Positions 1 through 64,000 of a stretch of 64,000 bases of DNA are shown here, in pieces (position 1 is the stretch's first letter; each line of letters begins with the position of its first letter). The notes beneath the pieces are model-generated. The model did no database searches and was not told where the DNA came from. It saw only the letters and a list, made by a program, of their open reading frames with translations. This DNA is from Chloroflexota bacterium (GTDB lineage: Bacteria > Chloroflexota > Anaerolineae > Anaerolineales > UBA4823), in assembly GCA_029265355.1 (NCBI GenBank), contig JAJUJL010000018.1:1-64000 (forward strand). Reading direction: 5' to 3'. A program made the position numbers and the translations under genes.

Positions 1-415
1 ATAGATGCGCCGGTTTGGGTTCATTTCCCCCTCCTTAAACGTCAAAGAAGGTTGGCTCGGGTATTGTCTTGAGAAGTTTCCCTGGGGGGCTTTCCACTCG
101 TTCCCCCTGGGTATTTTAATTATCGCGGAAAATGAAAAAAATTTGGAACTTCGTTACGGTTTCGTGTGTACATTGTCACATCAGAACGTTCACTTGCCCA
201 CCCATCCTGATACTCGGCAGACGCAACAATTTCCACTAATCGCCGTACCCAGCAGAAATTATCCGCTCCAATTCTGATATAGTCACCCTGGATAATCCGC
301 TTTCATACTCTCTGCTCTTCCCACTCCCGGAGGCTTACTCGTGTTTCAAACCTGCGTTGATCATCCTCTCGCCGCCAAGAAGCTCCACCAGCCGGGCGAA
401 CTGACTTAAGTCCAG

Positions 416-516
416 CGGTCTCACCTCGACCAGGCCAAACCGGTCACGCCCAGCGTCAAGGACTGCAAAGACTGCCAGAAGATGGTTTGACACACCTGCC
501 CCTCCATGTTAAACTA
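416..516 (+). pseudogene. Possible remnant of a UBP-type zinc-finger protein
   Basis: Read from 416, the frame gives SHLDQAKPVTPSVKDCKDC followed by QKMV and a TGA stop. This resembles the start of small bacterial UBP-type zinc-finger proteins, in which a C/S-H-L-D segment leads to a C-x2-C pair and then a G-x-x-W-V-H-L-R stretch. A one-base shift just before the stop would continue as DGLTHLPLHVK, matching the next block loosely, so the segment reads like a frameshifted, truncated relic. The same frame upstream contains a TAA at 407-409. The call rests on remembered family motifs only. Confidence 0.35.
487..515 (+). promoter_or_regulatory. Sigma70-type promoter of the 527 gene
   Basis: A perfect -35 TTGACA lies at 487-492 and a -10 TAAACT at 510-515, separated by 17 bases. 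The expected transcription start, 6-8 bases after the -10, falls at about 521-523, only a few bases before the ATG at 527. No Shine-Dalgarno sequence precedes that ATG, so the transcript would be almost leaderless. Confidence 0.55.
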
Positions 517-526
517 AACAGTTGCT

Positions 527-1189
527 ATGCTGCGCCTGGTTGCTTTGATTCTACTTGCCGGTGTGGTGCTGCCCGCCGGTTCTGCCCGCGCCCAATCTGG
601 CACGGAGACTCCCGCCGCGCCGCCTGTCGAAGGCGTCCGCTTCCCGCAACCCGGGCAGGCATTGCAGGGCAGCCTGTCGATATTGGGCGCGATCGCTGCC
701 CCTGGCTTTGTGCGCTTCGAACTGCAGTTTGGCTACCACAACGATCCGACCGGCGCCTGGTTTCTGATTGCCGAGGGTGAAACCCTGCCTGAGAACGAGA
801 TACTGGCGGAGTGGGATACCGGTAGCCTGACCGACGGCATCTACGACCTCCGGCTGGTGGTCTACCGGGAGGACGGCCAGCAAGTCTATCGCGTGCCTGC
901 CGTGCGCGTGCGCAATTACACAGCGGTAGAAACCAGCACACCCACGCCGGTCACCCCCACCGCCACCACCCGACCCGGCGATACACCCGTGCCGACCATT
1001 ACCCCCACTGCCACCGCCACACCGCCGCCATCCGCCACCCCCAGCCTGACGCCCCTGCCCCCCAACCCGGGTGAGATTGGACGCAATGACCTGCTGCGCA
1101 GCCTGGGCAACGGCGCCCTGCTGGCGACCGGCGCATTTGCGCTGATCGGCGTCTACGCACTGTTGCGCCGCATTGGAGGCCCGGTTTGA
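527..1189 (+). CDS. Secreted, membrane-anchored hypothetical protein with Thr/Pro stalk
   Basis: The 220-residue product starts with a signal peptide (hydrophobic residues 3-16, likely cleavage after GSARA near residue 22). A compact beta-rich domain follows at about 30-125, with the phrase WDTGSLTDGIYDLRLVVY typical of Ig-like or Big domains of Chloroflexi surface proteins. Next come a Thr/Pro-rich linker (about 130-180) and a C-terminal transmembrane helix (about 192-212) ending in arginines. It is therefore probably a cell-surface protein held on a flexible stalk. Its function is not recognised. Its stop lies just before pth, so it heads the long + strand run. Confidence 0.75.
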   Translation: MLRLVALILLAGVVLPAGSARAQSGTETPAAPPVEGVRFPQPGQALQGSLSILGAIAAPGFVRFELQFGYHNDPTGAWFLIAEGETLPENEILAEWDTGSLTDGIYDLRLVVYREDGQQVYRVPAVRVRNYTAVETSTPTPVTPTATTRPGDTPVPTITPTATATPPPSATPSLTPLPPNPGEIGRNDLLRSLGNGALLATGAFALIGVYALLRRIGGPV

Positions 1190-1221
1190 CAGGCTTATGG
1201 CGCCGAATTGTAGAAGGTACA

Positions 1222-1818
1222 ATGCCCGAGATAGAAGAAAAGTCGCTCCCCTACCTGGTCGCCGGCCTGGGCAACCCCGGGCGAGAATACGCCGCCAACC
1301 GCCACAACGTCGGCTTCATGCTGGTCGACCGGCTGGCTGCTCGCCTGGGCGCCAGCTTTTCGCGCCTGGAGTCGAAAGCTCTGGTGTGCAAGGCCGAATA
1401 CCAGGGACGGCGCATGATCCTTGCCAAGCCGCAAACCTACATGAACCTGTCCGGTCAGGCGGTCGGCGGGCTCTTGAACTATTACAAGGTACCCCTCGGA
1501 AACCTGCTGGTGGCCTACGACGATGTCGACTTGCCGCTGGGCACGCTGCGCCTGCGCCCCGGCGGCGGCTCCGCTGGCCAAAAAGGGATGCAATCGATCA
1601 TCGAGCGTCTCGGCTCACAGGATTTTCCACGCCTGCGCATCGGCATCGATCGCCCGCCGGGCCGCATGGATGCCGCCGCCTACGTGCTGCAGGATTTCAG
1701 CCGCCAGCAGGTCGAGTTTCTAACGCCTGTGCTGGATCGCGCTGTGGATGCCGTCCTGGTATTCGTCACCCAGGGACTCGAAGCAGCGATGAACCAGTTC
1801 AACGGCCTGGTTGAATAG
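1222..1818 (+). CDS. pth: Peptidyl-tRNA hydrolase
   Basis: Pth releases tRNA from prematurely dropped peptidyl-tRNA in the cytoplasm. Family signatures are visible: VAGLGNPGREYAANRHNVGF near the N-terminus (with the catalytic His after N-R), KPQTYMNLSGQAV, and AYDDVDLPLG followed by GGGSAGQKGMQSII. At 198 residues the length is normal. I chose the ATG at 1222, preceded by GAAGG. A TTG at 1186 has GGAGG six bases upstream, overlaps the previous stop, and would add 12 residues, so the start is not settled. It lies 12 bases before mfd. Confidence 0.96.
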   Translation: MPEIEEKSLPYLVAGLGNPGREYAANRHNVGFMLVDRLAARLGASFSRLESKALVCKAEYQGRRMILAKPQTYMNLSGQAVGGLLNYYKVPLGNLLVAYDDVDLPLGTLRLRPGGGSAGQKGMQSIIERLGSQDFPRLRIGIDRPPGRMDAAAYVLQDFSRQQVEFLTPVLDRAVDAVLVFVTQGLEAAMNQFNGLVE

Positions 1819-1830
1819 CGAATCAGAATC

Positions 1831-4800
1831 ATGGAACTGACGGACCTGGTCCAAGTGATCTCATCCGGAATCGCCGACCTGGCGCAATGCCTGGAAGGCG
1901 CCTCCTCCCGGGCGCTCGGAGAGCGCCTCCCAGCCCTGGGACTGCGCCGCGCCGCCAGGCTGCCCGCGCTGGCAGCCCTGTATGCCCGCTTCGAGCGCCC
2001 TACGATCCTGCTGACCGATCGCGCTGACCGCGCCCTGGCGCTTTACGATGAGCTCGAGTTGTGGGCGCCTGACGCGCCTCGGGCGCTTTTGCCGGAGCCA
2101 ACGCCGCTGTTCTATGAAAACGCCCCCTGGGGTGAGAATACCCGCCGCGAGCGCATCACCGCCCTGACCCGTATGGCGCTGTACCACATTCCGGGCAGCC
2201 CAGCGCCGGAGAAACCCCCGTTGCTCATCGCCCCAGCGCGAGCGGTGATGGCGCGCACGCTGCCGCGACGCGACTTCCTTAAGGCCGCCCGCAGCCTGCG
2301 CCCCGGCCAACAGCTCAACCCAGAGGAACTGGCGCGCACGCTGCTCGCCCTCGGCTATGAGCCAACCCATATCGTCATCGCCACCGGGCAATTCGCCCGC
2401 CGCGGCGGCCTGCTGGACGTTTGGCCGCACTCCGATCCGCAGCCCACCCGCATCGAGTTCTTCGGCGATGAGGTGGATACACTGCGCGCTTTCCATCCAG
2501 CCACCCAGCGCACCGCTGGAACGCGCTCGCGCCTCTTCATCCCGCCGGCGCGCGAATACCTGGCGCCCTACGGGGAGGCCAGCGCATCCGAGCAGGGTTA
2601 CTGTGAGTTCCACCTTCCGCTGCTGCACCCCGAACCCGCCACGTTCCTGGATTATTTGCCCCGCCAGGCGCTGGTGCTGGTGGATAACCTGCAAGCCCTG
2701 CAGGACACCGTCACCGAGGTCGAAGAGCAAGCGCATGGGCTGCGCGCCGACTATATTAAAGATGGCTCGCTTCCAGCCGATTTTCCGCTGCCTTACCTGA
2801 CCTGGAGCGAGCTGCTCGACTCGTTGATGCGCCACAACCTGCTGGAGTTGGGCCCGCCCTCCGCTGCAGACAGCGACGAGCATGGCGCTGCGCCTGCCCT
2901 GGTGAACGCCCCCGGCGAAGGCTGTCGCGGCGAAACCGGGCTGGCATTCGCGGCGCGCTTCAGCCCACAGCCGCGCTTCGGTGGGCGAGTTAAACCTTTC
3001 ATGGATCAACTGGTCGAGATCGCCTCCCACGGACAACAAGCTGTGGTGGTCTCACGCCAGGTGTCCCGCTTGCAAGAACTGTGGGCGGAACAGCGCCTGC
3101 AAACAGCCATTGCCAGCTCCCGCAAGCCTGAGCCTGCCTTCATCCAGGGCAGCCTGGGCGAGGGCTGGGTTTTCCAATCCCCGGATGGTGAGTTGTTCCA
3201 TTTGTTCACCGATGGTGAAATCTTCGGCTGGCGACGTCCCGAGCCGCGCCAACGCCATCGCCCGGTTGCAGAAGCCCCCGAAGCTGCTTACGCCGACCTG
3301 GTCGCTGGCGATTACGTGGTGCATTCCGATCATGGCATCGGCTGCTATGTCGGGTTGGTCAGTCGAACCATCGACGGCATCGAGCGCGAGTACCTGTGCA
3401 TCGAGTACGCCGAACAGGCCCAGCTCTATGTGCCGGTCCACCAGGCCGACCGGGTCACCCGCTACGTGGGACCAGATGGGCGTACGCCAACACTCAGCCG
3501 CCTGGGCGGAAACGAGTGGCGCTCGACCCGCGCCTACGTCAAGGAAGCCGTCGCAGAAGTGGCCGAGGAGTTGCTGGACCTGTACGCCCGGCGCAACCTG
3601 GTGCAGGGCTATGCCTTTGGACCCGATAGCCACTGGCAGCAGGAATTGGAAGCCAGTTTCCCCTACGTCGAAACCGATGACCAGATGCGCGTCCTGGCGG
3701 AAGTCAAGGCCGATATGGAGCGTGCTCGCCCCATGGACCGCCTGATCTGCGGCGACGTGGGTTACGGGAAGACCGAGGTAGCGCTGCGAGCAGCCTTCAA
3801 AGCTGTGATGGGCGGCAAGCAGGTTGCTATGCTGGTACCCACCACCGTGCTGGCGCAGCAGCACTACACCACCTTCACCCAACGCCTGGCAGCTTTCCCC
3901 GTCGAGGTGGAGATGCTCTCGCGCTTTCGCACCCCCCAGCAACAGAGCGAGATCATTAGTCGCCTGGCGAATGGCTCGGTGGACATCGTCATCGGCACCC
4001 ACCGCCTGCTCTCCTCCGATGTCACCTTCAAAGACCTGGGACTGTTGATCATCGACGAAGAGCAGCGTTTCGGCGTCTCGCACAAAGAAGCCCTGAAACG
4101 CATGCGCACCGAGGTGGATGTGCTCACCCTGACCGCCACACCCATCCCGCGCACGCTGTACATGACCCTGACCGGGGTGCGCGATATTTCCACCATCAAC
4201 ACCCCGCCAGAAGAGCGCCTGCCGATCATCACGCACGTCGGACCGTACTCGCCGAAAATTGTGCGCCAGGCGATCCTGCGCGAACTGGAGCGCGGCGGAC
4301 AGGTGTTTTTCGTGCACAATCGCGTGCAGACCATCGGCGCCATGCGCAGTCACTTAGCCCAGTTGGTCCCCGAGGCGCGGATTGCCGTGGCTCACGGGCA
4401 GATGGCGGAGACCGAGCTTTCCGAGCGCATGAAGGAATTCACCCAGGGCGAGGTGGATGTGCTGCTCTCGACCTCGATCATCGAAAGCGGATTGGATATT
4501 CCCAACGCCAACACACTGATTGTCGACCGCGCCGATACTTTCGGCCTGGCGCAACTCTACCAACTGCGCGGCCGCGTTGGGCGCGGCGCGCAGCGCGCCT
4601 ACGCCTACTTCTTCCGCCACGCCCGTCGCCCGCCCACGCCCGACGGGCGCCAGCGCCTGGAGACCATCTCCGAGAACACCCAGCTCGGCGCCGGGTTCTC
4701 CATCGCCATGCGCGACCTGGAGATTCGCGGCGCGGGCGAGTTGCTGGGCACGCGCCAATCTGGTCACATCGCCGCGGTCGGCTTCCATCTCTATACCCGC

Positions 4801-5349
4801 CTGCTGGCAGACGCCATTCGCCGCATCAGCGGGCGCGGCGAGCTCCCGGCAGTCGCCAGCCCGTTGCGCCTACCCGGCGGCGAAGGCGCGCCTTTCGGAG
4901 CGCTCGCCCTGCCGGTCAATGTCGATCTGCCGCTGGCAGCGAGCATCCCCGCCGTTTACGTGCCCGATAAGAACATGCGCCTGCGCCTCTACCGCCGGCT
5001 GGCAGACACCCGCAACCTGGATGAGGTCAACGCCCTGGCAGAAGAATTCAAAGATCGCTTTGGAGAACTACCAGAAGCGGTCGAAAACTTGCTCTACCAA
5101 TTGCGCCTCAAGATCCTGGCGGAAAAAGCTGGCCTGACCAGCATCAGCGCCGAAAATGGCCAAATCGTGCTACGTTTCCCGGAGGGCGAACCACCGTTTT
5201 CAACGGCGGAGATCGGCCCCTACGCCCGCCTGGGAAAAACCGCCGTGTGGCTGCCCTACCGCAACCTGGCTGACTGGCAAACAGAAGTGCTGACCTTGCT
5301 TCAACGCCTGGCAAAATCTACAGAAAGCTCAGGACTGCCTGCAGGTTGA
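1831..5349 (+). CDS. mfd: Transcription-repair coupling factor
   Basis: Mfd removes RNA polymerase stalled at DNA lesions and recruits UvrA for repair. The 1172-residue length fits the family. An N-terminal UvrB-like part spans about 1-420. A CarD/RID RNA-polymerase-binding domain near residues 490-545 contains GDYVVHSDHGIGCYVG. The SF2 translocase follows, with Walker A GDVGYGKTEVAL, Walker B IIDEEQRFG, motif III TATPIPRTL and LRGRVGRGAQRAYAYFF. The C-terminal UvrA-inhibitory domain ends the protein. It follows pth closely, and its stop overlaps the start of the sugar transferase gene by one base (TGATG). Confidence 0.98.
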   Translation: MELTDLVQVISSGIADLAQCLEGASSRALGERLPALGLRRAARLPALAALYARFERPTILLTDRADRALALYDELELWAPDAPRALLPEPTPLFYENAPWGENTRRERITALTRMALYHIPGSPAPEKPPLLIAPARAVMARTLPRRDFLKAARSLRPGQQLNPEELARTLLALGYEPTHIVIATGQFARRGGLLDVWPHSDPQPTRIEFFGDEVDTLRAFHPATQRTAGTRSRLFIPPAREYLAPYGEASASEQGYCEFHLPLLHPEPATFLDYLPRQALVLVDNLQALQDTVTEVEEQAHGLRADYIKDGSLPADFPLPYLTWSELLDSLMRHNLLELGPPSAADSDEHGAAPALVNAPGEGCRGETGLAFAARFSPQPRFGGRVKPFMDQLVEIASHGQQAVVVSRQVSRLQELWAEQRLQTAIASSRKPEPAFIQGSLGEGWVFQSPDGELFHLFTDGEIFGWRRPEPRQRHRPVAEAPEAAYADLVAGDYVVHSDHGIGCYVGLVSRTIDGIEREYLCIEYAEQAQLYVPVHQADRVTRYVGPDGRTPTLSRLGGNEWRSTRAYVKEAVAEVAEELLDLYARRNLVQGYAFGPDSHWQQELEASFPYVETDDQMRVLAEVKADMERARPMDRLICGDVGYGKTEVALRAAFKAVMGGKQVAMLVPTTVLAQQHYTTFTQRLAAFPVEVEMLSRFRTPQQQSEIISRLANGSVDIVIGTHRLLSSDVTFKDLGLLIIDEEQRFGVSHKEALKRMRTEVDVLTLTATPIPRTLYMTLTGVRDISTINTPPEERLPIITHVGPYSPKIVRQAILRELERGGQVFFVHNRVQTIGAMRSHLAQLVPEARIAVAHGQMAETELSERMKEFTQGEVDVLLSTSIIESGLDIPNANTLIVDRADTFGLAQLYQLRGRVGRGAQRAYAYFFRHARRPPTPDGRQRLETISENTQLGAGFSIAMRDLEIRGAGELLGTRQSGHIAAVGFHLYTRLLADAIRRISGRGELPAVASPLRLPGGEGAPFGALALPVNVDLPLAASIPAVYVPDKNMRLRLYRRLADTRNLDEVNALAEEFKDRFGELPEAVENLLYQLRLKILAEKAGLTSISAENGQIVLRFPEGEPPFSTAEIGPYARLGKTAVWLPYRNLADWQTEVLTLLQRLAKSTESSGLPAG

Positions 5350-5993
5350 TGACCTCGACGCCGCCCAAACCCATCCCGACCTCCAAGCGTCTTTTCGACC
5401 TGGCGCTGACTATCCCGCTGCTGGCGCTGCTCTCTCCGCTGCTGCTGCTGTTGGCGATTCTTGTCCGCCTGGTGCACGGCAGCCCGGTGCTCTTCCGCCA
5501 GCAGCGTCCCGGCTACCTGGGGAAACCCTTCTTTATCTATAAATTCCGCAGCATGACCAACCAGCGCGACGCCGCCGGCGACTTGCTCCCGGATGCCCAG
5601 CGCCTCACCCGCCTGGGGCGCTTCCTGCGCGCCACCAGCCTGGATGAGTTGCCGGAGCTGTTCAACGTGCTGCGTGGCGAAATGAGCCTGGTCGGTCCGC
5701 GCCCGCTGCTCATGCAGTACCTGCCGCGCTACTCACCCGAGCAAGCGCGCCGCCACCACGTGCTGCCAGGTATCACCGGATGGGCGCAGGTCAACGGGCG
5801 CAATGCCATCACCTGGCAGGACAAGTTTCGCCTGGACACCTGGTACGTGGACAACTGGTCATTGCCCCTGGATGTCAAAATCCTGTGGCTCACTTTCGTC
5901 AAAGTGCTGAAGCGTGAAGGTATCAGCCAGCCCGGGCACGCTACCGCTGAAGAGTTCCTGGGCAACGATCCGCCGGGTGGAGGCGCGGTTTGA
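5349..5993 (+). CDS. Phosphoglycosyl transferase (PglC-like bacterial sugar transferase)
   Basis: Members of this family move a sugar-1-phosphate from a nucleotide sugar onto undecaprenyl phosphate, the first committed step of glycan assembly at the inner membrane face. The 214-residue size is that of the minimal PglC core. A re-entrant hydrophobic helix lies at about 15-42 ([20 protein letters not shown]). The catalytic DE pair sits in [20 protein letters not shown], followed by GPRPLL and [12 protein letters not shown]. The ATG at 5349 overlaps the mfd stop. A sugar aminotransferase and a PglD-like acyltransferase downstream suggest a modified amino-sugar substrate, which is inference. Confidence 0.93.
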
Positions 5994-7009
5994 GCGATTT
6001 AACCGGGTACTTCGCTGCCCTGGGCACAGCGCTGCTCTTCACGGCCACATCCGTGCAGTTCACCCTGGCAGGCCAACGGGTGGGCTCGTTGGTGCTCAAT
6101 CGCGTCCGCCTGGTCTTTGCCGTGGCCTGGCTGCTCATCGCCCATCTGATCTCAAGCTTTATCGGCCTCGATGGAGGTGAAGGGTTCCTGCCCCTGCTGC
6201 AAGCCGGGCCAGAACGCTGGTTTTGGTTGAGTCTATCAGGGATCGTGGGCCTGGTGATTGGCGACGCCTTTCTCTTTCAGGCCTTTCTGTGGGTCGGGCC
6301 GCGCCTGACGATGCTGATGATGTCCACCGTTCCCGTACAGACCACGCTGATCGCCTGGCTCTTCTTGGGTGAGCGCTTGAGACCACTGCAGCTCGCCGCC
6401 ATCCTGCTCACCGTGGGCGGCATTGCCTGGGTGGTCAACGACGGGCGTAAACGCCTGAAGAGCAACGCCAACGGAAACCAGGCACCGATCGGGGCGGCAG
6501 CGCCAGTCGCATCAACAGCCATCGCGCACCAGGCGCATCTGCAAACAGGAGCGGCCGCCGTCAGCAAGGACTTCACCCGCGGCATCCTGTTCGGATTGGG
6601 CGCCTCCATCGGTCAAGCCTCCGGGCTGGTGCTGGCTAAAGTTGGCGCGGTTGGCGGCTTCCCACCTCTCACTGGCACGCTGATCCGCATGCTTGCTGCG
6701 GTGGTGTTTATGTGGGCCATCACCCTTCTGCAGAGGCAGGCATGGCACACTTTGAAAAGCGTGCGCCACGACCGACGCGCCTTGCTTTTGATCACCAGCG
6801 GCTCGTTGACCGGACCTTTCCTGGGCGTTACCCTATCATTGCTGGCAGTCCAGTTAGCGCCGGTTGGGATTGCCAGCACGCTCATGGCGCTCACACCCGT
6901 GCTGCTGCTGCCGGTCAGCTACCTGGTCTTCGGCGAGCGCTTCGGCTGGCAGGCATGGGCTGGCACGCTCACCGCCCTGGCAGGCGTGACCCTGCTATTC
7001 ATGGTATGA
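5990..7009 (+). CDS. EamA/DMT-family membrane transporter
   Basis: This 339-residue protein has about ten hydrophobic helices in two EamA repeats (roughly 5-150 and 190-339), separated by a hydrophilic loop rich in Ala, Gly and Gln. The FLGERLRPLQLAAILLTVGG phrase and its second-half counterpart FGERFGWQAWAGTLTALAGV are typical of drug/metabolite transporters. The TTG start at 5990 has GGAGG six bases upstream and overlaps the stop of the sugar transferase gene, implying translational coupling. The substrate is unknown. Within a glycan-type cluster a role in moving a lipid-linked sugar or a precursor is possible but unproven. Confidence 0.9.
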   Translation: MSDLTGYFAALGTALLFTATSVQFTLAGQRVGSLVLNRVRLVFAVAWLLIAHLISSFIGLDGGEGFLPLLQAGPERWFWLSLSGIVGLVIGDAFLFQAFLWVGPRLTMLMMSTVPVQTTLIAWLFLGERLRPLQLAAILLTVGGIAWVVNDGRKRLKSNANGNQAPIGAAAPVASTAIAHQAHLQTGAAAVSKDFTRGILFGLGASIGQASGLVLAKVGAVGGFPPLTGTLIRMLAAVVFMWAITLLQRQAWHTLKSVRHDRRALLLITSGSLTGPFLGVTLSLLAVQLAPVGIASTLMALTPVLLLPVSYLVFGERFGWQAWAGTLTALAGVTLLFMV

Positions 7010-7029
7010 TCAGGCGCAATTGTTCACCC

Positions 7030-7935
7030 ATGACAGAAGCCAATCATTCACAGCATCGCTATCGCGCCCTGTATCGCATTCGCCGCTTTGAGGAGACGGT
7101 GTTGGAGAAATTTCCAACGGGTGTCTTCTTCGGCACCACCCACACTTACCTGGGGCAGGAAGCCAATGCCGTCGGCGTCCTGGAATGCCTGCAGCAGGGA
7201 GATATTGTCTTCAGCAACCATCGCTGCCACGGGCATTTCCTGGCCTATGGCGGGGATGCCCGCGCCCTGTTCGCCGAGCTGATGGGGCGGGCGACGGGTG
7301 TATGCGCTGGTAAGGGCGGCTCGCAGCATCTGCAATGGAAGAATTTCTATTCCAACGGCGTGCAGGGCGGCATCGCGCCGGTCGCTGTCGGCATGGCGCT
7401 GGCAGAAAAATTCAAGGGCTCGCCGGCGGTCACGGTTGTCTTCCTGGGAGATGGCACCCTGGGCGAAGGGGTGTTGTACGAAGCGCTCAACCTGGCATCC
7501 TTGTGGCGCGCCCCGCTGCTTTTCGTGCTGGAAAATAACCGCATCGCTCAAACCACCCCCCTCGAACTGGCTCTGGCGGGAGCTATCGCCGCCCGTTTCC
7601 AGGCTTTTGGCATTCCCTGCACTGAGTTGGACACTTCCGATGTCGAGCCCATCAACGCCGCGGCGCAAGAACTGCTGGGGCGCGTGCGCAGCGGCGACGG
7701 CCCACAGGCGCTGCTCTTGCACACCCAGCGCTTCGGCCCACATTCCAAAGGCGATGATACCCGCACTCCACAGGAGATCGAAAATTTGAAGCGCCAGCGC
7801 GATCCGCTGCCCATCCAGGCCGCCCGCCTCACGCCAGAATGGATTGCGCAGATCCAGGCCGAGGTCGATGCCGAGATCAGCGCTGCTTTTCAGCAAGCCC
7901 TGGCAGATCCTTTTCCCACTGCGGAGGCGCTCTAG
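7030..7935 (+). CDS. 2-oxoacid dehydrogenase E1 component, alpha subunit
   Basis: E1 alpha with E1 beta decarboxylates a 2-oxoacid on thiamine diphosphate and passes the acyl group to a lipoyl lysine. The 301-residue protein shows YRIRRFEETV at the N-terminus, HTYLGQEANAVGV, SNHRCHGHFLAYG, AGKGGSQHL, and the TPP/Mg motif GDGTLGEGVLYEALNLASLW ending in ENN. That is the standard PdhA/AcoA layout. The ATG at 7030 is chosen by fit to the family. An alternative ATG at 7006 overlaps the EamA stop and would add eight residues. The E2-like partner two genes downstream is not a normal E2, so the acyl acceptor may be a sugar amine. Confidence 0.93.
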   Translation: MTEANHSQHRYRALYRIRRFEETVLEKFPTGVFFGTTHTYLGQEANAVGVLECLQQGDIVFSNHRCHGHFLAYGGDARALFAELMGRATGVCAGKGGSQHLQWKNFYSNGVQGGIAPVAVGMALAEKFKGSPAVTVVFLGDGTLGEGVLYEALNLASLWRAPLLFVLENNRIAQTTPLELALAGAIAARFQAFGIPCTELDTSDVEPINAAAQELLGRVRSGDGPQALLLHTQRFGPHSKGDDTRTPQEIENLKRQRDPLPIQAARLTPEWIAQIQAEVDAEISAAFQQALADPFPTAEAL

Positions 7936-8999
7936 TGGCTATGCGCAGCGTTTTGGAATCGCTCAACCAGGGGCTGCTACGCGCCTTTACCGCCATTCCC
8001 AGTGTCTATCTGCTTGGCGAAGATGTCCTCGATCCCTACGGCGGCGCCTTCAAAGTCACCCGCGGCCTCTCCTCCGCCTTCCCACAGCGCGTCCTGACCA
8101 CGCCCATCTCCGAGGCCGGCATCACCGGCCTGGCAGCGGGCATGGCGCTGCGCGGCTTGCGCCCCGTTGTCGAGGTCATGTTTGGCGATTTCATCACCCT
8201 GATCGCTGACCAGGTGCTCAATCACCTGGCAAAATTTCGCTGGATGTACAATGAGCAGGTGACTGTGCCGGTGGTCATTCGCACGCCAATGGGCGGCCGG
8301 CGCGGCTATGGACCCACCCACAGCCAGACGTTGGAGAAGCACTTCATCGGCATGCCAGGCCTGCACGTGATTGCGCCGGCTGCCATCGGCGATCCTGGCG
8401 ATTTGCTCTACCAGGCCATCCACAAGACGCGCGACCCACTCTTGTTCATCGAGAACAAGCTGCTCTACCTGCTGCCGCTGCAAAGCGAGGAGCAAGCCGA
8501 TTTCACGATCGAGACGCTGCCCGGGGCAGACAAACCAGCCTGGAACGGTCTGCCAGAGAGCACCTTCCCAACCCCGTGTTACCGGCTGCGGGTGCGCGGT
8601 GCGCCGCCTGCAACGGTCACTCTGGCAGCTTATGGCTACATGGCGCATATCGCCCAGCAAGCCATGCTGGAGTTGGCCCTTGAGCATGAGCTGTTCTGCG
8701 AGCTGATTGTGCCCACCCGCCTGGCGCCGGTCGCCGCCGGCGAGATTCGCGCCAGCGTAGCCAGGACCCAGCGCCTGCTGGTGCTCGAGGAGGGGACTCG
8801 CGCTCTGGGCTGGGGAGCTGAAGTCCTGGCCCAGGTGGCCGAAGCGCCTGGCGCTGGCTTGAGGGCAGCTGCCCGCCTGGCGGCGCTGGACCTGCCCGTC
8901 CCCGCTTCCGGCGCCCTGGAAGCGCTTGTGCTCCCTGGCGCGCCAGAAGTCATCGCTGCCGCCCTGAAACTGGCAGAAAAACAAACCCTGTCAATCTAA
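7935..8999 (+). CDS. 2-oxoacid dehydrogenase E1 component, beta subunit
   Basis: The 354-residue product pairs with the alpha subunit just upstream. Recognisable E1 beta blocks are LLGEDVLDPYGGAFKVTRGL, TPISEAGITGLAAGMAL, GLRPVVEVMFGDFITLIADQ, NHLAKFRWMYN, IRTPMGGRRGYGPTHSQ and PGLHVIAPA, followed by the C-terminal transketolase-like domain. A GTG start at 7935 sits seven bases after GGAGG and shares a base with the previous TAG. An ATG at 7941 is the alternative. The 2-oxoacid used cannot be read from sequence. No E3 (lipoamide dehydrogenase) or ordinary E2 gene is nearby. Confidence 0.93.
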   Translation: MAMRSVLESLNQGLLRAFTAIPSVYLLGEDVLDPYGGAFKVTRGLSSAFPQRVLTTPISEAGITGLAAGMALRGLRPVVEVMFGDFITLIADQVLNHLAKFRWMYNEQVTVPVVIRTPMGGRRGYGPTHSQTLEKHFIGMPGLHVIAPAAIGDPGDLLYQAIHKTRDPLLFIENKLLYLLPLQSEEQADFTIETLPGADKPAWNGLPESTFPTPCYRLRVRGAPPATVTLAAYGYMAHIAQQAMLELALEHELFCELIVPTRLAPVAAGEIRASVARTQRLLVLEEGTRALGWGAEVLAQVAEAPGAGLRAAARLAALDLPVPASGALEALVLPGAPEVIAAALKLAEKQTLSI

Positions 9000-9007
9000 A
9001 CACAGCC

Positions 9008-10120
9008 ATGGCGAATGCCGTTATCATTCCCCTCTTGAATCCCAACGAACCCGAAGCTGTGCTTGCCGGGCTCCATGTGCGCCCTGGTCAGCAAGTGCAG
9101 CCCGGCGATCTGCTGTGCACGCTGGAGACCACGAAATCCACCGCCGAAGTGCTCGCTGAGAGCGGCGGCTTCGTCGTCGCATTGCAGGCCGAGCCAGGGC
9201 AAACACTGCGCGCCGGGGATACGCTGTGCTACCTGGCAGAGACGCCGGATTGGCTTCCATCCTCGGCTGCCGCTCAACCCTCGCACCCACCCCCGCCGAA
9301 CCAGGTTCCCGGCGGGCTGCGCCTGACGCGCAAAGCCCAAAACCTGGCAGGCAAATTGGGCCTGAACCTGGCAGAGTTGCTCGCCCAGGGCCGTCTCTCC
9401 CCGGAAACTTTGGTCACCGAAGCGCTTCTGCGCCAACTGGCCGGCAGCGCCGCTGCAGACTCGCCATTGCCTGCCATCCCAATCAATGCACGCAACCTGG
9501 TCATTTACGGCGGCGGCGGTCACGGCAAAGCGCTCATTGACCTGTTGCGCACTTTGGGAGATTATGACATCGTCGGCATCATAGACGACGGGATGCCCGT
9601 CGGCAAGCTGGTGATGGGCGTACCGGTGTTAGGCGGCAGCGCGCGGCTGGCCGAGTTGCGCCACCAGGGCGTAGCGCTGGCAGTCAACGCCGTGGGCGGC
9701 ATCGGCAATGTCTCCGTGCGCGTGCGCGTCTTCGAGCGCCTGCAGCAGGCGGGCTTTACCTGCCCACCTGTGGTGCACCCCACTGCTTTTGTGGAGCCCT
9801 CTGCCAGCCTGTCGCCCGGTGTGCAGGTCTTCCCCTTGGCCTACATCGGCTCCGAAGTCGAGGTCGGCTTTGGCAGCATCGTCAATACCGGAGCGATCGT
9901 TTCGCACGACTGCCGCATCGCCGCCTATGCCAACATCTCGCCCGGCGCAATCCTGGCAGGGGGGGTGCAGGTGGGTGAACGCGCCCTGGTGGGCATGGGC
10001 GCCACCCTCAATCTTCAAGTGCAGGTTGGGGCCGGAGCGCGCATCGGCAACGGCGCCACCGTCAAACAGGATGTACCGGAGAATGGCCTGGTGCGCGCTG
10101 GCGCGGTGTGGCCGGAATAA
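9008..10120 (+). CDS. Lipoyl domain - E3/E1-binding domain - PglD/NeuD-like acyltransferase fusion
   Basis: This 370-residue protein joins parts that normally belong to different systems. Residues 1-80 form a lipoyl/biotinyl carrier domain with the attachment lysine at about K43 (LETTKSTAEV). A Pro-rich linker (about 88-101) follows, then a peripheral subunit-binding domain (about 102-145, LTRKAQNLAGKLGLNLAELL). Residues 160-370 are a NeuD/PglD-type acyltransferase: a Rossmann-like start NLVIYGGGGHGKALIDLL, then left-handed beta-helix repeats with the probable catalytic His near 300 (IVNTGAIVSHDCRI). An ordinary E2 would instead carry a chloramphenicol-acetyltransferase-like domain. I infer that E1 loads the lipoyl arm with an acyl group, which the beta-helix domain transfers to an amino sugar. 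Confidence 0.88.
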   Translation: MANAVIIPLLNPNEPEAVLAGLHVRPGQQVQPGDLLCTLETTKSTAEVLAESGGFVVALQAEPGQTLRAGDTLCYLAETPDWLPSSAAAQPSHPPPPNQVPGGLRLTRKAQNLAGKLGLNLAELLAQGRLSPETLVTEALLRQLAGSAAADSPLPAIPINARNLVIYGGGGHGKALIDLLRTLGDYDIVGIIDDGMPVGKLVMGVPVLGGSARLAELRHQGVALAVNAVGGIGNVSVRVRVFERLQQAGFTCPPVVHPTAFVEPSASLSPGVQVFPLAYIGSEVEVGFGSIVNTGAIVSHDCRIAAYANISPGAILAGGVQVGERALVGMGATLNLQVQVGAGARIGNGATVKQDVPENGLVRAGAVWPE

Positions 10121-10138
10121 AAAAAAATGGAGGTCAGT

Positions 10139-11353
10139 TTGAGTCAAAACACCGTCACTTTTCAGGTACCCATGTCCTCGCCAGACGTGAGCGACGCTGA
10201 GCGTGAGGCGGTTGCGGCTGTGCTGCGCACCCCCAACCTGAGCATGGGACCGGAGATATCCGCTTTCGAGCGCGCCTTCGAGGCCTACAGCGGTGCACGT
10301 CACGCCATCGGTGTCAGCTCGGGTACCGCCGGGTTGCACCTGTGCGTGCGCGCCGCCGGCATCGGCGCTGGCTCGCACCTGCCCGGCAACCAAACCACCG
10401 ACCTGGCCATCACCACGCCCTTTTCGTTCGTCGCCTCAACCAATGTGCTGCTCTTCGAGCACGCTGCCCCGGTTTTCGTCGATGTCGACCCGCTCACGGG
10501 CAACATCGACCCGGCCCTGGTGCAGGCTGCCGCAAACGATCTTCTCGAGGGAGGCCAGGCAGCTAAACGCTGGCTGCCGCGCCTGGGCATCGCCGAGAAC
10601 TATGCCCTAAAAGCCATCCTGCCGGTGGATGTCTTCGGACAACCGGCGGATATGGACGCCATCCTGACCACCGCCCGACAGTACAGGCTGGCGGTGATCG
10701 AAGATTCTTGCGAGGCGCTGGGCGCAGCCTACAAAGGACGCCTGGCTGGCACGCTGGGCGACTGCGGCGTGTACGCCTTTTATCCCAACAAGCAAATCAC
10801 CACCGGCGAAGGCGCTATCATCGTTACCAATGACGATCACGCCGCGGGCATGATGCGTGCGCTGCGCAACCAGGGACGCGCCCCCGGAGATACCTGGCTG
10901 CAGCACACCCACCTGGGCTACAACTACCGCCTGGATGAAATGAGCGCGGCTCTAGGGCGTGTTCAGCTTTCCCGCCTGGAGGAGCTGCTGGCGCGGCGCG
11001 AGCGGGTGGCTGGCTGGTATGGTGAACGCCTGGCGGAAATCCCCGGCGTGCGCGCGCCCGAGGTGGTTGCCAGCACCACCCGTATGAGCTGGTTTGTGTA
11101 CGTGGTGCGCTTCGATCCGGGCATCGATCGCGACGCAGTCGCTGCCCGTTTGGAAGCGCAGGGTATCCCCGCCCGCCCGTATTTCTTGCCCATCCACCTG
11201 CAACCCTACATGGTGGAGCGTTTCGGCTTTCGCCCCGGCGATTACCCGGTCACCGAAGACCTGGGAAAGCGCAGCCTGGCGTTGCCATTTTCTGGCGTCA
11301 TGTCTGAAGCGCAAGTTGAGCTTGTGTGCCGCTCCTTGCAAAAGTCTCTCTGA
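10139..11353 (+). CDS. DegT/DnrJ/EryC1/StrS-type sugar aminotransferase
   Basis: This PLP enzyme family aminates keto-sugar nucleotides. The protein shows GVSSGTAGLHLCVRAAGIG, TTPFSFVASTNVLLFEHAAP, DVFGQPADM, VIEDSCEALGAAYKG and the Schiff-base lysine in YAFYPNKQITTGEGAII. The C-terminal ARPYFLPIHLQPYM region is also typical. An extra segment (about residues 125-155) separates the usual DID-type and DVFG blocks. The TTG at 10139 is chosen because GGAGGT lies at 10129-10134. An ATG at 10127 would place that site inside the gene and has none of its own. The gene follows the acyltransferase fusion, matching the aminate-then-acylate order of PglE/PglD pathways. Confidence 0.93.
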   Translation: MSQNTVTFQVPMSSPDVSDAEREAVAAVLRTPNLSMGPEISAFERAFEAYSGARHAIGVSSGTAGLHLCVRAAGIGAGSHLPGNQTTDLAITTPFSFVASTNVLLFEHAAPVFVDVDPLTGNIDPALVQAAANDLLEGGQAAKRWLPRLGIAENYALKAILPVDVFGQPADMDAILTTARQYRLAVIEDSCEALGAAYKGRLAGTLGDCGVYAFYPNKQITTGEGAIIVTNDDHAAGMMRALRNQGRAPGDTWLQHTHLGYNYRLDEMSAALGRVQLSRLEELLARRERVAGWYGERLAEIPGVRAPEVVASTTRMSWFVYVVRFDPGIDRDAVAARLEAQGIPARPYFLPIHLQPYMVERFGFRPGDYPVTEDLGKRSLALPFSGVMSEAQVELVCRSLQKSL

Positions 11354-11365
11354 TCAGGAGGTTTT

Positions 11366-12361
11366 ATGAACTTCGCGATGTGGGCTAAAGCCCTTCAAAT
11401 CATCCCCCACGTCAGCCAGGACGAGTGGAAACGCCTGGATGTCATCTCCAAATGGCTGATTTCCACCCGCGCCGCTGTGTTGGTAATGACCTTCCTCTCA
11501 GCCGCCATCGCTGGTGTGTTGGCTTTCCAGCAAGGGGATTTCCATTTTGGGATCTGGATATTGGTGGCACTGGGTTTGATCCTGGCGCATGCCACCAATA
11601 ACCTGCTCAATGATTTTACCGACTATGTGCGCGGGGTGGACCAGGATAACTACTACCGCAGCCAGTATGGCCCGCAGCCTCTGGTGCATGGCTTGATGTC
11701 CCGCCGCCAGTTGCTCACTTACGCCGCAGTGACCGGAGCGCTGGCGCTGGCCGCCGGCGCCAGCTTGGTCCACCTGCGCGGGGGACTGACGCTGCTGCTC
11801 TTGGGCGCTGGCGCCTTTTTCGTCTTGTTCTACACCTTCCCTCTCAAATACATCGCCCTGGGAGAAATCGCTGTGCTGATCGTTTGGGGACCGCTGATGG
11901 TCGGCGGCGGCTACTATGAGATCACCGGCGCCTGGGACTGGAACGTGGTCATCGCCTCGCTGCCCTATGCTCTGGGCGTGACTGGCGTCATTTTCGGCAA
12001 GCACATCGATAAATACGAGATGGATCGCGCCAAGCGCATCTTCACCCTGCCTGTGGTGCTTGGCGAGCGCACTTCACGCTATGCCATTCTCGGCATGCTG
12101 GTGCTGCAATATCTTTCCGTGCTCTACCTGGTGCTGACCGGCTTTTTCTCGCCGCTCTTGTTGATCGTCTTCCTGGCATTGACAGAATTCTTCCGCATTC
12201 TGCCTATGTTCCGTGCGCCAAAGCCGGCTGAAAAACCCGCCGGTTACCCGGATGTTTGGCCCAACTATTTTGTCGCCGCAGCCTTTGTTCACAACCGCCG
12301 CTTTGGCATACTGTATTTAGTGGGCCTGATCGCCAACGTCGTCTTGGGTTTATTCATCTAA
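11366..12361 (+). CDS. UbiA-family prenyltransferase
   Basis: UbiA enzymes attach a polyprenyl chain to an aromatic or other acceptor within the membrane. The 331-residue protein has about eight or nine transmembrane helices. The first Asp-rich motif is NNLLNDFTDYVRGVDQD and the second is HIDKYEMDRAKR, both placed where UbiA/MenA proteins bind Mg-prenyl-diphosphate. AGGAGGT lies just before the ATG. It is most like MenA-type proteins, but the acceptor cannot be named from sequence. It is the last gene before a strong terminator, so it shares the transcript of the sugar/acyl module. Confidence 0.88.
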   Translation: MNFAMWAKALQIIPHVSQDEWKRLDVISKWLISTRAAVLVMTFLSAAIAGVLAFQQGDFHFGIWILVALGLILAHATNNLLNDFTDYVRGVDQDNYYRSQYGPQPLVHGLMSRRQLLTYAAVTGALALAAGASLVHLRGGLTLLLLGAGAFFVLFYTFPLKYIALGEIAVLIVWGPLMVGGGYYEITGAWDWNVVIASLPYALGVTGVIFGKHIDKYEMDRAKRIFTLPVVLGERTSRYAILGMLVLQYLSVLYLVLTGFFSPLLLIVFLALTEFFRILPMFRAPKPAEKPAGYPDVWPNYFVAAAFVHNRRFGILYLVGLIANVVLGLFI

Positions 12362-12379
12362 CTCCACCAAGCTTTTAAC

Positions 12380-12418
12380 GGGGATCGGGATTGGCTACCA
12401 GAGCCAATCCCGATCCCC
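12380..12418 (+). terminator. Rho-independent terminator after the UbiA gene
   Basis: A perfect 17-bp stem (GGGGATCGGGATTGGCT at 12380-12396 with its complement at 12402-12418) encloses a five-base loop and is followed by TTT. It closes the long + strand run and faces the converging small gene at 12448. Confidence 0.85.
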
Positions 12419-12447
12419 TTTCCCTTCACCCACCCAACTGAGGAAAG

Positions 12448-12747
12448 CTACTTTTTCCGCTCGCGCCGCAGGGATTCACGCACAAAATTCAATTCGTAGA
12501 GAGACCGGCCCGCATCATCCTGAGGCGCGCGCATTTGTTCCACTGGGGAACCCAACAATCTTTGCAGGCATTTAGCGTAACGAGCGCTGAAGATGCCCCC
12601 TATCAGCCCGAAAATCCCCAACCCCAACAGACCTGCACCTGCGGTGGTGGTGGAAAGCAGTATGCCAACCAGGGCAAATATCAAGCCAACCACCAGGTGC
12701 AGCAGGCGACCAGCCGGGCTGTTTATGAATCTTGGTAGCGGGGCCAT
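12448..12747 (-). CDS. Small membrane protein, possibly DUF2892-like
   Basis: The 99-residue product has an N-terminal FINSPAGRLLHLVVGLIFAL stretch and a second hydrophobic helix (about 38-55, GLLGLGIFGLIGGIF), followed by a charged tail rich in Arg and Lys. The N-terminal pattern and two-helix layout recall the YgaP/DUF2892 inner-membrane family, but without a search this is only a resemblance. A putative promoter lies about 110 bases upstream. Function unknown. Confidence 0.6.
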   Translation of the reverse strand: MAPLPRFINSPAGRLLHLVVGLIFALVGILLSTTTAGAGLLGLGIFGLIGGIFSARYAKCLQRLLGSPVEQMRAPQDDAGRSLYELNFVRESLRRERKK

Positions 12748-12858
12748 CGATCTGTCTCCTTACATCCGCTTCCGGTCTGTTCCATCAGCATGGATACGGC
12801 TGCTCAAACGATCACAACAATTGAAACGAGGGTGAAACGAAACTGTTACACTGTCAAA

Positions 12859-12886
12859 ATTATCAATTATGTTAGTACCATTGCAA
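12859..12886 (-). promoter_or_regulatory. Candidate promoter in an AT-rich gap
   Basis: On the minus strand TTGCAA (12886-12881) and GATAAT (12864-12859) are separated by 16 bases. The 12748-13020 gap is markedly AT-rich compared with its surroundings and holds no other gene. It would drive the small membrane protein with a leader of about 100 bases. Confidence 0.35.
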
Positions 12887-12962
12887 CTCTATTACATTAT
12901 ACATTAATTTCTTGATAATAGAATTGCAGTTTGTCATTTTTCGTTTTTTTTTAATGAAACAG

Positions 12963-12995
12963 GGCGCAGGCTGGGCAACTGCCCGAGCCAACGCC
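12963..12995 (-). terminator. Hairpin downstream of the deoxynucleoside kinase gene
   Basis: Arms GGCG, GGCT and GGGC pair with GCCC, AGCC and CGCC around a four-base loop, with small internal bulges. On the minus strand a moderately U-rich stretch and then a run of nine A follow. It sits 26 bases after the kinase stop, so it may end that transcript, but there is no classic T tract. Confidence 0.3.
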
Positions 12996-13020
12996 CCAAC
13001 TGCCAGGTTGGGTGAAGCGC

Positions 13021-13665
13021 CTATTCTGCGTGGAAAATGACCTCTTCTTTGCCCGCCAGCTTATCCTGTATGCGCTGCACCACGATGTCCAGGTGCCGGC
13101 TCTGGTTGACAAAATCCAGGTCATCGGTGCGGATGGTCAATACCGGGCAGGCGTCGAAACTCGCCATCCAGTCATCATAGTATGACTCCAACAGTTGAAG
13201 ATACTCTCCGCTGATGCCGCTCTCGATCGTCCGCCCCCGGCTGCGAATGCGATTGAGCAAGATCGGCACCGGCGCCCTCAGATAGATCAACAAATCAGGC
13301 GCGGGCAGCCCCTTGACCACCAGATCGAACACCCGCCGGTAGGAAAGGTAATCTCGCTCGCTCAGGTTGCCCATCTGGTACAACGCCCGGGCAAAGATGA
13401 AGGCGTCTTCGTAAATGCTGCGGTCCAAGATTGCAGACTGGGGCGACTGGGCATACTGCAGGTACTGCTCGGCGCGGTGACCAAGGAAGAATACCTGTAA
13501 ATGAAAAGACCAGGTACGCATATCGGCGTAAAAATCCGGCAGATAGGGATTATCCGAAACCGATTCAAACGCCGTCTGCCAACCCAGGCGCGCCCCGATG
13601 CGCTCGGTCAGCGAGGTTTTCCCGGCGCCGATATTCCCAGCGACGATCACGAGTCTTTTGGTCAT
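13021..13665 (-). CDS. Deoxynucleoside kinase (dNK family)
   Basis: Deoxynucleoside kinases phosphorylate salvaged deoxynucleosides to monophosphates. The 214-residue protein has the P-loop VIVAGNIGAGKTSLTERIG, the ERS-like motif LDRSIYEDAFIFA, and the LID arginines in RIRSRGRTIESGI, as in bacterial dAK/dGK enzymes. The ATG at 13665 follows GGTGAG with good spacing; an upstream in-frame start would add six residues. It lies 73 bases after dnaE in the same direction, so the two could share a transcript supplying dNTPs and DNA synthesis. Confidence 0.9.
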   Translation of the reverse strand: MTKRLVIVAGNIGAGKTSLTERIGARLGWQTAFESVSDNPYLPDFYADMRTWSFHLQVFFLGHRAEQYLQYAQSPQSAILDRSIYEDAFIFARALYQMGNLSERDYLSYRRVFDLVVKGLPAPDLLIYLRAPVPILLNRIRSRGRTIESGISGEYLQLLESYYDDWMASFDACPVLTIRTDDLDFVNQSRHLDIVVQRIQDKLAGKEEVIFHAE

Positions 13666-13738
13666 AATTCTCACCTGTATCAATGGTGGATTCTGCTTGC
13701 CGCGAGCGTATGCTTTCAGGCAAAGGCGTGCAAGCTAA

Positions 13739-16700
13739 TTATATAATAGCCGGCGCCAGGTCAGCGATGTGCTGCGCCAGCAGTGCGACTTCTTCAAACC
13801 GCTCGCCTTCCCAGACCTTACCCTCGACCACCAGCGGACGGCGCGTGGCAAGCAGGGCGCGCTGGCGCCGGTATAAGTCGCTGGACACCAACACGGTGAG
13901 CACACCGCTGGTGTCTTCCAACTCCAATCGGTAAAAGGGGCGACCTTCCTGGTCGAAGAAGCGCTGCATCGTCTGGCGGATGCCTAGCACGCGTACCACC
14001 TGGCCGCGTCGCTCCAGCGCCTGGGCGGTAGTGAGGCATTTGGCGTCTGCCACAAGGCTCGGCGGCAGCAACTCCAGGGGGTGGGCGTCAACGGGCACAC
14101 CCAACAGCGCTTCCTGGGCGGCGACGCGCTGCGCCAGGCTCCAGTCCTCAGCCTGCTTTTCCACCGGCAAGTCGAACAGCATCGGCTGAGCGTATTGCCA
14201 GCCTCCGCGGTTGATTTGCGCCAGGAGCTCCGGGATGGTCCCAAAACCCGCCAGGGCCCCAATCCGCGCCAGGGACTCGGCTTCAACAGGTTTCGGGTCA
14301 ACACGCGCCAGGAAATCACTCAGCGAATGAAATGGGCGTTCCGCCAGGATGCGCTGGATGGTGCGCCGGGTCAGCCCGCGCACTTGGTTGAGCCCGACAA
14401 ATAGCACAGCCTCACCTCCTGGGCGAGCCAGGCTGAACTCGGCTTGGGCATAGTTGACCTGCGGTGGTCGCACTGCCAGGCCCAGGCGGCGCGCTTCACT
14501 CATGTACACGCGTTGACCATAGTAACCGCCCCAATTTGCCAGCACTGCGGCGATGAATTCTGCGGGAAAATGCGCCTTGCACCAGGCAGACTGCCAGGCG
14601 ACCCGGGCATACGAAGCGGCGTGCGCCTTGGGAAAGCCATACCCGGCGAAGGCTGCCATCAGCTCCCAGACCTGCTCGCCAACCTGCACAGGCACGCCGC
14701 TGCGCTCCAATGCGCCTTCCACAAAACGTGCCCGCAGCGTCTGCATGCGCTCGCCAGGGTCAAAGTGGCTCATCGCTCTGCGCATCAGGTCTGCATCCCC
14801 CAGGCTCAAGCCAGCTAGCTGGCTGAGGATGCGCAGTACCTGTTCCTGGTATAGGATCACCCCATGAGTTTCTTTCAACAATGGCTCCAGGGATGGATGC
14901 AGGTGTTGAACCGGCTCCCTGCCCAGGTGACGGCGAATGAAAGCCTCTTTCAGGCCACCGGTCAATGGGCCAGGACGGTACAAAGCCAATGCCACCAGGA
15001 TATCCTGCGGCGAGTGCGCATCCACCTCGCGCAGCGTCATGCGCATACCGGGACTTTCGATTTGGAAACAGCCCACGGTCTGCGCCGCCCGCACCAGTGC
15101 GGAGGTGGCATCGTCATCCGAGGGAATAGCCTCCAGCAATCCGACCGGCGAGAGCGCCTGGCTCACGCACGGAAGCGCCGCGGCGCGATCGTCGCCAGAC
15201 TGCGCTTGCCGCCAGGCAGCTTCCGCCACGTCTCCCAACACGGTCAACCCGCGCGTCCCGAGCAGGTCGATCTTGATCAATCCCAGGCGTTCGATCGATT
15301 CCAGATCGAACTGCGTGATCACGAGCCCTTTGCTCGCTAAATGCAGCGGCACCAATTCGAGCAACTCGCCCGGCGTGATGACCACACCGCCAGGGTGTAC
15401 TGAGAGGTGGCGTGGCAGGTCCAAAATGGCTGCAGCCTGGTCGAGAACCTGCGCCAGGCGCGCTTCCGGGTGGCGCTGGCGCAAACCATTGAAAGCCTCC
15501 GCCCCGCCGCTTCTTAACCAGGGCGGTCCCCAGCCGCGATAGGGCAACTCATCCACCAGCTTGCTGATCTCTGCTGGCGCGAGGCCGTGGGCTTTGGCCA
15601 CATCGCGCAGCGCTGAGCGCATGCGGAAGCGGTTGATCGTCGCCACCATTGCTACTCGCTCATCGCCAAAGCGATCATACACATAGCGAATGACCTTATC
15701 CCGTCGCACTGAGCAAAGGTCGGTGTCGATATCGGGTGGTGTGGCGCGAGCGACATTGAGGAAACGCTCGAAATACAGGTCGTGCGCCAGCGGATCGGGC
15801 CAGGTGATGCCCAGGCAGTGCGCCACCAGCGACGACGCCGCCGAGCCGCGCGACGATAATGGCACACCTTCTCGCCGGGCATAATCCAGGATTTCCTGCA
15901 TGATCAGGAACAGCGGTGCGTAGCCGCGCTCGCTGATCACCGCCAGTTCGTGATCCAGCCGCTCCACGACTCCGGCTTGCAGCTCGCCATAGCGTTGCCT
16001 GGCGCCTTCATAGGCTCGGGCGCGCAGCACCTGCGCCGCGTTCTGCCCCGCAGGCAGAGGAATTTCCGGGTAATGCGGCTGATCAATGGGCAATTCGAAG
16101 GCGCAGCGCTCTGCGGCTTCCAGCGTGGCGGCCAGGGCCTCGGGATAGGCAGCAAAGCGCTGTTGCGCCTGCTCCGTGCTGAGCAGATACGCCTGTGCAG
16201 GCGCGGCTGCCCGCTGCGGCAGACGGTCCAGCGTAGTGTTCAGGCGCATGGCTGCCAACGTGCGCTGCAGCGGCGCTTGCTGCGGCTCCAGGTAGTGCAC
16301 TGCACAACTCGCCAGCAGCGGTAGCCCCAGCCTTTTGGCAAGCCGGCTCAGTTCGTCCACCCAGGTGTGATCAGCAGGTGATTGCAGTTGAATCTCGGCA
16401 TACAACCTGCCCGGGAAAAGTTCTGCCAGATCGCCCAGGTAAGCGACGGCCGAATCGGTCTGTCTGCCCTGCAACAATCCAGCGAGCAAACCACGTACGC
16501 CGCCGCTCAGGCACAGCAAGCCTTGCGTATGCTGCGCCAACGCCTCCCAGGGTAACGCCGCGCTCTCCAGCCTGCGCTCGGCCGTGGTTTGAAGGGTGGT
16601 GCTCAAGCGGCACAAATTCGACCAGCCCGCCGCGTCCATCGCCAGCAGGGCCAGCGCCCCTGTTCCCTGCGCGTGCTGGATGTCCACTTCCAGTCCCAGG

Positions 16701-16897
16701 ATCGGCTGTACACCCGCCTCTCGGCACGCCAGGTGGAACTGCACCGCCCCGCTCAACCCCCAGCGCTCGACCAACGCCAGCGCTGGCATTCCCCAACGAC
16801 CAGCTGCCCGCGCCAGCTCCTCAGGGGAGGCCAGGGCGTCTAAAAACGAATAATACGAGTGGGTGTGTAAATGAATGAACACAGGGGCGTATCCCAA
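13739..16897 (-). CDS. dnaE: DNA polymerase III alpha subunit (DnaE family)
   Basis: The 1052-residue protein is a C-family DNA polymerase. Palm catalytic acids are present in PPDIDTDLCSVRRD (about 387-400) and GLIKIDLLGTRGLTVL, with SRGSAASSLVAHCLGIT upstream, a helix-hairpin-helix region, and a C-terminal OB fold (VVRVLGIRQTMQRFFDQEG). The N-terminal PHP domain starts HLHTHSYYSFLD but has lost metal ligands: the usual TDH is VER and ATNDVHY is ASCAVHY. It is shorter than most replicative DnaE proteins and near the length of DnaE2, so replicative or error-prone identity is open. The start is uncertain (TTG 16897 or GTG 16882). Confidence 0.92.
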   Translation of the reverse strand: MGYAPVFIHLHTHSYYSFLDALASPEELARAAGRWGMPALALVERWGLSGAVQFHLACREAGVQPILGLEVDIQHAQGTGALALLAMDAAGWSNLCRLSTTLQTTAERRLESAALPWEALAQHTQGLLCLSGGVRGLLAGLLQGRQTDSAVAYLGDLAELFPGRLYAEIQLQSPADHTWVDELSRLAKRLGLPLLASCAVHYLEPQQAPLQRTLAAMRLNTTLDRLPQRAAAPAQAYLLSTEQAQQRFAAYPEALAATLEAAERCAFELPIDQPHYPEIPLPAGQNAAQVLRARAYEGARQRYGELQAGVVERLDHELAVISERGYAPLFLIMQEILDYARREGVPLSSRGSAASSLVAHCLGITWPDPLAHDLYFERFLNVARATPPDIDTDLCSVRRDKVIRYVYDRFGDERVAMVATINRFRMRSALRDVAKAHGLAPAEISKLVDELPYRGWGPPWLRSGGAEAFNGLRQRHPEARLAQVLDQAAAILDLPRHLSVHPGGVVITPGELLELVPLHLASKGLVITQFDLESIERLGLIKIDLLGTRGLTVLGDVAEAAWRQAQSGDDRAAALPCVSQALSPVGLLEAIPSDDDATSALVRAAQTVGCFQIESPGMRMTLREVDAHSPQDILVALALYRPGPLTGGLKEAFIRRHLGREPVQHLHPSLEPLLKETHGVILYQEQVLRILSQLAGLSLGDADLMRRAMSHFDPGERMQTLRARFVEGALERSGVPVQVGEQVWELMAAFAGYGFPKAHAASYARVAWQSAWCKAHFPAEFIAAVLANWGGYYGQRVYMSEARRLGLAVRPPQVNYAQAEFSLARPGGEAVLFVGLNQVRGLTRRTIQRILAERPFHSLSDFLARVDPKPVEAESLARIGALAGFGTIPELLAQINRGGWQYAQPMLFDLPVEKQAEDWSLAQRVAAQEALLGVPVDAHPLELLPPSLVADAKCLTTAQALERRGQVVRVLGIRQTMQRFFDQEGRPFYRLELEDTSGVLTVLVSSDLYRRQRALLATRRPLVVEGKVWEGERFEEVALLAQHIADLAPAII

Positions 16898-17147
16898 ATT
16901 GATCAGGCGTTGCCAGGCGATTTATCTGCTTGCCAATAAACAAAAAGAGGTTCAAAGCAAAGATCATTTTACTCCAGCTTCAAACCAAACCGCCGAAAGG
17001 GTTGAGGAAGCACAGGCGATCAGGATAAAGGGTCACCGGCAAAACACCCGCATGCGGATGAATCCTTCGAGACAAAATACTTCCAGGGTCGATTGGATCA
17101 CCTGTATCCTCAGTGCGAAGTGAGCCGGGGTAAGTACTTCCGCACGA

Positions 17148-17176
17148 TTGCCGGGCGCTCCCTGTTTTGCTACAAT
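17148..17176 (+). promoter_or_regulatory. Promoter with a leaderless layout
   Basis: TTGCCG at 17148-17153 and TACAAT at 17171-17176 are 17 bases apart. The expected transcription start is at about 17183, at the ATG (17184) itself, and no ribosome-binding site precedes the ATG. The gap 16898-17147 is the divergent region with dnaE and shows no other gene. Confidence 0.55.
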
Positions 17177-17183
17177 TCGCACA

Positions 17184-19403
17184 ATGAAAACGAAACCGAT
17201 CGCATCACTCTTGCTCATCGTCGGCGTAATTCTCGGCAGTTTGCCAACCCCTTCCCGCGCCGCGCAGCAAGCCACCCAGATCATCTACGATGACGCCCTG
17301 GCATCCGGCTGGGACAATTGGTCCTGGGCGCAGGTCAACCTCTCCGCTTCATCACCCGTGCACAGCGGCGCGCATAGCATTGCTGTGACCTTCGACGCAT
17401 GGGAAGGCCTGTACCTGCACAAAGCCACCATCGACACGCTTGGTATGTCTCACCTGAGCTTTTACCTTCATGGCGGAAGCAGCGGTGGGCAAAAGATGAA
17501 CCTGTTTATGAACCTGGTGGTGAACGGCAGCGCCCAGAACGGACCGCTGGTGAGCATTCCCGCGCCACCTGCCTCGAGCTGGATCGAGGTCAAGATTCCC
17601 CTCAGCAGCCTCAACCCAGGCGGAGCAGCCGTCACCGGCCTGACATGGCAAGACTCGAGCGGAGGCTCGCAGCCAACATTCTACATCGATGACATCGCCT
17701 TCACCAGCGACGCCAGTCCAGACGCCCCGCAACTCACCAACGGCAGCCTGCAACCGCGCGCCATTCTGGCAGGCAGCAGCGCCGCGGTGGTGGTGCGCGT
17801 CCAGGCCAGCGACCCGCAAGGCGCAGCCGACATCGCCGCTGTCACGCTGGACGCTGCCGGGTTGGGCGCGGGTGTTGTCGCGCTGTACGATGATGGCCGC
17901 AACAACGATGGCCTCGCCGGCGATGGACTGTATGGCGCGGTGCTGTCTGTGGCAAGTGGCGCGCCCACCGCAGAGCTGCGCCTGCTTCTCTCAGCAGTCG
18001 ACCAGGCCGGGCACACCAGCAGCCTGCCGCTGGGCTCCCTGATCGTGCTTGCCCCACCCGGCGGCAGCATCCCTGCTTCCCTGCCTCAGCGCATCGGTTG
18101 GGGTTCCAATGCCTGGAGCGAGACCCCCGGGCAGGACTGGCAAGAAAATTCCGGTGTTCCCTGGGACTATGTCTACCAGTACATCACCTATGGCTGGGAG
18201 TCCTGGGGCGGCAGCTTTGTTTCCCGCTTCGTTAATCAAGCCTGGGATAAGGGCTTCATCCCCATGGTCACCGTCTACCTGATGCTGGGTGTACCGCCCG
18301 ACTGCGGCGAGGGCGGCGCCTGTTACGCCCAAAAGTTGCAGAATGCGACCACGGTGCAGAATTACCTGGCCTCGCTGCAGCGCGCTGCCCAAGAGGCTTC
18401 TGGCTCTCAACCCGTGATTTTCAACCTGGAACCGGATTTCTACGGTTTCATGCAACAGCTCAGCAACTCTTCCAGCCGTCCGATTGGCGTAGCCCCGGAT
18501 GACCCCAGCTCATATCCCGTGGCGCTGAACAAGGCCGGCTACGCCAACAACCTGTCGGGTTTTGGACGCTATCTGGTGGATTTAGTTCATGCCACTGCGC
18601 CCAACGCCCTGGTTGCGCCAATGGCCTCCACCTGGGCGACCAACGGCGACCCGCAATTTGTAACCGCTGACGAAGCGGCTGCTATGGCGCAGCGCACGGC
18701 GGCTTTTATCGACGCCATGGGCGGGGCGCAGGCCGACCTCTTGGTGATCGAGTGGTCGGATCGAGACGCCGGCTCGGGTCTGCGCCCGTGGTGGGACGAC
18801 AGCGACATGGAAACACCCCGCCCCACTCGCGCCATGCTATGGGCCAACACCCTCTCGCTCGCTGCCGGCAAACGCCTCTTTTTGTGGCAGATGCCGGTCG
18901 GCAACATGGCCTTGGAAAACGTCTGTGACCGTTACCAGGACAACCGCGCCGCCTACGCCTTCAACCACCCGCGTGACCTGTTCGAAGCTGGCGTGGTTGG
19001 CGTCCTGTTTGGCGGCGGGGCAGCCTGCATGACCCAGGTGTGGACCGACGGCGGCTTCGTCGCTTCCCAGGGCGCTATCGCCTACGCCGTGCCTGCCGCA
19101 CCCACTGGGCTCAGCCTGGGCGGGCCTGCCGGGCTGCTGGTGAGCGCTAAATGGGATGACCTGGCTGTGACCGACCTGTGGCGCTATCGGCTGGAGTACC
19201 GGTTGCAGGGCAGCCCTTCCTGGCAGACCCTCGACGCCGGACGGCGCACAACCATCAGCCTGCTTCTGCCGGGCTCTGGCGTCTGGGAGCTGCGCGTCCG
19301 GTCGCAAGACGCGATGGGCAACTACAGCGAACCCAGCACCGTGCAAACCGTGGTCATCAGCGCTGAGGCGCACAACATCTTTTTCCCATTACTGCGCCGT
19401 TGA
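17184..19403 (+). CDS. Secreted multidomain glycoside-hydrolase-like protein
   Basis: The 739-residue protein has a signal peptide (about 1-27, ending PSRA). A beta-sandwich domain (about 30-175) resembles carbohydrate-binding modules, including FYIDDIAF at its end. A second beta domain contains DDGRNNDGLAGDGLYGAVL, a phrase common before surface anchors. A TIM-barrel-like region (about 300-620) carries FNLEPDFYGFM and LVIEWSDRDAG, where acidic residues could be catalytic. A fibronectin-III-like domain follows and the chain ends NIFFPLLRR. I infer an extracellular polysaccharide-active enzyme; no known GH family is assigned. Confidence 0.75.
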   Translation: MKTKPIASLLLIVGVILGSLPTPSRAAQQATQIIYDDALASGWDNWSWAQVNLSASSPVHSGAHSIAVTFDAWEGLYLHKATIDTLGMSHLSFYLHGGSSGGQKMNLFMNLVVNGSAQNGPLVSIPAPPASSWIEVKIPLSSLNPGGAAVTGLTWQDSSGGSQPTFYIDDIAFTSDASPDAPQLTNGSLQPRAILAGSSAAVVVRVQASDPQGAADIAAVTLDAAGLGAGVVALYDDGRNNDGLAGDGLYGAVLSVASGAPTAELRLLLSAVDQAGHTSSLPLGSLIVLAPPGGSIPASLPQRIGWGSNAWSETPGQDWQENSGVPWDYVYQYITYGWESWGGSFVSRFVNQAWDKGFIPMVTVYLMLGVPPDCGEGGACYAQKLQNATTVQNYLASLQRAAQEASGSQPVIFNLEPDFYGFMQQLSNSSSRPIGVAPDDPSSYPVALNKAGYANNLSGFGRYLVDLVHATAPNALVAPMASTWATNGDPQFVTADEAAAMAQRTAAFIDAMGGAQADLLVIEWSDRDAGSGLRPWWDDSDMETPRPTRAMLWANTLSLAAGKRLFLWQMPVGNMALENVCDRYQDNRAAYAFNHPRDLFEAGVVGVLFGGGAACMTQVWTDGGFVASQGAIAYAVPAAPTGLSLGGPAGLLVSAKWDDLAVTDLWRYRLEYRLQGSPSWQTLDAGRRTTISLLLPGSGVWELRVRSQDAMGNYSEPSTVQTVVISAEAHNIFFPLLRR

Positions 19404-19444
19404 ACTTTTAAGAATATTTCCGCTATTATCTCCTCAGAATCGAG

Positions 19445-19450
19445 TATAAT
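19445..19450 (+). promoter_or_regulatory. Candidate -10 element for glutamate synthase
   Basis: TATAAT lies in an AT-rich stretch after the 17184 gene. No convincing -35 stands at the right distance. A second, weaker pair (TTGAAC at 19400 and TATTAT at 19424, spacer 18) lies slightly upstream. Either would give the downstream gene a leader of about 220-240 bases. Confidence 0.3.
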
Positions 19451-19615
19451 CGACGAAATTTTTCACCCACACAATCGACATGTTCACTCGGCCTATGGTC
19501 ATCTCTCGCTCCATTTCCACATGCCCAACAGCCGGTGAGCCGACCCTGATTCCCACTACCACGACGAATTGAGCCAGGCCCACCTGCTGGGTTATCTGGC
19601 GTGCATCTCCACCAA

Positions 19616-19637
19616 CGTTTCGCGCACCCGCGAAACG
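19616..19637 (+). promoter_or_regulatory. Perfect hairpin in the gltB leader
   Basis: CGTTTCGCG (19616-19624) and CGCGAAACG (19629-19637) form a nine-bp stem with loop CACC, ending 37 bases before the gltB ATG. It is not followed by a T tract, so an mRNA-stability or protein-binding element is as likely as an attenuator. I recognised no riboswitch consensus in 19451-19674. Confidence 0.4.
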
Positions 19638-19674
19638 GTCTGCCTGAGCTTATCTTTATCAGGAGGAGGCTACA

Positions 19675-22600
19675 ATGAGAAAGATCCGCACCGATACACC
19701 TGATCATGCGCCAGATGGCATCGAGAAAGACTCGTGCGCCATCTACATCAGCGCCCGCAAGCAGGGGCAAAGCACGTTTGGCACGCTCAAGCGCGCTCTG
19801 GGCGCCCTGGTGAGCATGGGTCACCGCACGGGCTTCGTCAACGGCGAGGGCGATGGAGCCGGCGTACAAACCGATATCCCACGGCGTATTTGGTCGAAAA
19901 AGCTCAGCCTGGCTGGCCTGCCCTCCTACCTGGCAACCCAAAATGGGTTTTGGGTGGGTCATCTCTTTGTACCGCAGCAATTCTCCAACAATGCCCTGCG
20001 CGAAGAGGTTACCGCCTGTTTCGACAAAGCCGGGCTAAACGTGCTGCTCATGCAGCCTGGGCGTACGCGCCGCGAAGCTTTAGGCCAGCACGCCCGCCTG
20101 ATGCCGCCCGCTTTCTGGCAGATCGCCGGCTATGCTGAAATCGCTGACCTGGATCGCCGCTTGTTAGCTGTCCAGGTCGAGATCGAGGAGAGGTTCCCCA
20201 TCTCTTTTGCCTCCCTCAGCTCTCACACCGTGGTCTATAAAATACGCGGCTCGGTGGAGACGCTGGCGCACTATTATCCCGACTTGCAGGACCATACGTT
20301 CAACACCTCGATGGTTCTGTGTCATGCCCGCTATTCCACCAACACCGTCTCAACCTTCGAGCGCTCCCAGCCGTTTGCTCTTCTTGGGCACAATGGTGAG
20401 ATTAATACCATTCAGCGCTTACGACTGGAGGGCAAACAGATCGGCGCCAGGCTCCCCCGCGATGGCTCTGATTCGCAGGATATGGATCGCATCCTGCATA
20501 CCCTGTGCGCTGATTACGGGCTGGATTTGATCGAAGCCATGGAAATGCTCTTCCCCCCGGTGCCATCTGAAATTGCCATGTTTCCGAACAGCCAGCGCAT
20601 TGCTTACCAGCGTTTACGTCAGGCTTTCGGACCATACGCCCAGGGCCCGGCAGCCGTGGTGGCGCGCTTTGGCAGCACGATTGTTGCCAGCGTGGATGCG
20701 CTGGGACTGAGACCGCTCTGGTTTGTCGAAACCGAGAAAGAGTACATCTTCAGTTCGGAGCGCGGCGCCATACCGCTTGAAATCATGGTCAGCGATGCCC
20801 GGCCGATCGCGCCGGGAGAGAAGCTCGCCATCGTGAGCCGGCGCGGTGAGAACCCCGTTGTCTTGAACCAGGCGCAAATTCGCCAACACGTGATGGTGCA
20901 GACCTTTCAGCGAGAAGCGCCTCAACTTGCCAACCAATATTGGAGCGGATGGATCCAACGCGGCCCGGGTCGCGTCGATTACGCCCCAGCTTTTGAGCGC
21001 GGTCCAGCGGCGGTGCGCCTGGCGGTTCACCCTTCTGCCACGGAAACAACCGCTGCCGCGCCGCGCCTGGAGAGCGTGCATTCGCCTGAGCCGCTGATCA
21101 ACAATTTCCCCTGGCAAAAAACCAACGCCCGCCCTGTGGACCTGGCGGTGTTGTCTGCCAATGGCTGGTTGAAGGACCACCTGAATGAGTGCGCAGCGCT
21201 ATCGAGCGAAAAGAAAGATGACCTGGTCAGTTCACTCGGCTATGATGGACCGCTGGCTGCGCTCAGTAAAGTGCGTGTCAATCTCTCCGACTATTTCAAA
21301 GAGTCAGTCGCCGTTGTAACCAACCCTGCCATCGATCATGTGCGCGAGAGTGAAGCTTTTTCCACCAGCTCGATGGTCGGCGCCTGTTCACCGATTGGCA
21401 AAGCCCCCAACCCAAACGACATCCTGGTAGACCTTGAACTGCCGGTCGTCTTGGGCGGACATCCTCAGGCTGGGAGCCCAGAACTGGTGCAAAAAGTGGC
21501 TCACCAGTTTGGCACACTCACCCTGGAGGAGGTGCTCAACGCCTTTCAAGAGAAAGCCGCCTGGCTGGCGTTGGCAGTTCCCCGCTATGCCACCGTCCAG
21601 CAAACACTGGAACAACTGGCAACTGAGGCCGTGTCCGCCGTCCAAAAAGGTATGCAATGTCTCATCCTCGATGATACCCCTGCGCTGCAGGACGGCCTGG
21701 ATTGGCTGGATCCTTGCCTCGCGATATCGTACCTGGACGAGGCGTTGCGCCAGGCGCCCCCTGGAGCAGAAGGGAATCTGCGACGCCGGGTGGGGTTGGT
21801 GGTGCGCAGTGCAGCGATCCGCGGCCTGCACGACCTGGTGTTGCTGTGCGGTTTCGGCGCCGACGCCATCAACCCCTATGCCATGTTTGCAAACGTGCTG
21901 GCAACCAAAGATGGCGCGCCATCGGAAGAAGAGGCCTTCGCCCTGCTCACCCGCCTGGTGGAAAACCTGAAGGGCGGGCTGGAAAAAGTGACCTCCACGA
22001 TGGGCTGTCACGAACTGCGCGGCTATGGGCGGGTCTGCAGTTCTTTGGGATTGGCTCCTGATGTGGCAAAAGTGTTTGGCGCCGCCAACTATTTTGGCAG
22101 TGAAAACGCCGGCGTCACCTGGCAGCGGCTGGATGAGGAGGCGCGCATCCGCGGCGCAGAGCTGCGCGGCGAGCGCCCAGTCAATCGCCTGCCCTACCAG
22201 AATCGCATCTATCCCAGGTACTGGAAAACCGCCCATCTGTACGCCAAGGGCGAGGTCGAATACACCGCTGTGCAACAAGTCTTCCAAAACCTGGCCGCTG
22301 AGACGCCGGTCGCCTTACGCCATTTGCTGGGTCTTAAGCTCGCCGCCGGCGAGATCAACCCCGGTGAGGTGGATCTGACCATCCAGGGTTACGATTATCC
22401 ACTGGTCATCGAAGCGATGTCATTTGGCTCGCAGGGTGAGGCCTCCTTCAAGGCCTATATCCATGCTGCGCAAGCATTGAATATCCTGGGGATCAACGGC
22501 GAGGGCGGTGAGCTGCCAGAAATCATGGGAAGATATAAGCGCAATCGCGGGCAGCAGGTAGCTTCTGGTCGCTTTGGCGTCAACGTGGAATTCCTAAATT

Positions 22601-24354
22601 CTGCGGCGGTGCTGGAGATCAAGATCGGGCAAGGCGCTAAACCCGGCGAGGGAGGTATGCTGCCAGCCAGGAAAGTTACCCCCAAGGTGGCAAAAGCCCG
22701 GCGCACACCTGCCTATGTTTCTCTGATCTCCCCCTCCAATAACCACGACCTGTATTCAATCGAAGATCTGGCGCAGCTCATCGAAGAGCTGAAGATGGTC
22801 AATCCATCAGCAAAAATCTCGGTTAAAGTGCCGGTGGTGCCAGGCATTGGCGTGATCGCCGTCGGCATCGCCAAGGCAGGTGCTGACATCATCAACATCA
22901 GCGGCTACGATGGCGGCACCGGCGCAGCCCGGGCGCACTCATTGCAATACGCCGGCTTACCCACCGAGATCGGTATCATCCAGGCGCACCGCGCCCTGGT
23001 GGACGCTGGCCTGCGACACAGGGTGGAGTTGTGGGCCAATGGCGGGATGAAGACCGGAGAGGACGCCATCAAAATGATCTTGCTGGGCGCTAATCGCATC
23101 GGCTTCGGCACCATGGCAATGGTCGCGCTGGGCTGCACTATCTGCCGGCAGTGCAACCTGGGCACCTGCCACGTGGGCATTGCCACCCAAATCCAGACCA
23201 TCGACGAAGCGCAGGCGCAAGGGCTCAAACATTTTAAGCCGGTAGTGTTTGAAGAAGGCTACCAGAGAATTGTGCGCTTGTTCTCCGGCATCGCCGACGA
23301 GATGCGCACACTCACTACCCGGCTGGGAGCTCGCCGCTTGCAAGACCTGGTCGGGCGCGCCGACCTGCTGGAACAGACGCAGCTTCATGATCAGATCGAC
23401 TTGTCTCCCATGTTTGATCCGATGCCGCTGCGCCCCCGCCCGGAGCATGAACGAGGCGTGGGGGTGCTGCTGACCCGTCCACGCAACAGCCTGACCAGCA
23501 TACTGACCGACCTGATCTTGCACACCATCCACCAGGATGAGCGCGAGATCACCTACCAGGATTCGGTCTCTGCCATCGACCGGGCGCTCGGCTCACGCCT
23601 GGCAGGCGAATTGATCCGTCGGCAGGAAATTCGTCAGCAAATCGACACGCTGCACCTGCGCTTCGGACCATCTTCACTGGCAGGCAACGGCTTTGCCGCC
23701 TGGTCCACAGACCAGATCGATATCATTATCGAGGGCGGAGCTCAGGATGGGGTGGCAAAGGGCGCCAGCGGTGGGCGTGTGGCGGTCATGAAAGGCCTCA
23801 ACCATGATGGCATGCGCATTGACGGCAGCGTTGGCAAGAGCTTTGCCTACGGCGCCCAGGGTGGCATCCTGATTGTGCAAGGCAACGCCGACTCGCGCGC
23901 CTGCGTGCGGCTCTCCGGCGCCAAGGTGATCCTGGGCGGTGAAATCGTCGCTCCGCTGGATGACAACAACCTGGGCAGCAGCTCTCTCGCAAGCTCCGCC
24001 AACCTGAAAGGTTTTGCCTGCGAGTACATGACCTCCGGCACTGTGCTGATCATGGGCGATCCCGGCCCTTACGCCTTCTCGGGTATGACTGGCGGTATCG
24101 TTTACCAGAAACTGACCCCCGAATTGGGCTTTGACCAAAAGGCGCTGCAGCGCCGCCTGGCGTGCGGCGCCAACGTGCGCATCCAGCCGTTGGAAGCCAG
24201 CGACCTGCCTGCCGTGCAAGAGTTGCTCTCTTACTACATCGAAGCCTTGGAGCAAACGTACCAGTACGAAACCGTAGAGCAGATGCGCATCCTCTCTCAA
24301 CCAGAGATCCTGCTGGGCTGCTTTGTCAAGGTTGTCCCAACGCCCGCAGGCTGA
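19675..24354 (+). CDS. gltB: Glutamate synthase, large-subunit type
   Basis: Glutamate synthase makes two glutamates from glutamine and 2-oxoglutarate. The 1559-residue protein starts with a class II amidotransferase domain; the nucleophile is probably Cys21 in KDSCAIYISARKQGQ, so about 20 residues would be removed as a propeptide. MGHRTGFVNGEGDGAGVQTD follows. The central and FMN domains contain GEGGELPEIMGRYKRN and GQGAKPGEGGMLPARKV. The 3Fe-4S cysteines are in CTICRQCNLGTCHVG. A C-terminal Gly-rich beta-helix domain ends it. AGGAGGAGG precedes the ATG. The Cys context differs from the common CGVG form, and no gltD lies nearby, so the electron donor (ferredoxin or a distant small subunit) is unknown. 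Confidence 0.93.
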   Translation: MRKIRTDTPDHAPDGIEKDSCAIYISARKQGQSTFGTLKRALGALVSMGHRTGFVNGEGDGAGVQTDIPRRIWSKKLSLAGLPSYLATQNGFWVGHLFVPQQFSNNALREEVTACFDKAGLNVLLMQPGRTRREALGQHARLMPPAFWQIAGYAEIADLDRRLLAVQVEIEERFPISFASLSSHTVVYKIRGSVETLAHYYPDLQDHTFNTSMVLCHARYSTNTVSTFERSQPFALLGHNGEINTIQRLRLEGKQIGARLPRDGSDSQDMDRILHTLCADYGLDLIEAMEMLFPPVPSEIAMFPNSQRIAYQRLRQAFGPYAQGPAAVVARFGSTIVASVDALGLRPLWFVETEKEYIFSSERGAIPLEIMVSDARPIAPGEKLAIVSRRGENPVVLNQAQIRQHVMVQTFQREAPQLANQYWSGWIQRGPGRVDYAPAFERGPAAVRLAVHPSATETTAAAPRLESVHSPEPLINNFPWQKTNARPVDLAVLSANGWLKDHLNECAALSSEKKDDLVSSLGYDGPLAALSKVRVNLSDYFKESVAVVTNPAIDHVRESEAFSTSSMVGACSPIGKAPNPNDILVDLELPVVLGGHPQAGSPELVQKVAHQFGTLTLEEVLNAFQEKAAWLALAVPRYATVQQTLEQLATEAVSAVQKGMQCLILDDTPALQDGLDWLDPCLAISYLDEALRQAPPGAEGNLRRRVGLVVRSAAIRGLHDLVLLCGFGADAINPYAMFANVLATKDGAPSEEEAFALLTRLVENLKGGLEKVTSTMGCHELRGYGRVCSSLGLAPDVAKVFGAANYFGSENAGVTWQRLDEEARIRGAELRGERPVNRLPYQNRIYPRYWKTAHLYAKGEVEYTAVQQVFQNLAAETPVALRHLLGLKLAAGEINPGEVDLTIQGYDYPLVIEAMSFGSQGEASFKAYIHAAQALNILGINGEGGELPEIMGRYKRNRGQQVASGRFGVNVEFLNSAAVLEIKIGQGAKPGEGGMLPARKVTPKVAKARRTPAYVSLISPSNNHDLYSIEDLAQLIEELKMVNPSAKISVKVPVVPGIGVIAVGIAKAGADIINISGYDGGTGAARAHSLQYAGLPTEIGIIQAHRALVDAGLRHRVELWANGGMKTGEDAIKMILLGANRIGFGTMAMVALGCTICRQCNLGTCHVGIATQIQTIDEAQAQGLKHFKPVVFEEGYQRIVRLFSGIADEMRTLTTRLGARRLQDLVGRADLLEQTQLHDQIDLSPMFDPMPLRPRPEHERGVGVLLTRPRNSLTSILTDLILHTIHQDEREITYQDSVSAIDRALGSRLAGELIRRQEIRQQIDTLHLRFGPSSLAGNGFAAWSTDQIDIIIEGGAQDGVAKGASGGRVAVMKGLNHDGMRIDGSVGKSFAYGAQGGILIVQGNADSRACVRLSGAKVILGGEIVAPLDDNNLGSSSLASSANLKGFACEYMTSGTVLIMGDPGPYAFSGMTGGIVYQKLTPELGFDQKALQRRLACGANVRIQPLEASDLPAVQELLSYYIEALEQTYQYETVEQMRILSQPEILLGCFVKVVPTPAG

Positions 24355-24421
24355 AAACGATCCTGTTACACTGCTTGCCTTCGTTCCTGAGACATCCTCG
24401 CCAGTCGAACCGGTTCTCGTA

Positions 24422-24490
24422 GGGGAGCAAGCATCTGGCTGGAGCTCCGCTCATGGCTGACATGCGGCTCATGCTGGATGCTTGCCCCCC
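24422..24490 (+). repeat. Large imperfect inverted repeat after gltB
   Basis: GCAAGCATC (24427-24435) pairs with GATGCTTGC (24477-24485), extended outward by GGGG/CCCC across one mismatch. The 41-base loop contains GGAGCTCC and two GCTCATG copies and can itself fold. It lies 67 bases after the gltB stop and may act as its terminator, although no T tract follows. The rest of 24355-24837 shows no supported gene. Confidence 0.4.
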
Positions 24491-24837
24491 AACAATTTCT
24501 TCCATTAGAAACTGTGCAGAGCAGCCCCCGGCAGTGACGGAAACAGCTTCACCTGGCACAGAACGCCGGGTTCGCAATGGCAGGCGCTGTCGCGGCGAGC
24601 AGTTCCACGTCGCCGAACGCATGTATTAAGGAAACCGCTCCTGGCGAAGAAACGGGCAATACACTGCTTCGCACTGCGATTGAAACCCTCTGCCGCCCGC
24701 CGAGGGATGGCTTCGCTTCGTATGCCGGGAGAAGGGGGGTTCTCAGGGGGCTTACCGCAGGCGCTATTCTTACCTTTTTCTTAAATTTCGTATATGTACT
24801 TCTAATAATTGGGGATTATCTATTGGGCGAATGCTCA

Positions 24838-24863
24838 GGTTGAGCGAACAAAAAAGCTCAACC
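24838..24863 (+). promoter_or_regulatory. Hairpin upstream of hsp20
   Basis: GGTTGAGC (24838-24845) and GCTCAACC (24856-24863) form an eight-bp inverted repeat around a ten-base A-rich loop, 28 bases before the hsp20 ATG. It is not the CIRCE sequence bound by HrcA. It could be an operator or a translation-controlling stem. An AT-rich stretch (24775-24820) just upstream probably holds the promoter. Confidence 0.4.
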
Positions 24864-24890
24864 GAATGACTTTTCGAAGGAGGTAGCTTT

Positions 24891-25346
24891 ATGTTGGCTC
24901 GTAGAGACTTACTTTTCGACTTTGATAGCCTGGCTTATTGTTGGGACTTCTTCCCTGGGGACAACCTGGCGATCGACGTGTACGAGAAAGATGACCGGCT
25001 GGTGGTGAAAACTGCTCTGCCCGGGTTGCGACCCGAAGACATCCACGTGACTGTCCAAAATGGCTTCCTGACCATTCAGGCTCAGGATGAGGCTGCTGAA
25101 GAGCAAAACGCCCGTGGATGGTATCTCCGACGTCAGCGCGCCTGGGCCTGGCAGCGCTCGCTTCGCCTGCCGGTAGATGTTGACGTGGACAGCTCGCGGG
25201 CCGATTTGAAAGATGGCATCCTGACCATCACGCTTTTCAAGACCGGAGCCCGCAAAAAGCTGACCAACCGCATCAAAATCAACCTGCCAAAGCTTAAGCT
25301 TCCTGCTCCCAAGAAGGGAGGGAAGAAAATTCACATTTCTCGCTAA
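24891..25346 (+). CDS. Hsp20/alpha-crystallin small heat-shock protein
   Basis: Small heat-shock proteins hold unfolded proteins in a refoldable state. The 151-residue protein has an alpha-crystallin domain at about 28-120: LAIDVYEKDDRLVVKTALPG, LRPEDIHVTVQNGFLTI, RSLRLPVDVD and the conserved ADLKDGILTITL near the end. The C-terminal tail is Lys-rich and ends HISR; an I-x-I/V-type motif occurs as IKINL. GAAGGAGG precedes the ATG. It heads an operon with a NEW3 membrane protein and an ABC exporter. Confidence 0.93.
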   Translation: MLARRDLLFDFDSLAYCWDFFPGDNLAIDVYEKDDRLVVKTALPGLRPEDIHVTVQNGFLTIQAQDEAAEEQNARGWYLRRQRAWAWQRSLRLPVDVDVDSSRADLKDGILTITLFKTGARKKLTNRIKINLPKLKLPAPKKGGKKIHISR

Positions 25347-25359
25347 ATAGGAGTTTGCC

Positions 25360-26547
25360 ATGGAACACAAACGCTTGAATTCCCTGATTGGACTGGTGCT
25401 GCTTCTCACACTGACTTTCGCCCTTTCCTCCCCAGCGCTGGCGCAGGAAAGCCAGCCAGGCAGCGCCACCCCACAGCCATTGCTGCTCTACACTCAGTAC
25501 CCCAGCCGCATGATTGGCCTGGGTGAGACCGTCACACTGCCATTAAAGCTGCGTGCTGGCGTCGCCCAGGTAGTCAGCCTGGAGGTGCAGGGCTTGCCGG
25601 AAGGCTGGACCGCTACCTTCCGCGGCGGGTCGCAGATTGTGGATGCCGTTTATGTCGATGGCGTTGCGGACGCCTCTGTCGACCTCCGTTTGGAGACGCC
25701 ATCCAATGCCGAACCCGGCAAATACGAGCTAAAAGTCATCGGAAGCAGCAAGCGTGAACAGACTGAGCTGATCATTAACCTGACGATCAAAGAGAAATTG
25801 CCGCCGCGCCTGTCGCTGACCACCGATGGGCTGCCCACCAAGCGCGGCACGCCAAACTCCGCCGTCACCTTCACCCTGAACTTGAAAAATGAAGGCGGTG
25901 AAGACCTGATCGCGGAACTGAGTGCAACTCAGCCGGAAAATGTGCAGGTCACCATCCAGTCTGGCGGACAGGATGTCACCGAGCTTGAGCTGGCTCCCAA
26001 TGAAACCAAAAATCTCACCGTCAAAGCCACGCCGCTCGTGCGGCTGGAAGCGGGCAACTACAGCTTCAGTGTCCAGGCAATCGCCGGTGATGTCAGCGCC
26101 CAGATTGACCTGACGGTTGAAGTGGTAGGGCAAGGCAGGTTGAGTGTGTCCGCGCCGGAGGGTCGCCTCTCCGCCCAGGCCTACGCTGGCCAGGATAATC
26201 CGTTGAAAATCGAGCTGACTAACAGCGGCACCGCCCCGCTGCGCGGCATCCAGCTCACCTCCACCACCCCAAGCGGCTGGTCGATCACCTTTGACCAGGC
26301 CGAGATCGCCGAAATACCCGCTGGCGAGACTGTGGAAGTGACCGCCCAGGTTAAACCGCCGGAAAAAGCCGTCGCTGGTGACTACGTGATCACCATCAAT
26401 GCACGGCCAGTCGACAGTCAGCAGGAATCGGCTGATTTCCGTATCACCGTGCGCACCTCTACGCTGTGGGGCGTTGCTGGCATTGGCCTGATCGCCCTGG
26501 CGGTGGGTGCCGTGGGTGCAGCCGTGGTTCGCTTCGGGCGCCGCTGA
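25360..26547 (+). CDS. Secreted NEW3-domain protein with C-terminal membrane anchor
   Basis: The 395-residue protein has a signal peptide (about 1-28, ending ALAQ). Three beta-sandwich repeats of the NEW3/NPCBM-associated type follow, recognisable by [33 protein letters not shown] and [14 protein letters not shown]. It ends with a transmembrane helix (about 368-388) and RFGRR. Such proteins often precede ABC-2 exporters in Chloroflexi and archaea, as here. It is probably displayed outside the cell, perhaps binding glycan or assisting the exporter. AGGAG precedes the ATG. Confidence 0.85.
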
Positions 26548-26659
26548 TCGGTTGGTCATCCTTCGCTGGCCGTCCCAGAGGATTGACCAGCGAAGGAAAT
26601 CACCAATCGTGGCACAGAATCCTTGCTGCGTTCGGAGTGACCGAGCAGGAGGTAGGTTT

Positions 26660-27628
26660 ATGGACGATCATCCTGTAATCTACACCAAAGATCTTACCAA
26701 GAAATACGGCGGTTTCACCGCCGTAGATAGTCTCAACCTGGAAGTGAAAGCGGGTGAAGTGTTCGGTTTGTTGGGCCCCAACGGTGCGGGGAAAACCACC
26801 ACCATCTTGATGTTACTCGGGCTGACCGAACCTTCCTCTGGGTCAGTGCGCGTCCTGGGCCTCGATCCAGCTCGCCAACCGCTCAGCGTCAAATCGCGCG
26901 TTGGTTACCTGCCAGACCAGGTTGGCTTTTACGATGAGCTGACTGCCAGCGAAAACCTGACCTACATCGCCCGTTTGAATGGCATTCCTGGCGACCAGAT
27001 CCCGCGGCGGGTCGATGAATCGTTGGAGAGGGTTGGCCTGCTGCACGTAGCCTCGAAGCGGGTCAGCGCCTTTTCTCACGGCATGCGCCAGCGGCTGGGC
27101 CTGGCTGATGTGCTGATCAAACAGCCCCAGCTCATCATCATGGATGAGCCCACTTCGGGTCTCGACCCCGAAGCTTCCCATGACTTTCTGAACACTATTC
27201 GCAGCTTGAAAGAGGAAGGCATCACCATCTTGCTCTCCTCGCACTTGCTGCATCAGGTGCAGGCCATCTGCGACCGAGTGGGACTGTTCAACCAGGGGAA
27301 AATGGTGCTGCAAGGCACAGTCGAGCAGCTCGCCATGCGCGTATTGGGCGGCGCTTACCGCATCCAACTGGACGCCGCTGGTGAGCGCAGCCAGATTTTG
27401 CAGGCCCTGGAGAAAGTGCCCGGCGTCTCATCCGTGAACGCCACCGATAGCAGAGCTTATGAGATCGAAGCAGCCCAGGATGTGCGCGCTGAGGCTGCCG
27501 AGGCGGTGATTACCGCCGGCGGCAAGCTGCTAAAGCTGGGCATCCAGGCCCAGAGCCTGGACGATATCTATTCGGCATATTTCAAGGAGGTGGAGCATGA
27601 GCACCGCCGCGCTAAAGCCATCAGCTAA
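26660..27628 (+). CDS. ABC-2 type transporter ATP-binding protein
   Basis: The 322-residue ATPase has Walker [19 protein letters not shown], signature [12 protein letters not shown], Walker [15 protein letters not shown] and the H-loop [10 protein letters not shown]. The extra C-terminal domain of about 90 residues is normal for ABC-2 exporter ATPases. The ATG at 26660 follows AGGAGGTAGG. Its end overlaps the permease start by 32 bases, showing translational coupling. It powers export by the next gene product; the cargo is unknown. Confidence 0.95.
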
Positions 27629-28610
27629 GATCAGCGCCCAGGGAGAAACCGCCCATCGCAGCAGAGAAGGCTCTCCCTGGACCGGCATGTGGGCGGTCAT
27701 CCTCAAGGAGATGGCCGACCACCTGTCCAGTACGCGCATCTTCATCCTCAACACTTTGATCTTGCTGGCAGCCGTGGGCACGGTCTTTGCCGCCACTCAG
27801 CAAATTTCGCAAACGGTCAGCCAGGACGAATTTCTCTACTTGCGCTTGTTGACCACCGCGCGACAGCCTTTGCCTGCCTTCGTCGCCCTGCTAGCCTTCT
27901 TCATCCCATTGATTTCGATTGCCCTGACCTTTGATGCGGTCAATGGCGAGTTCAGCCGGCGCACCATGTCACGCATCCTGGCGCAGCCGATTTACCGCGA
28001 TGCCTTGCTGATGGGCAAATTCCTCGCCAGCCTGTTCACGCTGGCATTGGTCTGCACCGCCATCTGGCTGCTGATCTTTGGCCTGGGTATCCTGCGCCTG
28101 GGTGTTGCCCCAGGAACAGAAGAAGTCGGCCGCGCCTTGCTTTTCCTGTTAGCAACCATTTTCTATGGCGGCATCTGGCTGGCGCTGGCAATGGTCTTTT
28201 CAGTGCTCTTCCGCCAGACAGCAACCGCGGCCCTGGCTTCTATTGCTGTTTGGCTTTTCTTCACCGTTTTCTGGGGCATGATCTCCGGCTTCCTGGCGCA
28301 AACCCTCAGCCCGGTGCAGATCGGATTGCCTCAAGAGATCCTGGCCCAAGCCAGCATGGAGCAGACGCTCTCTCGTCTCTCACCCAACACGCTCTACGCC
28401 GAGAGCATGGTTGCGCTGCTTCAACCGCAGGTGCGTTCGTTGGGTATCTTGCTGCCCACACAGCTCGACGGGGCCATCCTGGGTTCACCGCTGCCACTGG
28501 CGCAGTCGATACTGTTGATCTGGCCGCAAATGACCGGCTTGATCGCAGGATCGATCCTGCTGTTCGCCCTGGCATACGTGCTGTTCCAGCGACAAGAGAT
28601 CAGGGCCTAA
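27597..28610 (+). CDS. ABC-2 type transporter permease
   Basis: The 337-residue membrane protein has an N-terminal cytoplasmic stretch containing [20 protein letters not shown], then about six transmembrane helices. The [20 protein letters not shown] segment between helices is typical of ABC-2 permeases that export lipids, polysaccharides or Na+ (NatB/CcmB-like). AAGGAGGTGG lies seven bases or fewer before the ATG. It forms the membrane half of the exporter with the ATPase encoded immediately upstream. Confidence 0.92.
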
Positions 28611-28617
28611 CCATCCT

Positions 28618-28653
28618 GTGCAGGAGGGCGATCAAGCAGGCGCCCTCCTGCAC
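28618..28653 (+). terminator. Hairpin between converging operons
   Basis: GTGCAGGAGGGCG (28618-28630) and its exact complement (28641-28653) form a 13-bp stem with a ten-base loop. It lies directly after the ABC permease stop and before the converging nrdJ gene. No T tract follows on either strand, so termination is inferred from position and stem strength. Confidence 0.6.
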
Positions 28654-28711
28654 ATTCGACACTCGCAGGCGCTTCTTGCTGGCGCAGCGATGCGCGTCCA
28701 ATTATTCCCCC

Positions 28712-31306
28712 TCAGCACTCACTAAACCCGCACGCATAGCATTTTCGGCAGCCCTCCTCATTCACCACGGCTGCCACGCCGCACTCCGGGCACAAATCCC
28801 CAATTTGCAGCGGTGTCTGCTCGTAGGCGGCTGCCGTCTCGCTGCGGTGGTGATGGCCGTTGCCGGGTTGGCTTTCCCTGCTCTGCGGATCAGTCTCTTC
28901 CAGGTACTGCGCCAGCATCTGCGCCACACCATCGGGCAGTGAACGCACTCGGTTGGGACCGAAGCCCAACGAGCGCCCGCCGCCGATGCCGGAAAGCTGA
29001 CGCCAGATCTCTTTCAGCCGGTCGCGCGGCGCTACCGGCGAAGCCAGGCGCAAAATATATGAGATCAGCCGCCCAATGGCTTCCGAGACCGCTGCCGTAT
29101 CGGAGCCAGCTTTGGACGTGTTGATGAACACCTCAAAGGGCTGTTCGCCGCCGTTCTCATTGATCGTCACGAAGGCTTTGCCCAGCGGTGTGCTCACCGT
29201 ATAGGTGTAGCCGCGCAAACTGCGCGGGCGCGGTTTCTTCTTATCGTGCCACATGGGAAGCTGTGCTTCCTCACGGGCTGGCGGCGCAACAGGTTGCGCA
29301 GCAGGCGCACTCTCACCCACCTGCTTCTGCCTGGCAGTAGCGTTGGTCTCCAGCACCACTTTGTTGCGCGAACCGGTCACATACACGGTGATGCCCTTGC
29401 AGCCAAGCTGCCAGGCAAGCTGGTAAGCGGTGGCGACATCTTGCACGGTCGCATTGGGTGGGAAGTTTATCGTCTTGCTCAGGGAGTTGTCCACGAAAGC
29501 TTGCAAAGCGCCTTGCATGCGCACATGCTCTTCAGCACTGATATCCGACGAGACAACGAATGTGTGGCGCAAGCGCTCGCTCAAGAAATCGAGATCCTGG
29601 CAGGTGCCATATTCCATGACATGGGCGACCACCTGCTTGCGGGTCTGTTCATCTAAACCAGCATCGAGCAGCGCCTTTTCGAATTGTGGGCTGGTGTAGG
29701 TAAGCTGCAGATCTTTGCCGTTGTCGTTCACGTGGCGAATATAGGCCAGGGCAAAGACCGGCTCGCACCCATAACCTTCGCATCCCGCGACGGTGGCAAT
29801 CGTGCCGGTTGGCGCTACGGTGGTCTGGGCAGCGTTGCGGATGCCATGTCGCAAGATGCCATCCACCACTTGCTGCCAGTCGACCGCTGGGCGTCCCCAA
29901 TCGCGCTGGTAAGGATCAATTGGCTCGGGCGGACTCCAACGCAGATTGTGCGGATCGTAGATACTGCCTTCGATGGCCCGGAACGGACCGCGCTGCCGGG
30001 AGAGCTCGACGCTGGTCAGCATGGCATGGTAGCGCACGAACTCCATAACCTGGGCGCCGAACTCTTGTCCTTCTTCGGAACCATAGCGGATGCCGGCATG
30101 GTACATCAGGTCGCCCAGGCCCATAATGCCCAGGCCGATACGACGGGCGTTATAGGCTGCTTCTTTCAACTGCGGCACTGCTGGCACGTAAGCATTGGCA
30201 TCTACCACATCGTCCAGGAAGATCGTCGAGAGCACCACGCTGCGGCGCAGCGATTCCCAGTCCACGCTGCCGTTGGGTCCCAGGTGCTGGGCCAGATTGA
30301 CCGATCCTAGGCAGCAATTTTCATAGGGACCTAACCACTGCTCACCGCATGGGTTCGTCGCTTCGAGAGCATACAGGTGCGGCACCGGGTTAGAGCGATT
30401 GGCGGCGTCCAGGAACAACACACCTGGCTCGCCGTTGTGGTGCGCCTGGCTAACGATTTTCTCGAACAATTCGCGGGCGCGCAAGCGTTTGTGTACCTTG
30501 ATAGGTATACCGGCGGCTTCGGCTTCTTCCAACGTGCCTTTGAAGCCCTTATATTGTGGGGTGCTGACGTCCGGAAAGCGCAATTCCCACAGATCATCGT
30601 TTTCGACTGCCTGCATGAAGGCGTCGGTGATGCCGACAGAGATATTGAAATTCGTGATCGCGTTTTCGTCTGTTTTGCAGGTGATGAATTCTTCGATATC
30701 TGGGTGATCGACGCGCAACACCGCCATGTTTGCGCCGCGTCGTGTGCCGCCCTGGGCAATCTCTCCAAAGGCTTTATCGTAGACGCGCAAAAATCCGACC
30801 GGGCCGGTCGCCTGGCCAGCCGAAGAGCGCACCAAAGTCTTCTTGGGGCGTAAGCGCGAGAAGGCAAATCCATTGCCGCCGCCAGTTTGCTGAATCAGAG
30901 CCGCGTCGCGCAACGTCTGAAAGATGCCTGAAGGGTCGCGCCCCATATCATCGGCGATAGGCAGCACAAAGCAGGCGGCCAATTGCCCCAGCGGTGTGCC
31001 TGCCCCCGTGAAGGTGGGTGAGTTGGGAAAGAATTTCTTGGACGCCAGCAGCGTGTAGAATTCCACAGCTCGCGCCATCACGTCGCCTTGCCATTGCTCT
31101 TCGACTTTGGCGACGTGGTACGCCACGCGCCAGAACATCTCTTCAACCGTCTCCACCGGCTCGCCATCAATCCCGCGCCGCACATAGCGGCGCATCAACA
31201 CCTGGCGTGCATTTTCGGTCAGCTCCACCGAGGGTAGGCTCTCCGGCATCGCCGGGGTTGGCAGCAATCCGGTATTTCCTTGCCTGGTTTGTGAATCCTT
31301 TAACAT
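28712..31306 (-). CDS. nrdJ: Adenosylcobalamin-dependent ribonucleotide reductase (class II)
   Basis: NrdJ reduces ribonucleotides to deoxyribonucleotides using a B12-derived radical, without needing oxygen. The 864-residue protein shows [36 protein letters not shown], the catalytic [20 protein letters not shown], and [20 protein letters not shown]. Its C-terminal zinc/thioredoxin-accepting region has CPECGVA, then [16 protein letters not shown] precedes the ATG. It lies 77 bases after nrdR on the same strand, so both are probably co-transcribed and controlled by NrdR. It implies a need for cobalamin. Confidence 0.96.
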
Positions 31307-31383
31307 TTGACTCTCTCCTCAATCACCCGGGGTTCAATTATTTAAAATTGCCGCAATTTCCCCCTGCGGCGGGGGAGATGGAA

Positions 31384-31836
31384 TTAGTTGCTCTCGAGCA
31401 GACGGTCGATTTCGCCGCGGATCGCCTTCAGGTCATCCAATCCCAGGTAGACGATGGCATAGCGGATGTATGCGATCTGGTCCAGGTCCTTCAAGCCAGC
31501 GATCACCATGTCGCCAACCACGCGCGAGGATACCTCCGCTCTGCCCATAGCTTGCAACGTGGCTTCGATTTCGCCGACCAGGCGCTCGATGTCGGCTGCC
31601 GATACCGGGCGCTTGGCGCACGAGATGCGAATGCCGCGCATCAGCTTTTCCCGGTCAAAATCTTCGCGCGTGCCATCTTGCTTGATAATCAATGGCGTTG
31701 CCAGGATAGGTCGTTCGTATGTGCTGAATCGCTGTCCGCAATTCTCACATTCGCGCCGCCTGCGCACACCGCCGCGCGCATCATGCGAGGTATCGACCAC
31801 CTTAGACCCTTCGTGCTTGCAATATGGACAGCGCAT
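31384..31836 (-). CDS. nrdR: NrdR, repressor of ribonucleotide reductase genes
   Basis: The 150-residue protein has the N-terminal zinc ribbon (MRCPYCKHEGSKVVDT and CENCGQRFSTYER) and an ATP-cone domain at about 48-138 (REDFDREKLMRGIRISCAKR). This is the standard NrdR architecture, which represses nrd operons in response to dATP/ATP. AGGA stands five bases before the ATG. It precedes nrdJ. I could not find a convincing pair of NrdR boxes upstream of either gene. Confidence 0.96.
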   Translation of the reverse strand: MRCPYCKHEGSKVVDTSHDARGGVRRRRECENCGQRFSTYERPILATPLIIKQDGTREDFDREKLMRGIRISCAKRPVSAADIERLVGEIEATLQAMGRAEVSSRVVGDMVIAGLKDLDQIAYIRYAIVYLGLDDLKAIRGEIDRLLESN

Positions 31837-32006
31837 ATTATCCTGAAATTTTAATTATAGAACAAATGTCTCCGCCACAGCTTGGGTGTCGGCATAGGAA
31901 TACCAGCACATGTGGGGAGATACTGGTGAAATTCTAGCATATCCGCACTGGATGTGCAAGGTTCTGCAGTAGCATGTTAACATTAGAGTTTTTCAGGTTG
32001 CAAGGG

Positions 32007-32109
32007 GGGCTGCCCTGCCCCGCGAAGGCATAAAGAGGCAGGGCAACCCAGCGGCGCGCCGCAGGCGCGTCGCGAGGGCAGCCCATGTGAGGAGGTGCAC
32101 AGGCTGCCC
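32007..32109. repeat. Overlapping, mutually exclusive inverted repeats between ftsZ and nrdR
   Basis: GGGCTGCCCT (32007-32016) is complementary to AGGGCAGCCC (32075-32084). The latter can instead pair with GGCTGCCC (32102-32109). Part of the first arm, GCCCTGCC (32012-32019), can also pair with GGCAGGGC (32037-32044). Only some of these hairpins can form at once, as in attenuators or structured RNAs. The gap 31837-32261 has no supported gene. It must at least hold the end of the ftsZ transcript and the nrdR promoter. Confidence 0.45.
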
Positions 32110-32261
32110 CTCGTGCTTTTGTTTGGCGCTCAGCCGCCAGGACAGCAGCCAGCGCCGGTCACACTCGGCTGCGCCCATCGCGCCGCGTCCATCGGCAACA
32201 CCTTCCCACAGGCCAGGGGCGTTGACCTGCTCGGTATGGCGCTGCTACCCGCCAGGGATGG

Positions 32262-33395
32262 TTAGCGCGTGCGATTGCGCAGGAAGGTCGGGATGTCCAG
32301 GTCGTCGGTATTGAAAGCCCTTGGCTGGAAATCCCGCGTCCCGCTGTTCATATCAACAGGGATTCCTGCGTTGGCTGGGCGTTCCTTATCCTTTCCCGCC
32401 GGCGACTCGGCGATGCGCCGGGCCGGCATGCCGGTGCGCTCGAATCCGGTGGCAATCACGGTGATGCGCACTTCATCCTTCAGGTTCGGGTCGATCACCG
32501 CGCCGAAGATCAGGTTCACGTCCGGATGAGCGGTCTCCTTAATAATCGCAGCCGCCTGGTTGACCTCGAACAGAGTCAGGTCAGGACCACCGGTGACGTT
32601 GAACAGGATGCCGCGCGCGCCGTCGATGGTTATGTCCAGCAATTGGCTGGAGATGGCGGCTTCGGCAGCAATGCGGGCCGCGTCCTCGCCCTTGCCATTG
32701 CCAACCGCCATCAGCGCCGCGCCGCCTTCGGACATGATCGTGCGCACATCGGCGAAGTCCAGGTTGATCAAGCCAGGCACCGTGATCAGTTCAGAGATGC
32801 CCTGCACACCCTGGCGCAGCACATCATCCGCCATGCGGAAGGCCTGTTGCATGGTAGCGCGCTTGTCCACGATCTGCAGCAACCGGTCGTTGGGGATGAC
32901 GATCAATGTGTCGGCCTGTTCTTTCAGCCGTGAGATGCCGGCCTCGGCCGATTGGATGCGACGCGCCCCTTCGAAGGTGAAGGGACGAGTCACCACGCCG
33001 ATGGTCAGCGCGCCGACTTCCTTGGCAATCTGCGCCACAACGGCTGCCCCGCCGGTGCCCGTACCGCCGCCCATGCCCGCGGTGATGAACACCATGTCAG
33101 AGCCTTTCAGCACGTTGTACAGCTCTTCGGCTGACTCTTCGCTGGCCTTGCGCCCAATCTCAGGATCGCCGCCAGAACCCAGGCCGCGCGTCAGTTTTTC
33201 TCCGACCCGCACTCGAGTCGATGCCTTGGAGAGCATCAGCGCCTGGGCGTCGGTGTTGACCGCCACAAAATCAACGCCTTGCAGTCCCTCGGCAATCATG
33301 CGGTCGACGGCATTGCAACCGCCGCCACCCACGCCGACCACCTTAATCTTGGCGAACGATTCGAGCTGGCTGGGTAGGTTCAAATCTGTACTCAT
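32262..33395 (-). CDS. ftsZ: Cell division protein FtsZ
   Basis: FtsZ is the tubulin-like GTPase that forms the division ring. The 377-residue protein shows [17 protein letters not shown], the tubulin signature [19 protein letters not shown], the synergy-loop region [19 protein letters not shown], and a conserved C-terminal peptide [12 protein letters not shown] that binds FtsA and other partners. AGGAGG precedes the ATG. It is the last division gene of the cluster. Confidence 0.98.
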
Positions 33396-33521
33396 AATGT
33401 AATCCTCCTCGTTTCTGTTATCTTCTCATTGGGTCGCCTGCGCCGCTCGTTGACCGGCCAACCCTCTCTCGAATAAGGTTGATAATCAGCGCCGTTGTCG
33501 TCCGGTGCTGGAATATCCTGC

Positions 33522-34763
33522 TTAGGGCAGCAGCCTGCGCAAGAAGCTCATTAGCTTCTCTCGAAAACTTCCGCTCGGCTGCGGCAAAAACGGCGAACGC
33601 TTTCCGCCTGCTGGAGAGCCAAACTCGCTCATCAGGGCGGCCCATTTGAGCAGCCCTACGCTGGTGGAGAAAATCGGCGAGCCCAGCTTGTCGGCCATAC
33701 CTACCAGGTTTTCCGGTTTAGCAACGCGCACCGGCACACCAAACACGCGCCCGGCGACCGTCTTGATGCCTGGCAGCAGACTGGTGCCGCCGGTAAGCAC
33801 GATGCCGGCTGGCAGCAAGCCATCGTAACCGGAGCGCTTGATCTCTTGCAGCACCATACCGAAGATTTCTTCCACGCGCGCCTCGATGATCAGAGCCAGG
33901 TCCTGGCGGTTGATCTGCACCGCCTGCTGCTCGCCAAACGGATTGACCTGGAAAAACTCCTGCGAACCCACTTCGGCTTGCGAGGCGCTACCATGCTGCA
34001 GCTTGATCTCCTCCGCCTGTTCGAGCGAAAGACGCAAGCCGTGAGCAATATCTGAGGTGATATGATTGCCGCCAACTGCCAGCACCGCCGTGTGCCACAC
34101 ATCGCCATCGATGTAAATCGCCATGTCGGTGGTGCCGCCGCCGATATCGCACACGATCACGCCCATCTGGCGCTCAGTCTCGTTCAGCACTACCTCTCCG
34201 GAGGCCAGCGGGTTGAGCACGAACTGCGAGACCTCTACACCAGAGGCGCCCACGCACTGGCGCAGGTTCTCCACGGAAGCCGCCGCCGCGGTGATGATAT
34301 GCGTTTCAACTTCCAGGCGGTAGCCATGCATCCCCACCGGCATACGAATGCCTTCCTGCCCATCCACGTTGAATCCGCGCTGGATGACATGAATAATCTC
34401 GCGATTGTGTGGGATTGCCACGGCGCGGGCAGCATCCACTGCTCGGGCGACATCATCGCTGTCGATCATGCGCCCACTCACACCCACCACGCCGCGGCTG
34501 TTGACCGAAGAAACCTGAGAGCCGGCCAGGCTCACCAGCGCATTCTGGATCTCGTAACCGGAAGAACGCTCAGCCTTGTCGATCGAGCGCACGACCGCCT
34601 GCGATGCCGCCGCCAGGTCAACCACCACACCCTTTTTAATACCCTGTGAAGGCTCCAGCCCCATTCCCAGGATGCGCAGCTTATCCGGCTCCTGGTGCTG
34701 GGCGACCAGGGTACACACTTTGGTTGTTCCGATATCTATTCCAACAATGATGGGTTCATCCAT
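33522..34763 (-). CDS. ftsA: Cell division protein FtsA
   Basis: FtsA is the actin-like protein that tethers FtsZ filaments to the membrane. The 413-residue protein has the phosphate-1 motif VGIDIGTTKVCTLVA, the phosphate-2 motif VIVCDIGGGTTDMAIY, and the adenosine motif GIVLTGGTSLLPGI. It ends in an amphipathic helix (FREKLMSFLRRLLP) that would serve as the membrane anchor. The ATG at 34763 is preferred over a GTG two codons upstream. The 126-base gap to ftsZ shows no gene. Confidence 0.97.
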   Translation of the reverse strand: MDEPIIVGIDIGTTKVCTLVAQHQEPDKLRILGMGLEPSQGIKKGVVVDLAAASQAVVRSIDKAERSSGYEIQNALVSLAGSQVSSVNSRGVVGVSGRMIDSDDVARAVDAARAVAIPHNREIIHVIQRGFNVDGQEGIRMPVGMHGYRLEVETHIITAAAASVENLRQCVGASGVEVSQFVLNPLASGEVVLNETERQMGVIVCDIGGGTTDMAIYIDGDVWHTAVLAVGGNHITSDIAHGLRLSLEQAEEIKLQHGSASQAEVGSQEFFQVNPFGEQQAVQINRQDLALIIEARVEEIFGMVLQEIKRSGYDGLLPAGIVLTGGTSLLPGIKTVAGRVFGVPVRVAKPENLVGMADKLGSPIFSTSVGLLKWAALMSEFGSPAGGKRSPFLPQPSGSFREKLMSFLRRLLP

Positions 34764-34794
34764 CCGCACACGCTCCGCTCTCAGAGACTCGCTT

Positions 34795-35940
34795 TCAGCG
34801 GCTGAGTCGATAATATGGAGTGTGAACGTATTCCACGCTGATCAAAGCGGGCCGTTCACCTTTCTGTTCCAATTTGTTGACCAGGGCATTGTAAACCTTC
34901 AACTTCATCTCCATGTCTTTTACCTGCCCAAAATATGCTTGCCAGCCACGCTCATCCTGCCAGCCAAATCCTCGCTGAGGGTCATACACCAGCGGTACGC
35001 CAGCCGGCGCCTGGGCTCCCAGGGAAATGAGCGTCGAGACCATATCGACTGTGAGCAGTTGGTTGCTGTCGTTTGTTCCGGCAGTTTGAGCTTCTAGCAA
35101 ATCCTGCTCATACGAAACTGGCGAACCCATGGCTTCCACCACCAGCGTCGGAGCGGGATCTTCCAGGTTGCGCAACGGAAATGCCACACCATTGGGATCC
35201 ACCAACAGCGTTCGTCCATCCTGGCGCCAGGTGATCACCGGTTGGCGTTCTTCCACGGTGACCACCAACTCCGCGGGCAGTGAAATGCTCACCTCCACCG
35301 AGGAAAACTCTGGAAAGGCCTGCACCAGGCGCTCACGCAGCTCAGTAGCATCCAGGCTGAAAACAGGTTGGTTGCGCACATCCAGCACGGTATTGACATC
35401 CCGGCTGCTCAAACGCTGTAATCCATTGATCTGGGTTTCTAAAACGGTAAAGCGCGGCGAATTCCACATGGTATAGAGCAGCGCTACCAGCGAGGCCACC
35501 AGGGCGAATGAGAACAGGCGCCAGCCCACGTTGATTTCCGGTATCGCCGGCAAGCGCATTTCAGCCCCAGGCATATTCAGGGTGATGTCGTAGCGCCGCT
35601 TCAAACGACCCTGCTGGCGAGAGGCTGTCTGCCAGGAGAAAGCGGATGATCCGCCGCGCACCATAACTGGCGGGGCGCTGCGCTCGCGCGCCATGCTGCG
35701 CGCGGCTGCCGGGCGAGCTGTCGGCCTGCTTGCAGCCTGCCTGTCTTTCTGCGGCGCACGACGCAGAGTACGCTCCGTTGGGCGCAGGGCGGGTTGCGGC
35801 TCGCTCGAGCGCCCAGTCGTGCTCCGCCCGAGAGCGCCGCGCCCGCTGCCTGTCCGGCGGGTGCGCCTGTGTGATCCACCCAGCAGATCCAGCCGCAGCT
35901 TTGGCAGACTAAAACCGGTTCTTCGACGACTTCTGCTCAT
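34795..35940 (-). CDS. ftsQ: Cell division protein FtsQ
   Basis: FtsQ is a bitopic protein linking early and late division proteins. The 381-residue product has a long Arg-rich, low-complexity cytoplasmic N-terminus (about 1-125), a transmembrane helix (about 135-155, LFSFALVASLVALLYTMW), a POTRA domain (FTVLETQINGLQRLSSRDV) and a beta domain (VEERQPVITWRQDGRTLLV). The basic N-terminus is longer than in E. coli. GAGGAGA precedes the ATG at 35940. Position between ddl and ftsA is canonical. Confidence 0.9.
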   Translation of the reverse strand: MSRSRRRTGFSLPKLRLDLLGGSHRRTRRTGSGRGALGRSTTGRSSEPQPALRPTERTLRRAPQKDRQAASRPTARPAAARSMARERSAPPVMVRGGSSAFSWQTASRQQGRLKRRYDITLNMPGAEMRLPAIPEINVGWRLFSFALVASLVALLYTMWNSPRFTVLETQINGLQRLSSRDVNTVLDVRNQPVFSLDATELRERLVQAFPEFSSVEVSISLPAELVVTVEERQPVITWRQDGRTLLVDPNGVAFPLRNLEDPAPTLVVEAMGSPVSYEQDLLEAQTAGTNDSNQLLTVDMVSTLISLGAQAPAGVPLVYDPQRGFGWQDERGWQAYFGQVKDMEMKLKVYNALVNKLEQKGERPALISVEYVHTPYYRLSR

Positions 35941-35951
35941 ACACTCTCTCC

Positions 35952-37088
35952 TCACCGTTCGTACCGTCGTTCGGTGCGATCCCGTTGTGCTTTGCGCTCC
36001 AAAGCCAACTCGATCAATCGATCTACCAGCTCGGGATAGCTCATACCGCTGGCTTCCCACAGCTTGGCGTACATACTGATACTGGTGAATCCAGGTATGG
36101 TATTGACCTCGCTCAGGTACAGCTCCTGACTTTCTTTATCCAACAAGAAATCCACCCGCGCCATGCCAGCGCAATCAATGGCCTGGTACGCTTGCAGGGC
36201 AATCTCCTGGACCTGGGCTGTGATCTCAGGCGACAGAGGCGCCGGGATCAGCAAGCGGGAGCGATCATCATGGTACTTGGCATTGTAGGAGTAGAAATCC
36301 TCCGCCGGTATGATCTCGCCCGGTAGCGACGCCTGCGGGTGGTCGTTGCCCAACACACTGACCTCGATCTCTCGTGCCGGAATACCGCGCTCGACCAGCA
36401 CTCGCCGGTCATAGCGTGCAGCCTCCAACAAGCCCTCCAGCAAATCTGAACGGCTGCGCACTTTGCTCACGCCCACCGACGAGCCCAGGTTGGCTGGTTT
36501 GACAAACAGCGGGAAAGGTGCGACGGCTTCGGCTTTTGCCAGCGCAGATTCGATGTCCGTCTCGATCTCGCTGCGCAGCAGCAGCGCCGATTCGAGCACA
36601 GGTAATGAATGAGCGCGCATCACATCTTTGAACAGCGCTTTGTCCATGCCCACCGCCGAGCCCAGTACACCAGCGCCCACGTAAGCGATATCTGCCATCT
36701 CCAGTACGCCCTGTAACGTACCATCCTCGCCGAAGGTGCCATGCAGCACCGGGAAGATCACGTCCAGTTCAACCAAAGCTTCCAACACGCTGCCACGAAA
36801 ACCATACAATCCAGAATGGGTTGGATCGGGCAACAACGCTGCCGGTGTTAAGTGTCGATGATCGCCGGAGAGCAACGCTTCTAATACATCACCTGGCGCA
36901 TGCGTCGCGCTGACCCACCAGGCGCCGTCCAGGGTGATGCCAATCTGGGTCACCTCATATTTCTCCGCTGACAACGCGGCCAGCACCGAGCGCGCCGACA
37001 TCAGCGAAACCGCATGCTCGCCCGACCGGCCGCCAAAGATGACCCCGATGCGCAGTTTACGTTGCGCTCCAGACAATTGCCCACTCAT
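35952..37088 (-). CDS. ddl: D-alanine--D-alanine ligase
   Basis: Ddl makes the D-Ala-D-Ala dipeptide of peptidoglycan precursors. The 378-residue protein has the N-terminal GVIFGGRSGEHAVSLMSA, then VLHGTFGEDGTLQG, an ATP-grasp core with PLFVKPANLGSSVGVSKV, and MARVDFLLD followed by LSEVNTIPGFTSISMYAKLW. This is the D-Ala rather than D-Lac type so far as motifs can tell. It follows murB by only three bases and precedes ftsQ. Confidence 0.96.
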   Translation of the reverse strand: MSGQLSGAQRKLRIGVIFGGRSGEHAVSLMSARSVLAALSAEKYEVTQIGITLDGAWWVSATHAPGDVLEALLSGDHRHLTPAALLPDPTHSGLYGFRGSVLEALVELDVIFPVLHGTFGEDGTLQGVLEMADIAYVGAGVLGSAVGMDKALFKDVMRAHSLPVLESALLLRSEIETDIESALAKAEAVAPFPLFVKPANLGSSVGVSKVRSRSDLLEGLLEAARYDRRVLVERGIPAREIEVSVLGNDHPQASLPGEIIPAEDFYSYNAKYHDDRSRLLIPAPLSPEITAQVQEIALQAYQAIDCAGMARVDFLLDKESQELYLSEVNTIPGFTSISMYAKLWEASGMSYPELVDRLIELALERKAQRDRTERRYER

Positions 37089-37091
37089 CGT

Positions 37092-38105
37092 TTACAATCC
37101 ATCTCTTTCAATTCCTGCGATCTCTTCTGCCCAATCTCCAACTAGCTCCACTTCCAGCTCGAGCTGGATACCCGTTTGTTCACGGACGATATGCTGCGCG
37201 GTGCGGATCAGACGGTAGACATCCTGCGCTGTCGCCCCGCCAAGGTTGATAAAAAAATTGGCATGCAACGAGCTGATCTGCGCCCCACCGATTTGTAATC
37301 CCTTTAAGCCAGCGGCTTCGATCAGACGTCCCGCGTAATCTCCGGCAGGATTCTTGAACATCGAACCCATGCTCGCTCCGGGCGGCTGAGTGCGCCGTCG
37401 GTAGGCCACCAGCTCATCCAAACGAGCCTGCACCGACTGGGGTGTGCTGCGCGTGAGCTGTAAAGTTGCTGCCAGGACGATTGCCTGAGGTTGGCCTGCC
37501 TGGATTTTGCCTTTGAGGGCGCTGCTCCGGTAGGTGTACTGCAATTGCTCCACCGTCCATTCAACCCTGCCAACACCATGTTGCAAGATTTCTGCCACCA
37601 ACAAATTGCCTGCCATATCGCCGCCGTGGGCGCCAGCGTTGCCAACCACCGCCCCACCCACAGTTCCGGGGATGCCTGCTGCCCACTCCAACCCGCCCAG
37701 GCCGTGTGCTGCCGCCTGGCGCGCCAATGCGCCAAAATTGGCTCCAGACTCTGCCCACACCCGGGGCGGTTCCATCTGCAGATCGAACCGCACGGCGCGT
37801 GCGCGGTTGATGATCGTCACGCCGCGCACACCCCGCTCGCTGACCAGGATGTTCGAGCCGCCGCCCAGGATCACAAAAGGCGCCTTATGCTGCCACAGGA
37901 GCTCGGCTGACTGCACCAGCTCGGAAAGCTGTGTTACCTCGACCAGGTAGTCTGCGCGTCCACCCAGGCGCGCCGCCGTGTAACGATCCAGAGGCTGGTC
38001 GTAATGCAATCGTTCGCCAAAGATCGCCTTGAGCGCAGTCAGGAGCTGCGGCTTATCCAGCAAAGCGTCTCTTGTTTGCATGGGGCGTGGGTGTGATCCG
38101 ATCAT
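37092..38105 (-). CDS. murB: UDP-N-acetylenolpyruvoylglucosamine reductase
   Basis: MurB reduces the enolpyruvyl group to give UDP-MurNAc, using FAD and NADPH. The 337-residue protein shows ARLGGRADYLVEV, VILGGGSNILVSERGVRGV, the FAD-binding GIPGTVGGAVVGNAGAHGGD, YRSSALKG and GASMGSMFKNP. The C-terminus has HANFFINLGGATAQDVYRLI. The catalytic Ser position is in SMGSMFKN. An internal ATG at 38081 is an alternative start. The 27-base gap to the small gene upstream suggests one operon. Confidence 0.96.
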   Translation of the reverse strand: MIGSHPRPMQTRDALLDKPQLLTALKAIFGERLHYDQPLDRYTAARLGGRADYLVEVTQLSELVQSAELLWQHKAPFVILGGGSNILVSERGVRGVTIINRARAVRFDLQMEPPRVWAESGANFGALARQAAAHGLGGLEWAAGIPGTVGGAVVGNAGAHGGDMAGNLLVAEILQHGVGRVEWTVEQLQYTYRSSALKGKIQAGQPQAIVLAATLQLTRSTPQSVQARLDELVAYRRRTQPPGASMGSMFKNPAGDYAGRLIEAAGLKGLQIGGAQISSLHANFFINLGGATAQDVYRLIRTAQHIVREQTGIQLELEVELVGDWAEEIAGIERDGL

Positions 38106-38132
38106 ATCAGGCGCAGATACCTCAGCCTGCTC

Positions 38133-38318
38133 TCACAGGTTCTTGCAGCGCTCGATGAGTTTCAACAGCATCTCCCGGGTGTGGGGAACGCTGCGCCCCT
38201 TGATTGGCGGCTTACGGGAAGGCGCAGGCGGCTGCTCACCCTCTGCAGGGCGAACCTTCAAGTGCAATGCCTGAGGGTCTAACGTTTCTGTGGAGTAAAC
38301 TTTCTTCTCTTCTGCCAT
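38133..38318 (-). CDS. Small hypothetical protein inside the dcw cluster
   Basis: This 61-residue hydrophilic protein lies between murC and murB with short gaps. AAGGA seven bases before the ATG supports translation. It has no membrane segment; a Pro/Lys-rich middle (APSRKPPIKGRSVPHTRE) leads into a predicted helix LLKLIERCKNL at the C-terminus. I do not recognise a family. Its position suggests a role tied to cell-wall synthesis or division, but that is inference only. Confidence 0.65.
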   Translation of the reverse strand: MAEEKKVYSTETLDPQALHLKVRPAEGEQPPAPSRKPPIKGRSVPHTREMLLKLIERCKNL

Positions 38319-38344
38319 TGCTCAATCCTTTCTCAACTGGCGAT

Positions 38345-39754
38345 TTATCTCGCCGAGGCTGCCTGCCTCTCCATCAGCCTCTCGAACACAATCCGGCTCA
38401 ATTCTAGAGCATCGCCCGCTGATAGCACCAGCAGCACATCGTTGGCGCGCAAATGCGCATACAGGTAGCTCGCGGCTTCTTCCAGGGTGGCGCAGTAAGC
38501 CGCGCCGGGGTGCTGCATGCGCTCTACCAATTGGCGTGAAGAAAATCCATCTTTCGGCGCCTGCTCACGCGCCGCATACACCTCGGTGACCACCACCCGA
38601 TCAGCCTCCCGCAGCGCAGCGATGAACTCTTCTCCCAACAGCCGGGTGCGCGAATAGGTGTGCGGTTGCCAGGCTGCCCATACGCGGCGATTGGGGTAGC
38701 GCTGGCGAGCTGCCTCCAGGGTCGCCTTGATCTCGGTTGGATGGTGGGCGTAATCATCCACAATCACCACACCAGCCGCCTCGCCGCGCAAATCGAAGCG
38801 CCGCCCCACGCCCTTGTATTCGCTGAGCGCCCGGGCAGCTCGTTCGAGATCCAGGCCCAGAAAATCTGCCACAGCCAGGGCTGCCGTGGCATTGAGCACG
38901 TTGTGCTTGCCCGGCGCCTGCAGGCTCAACTTTGCCAGAGGTTTCTCCGTGAAGGGGCTGCGCACCAGCGCATCGAAACCGCCGCGCGCATTCACCACCA
39001 AATCCACCGCCTGGTAATCAGGAAGTTCGCGTCCCACCCAGGCGTACAGCCCATAAGAACGCCGTGTGCTGCGCAGTTCGAACTCCGCTTGCAACAAGCC
39101 GCGTGCGCCGGTATCGTCGCTGCAAGCCAACAAAACGCCGCCCGGTTTCACCTGCCTGGCAAACCTGGTGAACGCATCCAGATAATCCCGCGGGGTGGGG
39201 AAGCAATCTGGATGATCATGCTCAATATTGGTCACCACCGCCACCATCGGTTCGAGGCCCAAGAACATATTGTCGTATTCGTCCGCCTCCACCACAAATA
39301 AGCGCCCGCTGCCGGCGCGAGCATTGGCGCCCAGGTTGGCAGAGATGCCGCCGATGATGTAGCCAGGCTGCTCTCCCAAAGCAGTCAACATCCAGGCGAT
39401 CATGGCGGTGGTAGTGGTTTTTCCGTGGGTGCCAGCAACAGCGATACACTGCTGCCCTGCCAGCAAGCTGCCGAAGAACTCGTTGCGTTTAAGCACCGGG
39501 ATACCCTGGGCCAGGGCCGCCTCCACTTCTGGGTTATCGGCTGTCACCGCCGAAGAGCGCACCACCACCTGCGCGCCAACGATGTTTTCTGGGCGATGTC
39601 CGATAAACACCTGCGCACCTGCCTCACGCAGAGAATCGAGGAGCGACGAATCCTGGCGGTCGGAACCGCTCACGGTTTCGCCGCGCTCCAGCAGCACCCG
39701 GGCAATTGCCGAAAGTCCGCTTCCTCCAATGCCGATCAAATGCACATGCGTCAT
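38345..39754 (-). CDS. murC: UDP-N-acetylmuramate--L-alanine ligase
   Basis: MurC adds L-alanine to UDP-MurNAc. The 469-residue protein begins VHLIGIGGSGLSAIARVLLE, then has the ATP-binding AVAGTHGKTTTTAMIAWML, FVVEADEYDNMFLGLEP, NIEHDHPDCF and VIVDDYAHHPTEIKATLEA, all in MurC order. The ATG at 39754 gives a normal length; a longer frame upstream is only read-through across the gap. It follows the cvpA-like gene by 14 bases. Confidence 0.97.
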   Translation of the reverse strand: MTHVHLIGIGGSGLSAIARVLLERGETVSGSDRQDSSLLDSLREAGAQVFIGHRPENIVGAQVVVRSSAVTADNPEVEAALAQGIPVLKRNEFFGSLLAGQQCIAVAGTHGKTTTTAMIAWMLTALGEQPGYIIGGISANLGANARAGSGRLFVVEADEYDNMFLGLEPMVAVVTNIEHDHPDCFPTPRDYLDAFTRFARQVKPGGVLLACSDDTGARGLLQAEFELRSTRRSYGLYAWVGRELPDYQAVDLVVNARGGFDALVRSPFTEKPLAKLSLQAPGKHNVLNATAALAVADFLGLDLERAARALSEYKGVGRRFDLRGEAAGVVIVDDYAHHPTEIKATLEAARQRYPNRRVWAAWQPHTYSRTRLLGEEFIAALREADRVVVTEVYAAREQAPKDGFSSRQLVERMQHPGAAYCATLEEAASYLYAHLRANDVLLVLSAGDALELSRIVFERLMERQAASAR

Positions 39755-39768
39755 CAGTGTATACTGCC

Positions 39769-40296
39769 TCAGATAAAGACCACAATGACAAACAAGAAAG
39801 CCGCCGCCACGCCAAAGTAAATATATGGGCTGTTGTTGGCAATCAGCCACTTGGGCGGCAGCAAGTCCACCAACCCGGGTACCGGGTCTGGTTTGGTGAT
39901 GTATGGCTTGAAAGGATAGTCCGAGATGTGCATGAAATACCACACCGTTCCCACGACCAGGAAACCATTCAATGCGCCCAGGAAAAAGCCCAGCATCGCA
40001 TCCGACAATTTTTCCCGGGCAAAGCGTCCCTGCGGCACCTTCGGCAGATTGGGTGTTTGATAAGCAAACAGCACCAGCATCAGCACAATAATCGTGCGCA
40101 GCCAGAATTGCGGGCTGCCATTGGCATTCAGAAAGTCACGCAGCGAGGTGGGAACAAAGCGCTCCAATACAGCAATAATGAACAGCGACAGCACCACGCC
40201 AAAAGTCACCAGCAATTCCTTCGCCCAACCGCGCATCGAACCGATCAAAGCGAAGATGATCACATACATCCAAAAAGCGAAGGTTAGCTGCATCAT
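39769..40296 (-). CDS. CvpA-family membrane protein
   Basis: The 175-residue protein has four transmembrane helices (about 5-22, 28-48, 70-90 and 105-130) plus a C-terminal one (about 155-173). The N-terminal layout and GSMRGWAKELLVTFGVVLSL, followed later by DAMLGFFLGALNGFLVVG, match the CvpA/colicin V production family. GGAGGT lies five bases before the first of two adjacent ATGs. It is inserted between murG and murC, which is unusual. CvpA proteins are linked to envelope integrity, which would fit the location. Confidence 0.8.
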   Translation of the reverse strand: MMQLTFAFWMYVIIFALIGSMRGWAKELLVTFGVVLSLFIIAVLERFVPTSLRDFLNANGSPQFWLRTIIVLMLVLFAYQTPNLPKVPQGRFAREKLSDAMLGFFLGALNGFLVVGTVWYFMHISDYPFKPYITKPDPVPGLVDLLPPKWLIANNSPYIYFGVAAAFLFVIVVFI

Positions 40297-40324
40297 TCTG
40301 TACCTCCAACTGCTACACAGCCGA

Positions 40325-41473
40325 TTAGCCCGCTGCCAGGGAAACCAGCAAGTTGGCGATCTCTTTCCCGGCCTGCGGACGGGCCAACGAGCGCATCGCT
40401 GCGCCCATCGCCGCCCGTTTAGCCGGGTCGGAAAGCAGGCCAACCAATTCCGGAAGCAGTTTTTCCTGCATTTCACCATCCTGAATGATCCGGGCCGCGC
40501 CGCGCTGCTGCAGATACTGCGCGTTCACCTGCTGGTAGCGCCATGCAAACGGATAAGGCACCAAAATCGCTGGCAGACCAAAAAACGGATACTCGCCCAA
40601 CGAGGAAGCGCCCGCCCGTGAGACGACCACATCGGCGGCCGCCAGAGCCAGCGCCATCTCCTCGTGCAGGTACGGGAAGCAGTGGTAACGATCTGTCACG
40701 TCTTGCGGCAGGTTTGCCAGCGCCTGTTGTGTGTTTGCCTGCACTTCCTGCCAGTCGAGCTGCCCGGTCAGATGCACCACTTGCGCTAATGGCAGTAAAT
40801 CCGGCAAAATCGCCTGCACAGCGCGGTTGATCGAGCGCGCCCCTCGACTCCCGCCCGTGACCAGCACCACGGGTAAGTCAGGGGATAACCCCAACTTTTG
40901 TCGCGCCATGGTTGGGGTGGTGCGCGCCAGGTCCGGTCGCAACGGATAACCAGTTTCGACCACCTGGCTCTTGCGCGGCAGGAAATCCCGGCTTTGCTCA
41001 GCCGTCACCGCGATCCGGTCAGCGAAGCGCGCCAGCACTTTCAACGCCAGTCCAGGCTCGATATCCGGTACATACAGCAAGCTGCGCATGCCGCTCACCA
41101 ACCTGGCAGCCAGCGCCATAGGCACTGCTAGGTAGCCGCCGGTGAAAAGGAGCACATCCGGTTGAAAACGCCGCAAGATGCTGCTCGAGGCAGTTAACCC
41201 GCGCCCCAATTGCCACAAGTTTCCTGGCAGACGGCGCAGCCCAACCCCGTGGACGCCCGCCGCGGGAATACTCTCGAACGCAATGTGTTCCCGCTTCACC
41301 AGTTCCTCCTCCATGCCGCCTGCGCCGCCAACCCAGAGCACCTCAAGACCCGGAAATTTCTGGGGCTCGGCGTCAGCGAGCGCGTACAGGTTTTTCAGCA
41401 CGCTCAGCGCGGGATACACGCCGCCGCCCGTACCGCCGGCGCAAATCAACAACCGAATTGAAGAGCCTGCCAT
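40325..41473 (-). CDS. murG: UDP-GlcNAc transferase making lipid II
   Basis: MurG adds GlcNAc to lipid I on the inner membrane face. The 382-residue protein has the Gly-rich N-terminal loop LLICAGGTGGGVYPALSVL, a hydrophobic patch near PDVLLFTGGYLAVPMALAAR, VTGGSRGARSINRAV, and the C-terminal donor-binding VVSRAGASSLGEYPFFG and LPAILVPYPFAWRYQQ. The ATG at 41473 must be near-correct, since the GGTGG loop starts at about residue 13. Because of this, its start overlaps ftsW by 101 bases. Confidence 0.97.
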   Translation of the reverse strand: MAGSSIRLLICAGGTGGGVYPALSVLKNLYALADAEPQKFPGLEVLWVGGAGGMEEELVKREHIAFESIPAAGVHGVGLRRLPGNLWQLGRGLTASSSILRRFQPDVLLFTGGYLAVPMALAARLVSGMRSLLYVPDIEPGLALKVLARFADRIAVTAEQSRDFLPRKSQVVETGYPLRPDLARTTPTMARQKLGLSPDLPVVLVTGGSRGARSINRAVQAILPDLLPLAQVVHLTGQLDWQEVQANTQQALANLPQDVTDRYHCFPYLHEEMALALAAADVVVSRAGASSLGEYPFFGLPAILVPYPFAWRYQQVNAQYLQQRGAARIIQDGEMQEKLLPELVGLLSDPAKRAAMGAAMRSLARPQAGKEIANLLVSLAAG

Positions 41474-42632
41474 CCTCCTCCTGTGTTTGGATTGATAATC
41501 GCGAGATGTTCATCAAGATGCCAATCGAAGCCAGCGTCACCAATAAGTTCGAGCCGCCAGCGCTGATCAACGGCAATGCATTGCCGGCAAATGGCAGCAT
41601 GTTGACCATCACCGCCATGTTGATAAATGCCTCCCAAACAATCCACAGCGTCAATCCGGAGGCCATCAAAGTGCCCAGGCCATCCGGGGCGCGCCGGGCG
41701 ATGAGCAGGCCACGCCACAACACCACGGTGTACAGAACCAACAAGATGGCTGCGCCGAAAACGCCCGTCTCTTCACCTACCACGGCATAGATGCTATCGG
41801 TGGGCGGTACGGGTAGGCCGGTCAGTTTGGTTTCCGATTTACCGATGCCCACCCCGAACCACCCGCCATTGGAGAATGCCTCCAGGGAGCGCCGTACATG
41901 GTAATGCGCACTTAACGGATCGCGCAGCCCTGGCAAATAAGCGCTGATGCGTTCATTGCCGGTTGGGTTCAACTGCACCACCACCGCGCCGACCAAGAGA
42001 GCCACGACCACCAACAGAAAGATCTGCCGCAGATCGGCACCAGCCAGGAAAAAGAGCGTACCGCCCAGGATAAAGATGGTGACCACAGCGCTCAAGTCGG
42101 GCTGCACAATAATTAACCCGCCCAACACACCCAAAATGACAGACAGGGGGAATAACCCCAGGTTGACATCCTTGAGCTGGTCTTTGCGGGCGTATAACCA
42201 CACAGACAAATACAATACCGTGACGATCTTCGCCAGCTCAGAAGGCTGCACGGAACCGCCAATCAACGTGCGAACTGCATTGTTGCGCACTTCGTTGACC
42301 AGCAACACCACAATCAGCAGAATCACCGTGAATGCCATGGCTGGTACAGCCAATTTTTGCCAGGCGTGGTAATCGACGACCGTCAACGCTACTGCCACGA
42401 TCAAACCCAACCCCAACCAAATGAGCTGGCGCTGGAACATAAATGCTGCGTTTTGATAATGTTGGTAGGAGTAGTCCCAACTGGCTGAATAAACCATCAG
42501 GATCCCAAATACCAATAACGAGACCGAGGCAACCAGTAAGGGCAGGTCGAGCTTAAGTCGCACCCCGCGACGCCGGCTGGCTGGACGTGTAGGCCTTTCG
42601 TTTACAGTTGGTGTACCAGTTGCCGAAAACAT
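41373..42632 (-). CDS. ftsW: FtsW, SEDS-family peptidoglycan polymerase
   Basis: FtsW polymerises glycan strands at the septum together with a class B PBP. The 419-residue protein has about ten transmembrane helices, the N-terminal LLVFGILMVYSAS, and the SEDS signature region VGEETGVFGAAILLVLYTVV and PFAGNALPLISAGGSNLL. The C-terminal Arg-rich tail (VVDLRRRYGRRRVSR) lies in the region that overlaps murG. Its start overlaps the murD end by 31 bases, with GAGGAGA directly before the ATG. Confidence 0.96.
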   Translation of the reverse strand: MFSATGTPTVNERPTRPASRRRGVRLKLDLPLLVASVSLLVFGILMVYSASWDYSYQHYQNAAFMFQRQLIWLGLGLIVAVALTVVDYHAWQKLAVPAMAFTVILLIVVLLVNEVRNNAVRTLIGGSVQPSELAKIVTVLYLSVWLYARKDQLKDVNLGLFPLSVILGVLGGLIIVQPDLSAVVTIFILGGTLFFLAGADLRQIFLLVVVALLVGAVVVQLNPTGNERISAYLPGLRDPLSAHYHVRRSLEAFSNGGWFGVGIGKSETKLTGLPVPPTDSIYAVVGEETGVFGAAILLVLYTVVLWRGLLIARRAPDGLGTLMASGLTLWIVWEAFINMAVMVNMLPFAGNALPLISAGGSNLLVTLASIGILMNISRLSIQTQEEDGRLFNSVVDLRRRYGRRRVSRAERAEKPVRAR

Positions 42633-44011
42633 TCTCCTCGCTCCTCGAAATCTCTAAACTCGTCGAAACTGGTCCCTCCAGGAGAGAGCAGCACGACGTA
42701 ACCCGGGCGCGCCAGGCGAGCCGCTTGTTGCACAGCCTGGCGCAGTCCATCGCACACCGTCAGGCTCGGTCCGGCAGCCTTTTCAGAAGAAGATACGCTT
42801 TCCATTGCTCGCTTGATTTTCTCCGCTGCTTCACCAAACAGGATCAAGTGATCGACGCGCTGGTGCACCAGCCTGGCAAAATCATCCCAGGGCAGGTCTT
42901 TATCCCGCCCGCCAGCCAGCAGGATCAACCGCTCTTGATAAGCTCGGATGGCTGCCATGCTGCGTTCGGGAGCAGTGGCAATCGAATCGTTGATCCAGTC
43001 CGCGCCGCCCCAATGACGCACGAATTCCAGCCGGTGCGCCACGCCGCGGAAGCCTGCCACCCCAGCTCGCATAGCGTGGGCGGGAAGCCGAGCCGCAGCG
43101 GCTATCGCACAGGCTGCCAGCACATTGAGCAAATTATGCTCGCCGCGCAGCAGGATCTCCGACCTGGGCATCAACTCCAGGAGCTGGTTGCCATCCGAGT
43201 AAACCAGACGGTCGCCTTCCACAAAGGCGCTCGGCGCGCGATCGCTGCGCTGCATGCCAAACGCCACCAGCCCACCCCGCACTTGGTCGGCCAGGGACCA
43301 TGCACCAGGGTCGTCGCATCCCAACACAGCCACGTCGCCAGCGCCCTGGAAATCCAGGATGCGCGCCTTGGCAGCCAGGTAAGCTGCCATCGTTTTATGC
43401 CGGTCGAGATGGTTGGGCGTAACATTCAGCACAGCCGCCACTTGCGGCGATTTGGTCATCAGCTCGAGCTGGAAACTGGACAATTCCATCACCGCCAGAT
43501 CGTCTTTCCGCATTTGTTCAAGGTGGGCAATCAGCGGATCACCGATGTTGCCGCCCACCCACACCCGCTGGTCGCCTGGCGTCTGCTCTGCACCAGCCAG
43601 CGCCATGCGCCCCACCAGCGTTGTGGTGGTTGTCTTTCCTGCCGAGCCAGTGATGCCAATCACCCGGCAAGGCGCGGATTCCAGGAAGATTTGCGAGTCG
43701 TTGGTCAGAGGTATGCCTCGCGCTTGTGCGGCTTTCACCAATGACAAATCCAGCGGCACCCCACCGGAAAGACATAAGACATCAGCTCGTTCCAGCAACT
43801 CCAGTGGGTGGTCGCCAAGCACCCATTCGAGCGGGTAGTTGGTGCGTCCCTCCAAATCGCTCAAGGCGGCCATCGCCGGTGCAAGCTCGCTTGCTGTGCG
43901 GCGGTCGTTGATGATCACAGCGCTGCCCAGAGTGGCCAGGTGGCGTGCCAAAGCCAACCCTTGCCGGGCTGCGCCAACCATCACCACGCGCCTGTCACGC
44001 CAATCTGTCAT
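42602..44011 (-). CDS. murD: UDP-N-acetylmuramoylalanine--D-glutamate ligase
   Basis: MurD adds D-glutamate to UDP-MurNAc-L-Ala. The 469-residue protein shows VVMVGAARQGLALARHLA, VIGITGSAGKTTTTTLVGRM, VMELSSFQLELM, NVTPNHLDRHKTMAAYLAAK and WINDSIATAPERSMAAIRAY, then LLSPGGTSFDEFRDFEERG. The ATG at 44011 follows GAGGAG with suitable spacing and removes a 12-residue upstream extension. It lies between mraY and ftsW, the usual order. Confidence 0.97.
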   Translation of the reverse strand: MTDWRDRRVVMVGAARQGLALARHLATLGSAVIINDRRTASELAPAMAALSDLEGRTNYPLEWVLGDHPLELLERADVLCLSGGVPLDLSLVKAAQARGIPLTNDSQIFLESAPCRVIGITGSAGKTTTTTLVGRMALAGAEQTPGDQRVWVGGNIGDPLIAHLEQMRKDDLAVMELSSFQLELMTKSPQVAAVLNVTPNHLDRHKTMAAYLAAKARILDFQGAGDVAVLGCDDPGAWSLADQVRGGLVAFGMQRSDRAPSAFVEGDRLVYSDGNQLLELMPRSEILLRGEHNLLNVLAACAIAAAARLPAHAMRAGVAGFRGVAHRLEFVRHWGGADWINDSIATAPERSMAAIRAYQERLILLAGGRDKDLPWDDFARLVHQRVDHLILFGEAAEKIKRAMESVSSSEKAAGPSLTVCDGLRQAVQQAARLARPGYVVLLSPGGTSFDEFRDFEERGECFRQLVHQL

Positions 44012-44024
44012 CGACTGCCACTCC

Positions 44025-45032
44025 TCATACCACCGCCAGGGCCACACCCAACATGGCCGCCAACAAGCTGATCAACCAAAATCGTTGCACGATCTGCGTC
44101 TCACTCCAACCCAGGAGCTCGAAGTGGTGATGCAATGGCGCCATCTTGAACAGGCGCCGCCCCTCTCCATAGCGCCGGCGGGTGTACTTGAAATAGCCGG
44201 TCTGCAAGATGATGGAAAGGGTAATGCTGACCGGTATGATAGCAATCAAGGGCAGCAACGGCCATTGACCGGTCATCAACGCCACCACCGCCAGGGTAGC
44301 CCCAAGCGGCAGCGATCCAGTATCGCCCATAAACAATTCCGCCGGGTGAACATTGAAATATAGAAATCCAAACAACGCGCCGGTGATGGTGAAACAAAAA
44401 CGCGCCAGGAAGATCTGGCCTTGCAGCAGGGCAATTGCGCCATAGGTGGCGTAAGCGGTGGCAGAAATCAAGCCTGCCATCCCGTCCAGGCCATCCGTAA
44501 AATTCACCGCGTTCGAAAATCCAACCAGCAAGAACATCACCACCGGGATATACCACATCCCAATGTGAATCTCTTTGCTGACACCTGGCAGGTACATCTC
44601 CGGCACATCCAAGAAATAGCGTAGGCCGATGGCAACCAGCACTGAGAAAAGCAGTTGGAAGAAAAATTTCGTGCGGGCGCTCATACCAATCCCTGCCCGC
44701 TTGCCGCGAATCCCTTCCCAATCGTCCACCGCCCCCAACAAACCGTACACCACCAACACACCCAGCGGGAGCAGCACGGAGCGGCCCGAGACACTCAAAC
44801 CAATCAAAGAACCAGCGTTGAGCAGCACGGTGATCAGCAGCACCGGCAGAATAATCATTACCCCACCCATGGTGGGCGTGCCAAGTTTCGTGAAATGGCT
44901 CTGCGGGCCCTCGACGCGGATTTGCTTGCCAATTTTGAAATAGCGCAGCACGCGCAGCAGCGGAGTGCCCCAAATAACCGTCAGCATAAAACTGAACGCA
45001 GCCAGCGAGAGCGAAATTGCAGCCTGATTCAT
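44025..45032 (-). CDS. mraY: Phospho-MurNAc-pentapeptide transferase
   Basis: MraY makes lipid I by moving phospho-MurNAc-pentapeptide onto undecaprenyl phosphate. The 335-residue protein has about ten transmembrane helices and the family motifs FTKLGTPTMGGVMIILPV, VNFTDGLDGMAGL (Mg-binding Asp pair) and PLHHHFELLGWSETQIV. Its ATG overlaps the murF stop in an ATGA arrangement, showing coupling. Confidence 0.97.
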   Translation of the reverse strand: MNQAAISLSLAAFSFMLTVIWGTPLLRVLRYFKIGKQIRVEGPQSHFTKLGTPTMGGVMIILPVLLITVLLNAGSLIGLSVSGRSVLLPLGVLVVYGLLGAVDDWEGIRGKRAGIGMSARTKFFFQLLFSVLVAIGLRYFLDVPEMYLPGVSKEIHIGMWYIPVVMFLLVGFSNAVNFTDGLDGMAGLISATAYATYGAIALLQGQIFLARFCFTITGALFGFLYFNVHPAELFMGDTGSLPLGATLAVVALMTGQWPLLPLIAIIPVSITLSIILQTGYFKYTRRRYGEGRRLFKMAPLHHHFELLGWSETQIVQRFWLISLLAAMLGVALAVV

Positions 45033-46444
45033 TGGCGATGCTCCAATGCTGCTGTGATCTGCTCCATGCGCATACCGCGTGAACCTTTCACCAACACCAC
45101 ATCGTTTGCTCCCAGGTGAGATTTCAAGTACTCGATCGCCTGGTTCGTGTCTGCCATCTCATGCACAGCGCTTTCAACCATCCCAGCCCTGATTGCGCTG
45201 GCAGCAATCACCCGGCCCAGCATGCCTACAGCCACCAACTCATCTGCCACCTCAGCCGCCCGCTTCCCAACCATTTCGTGCCCGGACTGCTCGTAGGGTC
45301 CCAATTCCAGCATATCACCCAATACAGCCACCTTGCGCCCTTCCAGTTCGCTCAGCAAGTTCAATGCTGCCAGGGTCGACTCTGGCGAGGCATTATACGT
45401 ATCATCCAGCAGCAGCGCCCCGCTGGCAGTGCGCACGGCAACCAGGCGCAATTGAGTATGCCCATAGCGCAGGCTGGTGATGATCTCATCCCAGGTGAGG
45501 CCCATCACAAGCCCAACCGCGGCAGCCCGCAAAACGGTATGAACGGAGTGCCTACCGATCATCGGTACCCGCAAGTGCAGAACTTCATTTCTGTAATGCA
45601 ACCGGAAGCGCACGCCATCCAGGCCCAAACCCTCGATCTCGTCCGCCCAAAGATCCGCCTCAGGATCCAGTCCGTAGTAAAAAACACGCGCCTGCGTGCG
45701 ATGCGCCATCTCTCGCACCCACGCGTCATCACGATTGAGAATCGCAACCCCTTCCGGAGCAGGCGGCAGCGCCTCGACCAACTCCCCTTTACCTTGCGCA
45801 ATGGCCTCCTGAGAGCCAGCCCGTTCGGCATGCACCGTGCCCACGTTGGTAATGACGCCGATACGTGGTAGAGCCAGATCGCACAAAAACGCGATCTCAC
45901 CCGGCACATAAAAACCCATTTCCAGCACCGCTACCTGGTGCCCTTTCCCCAGGCGCAGCAAAGAGAGAGGCAACCCGATCTCGTTGTTCAGGTTTCCCGG
46001 GTTTTTCAAGGTGCGGTAGCGCTGTCCCAAAACTTCGGCAATTAATTCCTTCGTGGTCGATTTGCCTACACTGCCAGTAATCGCCACTACCGTCAAATCC
46101 AGCTTGCGCCTCCAAAAACGGGCTGCTCGTTGCAGCGCTTTCAAGCTGTCATCCACGCGCAAGCACAAGGGCGGCTCAGGGAGCTCGGCTGGGAGGGCGC
46201 CCTGGCGCAGGTCGATGCAGGGATATGGCAAGCTCAAGTCGCGCTGGATCAGCGCATAATTTGCGCCATGGTCGAACGCAGCGAGCACATAATCGTGTCC
46301 ATCCGACCGTTCTCCTGGCAGAGCGACGAACATCGAACCGGGGATCACCTGGCGCGAATCGATCACCGCCTCAGTAATGACCTTACCGGCCCCGCTGGGC
46401 CGGTGGTGGGTCAAAGCTTCGATGACATCTGCCAGGGTCAACAC
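45029..46444 (-). CDS. murF: UDP-MurNAc-tripeptide--D-Ala-D-Ala ligase
   Basis: MurF adds the D-Ala-D-Ala dipeptide to the peptidoglycan precursor. The protein of about 471 residues has an N-terminal domain with AVIDSRQVIPGSMFVALPGE, the ATP site VVAITGSVGKSTTKELIAEV, NEIGLPLSLLRL and DDTYNASPESTLAALNLL. The GTG at 46444 follows GGAAGGA; another GTG four codons upstream (46456) is possible. It directly follows the PBP gene, where murE would normally be expected. Confidence 0.96.
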   Translation of the reverse strand: MLTLADVIEALTHHRPSGAGKVITEAVIDSRQVIPGSMFVALPGERSDGHDYVLAAFDHGANYALIQRDLSLPYPCIDLRQGALPAELPEPPLCLRVDDSLKALQRAARFWRRKLDLTVVAITGSVGKSTTKELIAEVLGQRYRTLKNPGNLNNEIGLPLSLLRLGKGHQVAVLEMGFYVPGEIAFLCDLALPRIGVITNVGTVHAERAGSQEAIAQGKGELVEALPPAPEGVAILNRDDAWVREMAHRTQARVFYYGLDPEADLWADEIEGLGLDGVRFRLHYRNEVLHLRVPMIGRHSVHTVLRAAAVGLVMGLTWDEIITSLRYGHTQLRLVAVRTASGALLLDDTYNASPESTLAALNLLSELEGRKVAVLGDMLELGPYEQSGHEMVGKRAAEVADELVAVGMLGRVIAASAIRAGMVESAVHEMADTNQAIEYLKSHLGANDVVLVKGSRGMRMEQITAALEHRQ

Positions 46445-46474
46445 GGATCCTTCCACGCCTCGCTCTAGAACTGC

Positions 46475-48250
46475 TTACTGTCCGGCGATTACCGGACGAA
46501 CTCCATCTGGAGGAATATCCATTAACACGACCAGTCGCTCAACTACCTGGGCAAAGACTGGGGCCGCTGTTTCTGAGCCCCAAATAGACGCACTTGGCTT
46601 TTCTAACCACACGTAGACGACAAACTTGGGATCATCTGTTGGACCCCAGCCAACAAATGAGGCATTTGTCACGTTGCTCGTATAACCAAAGGCCGTAGGT
46701 ATTTCACCCGTACCCGTTTTTCCTGCCACACGGTAGCCATCGACCAGGGCAACCGAAGCTTCTTCCTCCAATGAGCGGGCCAACATATCAGTCATAATCC
46801 TGGCTGTTTCGGGTCGTACCGGCAAGCCCACTGTTCGCTGTTCGGTTTCGAATTGTCTGCCTTTATCGACAATGGCGCGTACGATGCGGGGAGCCATCAT
46901 CTTACCATCGTTAGCCAAGGAAGATACTGCAGCAATCATCTGCAGCGGTGTTGCTGCCACGCCCTGTCCAAAGGCATTGGTTCCCAGGTCTGCATCTACC
47001 CAATCTCGATCGCCGGGCACCTTCAAACGTCCGCTGGACTCGCCATACAGCTCGATCCCGGTTAAGTGCCCCAGGCCGAAAGCTTCCATATAGCGGTAGA
47101 ACGTGCTATTCCCCATCTGCGAAGCCACCCAGGCCAGGCAAACGTTGAGCGAATGTTGCATGCAGCCCTGCATATCTTGCTCGCCCCAGACACCACGGTT
47201 CCAGTTATAGACATAGATCCCGCCTATCTCAAAGACACCTGTATCCAGGAAGATCGTATCCGGCTTCACCGCACCCGAGTCGATAGCAGCCGCCATGGTG
47301 AGCACCTTGAAGACCGATCCCGGCTCGTATGCCTGGCTAATGGCGCGGTTGAAAGGTGTACTGCCTCGGAAGATTTCACCATAGCGCCAATATTCATTCA
47401 AATCCATCCGCGGTGTGGTCGCCATTGCCAACACATCGCCGCTTTCTGGATCCATGATGATGATCGTACCAGACTCCGCCCCATAGGTTTCCACAGCCCG
47501 GTCTACCAGGCGTTCCATTTCCGCCTGGATGGTGCGGTCGATGGTCAAGATCAGGCTGGAACCTGGTGGCACATTGGGGCGCTGCTCGGCGCGAATCGGG
47601 TCGTTCGGCACCAACACCCGTTGCGGCGTGCCGGCCAGCAATTCATCGAAATTTGCCTCCAGCCCAAAATAGCCGGTCAGTTCGCCTTCTTCGTTGCGCC
47701 CGACAAAACCAAGAATGTTGGAAGCCAGTTCTTTTTCTGGATAGGACCGTTGCAGGTGCGGGTGAAAGACCAGCCCGCGCAGGCTGGCGCGCTCAGGGTC
47801 TCGACTGGAGCCATTCAATTCTTCCAATTCTTTGGCATATTCTGTCAGGCGCTCAACCTTATCAACGGGTACCAAATCGGCGATTACACGGTAAATGGCT
47901 TGAGGCGATGCCGGCTGGCTGGCAACCTGGTAAACCTCGTTGTAGTCCAGGCCCAGCACCACGCTGGATGCCAGGGCAATAGTATGTGGGTTGACGACCT
48001 GCTCCAACTCGATGCCCACTTCGTAGACAGTTGAATTTCCAGCCAGCACATTGCCCCAGCGATCGTAAATCAGCCCCCGAGCTGGTTGAATAGTATGAGG
48101 AATCCAGGCGTACAACTCTCTCTGTTGAAGAAAGGCATTGACCTGTTCAGGATTCAACTGGATGCTGACTAGGCGCACAAATATTGACCCGGCAAACACA
48201 GTCAACAGTGTACCCAGGAGCGTATATCGCCAGATATGCTCGCTTTTCAT
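46475..48250 (-). CDS. Class B penicillin-binding protein (FtsI/Spo-type transpeptidase)
   Basis: The 591-residue protein is the septal transpeptidase partner of FtsW. It has an N-terminal transmembrane helix (about 8-28), a PBP dimerisation domain (about 50-230) and a transpeptidase domain with SxxK in YEPGSVFKVLTMAA, SxN in MQHSLNVCLAW and KTG in RVAGKTGTGEI. It has no PASTA repeats. GGAGAG precedes the ATG at 48250, which overlaps the stop of the FtsL-like gene by four bases. It is equivalent to ftsI by position. Confidence 0.95.
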   Translation of the reverse strand: MKSEHIWRYTLLGTLLTVFAGSIFVRLVSIQLNPEQVNAFLQQRELYAWIPHTIQPARGLIYDRWGNVLAGNSTVYEVGIELEQVVNPHTIALASSVVLGLDYNEVYQVASQPASPQAIYRVIADLVPVDKVERLTEYAKELEELNGSSRDPERASLRGLVFHPHLQRSYPEKELASNILGFVGRNEEGELTGYFGLEANFDELLAGTPQRVLVPNDPIRAEQRPNVPPGSSLILTIDRTIQAEMERLVDRAVETYGAESGTIIIMDPESGDVLAMATTPRMDLNEYWRYGEIFRGSTPFNRAISQAYEPGSVFKVLTMAAAIDSGAVKPDTIFLDTGVFEIGGIYVYNWNRGVWGEQDMQGCMQHSLNVCLAWVASQMGNSTFYRYMEAFGLGHLTGIELYGESSGRLKVPGDRDWVDADLGTNAFGQGVAATPLQMIAAVSSLANDGKMMAPRIVRAIVDKGRQFETEQRTVGLPVRPETARIMTDMLARSLEEEASVALVDGYRVAGKTGTGEIPTAFGYTSNVTNASFVGWGPTDDPKFVVYVWLEKPSASIWGSETAAPVFAQVVERLVVLMDIPPDGVRPVIAGQ

Positions 48251-48726
48251 GGTTGACTCTCCACCAACCGCCGTAGGGCAGGGATCAACCTCAAGCGGAG
48301 CCAATCCAGCAGCGACTCGGTGTAATCCGCTGGTAGGCTGGCCGCAACGGCGACCACCGTTTCCGGCACTGGCGCCAGGTTGGCTGCCTGGCGAGGGACA
48401 TAACCATCCACCACCAAATACTCGACCTCTTCCCGCTCTACCGGATAAAACCCCATCTCCTCTGCGCGCCGGCGCATGGTCGTCGCCGAGCGCAGCTCTG
48501 CCAGTCTTGTCTCCAAATCAGCAATCGAGGTTTCCATATCTTCGATTTCAGATTGCATATCCATGATTTGGCGACCCACCGTCGCCGCTTTGGTAGTCAC
48601 GCTCAGGTAAATAATCGCCACCAATGCTAACGACACCAGTGCAAGCAGAAAAAGCCCCAATATTTGGAGCTGTCTGCGCCAGGGCGCCTGGGTATAGGCT
48701 TGTGTCAGCGTTCTTACCCGATCCAT
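48247..48726 (-). CDS. FtsL-like division protein
   Basis: The 159-residue protein has a short cytoplasmic N-terminus, a transmembrane helix (about 19-42, LQILGLFLLALVSLALVAII), then a coiled coil (about 45-85, MQSEIEDMETSIADLETRLA) and an extracytoplasmic tail. This is the FtsL/DivIC layout. It lies between rsmH and the PBP gene where ftsL belongs, and overlaps the PBP start (ATGA). Sequence conservation in this family is poor, so the call rests on topology and position. Confidence 0.8.
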   Translation of the reverse strand: MDRVRTLTQAYTQAPWRRQLQILGLFLLALVSLALVAIIYLSVTTKAATVGRQIMDMQSEIEDMETSIADLETRLAELRSATTMRRRAEEMGFYPVEREEVEYLVVDGYVPRQAANLAPVPETVVAVAASLPADYTESLLDWLRLRLIPALRRLVESQP

Positions 48727-48819
48727 CCTATGCTGCCTCCTGCCGGTAAGCTACGGTGCATGTGATCCAAATTCCGCAATCAGAAGATATGCAAGTGTCA
48801 TGCCAGAATCATCCGAAAG

Positions 48820-49737
48820 CTATCTTACCAATTTTTCAACCACGCGCAGCTTGGCGCTGCGGGAACGTGGGTTTGCAGCCATTTCGTCGGCAGTGGGGAC
48901 AAGTGGTTGCCGGTTAACCAGGATCAGGCTGGCTTTGTGCCCACAAGTGCATACGGGCTGGCGCGGGGGGCAGATACAATCCTGGCTTTCCTGGCGAAAA
49001 AATTGTTTCACCAGCCGATCCTCCAATGAGTGAAACGAAATGACCGCCAATCTTCCTCCGGGTACCAACGCTGCCACCGCCTGAGGTAACGCCTGCGTGA
49101 TTGCCTCGAGCTCCTGGTTTACCGCGATGCGCAGCGCCTGAAACGTGCGCGTCGCCGGGTGCATTCCGGGCCTACCGCTGCTGGTCGCCCTGGCAATCAC
49201 ATTTGCCAGTTCAACAGTTGTGCGCAGTGGCCTGGCTCTCACAATCGCCTGGGCTACCTTGCGCGCCCGGCGCTCCTCTCCGTACTTCCAAATCAGCGCC
49301 GCAAGCTCCGCTTCTGGCAGCTCATTGACTAAACTGGCTGCCGTGATATCTCCTGCAGGATCGAAACGCATATCCAGAGGGGCATCAGATAAGAATGAAA
49401 ACCCCCGCTCCTGGGTGTCCAGCTGCATCGATGAGACTCCCAGATCCAACAATATCCCATCTACAGCTTCCCAACCCAATGAAATCAGTTGGGCGCGCAA
49501 GGTGGTATACGAAACCTGGCGCAGAATCGCCCGCTCGCCAAACGGCGCCAACGTTTCAGCGGCGAGCCTCAGCGCCTGCGGATCCACATCCAGACCCAGC
49601 AGCTTTCCATCCGGGCTGCTGGCATTCAGGATGCCCCAGGCATGACCCCCGGCCCCCAAAGTGGCATCCACATAATAACCACCCCGGCGAGGGCGCAACG
49701 CGTGTATAATTTCATGGTAAAGAACCGGGCGATGCAT
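48820..49737 (-). CDS. rsmH: 16S rRNA (cytosine1402-N4)-methyltransferase
   Basis: RsmH (MraW) methylates C1402 of 16S rRNA. The 305-residue protein has the family start MHRPVLYHEIIHAL, the SAM motif YVDATLGAGGHAWGIL, GILLDLGVSSMQLDT, RGFSFLSDAPLDMRFDP, TFQALRIAVNQELEAI and VISFHSLEDRLVKQFF. The ATG at 49737 gives the canonical start; a GTG three codons upstream is possible. No clear ribosome-binding site is visible. It follows mraZ. Confidence 0.97.
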   Translation of the reverse strand: MHRPVLYHEIIHALRPRRGGYYVDATLGAGGHAWGILNASSPDGKLLGLDVDPQALRLAAETLAPFGERAILRQVSYTTLRAQLISLGWEAVDGILLDLGVSSMQLDTQERGFSFLSDAPLDMRFDPAGDITAASLVNELPEAELAALIWKYGEERRARKVAQAIVRARPLRTTVELANVIARATSSGRPGMHPATRTFQALRIAVNQELEAITQALPQAVAALVPGGRLAVISFHSLEDRLVKQFFRQESQDCICPPRQPVCTCGHKASLILVNRQPLVPTADEMAANPRSRSAKLRVVEKLVR

Positions 49738-49770
49738 GGATATCACGTTTGAACACTGATATCCCGCGAG

Positions 49771-50208
49771 TTAACCTGCTGGGATTTCGAACTCTGTGAA
49801 CAGATCGGCTTGCTCCTTGACCTCTTCAATCTGCCTGGCTTGTTCTTGCCATTGCTCGCTCGACCAGATTTCGAAATGCTCGCCTACCCCAACAATCACC
49901 ACCTCACCATCAAGTCCAGCAGACTGGCGAAGAAACTGAGGTATCAGGATGCGTCCGGCGCGATCGACATCAACCTGTTCACCGCTCGAAAACAGAAACC
50001 GTTTGAACAAGCGTGCGCGGGGATCGGTAATGCTCATCGTACGAACTTTCTGCGAGATCGCGTTAAATGACTCAGTGGTTAGAACCATCAAATTGCCATC
50101 GAATCCCTGCGTAATAAACGCACCGTTCGAGAGCAACTCACGAAAACGCGCCGGAATGATCAACCGGCCTTTGTCATCGATGGAATGCTGATAGCGACCC
50201 AGGAACAT
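49771..50208 (-). CDS. mraZ: MraZ, transcriptional regulator of the dcw cluster
   Basis: MraZ binds repeated TGGGN boxes and controls its own division/cell-wall operon. The 145-residue protein has two SpoVT/AbrB-like halves, with DDKGRLIIPARFR at about 12-24 and DRAGRILIPQFLR at about 80-92. The ATG at 50208 gives the conserved start MFLGRYQHSID; the longer frame reads through the promoter and operator. Its operator repeats lie 48-82 bases upstream of this ATG. Confidence 0.97.
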   Translation of the reverse strand: MFLGRYQHSIDDKGRLIIPARFRELLSNGAFITQGFDGNLMVLTTESFNAISQKVRTMSITDPRARLFKRFLFSSGEQVDVDRAGRILIPQFLRQSAGLDGEVVIVGVGEHFEIWSSEQWQEQARQIEEVKEQADLFTEFEIPAG

Positions 50209-50234
50209 ATGTTCTACACTGTCCTTAATGTCAG

Positions 50235-50257
50235 AACGCCGGCTTTCGCCCGGCGTT
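50235..50257 (-). promoter_or_regulatory. Hairpin in the mraZ leader
   Basis: AACGCCGG and CCGGCGTT form an eight-bp stem around a seven-base loop (minus strand, 50257 to 50235). It lies between the operator boxes and the mraZ ATG and shares two bases with the most downstream box. Confidence 0.45.
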
Positions 50258-50290
50258 CCACTTCGTCCCACTTTGTCCCACGATCACCCA
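50256..50290 (-). promoter_or_regulatory. MraZ operator: four direct repeats, 10-bp period
   Basis: On the minus strand the boxes read TGGGT (50290-50286), TGGGA (50280-50276), TGGGA (50270-50266) and TGGAA (50260-50256), each separated by five bases. This matches the known MraZ recognition pattern of TGGGN repeats with five-base spacers. The boxes start just after the -10 element and cover the likely transcription start, so binding would repress mraZ and the dcw genes. Confidence 0.85.
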
Positions 50291-50291
50291 C

Positions 50292-50320
50292 AGTATATAC
50301 GAAATCTGTCCGAATTGCAA
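50292..50320 (-). promoter_or_regulatory. Promoter of mraZ and the dcw cluster
   Basis: On the minus strand TTGCAA (50320-50315) and TATACT (50297-50292) are 17 bases apart. The first MraZ box begins two bases after the -10. Confidence 0.7.
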
Positions 50321-50388
50321 GAGTATAACAATTAGAAATTTCGATTCTGTTAACCAAACCTTTGTACTATCGACATTTAGGAGCCTCC

Positions 50389-51786
50389 ATGCATACAGCC
50401 ACAGGATACCAGCATTACTTCGTTGGACTTGACGCACAGGTACCGTTGCTCGACGGTAGCCGCCGGGTGTATATCAATTTCGATAACGCTGCCTCAACCC
50501 CTGCTCTCAAAGCCGTCCAGCGAGCTGTCAACGAATTCCTGGTTTTTTACAGCAGCGTCCACCGCGGCACAGGCTTCAAAAGCCAGCTTTCAACCCACGC
50601 CTACGAAGAGTCTCGCCGCATCGTGATGGAATTTCTGGGCGCTAACCCCAAAGAGCACACCTGCATTTTTGGAAAAAACACCACGGAGGCGATCAACAAG
50701 CTCGCCAGGCGCTTTCCATTTACTGATCAACGTAACGTGGTATTGATCAGCGGTATGGAACACCACTCGAATGATTTGCCCTGGCGCAGCGCCGCACACA
50801 CCATCCACACAGCTTTGACACCCGATGGCAGATTGGATATCGACGATCTGCGCGCCAAACTGGAGACCTACCGTTCGCAAGTCGCATTGGTTGCTATCAC
50901 GGGAGCCAGCAATGTTACCGGTAATCTCAACCCTATCCACCAGATTGCCGAATGGGCGCATGCCGCGGGGGCGCAGATCGCTGTCGACTGCGCCCAGCTT
51001 GCCCCCCACCGCAAAGTGGATATGGGGACGCTGGACGACCCTGCGCACCTGGATTTCGTGACCATCTCTGCTCACAAGATGTATGCCCCGTTCGGCACCG
51101 GCGCGCTGGTCGGCCGGCGTGATATTTTCGAGCGCGGCGATCCCGACCTGACTGGGGGTGGCACGGTGGAAATCGTCACCCTGGAAGACGTTGTCTGGTC
51201 TGGTCCACCCGACCGAGATGAAGCCGGTAGCCCCAATACCATCGGCGCTGTCGCCCTGGCCGCTGCCATCCGCCAGCTCCAATCCATCGGCATGCAGCAG
51301 GTTGCCGAACACGAAGCCGAGCTGACCCATTATGCGCTGCAAGCGCTGACCGCAGTACCCGGCATCCAAATTTATGGACAAACGGATCCTGAAAGCGCCT
51401 CCCAACGACTCGGCGTTATTCCTCTAAAAATTAAAGGTATATCCCATTTTCTCATCGCAGCCGTGTTGGGCTATGAGTTTGGCATCGGTGTGCGCAGCGG
51501 TTGCTTCTGCGCCCATCCATATATCCTGCACCTGTTAGGCCTAAATCACGATGAATCTCGCCAGGTTCGCGCCCAAATGCTTTCCGGTGATAAATCCAAT
51601 ATGCCGGGATTGATCCGGGCGTCATTTGGCCTGTACAACACGGTGGAAGAAATCGACGCCCTGGTGGAAGCGCTGCTTCGCATCGCCAATGGCCAATATG
51701 GTGGTCGCTATCACCAAAATATTGCCAGCGGCGAGTATTCTCCCGAAGGTTGGGCGCCTGCATTCGACCAGTACTTTCAACTCTGA
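50389..51786 (+). CDS. SufS/Csd-like cysteine desulfurase family aminotransferase
   Basis: The 465-residue class V PLP enzyme shows INFDNAASTPALKAVQRAV, GKNTTEAINKLARRF, MEHHSNDLPWR, AITGASNVTGNLNPIHQIA, VDCAQLAPHRKVDM and the PLP lysine in TISAHKMYAPFGTGAL. The catalytic-Cys loop is RSGCFCAHPYI. That fits desulfurases, which take sulfur from cysteine, but the protein is about 60 residues longer than SufS and no suf genes are adjacent. GGAG precedes the ATG. It is divergent from mraZ and converges on the fructosamine kinase gene with only six bases between stops. Confidence 0.85.
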   Translation: MHTATGYQHYFVGLDAQVPLLDGSRRVYINFDNAASTPALKAVQRAVNEFLVFYSSVHRGTGFKSQLSTHAYEESRRIVMEFLGANPKEHTCIFGKNTTEAINKLARRFPFTDQRNVVLISGMEHHSNDLPWRSAAHTIHTALTPDGRLDIDDLRAKLETYRSQVALVAITGASNVTGNLNPIHQIAEWAHAAGAQIAVDCAQLAPHRKVDMGTLDDPAHLDFVTISAHKMYAPFGTGALVGRRDIFERGDPDLTGGGTVEIVTLEDVVWSGPPDRDEAGSPNTIGAVALAAAIRQLQSIGMQQVAEHEAELTHYALQALTAVPGIQIYGQTDPESASQRLGVIPLKIKGISHFLIAAVLGYEFGIGVRSGCFCAHPYILHLLGLNHDESRQVRAQMLSGDKSNMPGLIRASFGLYNTVEEIDALVEALLRIANGQYGGRYHQNIASGEYSPEGWAPAFDQYFQL

Positions 51787-51792
51787 CCCCCA

Positions 51793-52650
51793 CTAATGCC
51801 CGCCATACCGCCTCAGGATAGCCCGCACCTCCCCCAGGTAACTCTCACCAAACAGGTTCAGGTGATTTAACAGGTGATACAGGTTATAGATATCAAAACG
51901 TTCTCTCCAGCCACTCTCCAAAGGACGCATTTCCTGGTAGGCCTGATAAAAAGACTCTGCGAAAGCGCCAAATAAGGCAGTCATCGCCAGCTCAGCCTCC
52001 GCCCAGCCATAATATACCGCTGGGTCAATAATCGCTGGGGCGCCGTGCCGGTCGCTGATGGCGTTGCCGCTCCACAAATCCCCATGGAGCAGTGAAGCTG
52101 GTTGTTGTGGCACCAATTGCGGCAGCCGCGCTGCCAAAGCCTGCGCTTGTCTCTCTTCTGCGCTTCCTAATAAACCACGACGCCTTGCCAGTGAAACCTG
52201 GAATAGAAGGCGGCGCTCTGCAAAGAAAACATAACCATCCTCATTCCAGTCATTTGGCTGTGCTGTGCTGCCGATGTAATTGGAGTGCTCAAAACCAAAT
52301 CTTGGTTGAGTGCGCAAATGAAGCGCTGCCAGCTCCCTGCCAAACTGTTGCCAATAGTCCGCCCGGCGCGGCGCTGGCTCGAGATCTTCCAGCAAGATGA
52401 AATCACGCCCAAAGCAAAATACCGCTGGTGTGCGCGGCCCGGCGCCGGCCGCCAGAGCTTCCAAACCCTGGGCTTCGCGTTGGAACATATCGAACGGCGC
52501 GGAGAGGTTCGATTTCACAAAGAAACGATCGCCTGAAGAAGTCTTCAACCTGGCACCATGGTTGATACAGCCGCCGCCAACCGCCTGGGCATTGATGACT
52601 TCGCCAAACCCATTTTCCTTCAGCCAGCTCTTCACCGCGCTGGGAATCAT
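51793..52650 (-). CDS. Fructosamine/ribulosamine kinase family protein
   Basis: These kinases phosphorylate sugar adducts on proteins so that they fall off, repairing glycation. The 285-residue protein has VGGGCINHGARLKTSSGDRF, FVKSN, FQREAQGLEAL, LLEDLEP, the catalytic LLHGDLWSGN and IIDPAVYYGWAEAELAMT, as in the FN3K/YniA family. Its ATG overlaps the stop of the upstream phosphatase gene (ATGA). Such kinase-phosphatase pairs have been linked to ribulosamine removal in bacteria. Confidence 0.92.
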   Translation of the reverse strand: MIPSAVKSWLKENGFGEVINAQAVGGGCINHGARLKTSSGDRFFVKSNLSAPFDMFQREAQGLEALAAGAGPRTPAVFCFGRDFILLEDLEPAPRRADYWQQFGRELAALHLRTQPRFGFEHSNYIGSTAQPNDWNEDGYVFFAERRLLFQVSLARRRGLLGSAEERQAQALAARLPQLVPQQPASLLHGDLWSGNAISDRHGAPAIIDPAVYYGWAEAELAMTALFGAFAESFYQAYQEMRPLESGWRERFDIYNLYHLLNHLNLFGESYLGEVRAILRRYGGH

Positions 52651-53144
52651 CTCGCCTCACTCAGCGTGCCATTCTCCAGAGCCTTGAGCAATCCCCGGCA
52701 GGCGCGCTCGACGATATCGTATACTTCTTCGAAGCCATCCATGCCGCCATAGTAAGGATCAGGCACAGAAGCCTGCACCTCGCTGTCAGGATCGAACTCG
52801 CGCAGCAAGTGGATCTTGGCTTGTTGCTCGGGTGTCGGAACCAGGCGCAACAGGTCACGCCGGTTCTCTTGATCCATGGCGATGATCAGATCAAAGCGAT
52901 CGAAATCGCGGCGAGAAAATTGCCTGGCCTTGCCGTCATAGTGCAGCCCGCGCCGGGCAGCAACCTGCCGCATGCGTCCATCTGGCGGCTCTCCGACATG
53001 CCAGGCGCCCGTGCCGGCCGAGTCCACCTCGTAGCGGTCGTCCACGTTGGCTTGCCTGGCCAGGTGTATAAACAAATTCTCTGCCAACGGGCTGCGCACA
53101 ATATTGCCCAGGCATACGAAACAGATACGCGTCTTACCAGCCAA
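52647..53144 (-). CDS. Low-molecular-weight protein tyrosine phosphatase family
   Basis: The 165-residue protein has the P-loop FVCLGNIVRSPLAEN near residue 10 and the general-acid loop VPDPYYGGMDGFEEVYD near 125-140, both intact. The start is TTG at 53144, five bases after GGAGGA. Coupling to the fructosamine kinase gene suggests the substrate may be ribulosamine 5-phosphate rather than a phosphoprotein; this is inference from known kinase-phosphatase pairs. A protein tyrosine or arginine phosphatase role remains possible. Confidence 0.92.
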   Translation of the reverse strand: MAGKTRICFVCLGNIVRSPLAENLFIHLARQANVDDRYEVDSAGTGAWHVGEPPDGRMRQVAARRGLHYDGKARQFSRRDFDRFDLIIAMDQENRRDLLRLVPTPEQQAKIHLLREFDPDSEVQASVPDPYYGGMDGFEEVYDIVERACRGLLKALENGTLSEAR

Positions 53145-53190
53145 TCATTTCCTCCAAAAGTATAGATGACCTATACTACCATAGGTCTTT

Positions 53191-53227
53191 AAAAATTCTA
53201 CGGCGCACCCAGATCTGGGTGCGCCGT
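53191..53227 (-). terminator. Terminator of the malic enzyme gene
   Basis: A perfect 28-base palindrome (53200-53227, centred on AGATCT) lies 18 bases after the malic enzyme stop. On the minus strand it is followed by TTTTT at 53195-53191. Confidence 0.8.
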
Positions 53228-53245
53228 TGGTTTCATCTGGCAGCC

Positions 53246-55504
53246 CTATTCTCGGCTTAGAGCATCCATCACTGCTACAGCAGCGATGTTGACAATATCG
53301 CGAACCTCATCCCCTGTTTGTAAAACATGGATCGGCGCTCCCATGCCCAACAAGATCGGCCCAATCGCCTGGGCGTTACCCAGGCGCGCCAGAAGCTTGT
53401 ATGCCACGTTGGCGGATTCGAGCGATGGGAAGATCAACACATTGGCGTCCTTCACCGCGCTGAAGGGGTAGCGATTTTCAATGATCTCCGCCACCACAGC
53501 CGTATCCGCTTGCATCTCGCCATCCACAGCAAAATCGGGACAACGGTCCTTGATGAGCTGCACTGCCCGGCTGACCTTGGCGGAAAGCGGGTGGGGTGTG
53601 CTGCCAAAATTCGAAAAAGACAACAGCGCCACTCTCGGCTCCAGCCCAAGCTGGCGAGCAAAATCGGCGGCAAGGCAAGCAATATCTGCCAGGTCCTCCG
53701 AAGACGGGTCGATATTCACGGTTGCATCAGAGAACAGGTACACTTTTCCCTGAACGATCATGATGTACACGCCCGCCGCAATGCGCCTCCCCGGTGCAGT
53801 GTGGTGTATTTGCAGCGCCGGACGGATCACTTCCGGATAATCATAGTTCAGCCCTGAGATAAACGCATCCCCGTCTCCCATCTTCACCATCATCGGCCCA
53901 AAGACATTGTGTTCGCGCACCCGCTTGCGGGCATCTCGCAGGGTCAGACCTTTGCGCTGGCGCAGTTCGTAATAAGCGAAAGCATATTCATTCAAACGCT
54001 CGAAATTCCACGGGTCCACGATTTGCGGACAGCAATCGAGACCCAGGGCAGCAATTCGCTCATTGATCACCTGTGGCCGGCCCAGCAGCACCGGGATTCC
54101 AATGCCTTCGTCTGCCACCCGCGCTGCTGCTCGGATGATCTTGGTCTCCTCGCCTTCCGCAAAGATGATGCGTTTTTTCTTCGCACTCGAGCGAGCCTTA
54201 TTCATGATGTAATAGCGCACCTGCTCCCCCATCCCCTGGCGGAACGCAAGCTGCTCGCGGTACTCATCCAAATCGATCTGCTTGCGCGCCACGCCTGTCT
54301 CCATAGCCGCTTTGGCGACCGCTGGGGATTCCCACAAAATAACGCGCGGATCCAACGGCTTTGGCACGATGTACTCTGGGCCGAACTTCAAGCTTTCCAA
54401 TCCATAGGCGCGTAGCACACTATCAGGCACATCTTCCTTTGTCAGCGAAGCCAGCGCCATCGTAGCAGCGACTTTCATCTCTTCATTTATGGCGCGTGCG
54501 CGCACATCCAGAGCGCCACGGAAAATAAACGGAAAGCCCAAGACATTGTTGATCTGATTGGGATAATCCGATCGGCCGGTGGCGATGATCGCATCCGGAC
54601 GCGCCTCGCGCGCCAGTTCATACTTGATCTCCGGGTCTGGATTCGCCATGGCAAAAATCAAGGGGCGCGCTGCCATCGCCTTCACCATTTCTGGGGTCAA
54701 GATATCAGCAACCGAGAGACCATAGAAGACATCCGCGCCGCGCACAGCGTCCGCCAGCGTGCGGGCATCGGTATCTGCCGCAAAGCGCTCTTTGTATTTA
54801 TTCATGCCCGCCGTGCGCCCCCGGTAGACAACGCCGCGCGTATCCACCAGCAGGATATTTTCGCGACGCACACCCAGCCGCACCATCAACTCTCCACATG
54901 AGATCGCCGAAGCTCCTGCTCCAGAAATGCACACCTTCACCTCATCGAGCCGCTTCCCGACGATCTCCAATCCATTCAGCAAGCCCGCCCCCGAGATGAT
55001 CGCAGTGCCATGCTGGTCATCATGAAACACAGGGATATCGAGCATGCTGCGCAAAGTCTCTTCAATGTAAAAGCATTCCGGTGCTTTAATATCTTCCAGA
55101 TTGATGCCGCCAAACGTCGGAGCAATCGCTTTGACCACCTGGATGATCACATCCGGATCATGACTGTCAACCTCGATATCAAACACATCGATATCGGCAA
55201 ATTTCTTGAACAGCACACCTTTGCCTTCCATCACCGGCTTCCCAGCCAACGCTCCCCGGTCGCCCAAGCCAAGTATAGCCGTGCCATTCGAGATCACTGC
55301 CACAAGATTGCCTTTGGAGGTGTATTCGTAACTCAGCTCTGGATTCTCAGCAATCTCCAATACAGGGACAGCCACACCTGGCGAATACGCCAGGCTCAGA
55401 TCTCTTTGTGTGGCCATGGGTTTGGTGGGCGTTATGGATATCTTCCCCGGTTTGCCACCCAGGCGATGGTACTCGAGGGCATCTTCACGTGTGATCTTGC
55501 TCAT
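53246..55504 (-). CDS. maeB: NADP-dependent malic enzyme, MaeB type with phosphotransacetylase-like domain
   Basis: Malic enzyme converts malate to pyruvate and CO2, giving NAD(P)H. The 752-residue length matches the MaeB fusion form. The N-terminal half has [96 protein letters not shown] and [10 protein letters not shown]. The C-terminal half (about 430-752) resembles phosphate acetyltransferase ([15 protein letters not shown] and AVISNG-type neighbours absent) and probably regulates the enzyme by acetyl-CoA. GAGGAGAG precedes the ATG. Transcribed alone. Confidence 0.96.
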
Positions 55505-55651
55505 TATTCTCTCCTCATGGATACGGGGGCGGTTTTGCCTCTTTTGAAACCATTCTATCAGTCTAAGCGCCTTATCTTCTCACAGATTATACGTCTTTTC
55601 CAGTCACGATTGTCATCGATCAGCGGGATAAAATTCATATCTGTACGATTG

Positions 55652-55690
55652 CAGGCTCTCAAAAATCCAGGACGGATTTTTGAGAGCCTG
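55652..55690. repeat. Perfect 17-bp inverted repeat
   Basis: CAGGCTCTCAAAAATCC (55652-55668) and its exact complement (55674-55690) surround the loop AGGAC. No gene ends next to it on the + strand; malic enzyme starts 150 bases away on the minus strand. It could be an operator, a processing signal or a stray terminator. Confidence 0.5.
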
Positions 55691-55748
55691 AACAGTCCCA
55701 CTCCCTAAAACAATCAAGTGCTGGGAAAATATTTTTTCATTATTTGGA

Positions 55749-55761
55749 TATAATGTATAAT
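55749..55761 (+). promoter_or_regulatory. Tandem TATAAT -10 elements
   Basis: Two overlapping TATAATG copies lie at 55749-55755 and 55756-55762 in a strongly AT-rich stretch. Only a weak T-rich -35 stands upstream. They would start a transcript at about 55768. Confidence 0.4.
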
Positions 55762-55767
55762 GTAACT

Positions 55768-55880
55768 AGATGAAATGTGATCTGCTACCGGGAGAGTGAC
55801 CACAAGGTCAAATCCATTGCGAAGTCCCGGGAGGAGTATTCGGAAAGGTTTTCACCCTGAGCCTGTGAGGCAAGGTTTTT
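55768..55880 (+). ncRNA. Candidate small RNA or attenuator leader
   Basis: After the TATAAT elements the sequence can fold into an outer stem CCGGGA/TCCCGG (55788-55793 with 55825-55830) enclosing TGACC/GGTCA (55797-55801 with 55806-55810, loop ACAA). It then ends in a weak terminator hairpin (GCCT/AGGC, 55861-55871) followed by TTTTT at 55876-55880. No known RNA family consensus was recognised. The stretch 55881-56210 up to recX holds no supported gene. The alternative is an attenuated recX leader. Confidence 0.35.
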
Positions 55881-56210
55881 CTGGAGCGCGCCGCGCAGGT
55901 TGATTTCTACCCATTTTTTAGCGCGGCCACGGGTGTAAACGGATCCAACTCGCTTTTTGGTTGTGGAACTTTCGCCAGTAATTTGCGACCATTTTTTACG
56001 GCGCAGTACTGAGCTGGGGCATGTTGCGTCTTGCCGAGTCGATTATGATCGTTGCCAGAATATCATTTCGGGAGCGAGAACATTCCTTGAGTTAATTGGC
56101 AGTATGCGCTGAAATCATTTACACCGCATCCTGGCATACCACAGCTTAGATTGTCGAGAAGGAAATCCAGCAGCCGTGGCCCTGCTCGGTCAGGTCAGGG
56201 CATATTGCAT

Positions 56211-56867
56211 ATGGCTGGTTGTATCACCGCCCTGCAGGTGCAGAAAAAAAACCAGGAGCGTGTAAACGTTTACCTGGACGGTGTGTTTGCCTTCGGGCTG
56301 GCGCGCATCGTCGCAGCCTGGTTAGCTGTCGGTCAAACCCTGAGCGATGAAAAAATCGCCGAACTGCGCGCCCAGGATGCCCGAGAGACTGCCTACCAAC
56401 ACGCGCTCCGCTACCTCAGCTTCCGAGATCGATCAGAAGCTGAGTTGAGACGCTACCTGACCGATAAACAAGTGAGCGAAGAAGTAATTCAAGAGACTAT
56501 GACTCGCTTGCGACGCAGTGGTCTGTTGAGCGATCAGCGTTTTGCACAAATTTGGGTAAATAACCGGTCCGAATTTCGTCCCCGGGGCAAACGCGCCCTG
56601 GCCTATGAATTACGCCAAAAAGGGATTGACGCTGAAGATATCCACCAGGCGTTAGAGCTGGTGGATGAAGAGACGATGGCTTACCGGGTTGCGCTGAAAG
56701 CGGCGCGCCGCTATCAAGACCTTCCCTGGCAAGAATTCCGTCAAAAAGTTTGTGCTCTTCTGGCGCGCCGTGGATTTGACTATGAAGTTGCGGCAGCGAC
56801 CGCCACTCGCCTGTGGGCAGAAATCAACTCACACACAGAAGATTCAGACGAAGAGGTATACCCATGA
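56211..56867 (+). CDS. recX: Regulatory protein RecX
   Basis: RecX binds RecA filaments and limits recombination and SOS signalling. The 218-residue protein has ITALQVQKKNQERVNVYLDG at the N-terminus and three helical repeats including ALRYLSFRDRSEAELRRYL, RRSGLLSDQRFAQIWVNNR and GKRALAYELRQKGIDAEDI. The ATG at 56211 gives the usual start; an in-frame upstream extension has no family match. No recA is nearby. Its stop overlaps the start of rny (ATGA). Confidence 0.93.
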   Translation: MAGCITALQVQKKNQERVNVYLDGVFAFGLARIVAAWLAVGQTLSDEKIAELRAQDARETAYQHALRYLSFRDRSEAELRRYLTDKQVSEEVIQETMTRLRRSGLLSDQRFAQIWVNNRSEFRPRGKRALAYELRQKGIDAEDIHQALELVDEETMAYRVALKAARRYQDLPWQEFRQKVCALLARRGFDYEVAAATATRLWAEINSHTEDSDEEVYP

Positions 56868-58396
56868 ATGGCTTGTGGTTTTGGCTGCCGGTTGTCTTGC
56901 TGGCGGCAGCAGCAGGATTTGGAATTGGATACTATTTAAAGCAATTGCGCCTCGAGAAGGAGCGTCTGGCTCAAAAGGAAGAAGCAGACAAGATCGTGCG
57001 CGAAGCGCGCGAGGTTGCCAGCCAGATCGAAATTCAGGCCAAGAACAAAGCGCTCGAGATCCGTCAGAACGCAGATGCTGAAGTGACTCGTCGGCGTAAT
57101 GAGCTGAGCCGTGAAGAAGACCGTCTGCAAAAACGTCGTGAAGAGCTGGATTTGCGCACCGATCGCCTGGAAAAACGCGAGCAGGCGCTGAACAAACGAC
57201 AAAGCGCTCTCGATAAACGTGTCAACGACCTTGAGAAGTTGCACCAAAAAGAGATGGAAGAGCTGCAACGCATCTCTCAACTCAGCGTCGAGGAAGCGCG
57301 ATCAATCCTGTTGGCGGAAGCCGAAAAAGACGCTCGCAACGACATGGCGCGCATCATTCGGCAGGTAGAGGCAGAAGCACGTGAAGAGGGCGAACGCCGG
57401 GCGCGCAGCCTGATCACCGCTGCCATCCAGCGCGTCGCTTCTGATCATGTTGCAGAGGTCACCACATCGGTTGTTCCGCTGCCCAGCGATGAAATGAAGG
57501 GGCGTATTATCGGTCGCAACGGTCGCAACATTCACGCCTTTGAGCAAGCGGCCGGTGTCGATGTGATTGTCGATGATACGCCAGAAGCAGTGACCATCTC
57601 CTGCTTCGACCCGGTGCGCCGCGAGGTGGCGCGGCGTGCCTTGGCCAAGCTGGTTTTAGACGGGCGCATTCACCCCGCTCACATCGAGAAAGTGCTGAAG
57701 ACTGAGCAGAAGGAAGTTGAACGAGACATCATCGAGGCTGGCGAACAGGCGGTATTCGACGCCGGGGTGAGCGGATTACATCCTGAAATTATCAAGGTTT
57801 TTGGAAGGTTGAAATACCGCACTTCCTACGGGCAAAACCAACTGGCTCACGCAGTGGAGACTGCCAAAATCGCTGCGGTGCTGGCTGCCGAGCTGGGTGC
57901 AGATGTCGAGGTGTGCAAAATGGGCGCCTTGCTGCATGACCTTGGCAAAGCGCTGGATCACAATATCGAGGGTACACACGCCCAGATTGGCGCCGACCTT
58001 GCCCGGCGATACGGTGTGCCCGCCAAAGTGGTAAACGCCATTGCTTCTCACCACCACGAGGTTGAACAAGAATCAGTAGAAGCTGCCATTGTCGAAGCAG
58101 CCGATGCAATCTCTGGTGCACGCCCTGGTGCCCGCCGCGAAAGCCTGGAACAATACATCAAGCGCGTTCGCGCTCTGGAAGATATCGGCAATTCGTTTGC
58201 CGGTGTCAGCCAGACCTACGCGCTGCAAGCCGGGCGCGAAGTGCGCATCTTCGTTAAGCCGGAGGATATCGACGACCTGGCATCGATCCGCCTGGCTCGC
58301 GATATCGCCAAACAAATCGAAGAGTCGATGCAGTATCCCGGTCAGATCAAGGTGACTGTAATACGCGAGACCCGGGCGGTGGATTACGCCAAGTGA
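56864..58396 (+). CDS. rny: Ribonuclease Y
   Basis: RNase Y is a membrane-bound endoribonuclease that starts mRNA decay. The 510-residue protein has an N-terminal transmembrane helix (about 4-22), a long coiled coil (about 28-190), a KH domain (GRIIGRNGRNIHAFEQAAGV, about 206-226) and an HD domain with the catalytic LLHDLGKALDH and later ASHHHEVE. Length and order match the family. The ATG overlaps the recX stop by four bases. Confidence 0.97.
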   Translation: MNGLWFWLPVVLLAAAAGFGIGYYLKQLRLEKERLAQKEEADKIVREAREVASQIEIQAKNKALEIRQNADAEVTRRRNELSREEDRLQKRREELDLRTDRLEKREQALNKRQSALDKRVNDLEKLHQKEMEELQRISQLSVEEARSILLAEAEKDARNDMARIIRQVEAEAREEGERRARSLITAAIQRVASDHVAEVTTSVVPLPSDEMKGRIIGRNGRNIHAFEQAAGVDVIVDDTPEAVTISCFDPVRREVARRALAKLVLDGRIHPAHIEKVLKTEQKEVERDIIEAGEQAVFDAGVSGLHPEIIKVFGRLKYRTSYGQNQLAHAVETAKIAAVLAAELGADVEVCKMGALLHDLGKALDHNIEGTHAQIGADLARRYGVPAKVVNAIASHHHEVEQESVEAAIVEAADAISGARPGARRESLEQYIKRVRALEDIGNSFAGVSQTYALQAGREVRIFVKPEDIDDLASIRLARDIAKQIEESMQYPGQIKVTVIRETRAVDYAK

Positions 58397-58416
58397 GCGG
58401 CGTAGATCGAACAATC

Positions 58417-58450
58417 AACAGCCGGTTTCATCGAAAAACCGGCTGTTTTT
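58417..58450 (+). terminator. Terminator after rny
   Basis: AACAGCCGGTTT (58417-58428) pairs with AAACCGGCTGTT (58436-58447) around a seven-base loop and is followed by TTT. It lies between rny and the converging metallohydrolase gene and could serve both. Confidence 0.85.
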
Positions 58451-59081
58451 AATTCAAGAACGGGTTGTGCCGCCGTTCCGCGCCCACCGTGGTCTCTGGG
58501 CCGTGCCCCGACAAAATGCGGGTTTCATCCGGTAGCGACAGCACCTGAGAACGAATGCTGTTGAGCAGTGTCTGGTAATTCCCACCCGGCAAATCGGTGC
58601 GCCCGATACTCCCTTGAAAGATCACATCGCCAACGAAGGCGATTCGCGGGTTGGCGCAATAGAAGATAACATGCCCGCGTGTGTGCCCGGGGGTATGGCG
58701 CGTCTCAAATTGATATTCTCCCAATCTTAAGATCTGTCCGTGAGTGAGCGTCACGCTTGGTTCCGGACCAGGATCGATGCGCATACCAAACAGCGCTGCT
58801 CCACCCTGGAACCTCCAGAGAGGATAATCTTCAGGATGCAGTGCGACCGGCGGCGGGGGGTTTACCAGGTCAGCAACCTGACCGGCGCCAGCTATGTGAT
58901 CAAAATGGGCGTGGGTGAGCCAGATGCTGGTGATGCGCCAGCCACGCTGGCGCGCCGCTCCAACGATTATCTCCCCCTCATCAGCAGGGTCGATCACAAC
59001 AGCCTCGGCGGTTTGGGTATCAGCAATCAGGTAAGTATTGGTCATCACCTGCCCAAGGGTAAAGGAGACGATTTCGAGCAT
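58449..59081 (-). CDS. Metallo-beta-lactamase-fold hydrolase (glyoxalase II-like)
   Basis: The 210-residue protein has the HxHxDH metal motif in WLTHAHFDHIAGAGQVA, plus HTPGHTRGHVIFYC, VGDVIFQGSIGRTDLPGG and the last ligand in ILSGHGPETTVGAE. This matches the hydroxyacylglutathione-hydrolase-like (YcbL) group of small hydrolases. The physiological thioester or other substrate is not known. The ATG at 59081 follows GAGGTG by six bases. Confidence 0.93.
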   Translation of the reverse strand: MLEIVSFTLGQVMTNTYLIADTQTAEAVVIDPADEGEIIVGAARQRGWRITSIWLTHAHFDHIAGAGQVADLVNPPPPVALHPEDYPLWRFQGGAALFGMRIDPGPEPSVTLTHGQILRLGEYQFETRHTPGHTRGHVIFYCANPRIAFVGDVIFQGSIGRTDLPGGNYQTLLNSIRSQVLSLPDETRILSGHGPETTVGAERRHNPFLN

Positions 59082-59180
59082 CAGCAGCACCTCAGCGCGG
59101 ACGATAGATCAATCATTTTCTTATATCTGGGTATTATATCAGCCAGTGCTACCGCATCATACACGTCATCGCCAACGCCT

Positions 59181-59209
59181 TTGCTCATCAGTTAGAATCG
59201 TGCTACACT
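59181..59209 (+). promoter_or_regulatory. Promoter of the tryptophanase gene
   Basis: TTGCTC at 59181-59186 and TACACT at 59204-59209 have a 17-base spacer. The transcript would start at about 59216, leaving a leader of about 23 bases that contains AAGGAG. There is no room for a tnaC-type leader peptide. Confidence 0.5.
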
Positions 59210-59238
59210 CAAATAAACCCTTCCCTTAAGGAGAAAAT

Positions 59239-60621
59239 ATGCCTCACTATCCCCCTGAGCCATTCCGGATTAAGATGGTTGAGCCCATTCGCCTGATCGA
59301 TCCGGAAGAACGCCGCGCAGCGATCCGCCAGGCTGGTTACAATCTATTCGCCCTACGCTCTGAAGATGTTTATATCGATCTGCTGACAGACTCAGGGACC
59401 GGCGCAATGAGCCATCACCAATGGGCTGCCATGCTGCAAGGCGATGAGGCCTACGCAGGTGCACGCTCGTACTTCCACCTGGCAGAGGCAGTCAAAGAAG
59501 TGTTTGGATTCAAGTTCTTTTTGCCAACCCACCAGGGTCGCGCCGCCGAAAACATTCTCAGCGCGTTGCTCATCAAGCCAGGTCAATGTGTGCCATCCAA
59601 CATGCATTTCGACACCACCGATGCCAACATCCGGGCGCGCGGCGGGCGACCGACAAACCTGGTGATCGATGCCGCGTTCGATCCACAAAACCGGCATCCC
59701 TTCAAGGGCAACATGGATATCCAAAAACTGAGCGCTTTCATCGAACAGACCGGCCCTGAAAATATCCCCTTTGGTATGATTACGATTACCAATAATGCTG
59801 GTGGAGGCCAACCCGTCTCGCTAAGCAACCTGCGCGACACGGCTGCGGTCTACAGGCGTTATCAGATTCCTTTTTTCATCGATGCCTGTCGCTTTGCAGA
59901 AAACGCCTATTTCATCAAGATGCGTGAGCCGGGTTACAGCGCGAAATCCACCTGGGAAATCGCCCGAGAAATTTTTACCCTGGCCGATGGCGCCACAATG
60001 AGCGCCAAAAAAGACGCCATCGTCAATATCGGCGGCTTGCTGTTGCTGAATGACGAAGCGCTCTACCAACGAGCCTGCAATGAGTTGATCCTGCGAGAAG
60101 GGTTTACAACCTACGGCGGCCTGGCTGGACGAGACCTGGACGCCCTGGCCACTGGCTTGTATGAAGGTCTGGATGAAAGTTACTTGCGCTATCGCCTTGG
60201 ACAGACAGCTTACCTGGCCGAGAAATTGTTGGAAAATGGCATTCCGATCATCGAGCCGCCAGGTGGGCACGCCGTCTACCTGGATGCGGGACGCTTCTTG
60301 CCCCACCTCCCTCACAGCCAATTCCCAGGCCAGGCTTTGGCCGTTGAACTTTACTTGCGCGGTGGTATTCGTGCGGTTGAGATTGGTTCGGTGATGTTTG
60401 CCCACCCGGATGCGGACACGGGTGAAATGATCTACCCCCAACTGGAACTGGTGCGCCTTGCTCTGCCTCGCCGGGTTTACACCCAAAGCCATCTGGACTA
60501 TATTGTGGAGATATTGGTGGAAATTGCCCAGTACCGCGAGAATATCCAGGGTTACCAGTTCACCTACGCGCCGGAGTTACTGCGCCACTTCACAGCGCGT
60601 TTCGAACCAGTGACCGGTTGA
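59239..60621 (+). CDS. tnaA: Tryptophanase
   Basis: Tryptophanase splits tryptophan to indole, pyruvate and ammonia. The 460-residue PLP enzyme has IDLLTDSGTGAMSHHQWAAM, GDEAYAGARSYFHLAEAV, LPTHQGRAAENILS, FIDACRFAENAYFIK and the PLP lysine in ATMSAKKDAIVNIGG. Three positions that separate tryptophanase from tyrosine phenol-lyase all read as tryptophanase: Asp in MHFDTT, Ile in RAVEIGS (Arg in TPL) and His in LRHFTARF (Phe in TPL). AAGGAG precedes the ATG. No Trp permease gene is adjacent. Confidence 0.9.
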   Translation: MPHYPPEPFRIKMVEPIRLIDPEERRAAIRQAGYNLFALRSEDVYIDLLTDSGTGAMSHHQWAAMLQGDEAYAGARSYFHLAEAVKEVFGFKFFLPTHQGRAAENILSALLIKPGQCVPSNMHFDTTDANIRARGGRPTNLVIDAAFDPQNRHPFKGNMDIQKLSAFIEQTGPENIPFGMITITNNAGGGQPVSLSNLRDTAAVYRRYQIPFFIDACRFAENAYFIKMREPGYSAKSTWEIAREIFTLADGATMSAKKDAIVNIGGLLLLNDEALYQRACNELILREGFTTYGGLAGRDLDALATGLYEGLDESYLRYRLGQTAYLAEKLLENGIPIIEPPGGHAVYLDAGRFLPHLPHSQFPGQALAVELYLRGGIRAVEIGSVMFAHPDADTGEMIYPQLELVRLALPRRVYTQSHLDYIVEILVEIAQYRENIQGYQFTYAPELLRHFTARFEPVTG

Positions 60622-60694
60622 CGCCAGCGCACGATAACCAGAGAAACACTTGCACTTCGATCAACACCAATCGCTTAAACTTCGAGGAGATCAC

Positions 60695-61114
60695 GTGAAA
60701 CAAAGCACCCTCCTTCTGGTCAACGCCATAATATTTATCGCTGCCGGGATTGCCTTCGCACTCTATGGGCCTCTGATGATCAATTTCTTCGGCATACTGG
60801 AGCTGGCTGATGCAACATCCACAACTTACTGGTATGTCGCTTCCTTTGCCCGATTGTACGGAGCGATATTGTTTGGCTTTGGCTTTTTAATCTGGGCTGT
60901 GCGCGGCCTGCTGGAGAATCCCCAAATTTCGGCTGATGCGCGCCGGAGGACACTGCTCGCTTTGCTGCTAGCGCATCTGATCAGCTTGTTTGTGGCATTC
61001 ATTCAACAGGTCACTATTTGGATTAACCCTGCTGGATGGATTGCCGTCGCCACACACCTGGTTTTCCTGGCCTTGTTCGCCTACCTGATGATCGCGGGGT
61101 CGCGCAAGGGATAG
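60695..61114 (+). CDS. Small four-helix membrane protein
   Basis: The 139-residue protein has four hydrophobic helices (about 5-27, 44-70, 88-108 and 114-135). The GTG at 60695 follows GAGGAGA by four bases, better than an ATG 45 bases upstream that lacks a site. I do not recognise a named family. It follows tnaA by about 70 bases and precedes the methyltransferase by seven. Confidence 0.75.
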   Translation: MKQSTLLLVNAIIFIAAGIAFALYGPLMINFFGILELADATSTTYWYVASFARLYGAILFGFGFLIWAVRGLLENPQISADARRRTLLALLLAHLISLFVAFIQQVTIWINPAGWIAVATHLVFLALFAYLMIAGSRKG

Positions 61115-61121
61115 TTGCAAG

Positions 61122-62072
61122 ATGCCAATGAACGAGCGATTTGAGTCCCCAAGACCAGGCGCCGGTAAAAACCTGGCTTCACCACGGCTGGAGGTATTGC
61201 TGCCTCATTCTTGGAAAGATTATGCTCTGCTGGATAGCGGCGGAGGGCGCAAGCTGGAGCGCTACGGAGCCTACACCTTCATCCGCCCGGAACCTCAAGC
61301 GATGTGGCAACCAGCCCTTGCCGACCGCGCCTGGCAATCAGCCCATGCTGAATTCATCCCCGGTCGTGAAGAAAGTGGGGGCAATTGGCGCTTTTCCAGG
61401 CCGGTCGACGAGAGCTGGGTCATGCATTATCCGCCGCTGACTTTCCAGGTGCAGACCACTTCCGGGCGACATCTGGGAGTGTTCCCAGAACAGGCGGCGC
61501 ATTGGGACTGGATTTCTGAGAGGATCAGCGCTGCGCCCCAAAAACCGGTCAAGGTGTTGAACTTGTTCGCCTATACCGGTTTAGCAAGCCTGGCAGCCGC
61601 CCATGCAGGGGCTCAGGTCACACACGTCGACGCATCCAAGAAATCCATTGCCTGGGCGCGGCGCAACCAGGAACTTTCGAGCGCACAAGCCCTGCCGATC
61701 CGCTGGATTGTCGACGATGCTCTCAAGTTTGTCGAAAGGGAGTCGCGGCGCGGCAGCCAGTATGAAGGTCTGATCCTCGACCCTCCCAAATTTGGCCGCG
61801 GCCCAAAGGGAGAAGTTTGGGAGTTCTTCGAGCTTTTCCCAAGACTGCTGGACGCTTGCCGGGCTGTTTTAGCCCCAAAGCCCCTCTTTGTGGTGATCAC
61901 CGCTTACGCCATACGCGCCTCAGCGTTGTGCCTGTATTACGAATTAGCAGAAATGATGTCCGGCTTCAATGGCTTCGTTTCTGCGGGCGAGCTTGGCATA
62001 GCCGATAACTCAGCAGGACGAGTAATTTCGATGGCGTTATTTGCCCGCTGGCAACCCGACTCATCCGTGTAA
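61122..62072 (+). CDS. SAM-dependent methyltransferase, RlmI/RlmK-like
   Basis: The 316-residue protein has an N-terminal beta-rich part with WKDYALLDSGGGRKLERYG, then a Rossmann methyltransferase domain with VKVLNLFAYTGLASLAAAHA (SAM motif), VTHVDASKKSIAWARRN and the NPPY-like motif LILDPPKFGRGPKGEVW. DPPKF is typical of rRNA cytosine-5 methyltransferases of the RlmI group. The PUA domain seen in true RlmI is absent, so the RNA target is uncertain. A second ATG lies two codons downstream. Confidence 0.88.
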   Translation: MPMNERFESPRPGAGKNLASPRLEVLLPHSWKDYALLDSGGGRKLERYGAYTFIRPEPQAMWQPALADRAWQSAHAEFIPGREESGGNWRFSRPVDESWVMHYPPLTFQVQTTSGRHLGVFPEQAAHWDWISERISAAPQKPVKVLNLFAYTGLASLAAAHAGAQVTHVDASKKSIAWARRNQELSSAQALPIRWIVDDALKFVERESRRGSQYEGLILDPPKFGRGPKGEVWEFFELFPRLLDACRAVLAPKPLFVVITAYAIRASALCLYYELAEMMSGFNGFVSAGELGIADNSAGRVISMALFARWQPDSSV

Positions 62073-62119
62073 ATGGGACAGCGACATTCCAGGCAACCTT
62101 CTCAACCATATCCGGCAAG

Positions 62120-62144
62120 AAAAGGGACGGCAGTTTGCCGTCCC
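62120..62144 (-). terminator. Terminator of mazG
   Basis: GGGACGGCA (62124-62132) and TGCCGTCCC (62136-62144) form a nine-bp stem with a three-base loop. On the minus strand it is followed by TTTTC. It sits between the converging methyltransferase and mazG genes. Confidence 0.75.
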
Positions 62145-62154
62145 ACGTCCCGTT

Positions 62155-63606
62155 TTATCGTTTCTTTGAGGACTGCCAAAGCCGCTCCAATTCTTCCAAT
62201 GACAGATCGGAGACGGCGACCCCTCGCTCTCGGGCAGCGTTCTCGATAAACCGAAAACGTTCGCGAAAGCGCCTATTGGCCTCTCGCAATGCACTCTCAG
62301 GGTCAACTTTGTACCAGCGCGCCAGGTTCACCACCGCGAAGAGCAAATCTCCCAACTCATCGGATCGCTCTGCATCGGAAGCTCGCAACAACTCTTGCCA
62401 CTCCTCCTGCACTTTATCAATCACCCCTTGAATTTCCGGCCAATCGAAGCCCACGCGCGCCGCGCGCAGTTGGATTTGTTCTGCCTGCGTCAAGGCGGGC
62501 AGCGCCAGAGCCACGCCATCGAGCAAGCTGGCTTCCCCCTGCCCCTTTTCCACTCTTTCTGCGGCTTTCATCCGTTCCCAATTTGCCAATACGCCGCCCA
62601 CATCTTGAAGCTCCATATCTCCAAAGACATGTGGGTGGCGACGCACAATTTTGTGGTGGATGCCGCGCAGCACATCTGTCATGTTAAATCCACCCGCCTC
62701 GCTGGCGATCTGGGAATGCAGCACAATTTGTAACAGCAGATCGCCCAACTCTTCACGCATGGCGTGATCGTCATCCACATCCATGGCTGCCAGGGCCTCA
62801 TAGGTCTCTTCCAGCAAATTAGCCCGCAGACTCTGGTGCGTTTGCTCGCGATCCCATGGGCAGCCATCTGGGGCGCGCAAATGAGCGATAACTTCTTGAA
62901 AAGCCTCGAAGGAAGAGCCCGCTTCCAGGGCAGGAACATACAGCGTGGAAAGCAATCCCACGCGCGCGTTTTGATCAATTTGATGCAGCGCCAGGTCTTC
63001 GACAAATTCCTGGGGTGTGCCAGCCGCATGCACCAGACGAACCGGATGATTATCGGGATAGACTGCCATCAAAGTCAGTTTCACGTCTGAAGCGACCTCT
63101 CTGGAATACATTTGTGCAATCAAAGCCGGCTTATCCGGTGGAAAACAAGGCACATGCCCGGCTGCCAGTTCCAAAGCATCTACCAGTGTTATTTGCGGGA
63201 AGGGATCTTCGCCCAAGGCAGAAAAAGTCGGCCCAATAAAACTCACCCCTTCGATCACTTTTACCGGAATAGACAGTTGCTGTGCCCGGCGGAGAATTTC
63301 TACCCCCGTACTTTCAGCGATAAAAGGATGCCCGGGCACGGCATAGATGACACCCTGGGGACGTTGGCCCAACTCCAGTATCTTATCGACAATCTTCCGA
63401 TAGACATCTTCAAAGGTCTGGCTCTCTTCATAGAGATAATCCATCGAATGAAGAACCAGTCTGCTGGGTAAGTGATCCACCACGGGATGATGCCGGGTGC
63501 GCAGGTAAATTTCCTCGGCCGATTCAAGCTCTTTCCAGGCTTGCCGGGTTAGCAAATCCGGGTCGCCGGGTCCCAAACCCAATAATAGAATGCCGCGAGT
63601 TTCCAT
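62155..63606 (-). CDS. mazG: MazG nucleoside triphosphate pyrophosphohydrolase fused to a tetrapyrrole-methylase-like domain
   Basis: The 483-residue protein has an N-terminal SAM-dependent methylase-like domain (about 1-215; LLLGLGPGDPDLLTRQAWKE, YAVPGHPFIAES) and two MazG repeats in the C-terminal half. The first has APDGCPWDREQTHQSLRANL and EETYEALAAMDVDD followed by REELGDLLLQIVLHS; the second has RSDELGDLLFAVVNLARW. This is the YabN architecture. MazG clears aberrant NTPs; the N-terminal domain's role is unknown. GGAG precedes the ATG. It follows rpsI but is separated from it by a terminator. Confidence 0.95.
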   Translation of the reverse strand: METRGILLLGLGPGDPDLLTRQAWKELESAEEIYLRTRHHPVVDHLPSRLVLHSMDYLYEESQTFEDVYRKIVDKILELGQRPQGVIYAVPGHPFIAESTGVEILRRAQQLSIPVKVIEGVSFIGPTFSALGEDPFPQITLVDALELAAGHVPCFPPDKPALIAQMYSREVASDVKLTLMAVYPDNHPVRLVHAAGTPQEFVEDLALHQIDQNARVGLLSTLYVPALEAGSSFEAFQEVIAHLRAPDGCPWDREQTHQSLRANLLEETYEALAAMDVDDDHAMREELGDLLLQIVLHSQIASEAGGFNMTDVLRGIHHKIVRRHPHVFGDMELQDVGGVLANWERMKAAERVEKGQGEASLLDGVALALPALTQAEQIQLRAARVGFDWPEIQGVIDKVQEEWQELLRASDAERSDELGDLLFAVVNLARWYKVDPESALREANRRFRERFRFIENAARERGVAVSDLSLEELERLWQSSKKR

Positions 63607-63706
63607 TCTCGCATCTCCTTCACATCAAAGCACTGAATGGGATTGGATCGCAAGACTTCGCTCGCCCAAGCCGACCCATTCGCACTCTCAAATCTCCGTC
63701 ATATCG

Positions 63707-63743
63707 AAAAAAGACCAGACAGGGAATATTCACCTGTCTGGTC
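63707..63743 (-). terminator. Terminator of rpsI
   Basis: GACCAGACAGG (63713-63723) and CCTGTCTGGTC (63733-63743) form an 11-bp stem with a nine-base loop. On the minus strand six T follow (63712-63707). It lies about 100 bases after the rpsI stop. The 63607-63846 gap holds no gene. Confidence 0.85.
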
Positions 63744-63846
63744 AACGCTTGTGATACATGATCGGATACAGTACACACTACTGCACCTAGCCATTTGAAC
63801 AAGCGGCAAGGGCGGCAATGCGCAACCTGGTGGATCAGGTTGTAAA

Positions 63847-64000
63847 TTAGCGCTTGGTATAAGTCGGCGCCTTGCGGGCTCGCTTAAGGCCAGGTTTCTT
63901 GCGCTCCTTCACGCGTGGGTCGCGAGTAAGAAAACCGCCCTTGCGTAAAACTGAGCGCAGGTCTGGATTCATTAACACCAGGGCGCGAGCCACACCCAGT
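63847..64000 (-). CDS. rpsI: Ribosomal protein S9, C-terminal part (cut by window edge)
   Basis: The last 50 residues and stop codon are visible on the minus strand, read from the window end. They contain [40 protein letters not shown] and the invariant C-terminal KR (here TYTKR), all diagnostic of S9. The C-terminal tail reaches the decoding centre in the ribosome. The start and the expected rplM neighbour lie outside the window. Confidence 0.96.

Follow-up and report, generated by a model that had tools for sequence, protein, structure and literature searches.

Lipoyl arms are known to hand acyl groups to CoA or to a carrier protein. In the 2-oxoacid dehydrogenase E2 proteins, a lipoyl domain is followed by a flexible linker, a peripheral-subunit-binding domain (PSBD), and a catalytic domain from a family whose members form trimers, and E1 genes lie directly upstream. 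The protein described here (the fusion) shares this arrangement, with a PSBD-like domain, but has no E2 core (PF00198) and carries an unrelated beta-helix sugar acyltransferase in its place. Acyl groups bound to a carrier protein are also used by LpxA and LpxD, which are beta-helix acyltransferases acting on UDP-amino sugars; their carrier is a phosphopantetheinyl ACP in trans, whereas that of the fusion is a lipoyl domain in cis. In modules of the RenH/RenI type, with which we provisionally count NapB/NapD as E1/lipoyl-E2 modules, a lipoyl protein beside the E1 feeds a special acceptor, and RenH and related E1s form one clade with those found here. RenI and the lipoyl proteins at the related loci L276 and L277 keep the E2 core, unlike the fusion, and the acceptor of the RenH/L277 type is a carrier protein (for the Nap type, according to PMC7570522), whereas the proposed acceptor of the fusion is a sugar amine. 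In PMC7570522, the dnacin paper, which cites Peng 2012, NapB/NapD homologues are described as transferring a hydroxyethyl unit from xylulose-5-phosphate to a carrier protein.

The acyltransferase portion of the fusion resembles PglD, PerB, and the C-terminal domain of N. gonorrhoeae PglB in its fold, Asp-Asp pair, catalytic His, and PglC- and PglE-like neighbours. It differs from these enzymes, which use acetyl-CoA, by its lipoyl arm, PSBD, and dedicated E1s and by the lack of a GxPA[KR] turn. PMC8040287 describes enzymes of the PglD kind as trimeric, with an Asp pair (matching D193 D194 of the fusion) to which the nucleotide is bound in PglD and Pcryo_0637, a His (matching H300) that acts as the base in PglD-type enzymes, and a proline in the C-terminal turn of PglD homologues that goes cis with CoA. 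No fusion of a lipoyl domain with a sugar acyltransferase was found described in the openly licensed literature, although this is no proof of absence. A sequence-only reading of this DNA knew of no such system either. The "lipoylation" of flagellin glycans in PMC4875605 refers to fatty acid chains. Each part of the system is thus known, and the combination is new as far as seen in the openly licensed literature.

The window, a stretch of 64,000 nucleotides, corresponds to contig C44 of genome G000 (5.05 Mb, 64 contigs) and includes a run of six genes in the same direction:

5346..5993, + strand: PglC-like monotopic phosphoglycosyl transferase (Bac_transf), 215 aa (Pfam PF02397, 8.2e-65)
5990..7009, + strand: EamA-type transporter, 339 aa (Pfam PF00892, 3.8e-30)
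7030..7935, + strand: dedicated E1alpha, 301 aa (Pfam E1_dh, 2.3e-54)
7941..8999, + strand: dedicated E1beta, 352 aa (Pfam Transket_pyr, 3.6e-28; Transketolase_C, 5e-15)
9008..10120, + strand: lipoyl-PSBD-PglD fusion, 370 aa (Pfam, NCBIfam, AlphaFold2, structure alignment)
10127..11353, + strand: DegT-family 4-aminotransferase, PglE/perosamine-synthase-like (PF01041, 6.2e-102)

The gaps from E1alpha to E1beta, the fusion, and the aminotransferase are 5, 8, and 6 bases, and one transcript is therefore likely. The best PDB match of the PglC-like protein was 8g1n, an N,N'-diacetylbacillosaminyl-1-phosphate transferase (9.4e-64), and the aminotransferase matched perosamine synthetase 3bn1 at 4.4e-71. 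The E1 genes directly upstream and the sugar aminotransferase directly downstream (gap of 6 bases), which the sequence-only reading had pointed out, were confirmed in the window. That reading had also proposed a search for the five-gene neighbourhood in other genomes. The E1alpha-E1beta-fusion part does recur, while the DegT gene lay directly 3' of the fusion in only 18 of the 69 fusions with at least 700 bases downstream; because of this, the constant core is E1alpha-E1beta-fusion and not five genes. Among the 51 fusion loci with at least 4 kb upstream, 36 had a PglC-like gene in the same orientation no more than 5 kb away, and the EamA gene occurs in only some relatives (also L080, L083, L145, and L150). 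A MenA-like UbiA prenyltransferase gene lies 3' of the operon (window 11366-12361), with no evident link to the sugar pathway; 12 of 74 fusion loci, all of family f1, carry it on the same strand. Some operons contain inserted genes. E1beta and the fusion are separated by a gene for a beta-propeller/zinc-ribbon protein at L075 (L075:6471-7769), and E1alpha and E1beta by one for a TPR-histidine-kinase protein at L080 (L080:4656-6638); a gene for a long protein occupies the corresponding place at L087 (L087:1882-3786).

The domains and candidate functional residues of the fusion are as follows:

9008..9247, + strand: lipoyl domain, residues 1-80 (Pfam Biotin_lipoyl, residues 20-76, 1.2e-9)
9134..9136, + strand: codon of the lipoyl-lysine candidate K43 (ETTK), lysine in 72/72 main-clade fusions
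9314..9454, + strand: peripheral-subunit-binding-like domain with a shortened loop, residues about 103-149 (hhalign, predicted helices)
9494..9742, + strand: PglD N-terminal (nucleotide-sugar) domain, residues 163-245, with D193 D194 (PF17836, 3.3e-14)
9764..10117, + strand: left-handed beta-helix acyltransferase domain, residues 253-370 (structure alignment of part 157-370)
9905..9907, + strand: codon of the catalytic base candidate H300, at the aligned position of the PerB and PglD His

The best AlphaFold2 model of the fusion (mean pLDDT 92.3, pTM 0.61; 77.9-81.4 for the other four models) predicted a barrel-sandwich domain at residues 1-80, a floppy linker, three helices at 108-149, a second linker, and a bilobal PglD fold. 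In a Foldseek search, the N-terminal model matched the L2 domain of pyruvate dehydrogenase (PDH) E2 (3crk_C; E 2.1e-6, rmsd 1.5 over 78 columns). The top two Foldseek rows cover 177 and 183 columns of ODO2/ODP2 models at an rmsd above 25 and are no proof of a PSBD. Pfam E3_binding was not matched in the window protein at a limit of 0.1, and it was matched in one of 38 aligned members, at 0.003. Since a PSBD call on Pfam alone was too weak, a profile-profile comparison with a reversed control was used instead. In a single hhalign comparison, the PSBD-like region of 72 members matched the PSBDs of ordinary E2s at 94.7% (E 5.6e-8), and the reversed-alignment control gave 0.2%; the 13 reference PSBDs were those found by motif search in 15 of 20 fetched E2 loci from related genomes. 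These profiles and the predicted helices together identify the three-helix region as a PSBD whose loop is shortened.

In the remaining part of the protein, NCBIfam TIGR03570 (NeuD/PglB/VioB sugar N-acyltransferases) scored 183.6 bits at residues 163-362 against a cut-off of 160.8, and Pfam Hexapep was matched at residues 319-353 (6.6e-11). Structure alignment of part 157-370 gave Z scores of 30.9 with PerB (4eab), 30.0 with N. gonorrhoeae PglB, and 27.0 with C. jejuni PglD (3bsy), and the LpxD-ACP entries 4ihf, 4ihg, and 4ihh were also among its structure matches. The E2 catalytic core PF00198 was matched neither in the window protein nor among the families matched in 38 members. The assignment of the rear part to PglD/NeuD-type acyltransferases in the sequence-only reading therefore holds (TIGR03570 over its cut-off, Z of 27-31 with the PerB/PglD fold), as does its statement that this part stands where ordinary E2 has a CoA-using domain (PF00198 absent). 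Its view of residues 1-145 as the front of an E2 was right as to the lipoyl and PSBD-like domains, and only the bounds shifted, to about 1-80 and 104-149, with PglD at 160-370.

The lysine at the K43 position is also present in the three outlying fusions L043, L044, and L133. Of the 72 main-clade fusions, 69 have ETTK as their lipoyl motif and three have ESTK. Both D193 and D194 occur in all 72. The sequence-only reading had placed a putative catalytic His near residue 300. H300, found in alignments at the position of the PerB and PglD His, is conserved in 68 of the 69 fusions reaching that position and is replaced by Q in L109. From the feature described in PMC8040287, we chose GxPA[KR] as the motif for scoring the C-terminal turn. 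This turn was found in 0/69 fusions reaching it and in 0/9 lipoyl-less relatives, while it was kept in 14 of 18 outside PglD-like proteins and in L043 and L044. Its absence would fit CoA independence but is weak evidence because all nine lipoyl-less relatives lack it as well; for the same reason, we rejected the loss of the turn as proof of CoA independence. The lipoyl-less relatives keep D193, D194, and H300 (9/9). They differ from the fusions at position 327 (L in 69/69 fusions, Q in 9/9 lipoyl-less proteins), at position 294 (T in 69/69 and 0/9, respectively), and at position 275 (mostly F in fusions, L in 9/9). These differences are suggestive and may reflect common descent.

Besides the window protein, 74 fusions had an ORF of at least 200 aa, and 58 of them had at least 3 kb upstream. 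Both E1alpha and E1beta were encoded on the same strand within 5 kb in 55 of these 58, and E1beta in 57. In contrast, neither E1 was found near any of the nine lipoyl-less relatives, each with at least 3 kb upstream; L137, the tenth "unfused" row, whose sequence begins at a contig end, was left out of this count. The Fisher p value for the association of the lipoyl domain with the E1s was 5e-9, a figure that ignores kinship. Among the exceptions, G477 and G484 have a dedicated E1alpha elsewhere in the genome (71% and 68% identity), and G402 has no E1alpha above 37%. The fusion of G402 is L109, the one with Q at H300, and it looks as if the system were decaying there. In G487, the fusion begins 50 bases from the contig end, and no dedicated E1alpha was found in this genome (best E 2.3e-4; 80% complete). 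A dedicated E1beta was detected in all 13 fusion genomes searched (100% identity for the window's own, 55-67% for the others), whereas in the nine lipoyl-less genomes the best E1beta match was 45% identical over part of its length, and three gave none. L040 has a degenerate lipoyl-like stretch without the lysine and no dedicated-type E1 in its 18 kb, and L139-L141 show the gene order PglC-PglD-PglE-like without E1s and lipoyl domain. Thus, as read from these genomes, the lipoyl domain and the E1 pair are present together and absent together with this acyltransferase. In a side observation, neither an E1beta match nor an E2 core was seen in the lipoyl-less genomes G176, G520, and G547, although each had a lipoamide dehydrogenase over the cut-off; G176 and G547 were also without LipA over the cut-off.

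A 47-row tree, which kept 38 of the 69 main-clade fusion rows and left out L137, L133, L043, L044, and the outgroups, split the nine lipoyl-less proteins into two groups nested among the fusions, and a single clade was not rejected (p-AU 0.35). In a 100-row tree, two changes accounted for the ten "unfused" rows, one of them due to the contig-edge fragment L137 and one covering the other nine. Two independent lipoyl losses were therefore not retained as a firm claim. Only one or two events of loss lie behind the association statistics, and the joint absence may be a single one.

Genome searches for the fusion covered the phylum Chloroflexota. Among the matches listed in an alignment search, full-length fusions (a match from model position 20 or earlier to 363 or later) were found in 70 of 201 genomes of the order, including the window genome and the diverged G563. 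These full-length matches rule out a sequencing error joining two genes. Nine full-length fusions were among the matches listed for an even draw of 400 Chloroflexota genomes. In a genome scan, the best 80 of 141 relatives were all assigned by their names to Anaerolineales or other Chloroflexota. Among them, membership of the phylum was confirmed for Ca. Aquidulcis, and Brevefilum is presumably a member as well. No full-length fusion was found on plasmids in sets of 75 and 14 records (0/75 and 0/14). The 89 loci examined comprised full-length matches, contig-edge or broken copies, and lipoyl-less relatives, together with L043 and L044.

The E1s of the window share the E1_dh and transketolase domains with pyruvate dehydrogenase E1, but the window E1alpha scored only 240.6 bits against TIGR03182 (pyruvate E1alpha), below the PDH equivalog cut-off of 393.85. 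In both the E1alpha and the E1beta tree, E1s of the window's kind (18 rows plus L133) fell in a clade with 100/100 support together with four outside E1s: RenH from a renieramycin plasmid, L277 from an annotated Streptomyces NRPS cluster, L276 from S. cattleyicolor, and L302 from Nonomuraea. On the opposite side of the trees were 24 ordinary E1s, including some from the same genomes, and the E1s of G158 and G302. NapB and NapD were absent from these trees. The dedicated E1s thus appear to share a clade with E1s of specialised-metabolite clusters, apart from the ordinary E1s, in trees with four outside rows and a long-branch warning for E1alpha. The motif RGYGPTHSQ, present in the window E1beta, was found in 69/70 dedicated E1betas, 3/4 outside clade members, and 0/25 other sequences; GGSQH of E1alpha was found in 59/60, 4/4, and 1/25, respectively.

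An ACP gene lies beside the E1 at L277, and a KASIII-like gene adjoins the E1 at L276. The latter locus, on pSCAT of Streptantibioticus cattleyicolor (L276:2691-7095), encodes a KASIII-like protein, both E1 subunits, and a lipoyl-E2 protein, adjoins a long frame that resembles a PKS by eye and has no features in the gene table, and is likely to be a carrier-loading module. E1alpha and E1beta are joined in one open frame of 1.7-2.1 kb at L083, L084, L085, L086, L088, L110, L115, L121, and L129, and a single frame is also found in RenH. Roseobacter plasmids (L310:4698-11709, L311, L312, and L313) carry an E1alpha-E1beta-lipoyl protein-aldehyde dehydrogenase-E2 cluster near solute/sugar uptake genes, and the lipoyl domain there is 37-43% identical to that of the window. 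We take RenH to be an E1 of the NapB/NapD type, a carrier-loading enzyme for a ketose-derived C2 unit. Because the dedicated E1s are kin of RenH-type E1s, glycolyl is our favoured candidate for the acyl group, a reasoned guess by analogy that is quite possibly wrong.

Two genomes, G158 and G302, gave the only full-length matches of a second lineage among the matches listed for 150 genomes of the class. In G158, the gene order is fusion-E1alpha-E1beta-DegT, the E1s come from the ordinary side of the trees, and the fusion has the lipoyl motif ETDK and keeps the CoA turn. In G302, the contig that carries the fusion is short and has no E1; a related E1 pair is encoded on a different contig. A further outlier, L133 of G563, combines E1s with a lipoyl domain whose acyltransferase partner has diverged strongly (25% identical), and genes for a UDP-sugar dehydrogenase and for two GFO/IDH/MocA oxidoreductases occur nearby; besides the known fusions, no further full-length L133-like protein was found among 400 genomes of the phylum. 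From these sequences, lipoyl domains and sugar acyltransferases seem to have been joined in company with E1s at least twice in Chloroflexota.

Of eight genomes searched for LipA, five (G000, G538, G417, G168, and G490) scored over the cut-off and three (G104, G176, and G547) did not; E3 was over its cut-off in 21 of 22 genomes. G000 has E2 cores at five places, none of them on the window contig, and each of its other E1beta places has an E2 core within about 3 kb. A PglF-like dehydratase domain is present in a 649-aa frame on contig C49 of G000. The remaining steps of the proposed route therefore have candidate genes in this genome.

We consider it very likely that the E1s, the lipoyl arm, and the PglD domain form one coupled pathway. 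In this pathway, a 2-oxo acid or a ketose phosphate would supply E1 and its thiamine diphosphate with an acyl unit, and E1 would use it for the reductive acylation of lipoamide on the presumably lipoylated K43. The PSBD-like domain would hold E1, and probably also the shared E3 of the cell, beside a PglD trimer occupying the place of the E2 trimer. The lipoyl arm would swing into the beta-helix active site, where H300 would let the 4-amino group of a nucleotide sugar, supplied by the PglE-like aminotransferase, attack the acyl-lipoyl thioester. E3 would reoxidise the arm, and the PglC-like enzyme would move the N-acylated sugar phosphate onto a lipid carrier. For beta-helix acyltransferases such as LpxA and LpxD, a carrier protein can serve as acyl donor, and trimers are formed by E2 cores as well as by PglD; docking of the lipoyl arm at the groove of the trimer is therefore plausible. 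We regard it as probable from the sequence evidence that the E1-lipoyl module directly charges a bacillosamine-type N-acyltransferase in this way, with CoA-free transfer to the sugar. The sequence-only reading, which proposed a CoA-independent route from a 2-oxoacid through acyl-lipoyl to an N-acyl amino sugar, is thus partly supported, by the pairing of lipoyl domain and E1s and by the conserved nucleotide-site and catalytic residues; the 2-oxoacid donor and the independence from CoA are putative.

The conservation described above would look alike if the arm passed its acyl group to CoA first. In such a channelled route, the lipoyl arm would be charged by E1, a free E2 or the PglD domain would transfer the acyl group to CoA, and PglD would use the acyl-CoA, so that the fusion merely keeps donor and acceptor close. 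PglD, PerB, and Pcryo_0637 are indeed CoA enzymes according to PDB titles and PMC8040287, other contigs of G000 encode ordinary E2 cores, and the CoA turn motif is retained by L043 and L044 of the second lineage. However, the window contig has no E2 core, the CoA-responsive turn is missing in 69/69 fusions reaching it, though also in the lipoyl-less relatives, and a dedicated E1 beside the ordinary ones would be hard to explain if any acyl-CoA served; we consider this route unlikely.

A purely structural or regulatory lipoyl domain (docking or redox sensing), with PglD using cytosolic acyl-CoA, appears quite improbable. The domain can be lost while D193, D194, and H300 stay (9/9 lipoyl-less relatives), as such a role would allow, but K43 is invariant in 72/72 fusions, is missing in L040, which is also without E1s, and the E1 pair is conserved beside the fusion. 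That the N-terminal domain carries biotin and the adjacency of the E1s is unrelated is hardly credible. Pfam Biotin_lipoyl does not separate biotin from lipoyl domains, and Foldseek gave many biotin carriers alongside lipoyl domains; yet biotin domains carry an MKM motif, whereas the motif here is E[TS]TK, a PSBD-like domain follows as in E2, and E1 genes adjoin.

Direct transfer from the lipoyl arm to the sugar, if true, would place acyl-lipoyl beside acyl-CoA and acyl-ACP as an acyl donor in glycan biosynthesis and would show that the E2 core is exchangeable. We lean slightly towards the broader statement as a whole, namely that acyl-lipoyl is a further donor for sugar N-acylation, that the E2 core has been replaced by a left-handed beta-helix N-acyltransferase, that an unusual N-acyl sugar of the bacillosamine type, for example an N-glycolyl one, is made without CoA, and that such systems were assembled at least twice in Chloroflexota. 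The system lends itself to direct tests on three proteins, with a single candidate lysine, a single histidine, and lipoyl-less relatives as natural controls, and the finding points to unexplored glycan chemistry in Anaerolineales.
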